DNA from: a bacterium | GTDB lineage: Bacteria; SZUA-182; DTGQ01 | Assembly: GCA_023512255.1 (NCBI GenBank) | Contig: JAILZY010000078.1 | Coordinates: forward strand, 1 to 16,004 | Reading direction: 5' to 3' | DNA length: 16,004 nt | In this document: positions 1 through 16,004 of the stretch, piece after piece | How positions within the stretch are numbered: the stretch's first letter is position 1 | Layout: every line of letters begins with the position of its first letter | Translations under genes and position numbers: made by a program | The notes under the pieces: model-generated | The model's input: only the letters and a program-made list of their open reading frames with translations | The model's database searches: none | Told to the model about the DNA's origin: nothing

Positions 1-82
1 TCGAAATAAACTATAAATTTTCGCCAAAATAGCTAATCAAAAATCATGCCTGGAAAAACCAAACTTGAAGCACTATAGTTCC

Positions 83-1240
83 TTATCTTCCCTGATAATT
101 ATAGAGAGCGTAGCGCACCTTTTGGGTATCAGCCTCTAGTTTAGTCAAAATAGCCTCAGCCAATTTCTTATTATGGGCTCCCCGGCTATTATCCTGAATG
201 AGATAGGTATAGTTTTTCTGAACGATTTGAGAGAGTGAGAGAATTTGCTCCCAGAGAGGGTCAGTGGGGGGAGCTGTTTCCCCGGGGGAGCTTTTTGTCT
301 TCTGGGCCAAGGCCGCGGCTTCTCCTGAGCTTGACCAAGCCTTGTTAGCGCCCCAGCCCGCGGTCTGCTCTGTGGGGGAAATCGTAGGTTTTCCAATTTT
401 CACCATTAGGTTATTGATCTCGTCGATTTGGGCCTTGACCTGAGAAAGCCGCTGGCTGAAATCAGCCTTATCCTTTCGGTATTGGTCTAAGATTTGCGCA
501 TCATGGCAGTTTAGGCAGCTTTTTTCGGCTGATTCCTCAAGGTTTACATGGCAATTTTGGCAGCTTACCTCATCTGGCTGCAAGTGGGGGGAGACAATCC
601 TGGTGAGGTTATCGGCTGTTTCGGTCCCTTTCATCATCCGATCCTGATAGACATGGCAGATATTGCACTCTTTGCGGGGTGCAATCTCATCATTATGGCA
701 GGCAAAGCAAAAATCCCTCATCATTGACAGGTTACTGACCATAGCGTACTCCTCATGAGCCACCCGGTCATGACAGATAACGCACGAGTAGCCCATGCTC
801 ATGTGCAGGCCATGATTAACCCTGACCTTCTTCCCGAACATCGACTTTTCCATCCGCTCATGGCATCCTCGCTGAGTGCAATAGACAGGCCTTGAGGCTT
901 TAATATCATCCTCGCCTGGGCCAAAGAAAAAGGTATAGAGATTTTTCAAACCATAGATGGAGGCCTTAACTGGTCCGATCAAGCCAGGCTCAACATGGCA
1001 GGCGTTGCAGCTATTTTTAGTATATTGCGGCTTGTGTTTGGCCTTCTGCCACGAATCATTAGCGCTTTTGATCATATGGCAGGAGGCACAGAAAGAGGGC
1101 CGATCTAGGATATAGTTATTCAGTACCCAGAGGGAGAAGAGAGCACAGGCAAGAGCAGCAGCCAAAATCATAATATGCGATTTTCTCTTCTTTAAAAAAT
1201 CCTGAAAACTCATGCGGTCTTTCAGAAGGTTATTGGTCAT
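83..1240 (-). CDS. Membrane-anchored eight-heme c-type cytochrome, NapC/NirT-like
   Basis: The 385-aa protein has an N-terminal membrane anchor (about residues 22-40) and then a periplasmic heme domain. Seven CXXCH motifs start at residues 51, 78, 153, 178, 192, 227 and 242, and one CX4CH (CTQRGCH) lies at 121-127, giving up to eight c-hemes. The anchor followed at once by CASCH matches NapC/NirT/NrfH quinol-oxidising cytochromes, which pass electrons from menaquinol to periplasmic partners. Typical NrfH/NapC proteins have four or five hemes, so this one is enlarged. Residues 250-385 carry no heme: a charged helical stretch, a Ser/Ala/Pro-rich linker (about 287-328), and a segment with GAHN at 354-357 that recalls the C-terminus of other multiheme cytochromes. 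The start at 1240 is supported by an AATGAGG Shine-Dalgarno 7-8 nt upstream. No catalytic partner such as NrfA is in the window. The family call is secure; the electron acceptor is unknown. Confidence 0.9.
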   Translation of the reverse strand: MTNNLLKDRMSFQDFLKKRKSHIMILAAALACALFSLWVLNNYILDRPSFCASCHMIKSANDSWQKAKHKPQYTKNSCNACHVEPGLIGPVKASIYGLKNLYTFFFGPGEDDIKASRPVYCTQRGCHERMEKSMFGKKVRVNHGLHMSMGYSCVICHDRVAHEEYAMVSNLSMMRDFCFACHNDEIAPRKECNICHVYQDRMMKGTETADNLTRIVSPHLQPDEVSCQNCHVNLEESAEKSCLNCHDAQILDQYRKDKADFSQRLSQVKAQIDEINNLMVKIGKPTISPTEQTAGWGANKAWSSSGEAAALAQKTKSSPGETAPPTDPLWEQILSLSQIVQKNYTYLIQDNSRGAHNKKLAEAILTKLEADTQKVRYALYNYQGR

Positions 1241-1305
1241 GGTTTTTCCTCATTCGACCATTTTGAACTCAGGGGCTACCTCATAACGGTGTAGAGATTA
1301 CTCAT

Positions 1306-1428
1306 CGCTCATGGCTACCATTCGTGAGGAGCCGGAATCCGAGGAATTTTTACCCCTCAATTCCCGCTTTTGCCGAAAGTGACGGAATGGTGATTTAGCT
1401 GACTTTTCACTGAAAATGGCCATGAGCG
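1306..1428. repeat. Long-spaced inverted repeat upstream of the cytochrome gene
   Basis: CGCTCATGGC at 1306-1315 is the exact reverse complement of GCCATGAGCG at 1419-1428. A second nested pair is ACCATTC (1317-1323) with GAATGGT (1385-1391). The 123-bp element lies just upstream of the cytochrome start, in a region with no credible ORF. It could be a structured leader or the remnant of a small inverted-repeat element. No flanking target duplication was found. Confidence 0.4.
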
Positions 1429-1562
1429 TTCCCCATATCCCCGACCTCGATGTTTAGGGGCCGAGCCTGCTTATCTGCAATTTCGGCAATCGGCCTCATC
1501 CTCACCTTCGATAGGGTGGTGACAAGCGGGGGAAGGGCAAGGAGAGTATGGAAATCGCCGAG

Positions 1563-1668
1563 GTCTCCCATAAAAATTAGGAATCTTCAAAAATTAGAAA
1601 TCTTCAAAGTCTCCGTAATAAAAAAGTCTCCATAAAAACATTAAGAACATCAAAACATTAAGAACATC
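1563..1668. repeat. Cluster of three 17-nt tandem duplications after the propeller gene
   Basis: Three adjacent head-to-tail duplications share a 17-nt period. AAAAATTAGGAATCTTC (1572-1588) is followed by a copy with one mismatch (1589-1605). GTCTCCGTAATAAAAAA (1609-1625) is followed by a divergent copy beginning GTCTCCATAAAAA (1626-1642, 12 of 17 identical). AAAACATTAAGAACATC (1635-1651) is followed by a perfect copy (1652-1668). A further GTCTCCCATAAAAA at 1563-1576 resembles the second unit. The cluster begins 3 bp beyond the propeller stop codon. There are no spacers between units, so it is not a CRISPR array. Confidence 0.9.
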
Positions 1669-1671
1669 TCA

Positions 1672-4275
1672 TCACGGTATAAAATGATAGCAGATCGGCG
1701 GGGTCCAGGCCATGGCCCCATTTTTTTGCGTTACCTCGATAAAATAATGATAATCATCCTTCTTATCGATCGGAAGCCCTAGGTCTACAAAGGTAATATC
1801 AGCCTCTTTGCCTTTAATATTCCTTGAGCTGTAGATGCATTTGGCATTTCGAATAATATCCACCTGAGCAATATCATCGGTGCCAATGATTTTGGCTAGC
1901 ATCCTGGGGTAGCGATTGCGACTAGGGAATTTATCACCCATGGGATGGCCTTCCACAGTAAAGTCAAGGATGATCCAGTCTGTGGCCACATAATTGCGCT
2001 TTTTCTCCAAAGCCTCGGTAAAGGACTTGTCTGAAAAATCCTTAGCATAGACCGCGGTAATCACCGGCATTCCCTTAGGAATGGGCTTCTTTTGCAGAGA
2101 ATGCCCGGGAGCCCGCTTGTAGGGGCTTCTGCCCTTTACATAGAAGGAGATAAAATCTTTCTTGGTAGAATAGCGGGAAGTAGCCTTGTTCGCTTCCCAA
2201 AGAGAGTAGTTATCTGGGCTGAACCAGCCTGTGTGGCGAAAGCTATAATCCGAGATCCCCAGAAAGTCATACTGCTGATCATCCAGGGCATACTTGAAGG
2301 CATCGACTACGAAGCCATCCATAGCCATCCGGCCGCGGACATCATGTTGCTCGTGGAGGGTTCCCCAAAAAAGTTGATACTTCTCAAGCCCTAGGGTTGA
2401 CTCATAGCGCTTTTTAGGCACCGGAGTAAATTCAATATACGAGGCTTGATCAACAATCTTGGGCTGTCTTTCATCAAGCAAAAGGGCCATATGGTGAGGC
2501 GAGACTTTGTCCATAGTCAGGGTAGCCACACAGATACCGGCAGGCTCAAGATCGCGGGAGTCGCTCCGACGGCCGTCTCCGGCGTAGGTGATCCAAAGGT
2601 CCCCTTCCTGCTGGCCGGCGCAGGTCGATGAGGCATAGATATTGCGCCAGGTGGTTTGAGAAAACTCAATCGGAGCTGACCAGATGTGGCCGTTATAAAA
2701 CATCCCGTAAACCTTCCACACCTCCATGAGCTTATCATGAATGTAGAAGGGGATTTTGCCGATATAGTGATGGAAAAAGCACCACAGCCGGCCACTTGAG
2801 TCGATTTGAAGCCGCGGCAGATCAGAATACATCCTCATAGTTTCAGGAAGCTTGGCGTAGAAATCCTCAGCAGTGCGGTAAAATTTTTCTCCCCAATAGC
2901 ATACTAGACCAAGCTTTCGGGAATTGTAGCGTCCGCGTCTTCCCTCCATCGGGGTTTTATTGTAATTGATCTGGGTCTCAACAGCCTCAAATTTACTCAG
3001 CGAAATGGTCCGATCCTCTTCATCCTCGCCAAATCCCCAATTCTCTCCTGAGGTATCCCAGGCGATCCAGACCCGGCCAAAATCATCGCAGGCCACACTG
3101 GCATGAGCTACATAGTTATTCGTAGCTTCAACCTCAATTTCCGGCCACAGACGCTCGCTGCTGAACTTGCGAAGAAGAATGAGATGTTTTTTGTTCCGAT
3201 AGCTGTCCCAGGCCAGATAGACGTTCCCCTGCCGATCAACGCTGATCGCCGGCTGCCAGTCATTGCCCTGATGATCACTCACCCGAATAATCGCCGACCA
3301 CCGTCCCTGGTCATAGTATTTCATGAAAATATCAGCCTGCCCGAATTGAAAGCTCTGCCAACAGACCCACAACCGATTGTTGTCATCTACAAAGATCTGC
3401 TGATCGGTGTCCGGAGCTGGGTGCTCGGTGATCCGACTAGTCGAAGACCATTTCCCATCTTTATAATGTCGGACATAGATGTCCCAGTTGTCACTGACCC
3501 GGCCAGCCCAGCAAACCCACAAGCCGCCTTCTTTATCTCCAGCCAGAGAGGGCTGCAAATAGCAGCCTCCATCATCAATCACCGTCTCCTCTCCCCAGCT
3601 TTGGCCATCATACTTTCGGATCACCAGCCGCTCTTTGCCCTTGCTGTAGTTAGCCCAAGCGGCCCAGACATTTTCCATACTGTCTTTAGCGATCGCAGGA
3701 TAGTTGTTCATCTGCTGCCCTTTGGCCTTGAATAGAAAAGAGCGAGGCATAAGCTGAAGCTTAATATTTCCATCCAGCCGCTCCAGGGAAGTGCCGAATT
3801 TCAGATCAGCCATAGTGAAGGAAAAAACACCAGCTTCAGTGGTTATGAATACCCTGGCCGAGGGAGGCGTAATTAAATCGAGGATAATCCCCTTGGCTAG
3901 GCGTTCCTCAAAATACTCCCGTGGCGAGATCTTCCCCAGCTCATCGGCGATTTCACTGCCACGCAAGCGGTCGATACGGCACTTCCATTGCCGCTCCTTG
4001 ACCTTGAGACTATCCTGATCAGTAAAATTGATACTCTGAATGTCTTCGATCCGCCCACTATTCACTTCTGCCTTCCCATCCCAAATCAGGGGCTTTGGCC
4101 CTCGGATTCCAAACATGATCTGGACCGTCCAGGGCAGACTTTTTTCTTTCTCCAATTGCTGGTCAAGGCTCATAGCCTGGGGGGGGAAGAAGAGAAGCAT
4201 AGCCGTCAGAGAGAAAGTCGCGGCAATGAAAACAGCCCGACCGAGACCGAGTCTTGACATAAGGGTTTTAGCCAT
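1672..4275 (-). CDS. Secreted beta-propeller protein with degenerate PHP/DUF3604-like C-terminus
   Basis: This 867-aa protein starts with a signal peptide (hydrophobic residues about 12-35). Residues 190-590 contain five or six propeller-type repeats of about 50-60 residues, with the pattern Pro-x-hydrophobic, Asp, Gly-Asn/Arg-hydrophobic-Trp-hydrophobic-Ala/Cys-Trp, then Trp-Ser. Examples are NVWAAW 202-207, GLWVCW 251-256, RLWVCW 301-306, NVYLAW 351-356, RVWIAW 401-406 and RLWCFF 496-501. Residues 633-867 resemble the edges of PHP/DUF3604-type hydrolases: FWGTLH 636-641, FLGISDY 671-677, and a C-terminal sandwich ending AMAWTPPI 854-861. The usual HxH is HEQH (641-644), the usual TDH is SDY, and the middle of the catalytic domain looks shortened to about 70 residues, so it is probably not an active metal hydrolase. 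AAGGAGG lies about 8 nt upstream of the ATG. The role is unknown; ligand binding at the cell surface is a guess. Confidence 0.85.
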   Translation of the reverse strand: MAKTLMSRLGLGRAVFIAATFSLTAMLLFFPPQAMSLDQQLEKEKSLPWTVQIMFGIRGPKPLIWDGKAEVNSGRIEDIQSINFTDQDSLKVKERQWKCRIDRLRGSEIADELGKISPREYFEERLAKGIILDLITPPSARVFITTEAGVFSFTMADLKFGTSLERLDGNIKLQLMPRSFLFKAKGQQMNNYPAIAKDSMENVWAAWANYSKGKERLVIRKYDGQSWGEETVIDDGGCYLQPSLAGDKEGGLWVCWAGRVSDNWDIYVRHYKDGKWSSTSRITEHPAPDTDQQIFVDDNNRLWVCWQSFQFGQADIFMKYYDQGRWSAIIRVSDHQGNDWQPAISVDRQGNVYLAWDSYRNKKHLILLRKFSSERLWPEIEVEATNNYVAHASVACDDFGRVWIAWDTSGENWGFGEDEEDRTISLSKFEAVETQINYNKTPMEGRRGRYNSRKLGLVCYWGEKFYRTAEDFYAKLPETMRMYSDLPRLQIDSSGRLWCFFHHYIGKIPFYIHDKLMEVWKVYGMFYNGHIWSAPIEFSQTTWRNIYASSTCAGQQEGDLWITYAGDGRRSDSRDLEPAGICVATLTMDKVSPHHMALLLDERQPKIVDQASYIEFTPVPKKRYESTLGLEKYQLFWGTLHEQHDVRGRMAMDGFVVDAFKYALDDQQYDFLGISDYSFRHTGWFSPDNYSLWEANKATSRYSTKKDFISFYVKGRSPYKRAPGHSLQKKPIPKGMPVITAVYAKDFSDKSFTEALEKKRNYVATDWIILDFTVEGHPMGDKFPSRNRYPRMLAKIIGTDDIAQVDIIRNAKCIYSSRNIKGKEADITFVDLGLPIDKKDDYHYFIEVTQKNGAMAWTPPICYHFIP

Positions 4276-4283
4276 GAAAAAGC

Positions 4284-4320
4284 CTCCTTATCTAAAGCAC
4301 TCCTTATCTAATCTAAAGCA
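4284..4320. repeat. Tandem duplication containing the Shine-Dalgarno of the propeller gene
   Basis: On the plus strand CTCCTTATCTAAAGCA (4284-4299) is followed by CTCCTTATCTAATCTAAAGCA (4300-4320), the same unit with an extra internal 5-nt reiteration. Read on the minus strand, each unit carries an AAGGAG ribosome-binding site, so the leader has two Shine-Dalgarno copies 16 nt apart. The proximal one is correctly spaced from the ATG at 4275. Confidence 0.8.
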
Positions 4321-4424
4321 TGACTTATCTTTCACCATGATCTTTCTGTTTTTTGCGAAAGGGGGTAGCTCTCCGAGGGTAGCCTAAAGATTATCCGCAG
4401 TTTAAGGGCACGACAATTAATCGT

Positions 4425-4454
4425 TTGGGATTTCACAGGAGATTTTGCTATAAT
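4425..4454 (+). promoter_or_regulatory. Sigma-70 promoter of lptE-holA
   Basis: TTGGGA (4425-4430) is separated by 18 nt from a perfect TATAAT (4449-4454), which is preceded by TGC, an extended -10. The predicted transcription start is near 4461, about 60 nt before the ATG chosen for lptE. This argues against the upstream TTG start at 4425, which lies within the -35 box. Confidence 0.7.
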
Positions 4455-4520
4455 CTCTTTTCGGCAAATAAGGTGTCGCAAATCAGGGAAAAACGCTCTT
4501 TAGAAAAAAAGGCCAAAATC

Positions 4521-5120
4521 ATGATCACTAATAAAATGGATTGCAAGATTCCCTCTGTGGTCCGAATTTTTACCCCGCTTCGTCTCCCCCTGCTGAGCCT
4601 GGCCGCAGCTGTGACCATAACCTTAAGCAGCAGCGGATGCGGATATCGGATCATGGGCCAATACCCGCTCTGGCCTGAGGGAATCCGCAAGGTTTATGTT
4701 GAGACCATCCGCAATCAGACTGCCGAGCCTGAGTTGGATAAGATTATGACCGAGGCTCTGATCCAGGAGATGTGGCATCAGGACGCAGTCCAGATCGTAA
4801 ACCGTCCCCAAGCCCAGGCCATTTTGGGTGGAGTCATTACTGGATATCAGGCCGATCAGCCTATCTCCTTTGACCGGGATCGGAATATCCGGCAGATGCG
4901 CCTAACCATTCATCTTGACCTGCAGCTTGAAGAGGTGTCAACCAAAAAAATCCTCTGGCAGGAAAAAGGGCTTACTATCCAGGAAGAGTACCAGTTTTTT
5001 AAGGATGATTTGGCTACCACTCGAAGCCGAAAGAGACAGGCCCAGCAGAAGGCGGCTCAGGATCTGGCCAGAAGGCTGCTGGACGGGCTCTCGATGGGAG
5101 GCATCCGCCCGTGCAGTTAA
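4521..5120 (+). CDS. lptE: LPS-assembly lipoprotein LptE
   Basis: LptE plugs the LptD beta-barrel in the outer membrane and helps insert lipopolysaccharide into the outer leaflet. From the ATG at 4521 the protein is 199 aa: a basic N-terminus, a hydrophobic stretch (about 18-35), then SSSGC with the likely lipidated cysteine at residue 40. The mature part has the family pattern: CGYR just after the Cys, the VYVETIRNQTAEPELD segment, an alternating beta region and a helical C-terminus. The frame is open back to a TTG at 4425, but that lies in the promoter -35 box; ATG 4521 has AAAGG 8 nt upstream and gives a normal lipoprotein signal. The stop overlaps the holA GTG by 10 bp. lptE next to holA is a widespread arrangement, as in enterobacteria, which supports both calls. 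Confidence 0.85.
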   Translation: MITNKMDCKIPSVVRIFTPLRLPLLSLAAAVTITLSSSGCGYRIMGQYPLWPEGIRKVYVETIRNQTAEPELDKIMTEALIQEMWHQDAVQIVNRPQAQAILGGVITGYQADQPISFDRDRNIRQMRLTIHLDLQLEEVSTKKILWQEKGLTIQEEYQFFKDDLATTRSRKRQAQQKAAQDLARRLLDGLSMGGIRPCS

Positions 5121-6190
5121 AATTCGAAGAGTTGATAAGAAGGCTGAGTGGGGGAAAGGTAGATCATCTTTATCTTTTTACTGCTGGAGAATCGTATTTC
5201 CTCAAGCAGGCAGTAAACCTGGTCCGAAGAGAGTGCCTCGGCCAAGAAGAGAGGGAGAATTTTCACTTCCTCTCCTGTGAGGATCTTGACTTTGACAGCC
5301 TCCTGGCTCTGATCCAAACGCTTCCCTTGGTGGGAAGACAGAGGCTGATTGTACTTTCCGGGCTTGAGAAAATCAAAAGTAGGGATGCTGAGCTTATGCT
5401 GCGGCTGCTGTCAAAAAAATACCCTTCGCCCCCTCCGGCGCGGCTTATCCTGGTAGCTGAAGGGCTTGATGGGCAAAGGAGGCTGGATGAGTTTTTTAAA
5501 ACCAAGCTCGGTGGATTTCTCAAGAAAGAGGCCGTAGCGGTCCATTTTTACCGGCTATTTGAGAATGAGGTTTCTGGCTGGATCGTGCGAAAGGTCAAAG
5601 AGAGCGGAAAGACCATCTCCCCCACCCTGGCTCAGGTCATAGCCGAGATGTTAGGCAATGATCCTTCGCGGATCGAAAGTGAGCTGGAGAAGGTTTATCT
5701 TTACATGGGCCGAGAGAAGCAGATCAGCCAGCAGCACCTCTCAGTTATCTGCGGACAGGCACGGATATTTTCTATCTTTGAGCTAGTCGAAAGAGTGGCT
5801 GAGGGAAACGTTGAGTTTTCCCTAAAGATTTTGGATAAGCTGATGGAAGAGGGGGAAAGCCATCTTGTTATTTTAGCTATGATAAGCCGACAATTTCGCC
5901 AGATCTACCGGGCCAAGGCGCTACTTCGGCAGGGGGTGAGGCAAGCTGACTTAGCCCGCGCTCTTGGCATAGCTCCGCTTTTTGCCCGCAAGATAGCCGA
6001 GCAGGCCGCATTTTTCAGCTTTGAGAGGCTGCAGGCACTGTTTATTAAGTTCTTTGAGACCGACCTTGCTCTAAAATCAAGCGGCTGCCAGCCAAGGCTT
6101 ATCCTAGAGAAGCTGATTATTGACATCTGTGGCCAGAATCATCTTTGGGGTTTTGATGAGCTGAGTTTGGGTGAGAGCAAGGGCAGATAG
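5111..6190 (+). CDS. holA: DNA polymerase III subunit delta (HolA)
   Basis: The delta subunit of the clamp loader opens the DnaN sliding clamp and loads it on primed DNA. The 359-aa product has the usual family length and order: an N-terminal AAA-like domain beginning LYLFTAGESYFLKQAV (20-35) with no functional Walker A, as normal for delta; a middle helical segment with NDPSRIESELEKVYLY (183-198), a HolA hallmark; and a C-terminal collar domain with FELVERVAEGN (223-233) and ISRQFRQIYRAKALL (258-272). Translation starts at GTG 5111, inside the lptE stop region, with GGGAGG about 10 nt upstream, so the two genes are probably translationally coupled. The tail ends in a short GATAGATAGG-type low-complexity stretch, after which the DNA becomes AT-rich and non-coding. 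Confidence 0.93.
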   Translation: MQLKFEELIRRLSGGKVDHLYLFTAGESYFLKQAVNLVRRECLGQEERENFHFLSCEDLDFDSLLALIQTLPLVGRQRLIVLSGLEKIKSRDAELMLRLLSKKYPSPPPARLILVAEGLDGQRRLDEFFKTKLGGFLKKEAVAVHFYRLFENEVSGWIVRKVKESGKTISPTLAQVIAEMLGNDPSRIESELEKVYLYMGREKQISQQHLSVICGQARIFSIFELVERVAEGNVEFSLKILDKLMEEGESHLVILAMISRQFRQIYRAKALLRQGVRQADLARALGIAPLFARKIAEQAAFFSFERLQALFIKFFETDLALKSSGCQPRLILEKLIIDICGQNHLWGFDELSLGESKGR

Positions 6191-6300
6191 ATAGGGTAGG
6201 TAGATATAATAAGAGCAGATGATGAGTATTTTGTTTCACAGTCCTTTAATTAAAATGCATTTTTATAAACAAAATGTTAGATCAAAGATTAGTTGACATA

Positions 6301-6314
6301 TGAAAAATTTTTCA
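6301..6314. promoter_or_regulatory. Perfect palindrome, candidate activator site
   Basis: TGAAAAATTTTTCA is a perfect 14-bp dyad centred about 145 bp upstream of the sigma-54-type promoter. That is a normal distance for an enhancer bound by a sigma-54 activator. Binding by any protein is inferred from position and symmetry only. Confidence 0.35.
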
Positions 6315-6442
6315 CAAAAATGCTCGCCTCTTTAGTTAAAATTGCACATCCTGATTTTAGACAATTTCGACTTTTGCTTTATAACTTATTGAAAATATAT
6401 ATAATTTAAACTTAAATCAATTTTGGGACAATAAAAATTTTA

Positions 6443-6458
6443 TGGCATGATTTATGCA
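6443..6458 (+). promoter_or_regulatory. Sigma-54 (-24/-12) type promoter
   Basis: TGGCATGATTTATGCA matches the consensus TGGCACGNNNNTTGCW at all fixed positions but two, and has the required GG-N10-GC spacing (GG 6444-6445, GC 6456-6457). Transcription would start near 6469, leaving a leader of about 207 nt before the ATG at 6677. The near-palindrome TACTCTTTAGAGTA directly after the -12 element overlaps the expected start site. Confidence 0.6.
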
Positions 6459-6499
6459 TACTCTTTAGAGTAGATTAAATCGTAACTAAAATTCCAAAC

Positions 6500-6533
6500 C
6501 AGATTCCAAGATCAAGCAGATTTCAAGATCAAG
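6500..6533. repeat. 17-nt tandem duplication in the leader
   Basis: CAGATTCCAAGATCAAG (6500-6516) is followed directly by CAGATTTCAAGATCAAG (6517-6533), one mismatch in 17. It lies in the predicted untranslated leader of the downstream secreted protein gene. Confidence 0.9.
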
Positions 6534-6676
6534 ATTCTTCCTCAAGAAGTAACCTCAAGGATCCAGAACCAAGATACATACCTAGTCTCAATATAGTTCT
6601 CAATAAGTTATATCTTATGTCTAGGTCTTCTGTTTGAAGTTTTAATTTTAAAAATCGCGAAAGGAGGTTTTAACCT

Positions 6677-7174
6677 ATGGAAAAAGAATTGAAAACCATA
6701 CGGCCAAATATCTTAATCCTTGGTATAATTGGTGTAATATTATTATCCATATTTATACTGCCAACCAGACCGGCAACTGCCCAGATTGTGCCCCCCTATC
6801 CTCCTGTATTTTTCCCCTTTGAAGGCTTTCCGCTCCTGCCGCCTCCTGGGGTCGCCCCGGTCTTTTATGGCTATTTGCCCTACAGCTATCCGGCTACCAG
6901 AAGCGCGTCAGTACTAAGCTCGACAAGTTCTCTGCTTTTGTCGACCCTTCTTACCCCGACCACCACAACCACCGCCACTCCGGTAATTGGAGTCAGCACG
7001 GCTATAACCCTGGCCACCCTGGGAGGATCTGGGCTTTCAACCACCACGCTGGCTACCCTGGCCGCGACCCCGGTTCCTACGACAGTTACTACCACGCCAA
7101 CGATCGGCACAACCACAGCCTTGCTGCTGAGTGGAGGAGTATCAACCTCAACCCTGCTTCTCTTAGGAATATAA
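6677..7174 (+). CDS. Small secreted Thr/Ser/Leu-rich protein of unknown function
   Basis: I do not recognise a family. The 165-aa product has a signal peptide: basic N-terminus, hydrophobic core at about 11-29, and a likely signal peptidase I site after ATA at 33-35. Next comes a Pro/Phe/Tyr-rich segment (37-72, with PPYPPVFFPFEGFPLLPPPG). Residues 75-165 consist almost only of Thr, Ser, Ala, Leu, Val, Gly, Ile and Pro, with runs such as TPTTTTTATP, TLATLGGSGLSTTTLATL and TVTTTPTIGTTTALLL; there is one Arg and no Lys, Asp, Glu, Cys or His there. This suggests a beta-rich, possibly aggregating or surface-coating polymer. AAGGAGG lies 9 nt before the ATG, so translation should be strong. The gene stands alone behind a sigma-54-type promoter and is followed by a terminator-like hairpin. 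Confidence 0.75.
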   Translation: MEKELKTIRPNILILGIIGVILLSIFILPTRPATAQIVPPYPPVFFPFEGFPLLPPPGVAPVFYGYLPYSYPATRSASVLSSTSSLLLSTLLTPTTTTTATPVIGVSTAITLATLGGSGLSTTTLATLAATPVPTTVTTTPTIGTTTALLLSGGVSTSTLLLLGI

Positions 7175-7248
7175 GGTTAGAAATCTAATATCTGCTAACT
7201 TGAGTGTCTGCCTCCACCACCTAGGGGGCACCTTAAGATCCGCCAGCT

Positions 7249-7300
7249 AGCCGGTCGGATGAGTAAATGAATATGAGGGCCTCCTCCGATCTGGCTTTTT
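7249..7300 (+). terminator. Candidate rho-independent terminator
   Basis: AGCCGGTCGGA (7249-7259) can pair with TCCGATCTGGCT (7285-7296) with one bulge and one G-U pair; a run of five Ts (7296-7300) overlaps the stem end. The 25-nt loop is longer than usual. It lies 75 nt after the stop of the Thr-rich protein gene. Confidence 0.5.
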
Positions 7301-7306
7301 GAAGCC

Positions 7307-7386
7307 GCAGGATGACCAGGAATTTGGCAACACAGCCCTGAATATTCTGGGATTAACCCAGGGTAGCTCTCTCCTGGTCATCCTGC
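7307..7386. repeat. 80-bp inverted repeat with 15-bp perfect arms
   Basis: GCAGGATGACCAGGA (7307-7321) and TCCTGGTCATCCTGC (7372-7386) are perfect reverse complements. Inside, CTGGG (7347-7351) pairs with CCCAG (7357-7361), or alternatively CCCTG (7336-7340) with CAGGG (7359-7363). The element sits between convergent transcription units, 40 bp beyond the DUF4276 stop. It has no T-tract, so it may be an RNA-stabilising stem, a REP-like or small inverted-repeat element, or a rho-assisted end. Confidence 0.75.
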
Positions 7387-7425
7387 CATCGGTTATTTCT
7401 GAATCACCTGCTGTGTTGGGTGGGG

Positions 7426-8049
7426 TTACTGCCTTATTAAGTCATTAAGTCCCTTCACGAAGGTCTGGAAACTTTTTGAACGGTTCCGCTCAGGGTTCAT
7501 GTGCTGTGAAATAAGATGAGCAGCCTCAATCTTAGGCAGCCCAGTAGGATAATATCCGGCCTTTTTTAAGATGCGCTCGAGTTTTTCCCACGTTCCACCC
7601 CTAATGTTGTCAGGATCTTGACATGGCAATTTATTGGGCACTTTCGGATAGGCTTTATTAATAGCCTCGATATCTCCCAAAAACCAGGCCTCTAATTCTT
7701 CAATGGCTAGGCGGTTCACAATCTGGAAACTACCCTGGCCGCAGCAGGTAGATTTGGTAACAAATTTAGCGCCTGTAGCGATATCTTCTAACTCTCTTTT
7801 TAGCTCCTGACATTCGTCGCGATCTTTATCGATCAATACCACAATCCGATAGTTATCAGGCAGCCATAGACGATACCCTCTCAATCTTCTAGGCAATTTA
7901 GACAAAAGATCTTTTTTGCCATTATGAGGATGGATATCAAAGGTTATCCCCTTGGGAAGTAATTTGGGAAGTAAATTTTTCAGCGCTGCTTCGGCAGATT
8001 GCTCTTCGACCAGAAATTCAACGTGCTCAACAGATATAACCTGCTGCAT
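7426..8049 (-). CDS. DUF4276 Toprim-like protein, partner of the adjacent ATPase
   Basis: The 207-aa product begins with the family signature VEFLVEEQSAEAAL (10-23), which supplies the first Toprim-type glutamates. It then has VVLIDKDRDE (70-79), the DxDxD-like acidic motif (Asp74, 76, 78), and AIEELEAWFLGDIEAI (115-130), a third conserved acidic helix. From family knowledge, DUF4276 proteins resemble the Toprim domains of OLD-type and RloB-like nucleases and often follow an AAA ATPase gene. Here the gene begins 31 bp after the ATPase stop on the same strand, as expected for a two-gene operon. The likely role is the effector nuclease of an ATPase-Toprim module acting in phage or plasmid defence; activity and target are inferred. 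The ribosome-binding site is weak (AGGGCTGAGAGC just before ATG). Confidence 0.8.
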   Translation of the reverse strand: MQQVISVEHVEFLVEEQSAEAALKNLLPKLLPKGITFDIHPHNGKKDLLSKLPRRLRGYRLWLPDNYRIVVLIDKDRDECQELKRELEDIATGAKFVTKSTCCGQGSFQIVNRLAIEELEAWFLGDIEAINKAYPKVPNKLPCQDPDNIRGGTWEKLERILKKAGYYPTGLPKIEAAHLISQHMNPERNRSKSFQTFVKGLNDLIRQ

Positions 8050-8080
8050 AGCTCTCAGCCCTTGCCGTATCAGCCCCTTG

Positions 8081-9427
8081 TCAGCGTGGATGCTTTGATT
8101 TCTTACTTTGATTTTTTAATTGATGTGGGCTAGCCAGATACCCCTTATCCTTGCCGTGTGGGTGCTTTCCACAAACCCTTAAGCTACCTGCCTCAGTCAG
8201 AGGATCGCCAGCATCGAAATGTCCTTCCATCCAAAGATATCCTAATTGCTCTCCAGTATCGACAAATTCTTTTATCCCCTTAATATAAATGGATTGTCGG
8301 GCATTTGTAAATCCTCTCTCATCGCGATAGAGCACCCAGAGTTCTTCAGGACGTAATCCATTTACAAAAAATGGCGAATGGGTAGTAATCAAAAGTTGAG
8401 ATCGGGCCGCGGCGAGTCTGCATTCTTCAGCTAGTTCAGGCAAAAGTCTGGGATGGAGATGATTTTCCGGCTCCTCAATACCAATAAGAGGTGGCGGCTC
8501 TGGATCGTAGAGGAGAGTAAGATAGGCCAACATCTTTAATGTGCCATCTGAGGCAAATTTTGCCAATACCGGCCTCTCAAAAGGAGCGTCCTTGATTTGC
8601 AAAAGAAGCCTGCCATCCTGCATAGGCTCAGCTTCCACACTCTCCAGTCGAGGAACTCTTTGGGAAAGACACTGGATGATCCTATCTAATCGCTCCTTAT
8701 GCTGCTCTCTCAAGTATTGAATAACATTGGGAAGGTTATCTCCGGTCGATGATAGCCGCTCCTGCGGACCTGCTTCAGGGAGAGAACGGGTTGTGTCTGC
8801 GCTTAGATATGAGAGATACCAGCCGGTGATAAACCGGCGGAGAGCACTGACTCTAGGGTGTCTGCTGAATTGTCCTAGAGTATTGACTGCCAAATGTTCA
8901 GAAGAATTTAATTCTTCCTCGATGCGAGCATTCACATTCTGCTCATCGGGGAATTCTCCAGAGATAACAAGGCCCTTGCCCTTTTTAAAATCTAAAAACC
9001 GGAACGGTTTCCCACGCTTGCCTCGTCTCCATGACAGCCATTCCTCAGCCACAAACGGCCCCCTAGGGTTTTCATCAATTGCCAGATGGTAGGTAATAAG
9101 GGGCAGGTCAGGTCTTTCACGATATTTTAATTCAATAACTATCGGCCCATTCTGATCTCGTGTTCGTAATTCTTTAAATCTGCCGCGTTTGTCCCAAGCG
9201 CGGCGAAGGCCATAGGTAAAGCATTCGGAAAGGAAGGCAAAAACATCAAAAATGGTAGATTTGCCGCTTCCATTAGGCCCAAGAAAAACCGTGAGCGGTG
9301 TTATCTTTTTTAACTCAAGGTCACGCAATGCTCGATAATTTTTTACCCGCAGATATTCTATCCTAGGGATAGATTGTTTGCTTGTCTTAAGATCGCCGGC
9401 GTAGGTGTTCATCTGGAGTTTATCCAT
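8081..9427 (-). CDS. AAA/OLD-like ABC-type ATPase paired with DUF4276
   Basis: The 448-aa protein has an N-terminal [18 protein letters not shown] segment (22-39) followed by Walker [10 protein letters not shown] (50-58), a long helical insert, a signature-like [10 protein letters not shown] (291-300), Walker B with catalytic glutamates [13 protein letters not shown] (314-326), and the H-switch [10 protein letters not shown] (345-354). This is the AAA_21/AAA_15 architecture of RecF/SMC-like ATPases that act as sensors with Toprim nucleases in OLD and PARIS-type systems. Proteins of this type, as I recall them, tend to end near the motif [14 protein letters not shown] (397-410). The remaining 38 residues, rich in Lys, His, Ser and Gly, look like an extension made by local duplication: KHPH (421-424) and KHPR (445-448) lie in segments 72 nt apart. 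No clear Shine-Dalgarno precedes the ATG at 9427 or the next ATG at codon 6. Confidence 0.85.
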
Positions 9428-9432
9428 GAATT

Positions 9433-9466
9433 ATTGATTATCTAGTGTCATTGGTTATCTTAATCA
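9433..9466. repeat. Divergent 17-nt tandem duplication upstream of the ATPase gene
   Basis: ATTGATTATCTAGTGTC (9433-9449) is followed by ATTGGTTATCTTAATCA (9450-9466). The first 11 bases match at 10 positions, with less similarity beyond. It occupies the ATPase leader. A second short reiteration in the same 273-bp spacer is CATAATTTATTGTAT (9608-9622) followed by CATATTTATTGTAT (9623-9636). The spacer has no convincing ORF or strong terminator. Confidence 0.6.
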
Positions 9467-9700
9467 CCCTGCTTGTTCTATTTCCTGTTTTGTTTCATAA
9501 TCTATGCTTTCGCACTTTTTCTCCGAACCCTTGATTTTGCTGGATTTGCTATTAGAGGTAACTTTCAAGGATTTCAAGGCGTTAAGAAATTTCTGCAAAA
9601 GTGTAGTCATAATTTATTGTATCATATTTATTGTATAATGTGTCATCACAAATGTCGAGGAGATGATTACCAGCAAGGATAAATAAGCCTACTCGCCTAA

Positions 9701-12700
9701 TTATTCCCCTCCTATCCCAGCCGCCGCGACCTCCTGCTCAAGGAGGCGAAAAAAATCCTGGATCTGCCGCACCAGGGCTTCAGCACTTTGGGGGCTGGCT
9801 ACAGTCATGACTAGATCTGCAGGGGGAGAGAGCCGGAAAATCCCACCTTCTTTTTTTATAAGCTGGATCAGCTCTTGCGGTGAAACCTTTGTCCGCTCGT
9901 CGAAGGTGAAGCTGATTCGATTCCCCAGCCGGTGGATGGCTTTCACTTTCCACCTCTGGCAGAGGAGGCGAAGTTGCATCTGCTGGAAGAATAACCTGGC
10001 TGCCTCTGGCATGGCGCCGTATCGGTCCTCAACCTCCTCTTTCCAGGCGAGGAGAGCCTGTTCATCTTCAAGCAGGGAAGCCCGCTTGTAGAGGTTTAAC
10101 CGCTGATTGGTATCTGGGACATAAAAGTCGGGCAGATAGGCTTCGACCTGAAGATCAATGGTGATATCGAGCGGCTGCTCTTGTGGCTGACCCTGCATTT
10201 CCTGGATGGCCTGACGGATCAGATCGCAGTAGAGGTCAAAGCCTACGGCGGCAATCTGGCCGTGCTGTTCAGCGCCAAGGAGGTTGCCTGCTCCTCTAAT
10301 CTCCATATCTCTGGCTGCCAGGCGAAACCCTGAGCCCAGCTCACTCAGCTCCTGAATAGCCACCATGCGTTTGCGGGCCTCATCGCTCAGGGCATCTTCG
10401 GCCGGAATGATCAAGTAGGCATAGGCCCTTCGGCTTGAGCGGCCAACCCGTCCTCGCAACTGGTATAGCTGGGCCAGGCCATAGTGATGAGCCTGGTTGA
10501 TAATAATGGTGTTAGCGGATGGAATATCTAGTCCTGATTCAATAATGGTGGTACAAACCAGAAGATCATATTTATGCTGGACGAAATCCAGCATGATCCT
10601 CTCAAGCTCCCGCTCCTGCATCTGACCATGAGCGATTGCGATTTTGGCCGATGGAACAAGGCCTTGGACATAATTGGCTATCTTTTCGATATTCTCAACC
10701 TGATTATGAACGAAAAATACCTGCCCATCACGCTCCAATTCTCGGATAATGGCCTGGGTGATGATCTCGGGATCAAAGTTGATGATATGGGTCTGGATAG
10801 CCATCCGGTCAGCAGGAGGAGTGTCAATGATACTAAGATCACGGACCCCGCTAAGAGCCATGTTCAGTGTCCTGGGGATGGGCGTGGCCGTTAGGGTTAG
10901 GACATCGACCGAGTTTCGCAGGGCTTTTAGCCGCTCCTTGTGAGCTACGCCAAAGCGCTGCTCTTCATCAATAATCACCAGCCCGAGGTCTCGAAACTCA
11001 ACGTCTTTCTGCAGCAGGCGATGAGTGCCGATGACCACATCCACTGTTCCGTCTCGAAGCCCCTTAATGGTCTCCATCTGCTGTTTGCGGGTACAAAATC
11101 GGCTGAGCATCTCGACCCTTACTGGATAGGGGGCAAAGCGCTGAGAAAATTTCTGGAAATGCTGCTCAACCAGGATTGTAGTAGGAGCAACCAGGGCGAC
11201 CTGCTTATTGCCGGTGATAGCTTTGAACGCAGCCCGCAGGGCCACTTCGGTCTTACCATAGCCTACATCTCCACAGACTAGCCTATCCATAGGCCTTGGC
11301 TCTTCCATGTCTCGCTTGACCTCCTGAATGGCTCTGAGCTGATCTGGAGTTTCTTCATATTCAAACGAGGCTTCAAACTCCCGCTGCCAAGGAGTGTCGG
11401 GAGGAGCGGCAAAGCCGATGGCGATTGAGCGAGCTGCATAGAGCTTTAGCAAATCCTCGGCCATTTTTTTTACCGAGGCCTTTACTCTAGCCTTGGTTTT
11501 GCTCCAGGTAGCGCCACCAAGTTTATCCAATTTGGGAACAATCCCACCTGCACCTGAGTATTTCTGAACCATGTTCAGTTTTTCTGGCGGTATGTAGAGC
11601 TTGTCCCCATCGAGGTATTCTACCAGCATGAAGTCTTTGCGGGTATCCCCAATAGTCAATTTTTTGAGTCCCAGATAGCGGCCAATGCCATGTTCGATGT
11701 GGACTACATAGTCTCCCTCTTTTAGATCTCGAAAGGTAGCCAGGGCAGCCGCCGGACGATGGCTCTTTAAAGCGGTCGGGATTTTTTTCCGCTCGCCGAA
11801 AATCTCCTGATCTGCAATCAGGACCAAAGACAAGCCCGGAAGGAAAAATCCAGAGGATAGCTCGCCCAGACAGATCAGGGGGGGCAAAACCCTTGCCTCA
11901 TCATCCTCCTCCCCTGCCGACAGAAGGGGGATCGGCTCTTTATCCAGGCGTCGCACTCCAAGCTCATATTCACGGAATAACTCCTCAAGACGCTCAGCCT
12001 GCCCCTCACTTCCGCAAACGAGGATAATGAGCTGATTTTTCCGATGCCAGCTCTTGATCTCTGAACTCAGGCTCTCAAGATAGGATCGGTCTCGGCCCCA
12101 AATCTTTGATTTTCCAACCAGACCACTGACCGATTTTACCTCAAAGGAGACCGTATCAGGCGCTGTTGGGGTTGATTCCTCAGCAGCTTCGGGCAAGGCT
12201 ACTGTGGTCTTCAGTGCTCGGAGGGAAAAAAGTTGCCTAGCGGGAAAGTATTCCTGCTGAATTTCGCTCCACAGCCGATACCCTTCCCTGGGATGAGGGT
12301 AAGGGATATTTTGGCGATGGACCTGCTGATATCGCCGCTCTAGTTCATTATAAAAATCCTCAGCAGCCCGCTGCACAGCCGCAGGCTCATATAGCAGGAT
12401 ATGACCGTCAGCAGGCAAATACTTAAATAGGGTATCTGTGCGGGAGTAAAGATAGGGCAGATAGTGCACCAGACCCGGAAAAGGGCTTTCCTGATCGAGT
12501 TGGGCCTGAAGCAATTCGATCTTGGACTGATACAGATATGATCCGCCAAACTCCTGCTTAAGTCTTGAGGAGAGATGATGGCAGCTCTCTCGGTTTAGAA
12601 TAGCCTCGGTTACCGGCAGGATAATTACCTCTTCGAGGAATTTTTCAGACCTCTGGGTTGAAGGATTGAATTGCCGGATCGATTCTATAGTATCACCGAA

Positions 12701-13300
12701 AAATTCAAGGCGCACTGGCGCCCCATGCCCTGGGGGGAAAAGGTCAACTACCCCACCCCGAACACTATAATCACCGGGAGACTCAACCAGGTCTACAGCC
12801 CGGTATCCTCCTCGCACCAGGAGAGCGATGATCTCCTCCCGCTCGATAGTTTCTCCAGCACCGAAAAAGCCTACCGTACTGTTAAACACCCTTTTGGGCA
12901 TCAGGTTTTGCATCGCGGCCTGGATCGGAGCCACCACCATAGCCAATGGGTCATTGAGCAAGGCATAGAGTGATTCCATTCGGCGACCCACCACCTCGGG
13001 CAGGGGCGAGAGTGCCTCATAGGGGAGAATTTCCCAGGTGGGAAATAGATAAGTTGAGATTGAGGCTGTCTGCGGATGGAGCAGGCGGATAAAAAATTGC
13101 AGATGCTCATAGATCTCTTCAGCCTGCTCGGCTGATGGGGCCAAGATAAGAAAGCTTCCAGATAGCTTCCCCCGCATAAGGGAGATTAGAAACTCCTTGC
13201 TTCTTTCCCACAATCCCTCAAGATGAATATGCCGCTCTCCTCTCTCCAGGGCTTTCAAAACTGGAGCGAGGAAGGCATCTATGCTGCTTCGGTTAATCAT
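9701..13300 (-). CDS. mfd: Transcription-repair coupling factor Mfd
   Basis: Mfd displaces RNA polymerase stalled at DNA lesions and recruits UvrA for nucleotide excision repair. The 1199-aa length is normal. Residues 1-330 form the UvrB-homology module with a degenerate ATPase (FPTWEILPYEALSP at 86-99 and SPGDYSVRGGVVDLFP at 174-189). Residues about 524-600 are the RNA polymerase interaction domain (LKEGDYVVHIEHGIGRYLGL). The RecG-like translocase follows: Walker A GDVGYGKTE (677-685), APTTILVEQH (705-714), DEEQRFG (778-784) and TATPIPRT (804-811). Helicase lobe two contains the RGRVGRSSRRAYAYL stretch, and the C-terminal TRCF domain closes the protein. It lies 20 bp after rfaE2, apparently in the same operon. 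Only AAGG, very close to the ATG, serves as a ribosome-binding site. Confidence 0.97.
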   Translation of the reverse strand: MINRSSIDAFLAPVLKALERGERHIHLEGLWERSKEFLISLMRGKLSGSFLILAPSAEQAEEIYEHLQFFIRLLHPQTASISTYLFPTWEILPYEALSPLPEVVGRRMESLYALLNDPLAMVVAPIQAAMQNLMPKRVFNSTVGFFGAGETIEREEIIALLVRGGYRAVDLVESPGDYSVRGGVVDLFPPGHGAPVRLEFFGDTIESIRQFNPSTQRSEKFLEEVIILPVTEAILNRESCHHLSSRLKQEFGGSYLYQSKIELLQAQLDQESPFPGLVHYLPYLYSRTDTLFKYLPADGHILLYEPAAVQRAAEDFYNELERRYQQVHRQNIPYPHPREGYRLWSEIQQEYFPARQLFSLRALKTTVALPEAAEESTPTAPDTVSFEVKSVSGLVGKSKIWGRDRSYLESLSSEIKSWHRKNQLIILVCGSEGQAERLEELFREYELGVRRLDKEPIPLLSAGEEDDEARVLPPLICLGELSSGFFLPGLSLVLIADQEIFGERKKIPTALKSHRPAAALATFRDLKEGDYVVHIEHGIGRYLGLKKLTIGDTRKDFMLVEYLDGDKLYIPPEKLNMVQKYSGAGGIVPKLDKLGGATWSKTKARVKASVKKMAEDLLKLYAARSIAIGFAAPPDTPWQREFEASFEYEETPDQLRAIQEVKRDMEEPRPMDRLVCGDVGYGKTEVALRAAFKAITGNKQVALVAPTTILVEQHFQKFSQRFAPYPVRVEMLSRFCTRKQQMETIKGLRDGTVDVVIGTHRLLQKDVEFRDLGLVIIDEEQRFGVAHKERLKALRNSVDVLTLTATPIPRTLNMALSGVRDLSIIDTPPADRMAIQTHIINFDPEIITQAIIRELERDGQVFFVHNQVENIEKIANYVQGLVPSAKIAIAHGQMQERELERIMLDFVQHKYDLLVCTTIIESGLDIPSANTIIINQAHHYGLAQLYQLRGRVGRSSRRAYAYLIIPAEDALSDEARKRMVAIQELSELGSGFRLAARDMEIRGAGNLLGAEQHGQIAAVGFDLYCDLIRQAIQEMQGQPQEQPLDITIDLQVEAYLPDFYVPDTNQRLNLYKRASLLEDEQALLAWKEEVEDRYGAMPEAARLFFQQMQLRLLCQRWKVKAIHRLGNRISFTFDERTKVSPQELIQLIKKEGGIFRLSPPADLVMTVASPQSAEALVRQIQDFFRLLEQEVAAAGIGGE

Positions 13301-13320
13301 TACCTTAAAAAAAAGGCGAC

Positions 13321-13821
13321 CTAGCCATTGCCTCCAAAACGCGTTCGGATGAGATTGATAATTGCCGTAGTTGATACCCCAGGGACAAGAGGGATGCGAA
13401 CAACCCTGCCTCCTTCTGCCTCAACCACCTCACGGCCAATAATCTGATCATACCCCCAATCGGCTCCTTTGACCAAGATGTCCGGCTGCACGAGGCGAAT
13501 AAGTCCTAAGGGGTCAGGCTCATCAAAAATGACCACCAGGTCCACGCATTCGAGGGCAGCCAGAAGCTCGGCCCGCTGCTCCTGGGGAATAATCGGCCGC
13601 ATCTGTCCTTTAATGGCTCGGATAGACCGATCACTGTTTAAGCCGATCATAAGACAATCACCACACGATCTCGCTTGCCAAAGGTAGCGGGTATGCCCTA
13701 TGTGAAGAAGATCAAAACAACCATTAGTGAAAACTATCTTCTCGCCCCTCCTTTTGCGCTCGATGACAAGATCTTTAATTTTGTCTATTGGTTGAATCTT
13801 CAACCTAGGATCATTTAGCAC
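13321..13821 (-). CDS. rfaE2: D-glycero-beta-D-manno-heptose 1-phosphate adenylyltransferase
   Basis: This enzyme transfers AMP from ATP to heptose 1-phosphate, making ADP-heptose for the LPS inner core or other heptosylated glycans. The 166-aa protein is the stand-alone second half of HldE. It has the nucleotidyltransferase signature TNGCFDLLHIGHTRYL (32-47) with HIGH at 40-43, LNSDRSIRAIKG (61-72) followed by RPI (75-77), VKGADW (117-122), and the C-terminal GVSTTAIINLI (148-158) typical of RfaE2. No kinase half (RfaE1) is in the window, so it must lie elsewhere. Translation begins at GTG 13821 with GAGGAG about 5 nt upstream. An overlapping ATG in another frame is not used. It sits between ugd and mfd. 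Confidence 0.95.
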   Translation of the reverse strand: MLNDPRLKIQPIDKIKDLVIERKRRGEKIVFTNGCFDLLHIGHTRYLWQARSCGDCLMIGLNSDRSIRAIKGQMRPIIPQEQRAELLAALECVDLVVIFDEPDPLGLIRLVQPDILVKGADWGYDQIIGREVVEAEGGRVVRIPLVPGVSTTAIINLIRTRFGGNG

Positions 13822-13848
13822 CTCAACTCCTCGCTTTCCCCATTTTTG

Positions 13849-13971
13849 GGCCGTCCGATGCCATAGTAATAATCCATAGTAATAGTAGTAAATTTCTTTG
13901 CCTTACGGCTAGTAAGGCGGCTAGTTATAAATTTCTTCTTATGGCCGTCCGATGCCATAGTAGATAAATCC
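13849..13971. repeat. Duplicated 3' end of ugd between ugd and rfaE2
   Basis: GGCCGTCCGATGCCATAGTA occurs at 13849-13868 and again at 13943-13962, offset 94 bp; weaker similarity extends both to about 28 bp. The 13943 copy is the real ugd terminus (codons for YYGIGRP). The other lies downstream of the ugd stop. Between them are more short reiterations: CCATAGTAAT (13861, 13874), TAAATTTCTT (13889, 13928), CGGCTAGT (13906, 13918), and a 6-bp hairpin CCTTAC/GTAAGG (13901-13917). Confidence 0.85.
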
Positions 13972-15255
13972 CCTCTCCCGCATAAGTTTGGGATCATAGA
14001 GGTTTCGGCCATCGAAAATAACCGGGCTGCGCATAAGTTGCTTAATTCGATCAAAGTTAGGACGGCGAAATTCATTCCATTCAGTGACCACAATCAAGGC
14101 ATCGGCCCCTTCAAGGCAATCGTAGTTGCGGGAGCAGAGCTCTATTCTATCCTTGAAAATCTCTCTAGCTCGCCTCATGGCCGCAGGATCATAAGCTCGA
14201 ATACTGGCTCCCTCAGCCAGCAGATGATTGATGATATTCAAAGAGGCTGCCTCCCGCATATCGTCGGTCTGGGATTTAAAGGCTAGGCCCCAGACGGCCA
14301 GAAGCTTTCCCTTGACTCCCTGCTGTTGATCGAATTTTCTAAAATGATCACACACCTTGTGCCCGAGAAGGTCTTTCTGCCGGTTATTGACCTTCTCCAC
14401 AGCTTTCAGAATTTCCATAGAATAGTTGTGCTTTTCCGCAGTCCGAATCATGGCTTTCACATCCTTAGGAAAGCATGATCCACCATAGCCAACTCCTGGG
14501 AAAAGGAAGGAGTGGCCGATTCGGGAATCTGTGCTGATTCCCAGTCGTACCATATCGACATCGGCTCCTACCCGCTCGCACAGGTTGGCCAGCTCATTCA
14601 TAAAGGAAATCCGGGTGGCCAGCATGGCATTGGCGGCATATTTGGTCATTTCTGCAGATCTAATATCCATGACAATAATCGGGTTGCCGGTCCGAACAAA
14701 GGGGGCATAGAGTTCCTTCATGATTTCGGCTACTTTAGGATTATCGCAGCCGATAATGACCCGGTCTGGTTTCATGAAGTCGGCCACAGCCGCGCCCTCC
14801 TTCAAAAATTCAGGATTTGAGACCACATCAAACTCTACCGAGGTCTCCTGGGCTATAGTCTGCCGTACTAGGTCAGCTGTGCCAACTGGTACAGTGCTTT
14901 TATCCACAATTATCTTATAGGAGTCCATAATCTGACCGATAGATTTGGCCACCGCCAAAACATGCTGCAAATCTGCCGATCCATCTTCATCCGGTGGGGT
15001 GCCCACAGCAATGATATTTATTAAGGATTCCTTGACCCCCTCGGCCAGATCGGTAGTAAATCGAAGGCGTCCCTCCCGACCATTTCGCCGCACTAGATCC
15101 TCAAGGCCAGGTTCATAGATAGGGATCTTGCCCTGCTTGAGAATCTCAATCTTTTCCTTATCTATATCTACGCAAATTACATCGCTGCCATTTTCAGCAA
15201 AGCAGGCCCCGGTTACCAGCCCTACATAGCCGGTTCCGATAACACAGATATTCAT
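13939..15255 (-). CDS. ugd: UDP-glucose 6-dehydrogenase
   Basis: Ugd oxidises UDP-glucose to UDP-glucuronate with two NAD+, a precursor for capsule, exopolysaccharide and LPS sugars. The 438-aa protein is full length. The N-terminal Rossmann fold opens [16 protein letters not shown] (1-16, GxGxxG at 7-12) with CVDID (28-32). TVPVGTA (121-127) and NPEFLKEG (147-154) follow; [14 protein letters not shown] (252-265) holds the catalytic Cys261, and [15 protein letters not shown] (322-336) lies in the C-terminal domain. UDP-N-acetylmannosamine dehydrogenases are related, but the FLKEG and YGGSCFPKD forms favour Ugd. Its ATG overlaps the TGA of the upstream small frame (ATGA), and AAGGAG is 9-10 nt before the ATG. 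The gene ends at GIGRP, after which its tail is reiterated in the spacer. Confidence 0.95.
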
Positions 15256-15500
15256 ATCATGGATCTCCTTCCCTGGATTATTCTGATTCTGATACTTTTT
15301 CCCAGCTCAAACCTACACACTTCTGGTCCTGATTTTGGCTCACATAGGCTATGGTGCGAGGGGATAATTCCAGCACCTTCAAGATATCTTTCTATTCTCT
15401 CAAGGCTTTCAAAAATCATCCGAGATTTGTCAATGACTTCACAGCAAATATCTTCCAATTGCTCTGGCAGGCAGACATGGGCTATCTTTTTTGGCGGCAA
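15252..15500 (-). CDS. Small hypothetical ORF coupled to ugd, probably start-damaged
   Basis: No family recognised. From TTG 15500 the frame gives 82 aa with a Glu/Arg/Ile-rich helical middle ([29 protein letters not shown], shown here as residues 13-41) and four to five Cys. Its TGA overlaps the ugd ATG by 4 bp (ATGA), the arrangement of translationally coupled genes. The frame is open further upstream without ATG or GTG to an in-frame TAG at 15579-15581. An ATG at 15548-15550 with GGGG upstream starts the same coding sequence, but a 17-nt tandem duplication (15515-15548) throws it out of frame after six residues into a TAG. Deleting one unit gives a clean 93-aa ORF. It may be a recent pseudogene, or the TTG may be used; it may also be only an open leader carrying the ugd ribosome-binding site. 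Confidence 0.4.
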
Positions 15501-15514
15501 TCTTGCCTCTAGCC

Positions 15515-15548
15515 ATAATTCTATATCATCAATAATTCTATATAATCC
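15515..15548. repeat. 17-nt tandem duplication that breaks the small ORF
   Basis: ATAATTCTATATCATCA (15515-15531) is followed by ATAATTCTATATAATCC (15532-15548), 15 of 17 identical. The period is not a multiple of three and separates the ATG at 15550 from the downstream frame. Confidence 0.85.
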
Positions 15549-15586
15549 ATGAACCCCAGTTCTTACATCACCAAAAGCCTAATCTC

Positions 15587-15620
15587 TGAGAGTTGGGCTG
15601 CTTTGAGAGTTGAGAAAAAT
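15587..15620. repeat. Divergent 17-nt tandem duplication in the ugd-operon leader
   Basis: CTCTGAGAGTTG (15584-15595) recurs as CTTTGAGAGTTG (15601-15612), an offset of 17 nt with one mismatch in 12. Nearby, AAAGAAGCT is repeated at a 12-nt offset (about 15635-15656). Confidence 0.6.
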
Positions 15621-15724
15621 TTCTACTCCTTTAAAGAAGCTTATAAAGAAGCTAAGGCTTAGCTCAGTGCTTTTTTCGACCCATTTTATTGAAAGCTTGG
15701 CTCTTCTTCCCCTGTGCATATCGC

Positions 15725-15753
15725 ATTCTAAAGCCAAAGGAGCCCTTTGTCAA
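15725..15753 (-). promoter_or_regulatory. Near-consensus sigma-70 promoter with dyad in the spacer
   Basis: On the minus strand TTGACA (15748-15753) is separated by exactly 17 nt from TAGAAT (15725-15730). The spacer carries the interrupted palindrome CAAAGG-GCT-CCTTTG (15735-15749), with 6-bp arms and the -35 edge inside it, a natural operator position. Transcription would start near 15719 and run into the small ORF and ugd; the leader to ugd is about 460 nt. Confidence 0.75.
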
Positions 15754-16004
15754 GGAGGAGACAGAGGCCCCCAAGATCCGAAATTAATTTAATCAGAGGG
15801 CTCGTTTTTGTATTTTTTAGGTTTAAAAAATCAATTTCATGATCGATTTTGGTCTGGTTGGTTTGGTTTTTAGTCGGACATCATCTCTTGGATGAAACAG
15901 ATGTTCCCCATATTTAAAATTAGGAGAAGTAGATAAGCCGCAGGGTAAGGGTATTGAGGTAAAAGACAATAGTATCCCCTTTGTCTCCCTGGAGCTATTT
16001 AACC
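15754..16004. other. Upstream flank of the ugd promoter
   Basis: This stretch is AT-rich next to the promoter. Its last 90 bases hold a plus-strand open frame running to the window edge (residues like KGIEVKDNSIPFVSLELFN) without an ATG, GTG or TTG start after the last in-frame stop. A minus-strand frame with no recognisable product is also open there. I see no supportable gene. Confidence 0.4.

Follow-up and report, generated by a model that had tools for sequence, protein, structure and literature searches.

Short tandem duplications throughout an uncultured bacterial genome carry a one-strand footprint resembling that of topoisomerase I

The genome of an uncultured bacterium was found to be rich in short head-to-tail duplications, mostly identical or one mismatch apart, and it is their density, not a length of 17 nt, that sets the genome apart. 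On one and the same strand, the start and the end of each unit tend to resemble sites of topoisomerase I (TopA, a type IA enzyme), without microhomology. Judging from the sequence, the repeats are probably scars of TopA, with the enzyme directly involved in making them.

The window, a stretch of 16,004 nucleotides, is the full contig C80 of a draft genome of 3.83 Mb (172 contigs, 96.6% complete). The analysis covered one draft metagenome assembly of this species, in the form of its contigs. Genes in the window are ordinary, encoding a multihaem cytochrome, LptE, DNA polymerase III delta, UDP-glucose dehydrogenase and others, among them Mfd, which was recognised by eye. The genome was compared with a genus-mate (G001), two family members (G002 and G003) and a few members of the same order or class. 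Genome-wide results cover 1.56 Mb (41%) of the draft, the first pass having covered 618 kb, and the division into coding and noncoding DNA rests on simple ORF-based gene calls.

An earlier note on the window had listed seven tandem repeats with a shared 17-nt period. Their position in spacers or at gene edges was correct, and so was the remark that the units are mutually unrelated and do not form a dispersed repeat family. Four of the seven (1572/1589, 16/17; 1635/1652, 17/17; 6500/6517, 16/17; and 15515/15532, 15/17) were recounted letter by letter with the same result, and Tandem Repeats Finder reported period-17 arrays at 1572, 1631 (covering 1635), 6500 and 15515, with scores of 59–69. No repeat of that score appeared in dinucleotide shuffles of the window. 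Since such shuffles give essentially none this strong, the duplications need explaining. Those at 1609/1626 (12/17) and 15587/15604 (11/17) are present but are weak partial matches, while the one at 9433/9450, given as 11/17, had 10/17 on recount and is unsupported. Other reiterations had been assigned offsets of 12–16 nt, of which 12, 13, 14 and 16 nt were found, together with one of 21 nt (Table 1).

Table 1. Tandem duplications in the window and the marks at their edges.
Feature	Coordinates	Context	Edges
17-nt tandem duplication, 16/17	1572..1608	spacer	C at −4 of left edge and of unit end, + strand
Weak partial 17-nt duplication, 12/17 as listed (1609/1626)	1606..1635	overlaps neighbouring repeats	
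Perfect 17-nt tandem duplication	1635..1668	spacer	C at −4 at both, + strand: CATA at donor edge, CATC at unit end
Tandem duplication, offset 16	4284..4311	just upstream of start of 1672-4275 (−) gene	
Duplication, offset 21	4290..4330	overlaps offset-16 duplication at 4284..4311	
17-nt tandem duplication, 16/17	6500..6533	spacer	
12-nt in-frame duplication	7952..7974	inside 7426-8049 (−) gene	C at −4 of left edge
13-nt duplication	8093..8118	near 3′ end of 8081-9427 (−) gene	
Claimed 17-nt repeat, 10/17 only, unsupported	9433..9466		
14-nt duplication	9612..9636	spacer	C at −4 of left edge
13-nt duplication	13861..13884	spacer	
17-nt tandem duplication, 15/17	15515..15547	spacer	
Weak 17-nt-offset repeat, 11/17	15587..15612		
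12-nt duplication, 10 exact matches	15632..15653	spacer	C at −4 at donor and unit end

The 17-nt period did not hold beyond the window. Noncoding offsets, taken from 9 nt up, form a broad hump over 10–24 nt, most of them below 20 nt. In 1.56 Mb, with matching runs of at least the offset minus 3, the counts at successive offsets were 50, 68, 49, 63, 47 and 51 from 10 to 15 nt and 46, 26, 26, 27, 15 and 18 from 16 to 21 nt; there was no excess at 17 nt either in this set or in the 618 kb. Four of the nine duplications in the window lie at exactly 17 nt, with P = 0.0007 under the genome offset distribution, but four of nine at any single offset has P of about 0.08 per window. With about 8% per window and some 240 such windows in the genome, this is expected many times, and the agreement at one offset is a modest coincidence. 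A fixed 17-nt process is ruled out by the genome-wide offset distribution, and a literature search for bacterial 17-bp duplications found nothing relevant. What did survive the comparison with shuffled sequence across the genome was the excess of duplications, which is real.

Noncoding DNA contained 254 tandem duplications in 91 kb, compared with 1 after shuffling. By one method applied to every genome compared, the density of whole-unit duplications of 10–25 nt in noncoding DNA was 129.9 per 100 kb in this genome, versus 30.1 in the genus-mate, 22.3 in G002, 9.6 in G003–G008 pooled and 9.2 in 79 diverse bacteria (1.39 Mb). At least three noncoding duplications were found in none of the loci of these 79. 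About half of the 13–16-nt noncoding duplications are perfect (58 without mismatch, 63 with one and 9 with two), indicating a process that is recent or ongoing, as had been read earlier from copies that range from perfect to diverged. All three whole-unit duplications in DNA alignable with G001 coincide with insertions here, most clearly for two of the three, both genic. Within genes, 114 duplications are in frame and 17 and 15 are in the other frames; selection has therefore filtered real mutations and not assembly artefacts. The draft is a single assembly in 172 contigs, so an artefact of the metagenome bin had to be considered, but this frame bias, the many diverged copies and the coincidence with insertions relative to the genus-mate would all be unexpected, and such an origin is extremely improbable.

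Replication slippage between short pre-existing repeats, the usual textbook origin of tandem repeats, fared no better. In this case the overlap beyond the unit should equal the repeat used, and longer overlaps would be left behind. Among 184 exact noncoding cases, overlaps of 0, 1, 2, 3 and 4 nt were found 102, 46, 16, 9 and 3 times, where random placement predicts 98, 51, 21, 8 and 3. No microhomology beyond chance was thus present at the ends of these 184 duplications, and the two copies match over a length equal to their offset. Slippage is excluded for the bulk of the cases, and its chance of being the general explanation is negligible. The slippage step of fixed length offered by the earlier note falls as well, there being neither microhomology nor a fixed length.

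Edges were scored only in cases where the match length equals the offset, and identical copies of duplications were dropped before counting. At unambiguous edges of unoriented cases, an excess of C was seen at position −4, counted 5′ from the unit, mirrored by an excess of G at the fourth position on its 3′ side. When all bases from −1 to −8 were scanned, C at −4 gained 73.1 nats and the next best 21.7. Both edges were marked in 22 of 172 cases, one edge in 102 and neither in 48. By hand calculation from these counts, independent edges predict about 31/84/57, and one marked strand predicts about 22/102/48. After orientation by the marked edge, the same strand showed an excess of C at −4 of the unit end as well (46% vs. 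21%). With an equal number of parameters, the same-strand model gained 73.1 nats and independent opposite-strand edges 58.1, the corresponding values for the 13–16-nt class alone being 57.8 and 42.8. The in-register match was 25–31% at −2, −3, −5 and −6 and 50% at −4, where every match was C–C; since the elevation is confined to this position and this base, the signature is not eroded homology.

On held-out contigs, with parameters fixed beforehand, the gain was 10.0 nats, a value reached by none of 2000 null simulations. The donor signal there was 0.42, versus 0.59 in the first set, and the acceptor signal was stronger. Exact and mismatched duplications and the noncoding and coding subsets each showed the signature when taken alone. 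Its share is about 55% at donor edges and 47% at acceptor ends, and it is strongest at 13–16 nt, weaker at 17–19 nt and absent in 9-nt repeats. In the relatives and the 79 other bacteria there was no signal, among too few cases to judge generality. Coupling to the transcribed strand was also considered and rejected: the cut strand in genes was non-template in 18 cases and template in 15, and gene context showed no preference.

TopA cuts one strand of DNA, holding the 5′ end on a tyrosine and leaving the 3′-OH free. C at −4 is characteristic of both topoisomerase I and reverse gyrase; in E. coli TopA it fits a pocket that includes R169, R173 and Y177 (PMC7587558). Topo-Seq in E. coli gave the motif TCNTTA/T, cut four bases past the C (PMC9352719). 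The oriented edges, in which C at −4 is present by construction, resemble this motif, with T at −5 in 42%, G at −3 in 9%, T at −1 in 42% and A or T as the first unit base in 67%, as a preference and not as a strict motif. The genome yielded a single type IA topoisomerase gene, an intact ordinary topA, and in its product R169, R173 and Y177 are conserved, and R168 and the active site are intact. A single otherwise invariant core position differs from the relatives (PPSRF for PPPRF), and E. coli varies there too (A). No impairing substitution of the R168C type was found in this single topA; with no convincing lesion and no evident mutator allele, a mutated TopA was discarded as the cause of the excess. 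Loss of repair genes was discarded as well, mutS, xseA, polA, recJ and the RNase H genes being present as in the genus-mate. The excess may stem from a topA mutator allele that existed earlier and has disappeared, from a change in a partner of TopA or from altered supercoiling.

The proposed explanation is a lineage in which the breakage–rejoining cycle of TopA would fail unusually often. The enzyme would cleave one strand after CNNN, with the downstream 5′ end kept on its tyrosine and the 3′-OH free. This free 3′ end would then grow by roughly 10–24 nt, the polymerase extension being a step to which we give about an even chance. TopA, still bound to the original 5′ end, would join that end to the new 3′ end. 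Because C at −4 would occupy the enzyme's own pocket, 3′ ends carrying it would be favoured at rejoining; the same-strand C is seen in the data, and its role at rejoining is what the model supposes. The additional 10–24 nt would form a bulge, which the following round of replication would turn into a head-to-tail duplication; neither homology nor Ku nor a ligase would be required. Since events that break the frame would be removed from genes by selection, the duplications would accumulate in spacers.

Other ways of breaking and rejoining the DNA were weighed against this model. The earlier note had offered fill-in and joining of breaks with staggered ends, of which the break-and-rejoin origin is borne out and the staggered ends are not. 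In the form that would suit the observed lengths, staggered double-strand breaks of variable length or paired opposite-strand nicks, both possibly made by TopA, would leave 5′ overhangs that are filled and joined. Whole-unit duplications without microhomology would be the outcome, and the mirror-image C at −4 that both outer edges show in unoriented cases would also be accounted for. However, independent opposite-strand edges are 15 nats worse overall and again 15 worse within 13–16 nt, and cases with both edges marked (22/172) fall below the 31 predicted by independence. In addition, the Ku/LigD machinery to which the note had pointed was searched for in the genome, and neither Ku (PF02735) nor an ATP-dependent ligase (PF01068) was found. 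This route is considered unlikely.

Two TopA cuts could also be involved, at nearby same-strand CNNN sites or on sister strands, with the gap refilled and the bound 10–24-nt piece or the sister end rejoined. This would be a variant of the preferred explanation, with TopA still the agent and a deletion as the reciprocal product. C at −4 is similar at donor (0.55) and acceptor (0.47), as expected of two genuine cleavage sites. On the other hand, two simultaneous events would be required. The variant also predicts matching deletions, but relative to G001 no more than 13 gaps stood beside 32 insertions of at least 8 nt, too small a set to judge this. We regard this variant as possible but doubtful. 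The agent might instead be another enzyme forming a 5′-tyrosine link with the same preference, such as Topo III, reverse gyrase or a relaxase or transposase carried on a mobile element. Reverse gyrase also prefers C at −4 (PMC7587558) and, since the assembly is 96.6% complete, a gene for such an enzyme could be missing from it. Nevertheless, the ordinary topA is the only type IA topoisomerase gene found here and the C-pocket residues of Topo III differ (PMC7587558), which makes another enzyme very unlikely.

Duplications linked to TopA have been described in E. coli, where topA R168C gives tandem duplications of 2–19 bp that require no pre-existing repeats (Bachar et al. 2019, PMC6954433). Those found here are likewise head-to-tail and independent of existing repeats (n = 184), and most of them, within the hump at 10–24 nt, are shorter than 20 nt. 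The E. coli case is a laboratory point mutant, for which no motif match was reported and direct action of TopA was left undecided; direct action versus supercoiling is given as not known both there and in a later review (PMC7587558). Here, in contrast, a natural genome with an apparently wild-type TopA holds hundreds of fixed events with C at −4 of one strand at both ends, a same-strand footprint that suggests direct TopA catalysis. Since topA is unimpaired, the lineage is not classed with the topA mutators but only as working alike.

Topoisomerase II (yeast top2-FY,RG and K720N; human TOP2A K743N; PMC11477040) also turns a topoisomerase break into a de novo tandem duplication, but of 2–4 nt, set by the Top2 stagger and requiring NHEJ (Lig4, Pol4), whereas the duplications in this genome are of 10–24 nt with same-strand edges and neither Ku nor an ATP ligase was found. 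Yeast Top1, a type IB enzyme, resembles the present case in that small indels arise from a type I topoisomerase, but they are 2–5-nt deletions at ribonucleotides, in existing repeats, and the chemistry is opposite, with a 3′ link (PMC11477040). Joining of staggered ends or paired nicks by Ku-LigD shares with it whole-unit duplication without homology, and differs in the cuts, which are on opposite strands there and on the same strand here, where Ku and ATP ligase were not found.

This footprint bears on the unsettled question of how tandem repeats originate de novo, and it provides a sequence test applicable to any list of duplication mutations. We put at slightly better than even the full proposal, namely that a wild-type-like type IA topoisomerase makes de novo duplications from its bound 5′ end and a second same-strand 3′ end, and that its activity across the lineage has reshaped intergenic DNA and added in-frame repeats to genes. 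A natural lineage showing a topoisomerase-linked mutational process genome-wide bears on the growth of spacers and of repeat-bearing proteins and, if the proposal is true, the same footprint would point to TopA as an origin of de novo tandem repeats across bacteria.

Other repeats were also found in the draft genome of the window's bacterium. Within the 1.56 Mb that was read, a dispersed element with GTTTATGGTTGTT occurs in 27 copies, and several contigs share as their terminus a short AT-rich double repeat (ATGTTGAAAAAATA...), probably the edge of a mobile element by which the assembly was interrupted. The degenerate arrays of one sequence, L013, were apparently built up by successive rounds of duplication.

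Location of the features (window, the contig under study; L numbers in the table, sequences of its draft genome)
Feature	Location	Strand	Remark
Dispersed element	L001:15246, L011:13511, L011:2212 and elsewhere		with GTTTATGGTTGTT
AT-rich double repeat	L002:16473, L006:34, L007:5606, L014:34		contig ends
Degenerate tandem arrays	L013:91-195, L013:2654-2790		unit ~25-33 nt
Thr/Pro-rich low-complexity protein	window 6677-7174	+	165 aa, secreted-looking
AAA ATPase gene adjoining DUF4276 protein gene	window 7426-9427	-	match to HEC-01

In the window, the spacer preceding the Thr/Pro-rich protein gene is long and AT-rich, with one 17-nt duplication, and the protein itself had no Pfam matches. The DUF4276 and AAA ATPase pair strongly matches HEC-01, a candidate anti-phage pair in PADLOC (E 2.3e-87 and 2.5e-170, respectively).

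In the noncoding DNA of the genus-mate G001 (L049-L068), many tandem repeats of 7 or 8 nt (19 of 40) are found in place of the 10-24-nt ones of the window's genome, and they are perhaps the product of a different repeat process.

Follow-up and report, generated by a model that had tools for sequence, protein, structure and literature searches.

The stretch directly upstream of ugd in the window (the whole 16,004 nt of DNA analyzed, which make up the entire contig C80 of the 172-contig draft genome G000) is very probably a pseudogene, the relic of a HEPN/MNT (HepT/MntA-like) toxin-antitoxin cluster, and a tandem 17-nt duplication inside it would be one decay event among several and no switch. 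We put the probability of this reading at about 0.92. The initial annotation had proposed that the duplication inactivated, or phase-switched, a 93-aa gene coupled to ugd, and that contraction of the repeat would restore it. In place of a switch acting on a polysaccharide-precursor gene, this reading has ordinary toxin-antitoxin decay beside ugd. The homology and synteny of the region with an intact cluster, its lesions and the absence of the partner genes were observed directly.

Among the related genomes searched, a single clear relative was found on contig C35 of G001, which belongs to the same genus, and it also lies directly upstream of ugd. Four HEPN/MNT genes (L025:4590-6192, minus strand) separate a glycosyltransferase-like gene from ugd in that genome. 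The first encodes a HepT-like_2 protein (PF20797) of 198 aa and the second an MNT nucleotidyltransferase of 96 aa; a 149-aa HepT-like protein from the HI0074 branch and another MNT protein, 98 aa long, follow before ugd. The name glycosyltransferase-like is our own reading of the sequence, and an NCBIfam search at 1e-10 gave no match for that gene. The gene for the 149-aa protein (L025:4897-5346, minus strand) served as the reference for alignment of the relic. Its product matches PF08780 (E 9.7e-7) and TIGR01987 (E 4.2e-7), in both cases under the curated cut-off (29.3 versus 31.8 bits for Pfam), and its HepT activity is predicted. Matches by sequence to solved structures (TTHA0048, the Legionella HEPN toxin and HI0074) were all weak. 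An MNT gene with the GSR...GGDID motif was found directly upstream in 51 of the 58 intact relatives of the HepT branch in other genomes, which is the usual order in this HI0074 branch. A pair in the same MNT-HepT order is present in G002 (same family, L031), the MNT proteins being 40% identical. The layout of the G001 cluster suggests two HEPN/MNT pairs, nested or in tandem, and the last MNT protein is possibly the partner of the first HepT.

Frameshift-aware alignment showed that the minus strand of the window from 15695 to 15366 follows residues 47-145 of the 149-aa G001 protein. At the nucleotide level the relic is 72% identical to G001 over 276 bp (blastn, E 6e-41), and in its C-terminal part 41 of 57 amino acids (72%) are the same. 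With a profile built from 55 relatives, G001 left out, the relic frame was the best of all frames in the window (E 1e-5), which places it in the HEPN family. Searched alone against Pfam and NCBIfam, the same frame gave no match at E values up to 1; its family is known because the G001 relative revealed it. The frame reconstructed in the initial annotation thus does have homologues, both in G001 and among the 55 profile members.

The duplication consists of two adjoining 17-nt units at 15515-15531 and 15532-15548, which differ at two of 17 positions and are therefore imperfect. Adjacent 17-mers alike in at least 15 of 17 positions occur four times in the window, and neither 100 Markov simulations of the whole window nor 2000 local ones produced any. 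Chance would not be expected to yield such a pair, and the repeat at 15515-15548 is confirmed. On the minus strand, the ATG at 15550-15548 opens a peptide, MDYIELLMI, that is ended by TAG; in the initial annotation it had been cut slightly short, at MDYIEL. A second minus-strand frame is open from 15578 to a TGA at 15254-15252, forming an ATGA overlap with the ugd start codon at 15255. Removal of one unit leaves 282 of 299 nt, and the earlier reconstruction of 94 codons, including a stop that overlaps ugd, was right in both coordinates and arithmetic.

In the blastn comparison G001 shows an exact 17-nt gap at the duplication, although an alternative gap setting spreads this gap. A related genome with one copy of the 17-mer therefore exists. 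In gene orientation the first copy (15532-15548) breaks the frame after MDYIEL, and the second (15515-15531) is the one collinear with G001 (DDIELW versus DDIGFW). The exact gap against an intact gene indicates that the duplication is real, probably derived, and did break a gene. Relative to G001, the only same-genus genome compared and the one relative from which single-copy ancestry is judged, it is most likely an insertion derived in the lineage of the window, and by this alignment it split a formerly continuous reading frame. The suggestion that a gene was inactivated thus holds as far as the frame is concerned, but that gene was the 149-aa HepT-like one, which carries several other lesions too. 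A 93-aa gene is not supported: its presumed ATG corresponds to an internal codon (at about Ile90) of the longer one.

The relic has lost its N-terminal third, residues 1-46. A +1 frameshift at 15578-15581 (minus strand) corresponds to the position of residue 80. Just upstream of the ATG at 15550-15548 an in-frame TAA (15566-15564; LLVM, stop, ELGFMDYIEL) stands where G001 encodes Q85 and 53 of 55 relatives encode E; the frameshift-aware dynamic-programming alignment scored this site as a -1 frameshift, and the frame is broken there either way. A second tandem duplication, with 12-nt units alike at 11 of 12 positions (approximately 15636-15659, minus strand), adds four residues relative to G001. 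The RX4HXY motif, which comprises the RNase residues and the tyrosine adenylylated by MntA (PMC7641770, PMC11586414), is degenerate in the window (15494-15471): R is replaced by P (15494-15492), N by K and Y by C (15473-15471), and only H remains. None of the 55 relatives varies at R, N, H or Y, which is partly built in, as the pattern used to collect them included the motif. With R and Y lost, the relic does not have the RX4HXY signature of the toxins.

Both MNT antitoxin genes of the G001 cluster and its other toxin-like gene are absent from the window, and no MNT antitoxin with a GSX10DXD motif adjoins the relic. When the whole of its own genome was searched with the complete G001 cluster, only the relic and a 34-bp segment at 15723-15756 (minus strand) were returned. 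This segment is 88% identical to G001, where its counterpart lies just downstream of the glycosyltransferase-like gene, and it represents what is left of the DNA flanking the cluster upstream. One other PF08780/MNT pair, of an unrelated branch, is present on contig C36 of G000. The locus thus combines an intact homologue elsewhere with several local lesions, as a pseudogene does. Since the frameshift, the TAA, the truncation, the motif changes and the loss of partners are independent, contraction by one unit would not restore a working gene: the frameshift and the stop codon would persist, and residues 1-46 and the motif R and Y would still be missing. An on/off switch is very unlikely for this reason.

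The neighboring ugd (13939-15255, minus strand) is intact and 90% identical to G001 in amino acid sequence. Its product is a nucleotide sugar dehydrogenase of the UDP-glucose 6-dehydrogenase type (TIGR03026, E 2e-139), consistent with its earlier naming. Between ugd and the relic, the alignment to G001 ends at 15366, and the frame continues as a non-homologous tail (15252-15365, minus strand) into the start of ugd. In G001 this position is occupied by the MNT antitoxin gene and a spacer; the tail has no match to G001 in the compared stretch until about 30 bp before ugd. The ATGA overlap sits in this tail and looks accidental, and the coupling to ugd that had been read from it is not upheld. 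An AAGGAG-type site before ugd is common to the window and G001. Fusion of the relic to ugd, or its use as a leader peptide, was also considered and rejected, since nothing in G001 corresponds to the tail. On the other side, the contig ends in a multi-copy repeat (15898-16004) with seven further copies, 94-99% identical and mostly at contig ends, which is probably an insertion-sequence end where the contig breaks. Its continuation in L019 holds an ORF resembling a transposase tail; a family search with this partial ORF gave no match.

Differences from G001 at first, second and third codon positions number 6, 10 and 20 in the C-terminal part of the relic (20 of 36 at third positions), versus 29, 19 and 187 in ugd (187 of 235). 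The dN/dS ratio is about 0.15-0.4 for the relic (three methods, 57 codons) versus 0.04 for ugd. This pattern would fit long constraint followed by relaxation. Given 108 open codons and 72% identity, weak residual constraint and very recent decay cannot be told apart. One may ask on these grounds whether the remaining frame of 82-108 codons is still translated into a HEPN fragment that lacks catalytic activity but has acquired a new role, for example in partner binding or in translational coupling to ugd. The open frame of 108 codons and the dN/dS values over 57 codons would agree with this, as would a possible TTG start at 15500 with AGAGG at a suitable distance before it. However, the N-terminal part of the helical bundle and the motif residues are gone, no partner gene is left at the locus, the C-terminal third is without an equivalent in G001, and the ribosome-binding-type site before ugd is the same in both species. 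We consider such a peptide improbable.

It is less probable still that the duplication and the other lesions are metagenome assembly errors. The genome is indeed a draft of 172 contigs and the contig of the window ends in a repeat, but two substitutions separate the 17-nt copies, several different types of lesion occur, and the neighboring genes are intact. Least likely of all, and very nearly dismissed, is a phase-variable switch in which gain or loss of a 17-nt unit would turn a small ugd-coupled gene off or on: the insertion is exactly one unit, it shifts the frame, and the ATGA overlap is there, but only two copies exist and they are imperfect (15/17), the tail is non-homologous, the proposed start lies inside the longer gene as an internal codon, partner genes and residues of the motif have gone, similar duplications are scattered through the noncoding DNA of the genome, and no copy number gives an intact gene, as the frameshift at 15578-15581, the TAA at 15566-15564 and the loss of residues 1-46 do not depend on the 17-mer.

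Under the preferred reading of a decayed toxin-antitoxin cluster, the ancestor of the genus would have carried a HEPN/MNT cluster between a glycosyltransferase-like gene and ugd. In the lineage of the window, deletions would then have taken the two antitoxin genes and the other toxin-like gene, together with the N-terminal third of the gene of the relic. The remainder would have gained the frameshift, the stop codon, the 12-nt and 17-nt tandem duplications and the changes of motif residues, the 17-nt duplication neither switching anything nor controlling ugd. The ancestral state of the intact cluster, this order of events and a lack of expression are what we infer.

The window contains four two-copy arrays of period 17, and two-copy duplications are found at 1572-1608, 1631-1668, 6500-6533 and 15515-15548. 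Further ones were seen in samples L095-L102, L107-L126 and L167-L186 of the same genome. A survey covered 626 kb sampled from the 172 contigs of G000, together with samples from G001-G003. Two-copy gapless arrays of 10-40 nt, at least 85% alike, were counted after removal of repeat families; noncoding DNA was defined crudely from ORFs and the assemblies are drafts. In G000, 133 arrays were present in about 108 kb of noncoding DNA (1.23 per kb), versus 0.35 per kb in G001, 0.22 in G002, 0.10 in G003 (a small sample) and 0.15 in 60 loci of other species. Short duplications of 10-30 nt are 3.5 times denser in noncoding DNA of G000 than in G001 and about eight times denser than in the mixed set. 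Markov-2 simulations gave 0-2 arrays in total, and the excess of G000 over G001 has P of about 2e-9. In coding DNA most arrays have lengths divisible by three, as selection would require. The excess in noncoding DNA makes the 17-nt event typical of the noncoding DNA of this genome, where hundreds of other duplications are like it. It is possible, though we hold this tentatively, that the event is one of about a thousand two-copy duplications of 10-30 nt (extrapolated from the 626-kb sample) arising from a mutational process particular to this lineage, which would be less active in the nearest relatives and would not involve Ku-type end joining. Ku (PF02735) was searched for in G000-G004 and was absent from all five, so that it was rejected as the cause. 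A literature search for short tandem duplications within intergenic regions of bacteria returned nothing relevant. If the excess over the genus mate holds in the full genome and in same-species relatives, it would offer a tractable case for how such duplications arise.

G000 also contains two families of interspersed repeats that have tandem units inside them. One has a 14-nt unit, TTATATTTTCAACA (e.g. L098:37-65, L110:34-62 and L117:34-62), and lies about 35 bp from many contig ends; the other has a 23-nt unit (e.g. L176:1654-1697). A seeming period of three in the lengths of noncoding arrays (excess at 11, 14, 17, 20 and 23) was mostly due to these two families and faded after duplicates were removed. 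Elsewhere in the window, adjacent genes for an AAA_21 ATPase (448 aa) and a DUF4276 protein (207 aa) form a two-gene, defence-like pair (7426-9427, minus strand); the best NCBIfam match of the ATPase is MAD3 of a methylation-associated defence system, far under the cut-off. A 165-aa protein (6677-7174, plus strand) has a signal-like start and a long low-complexity body rich in Thr, Ser, Leu and Ala, and a family search with it gave no match.

Contingency loci are phase-variable genes with frame-shifting tandem repeats. Like them, the window carries, in what was once a reading frame, a tandem repeat whose unit length is not divisible by three; unlike them, it has two imperfect copies, other inactivating lesions and no intact product after contraction. 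The closest systems are type VII HepT/MntA pairs of the HI0074/NTase_sub_bind (PF08780) branch, namely SO_3166/SO_3165 of Shewanella oneidensis (PMC7641770) and the pair of Legionella pneumophila (PMC11586414). The intact G001 relative resembles these in its RX4HXY motif (RNKIAHVY), its similar length and its adjacent MNT genes, and, among solved structures, it weakly matches the Legionella HEPN toxin and HI0074. The copy in the window differs from them as a broken fragment with neither the motif R and Y nor an MNT partner. With ordinary bacterial pseudogenes the relic shares truncation, a frameshift, a nonsense codon, short duplications and relaxed substitutions, and in nothing essential does it differ from them.
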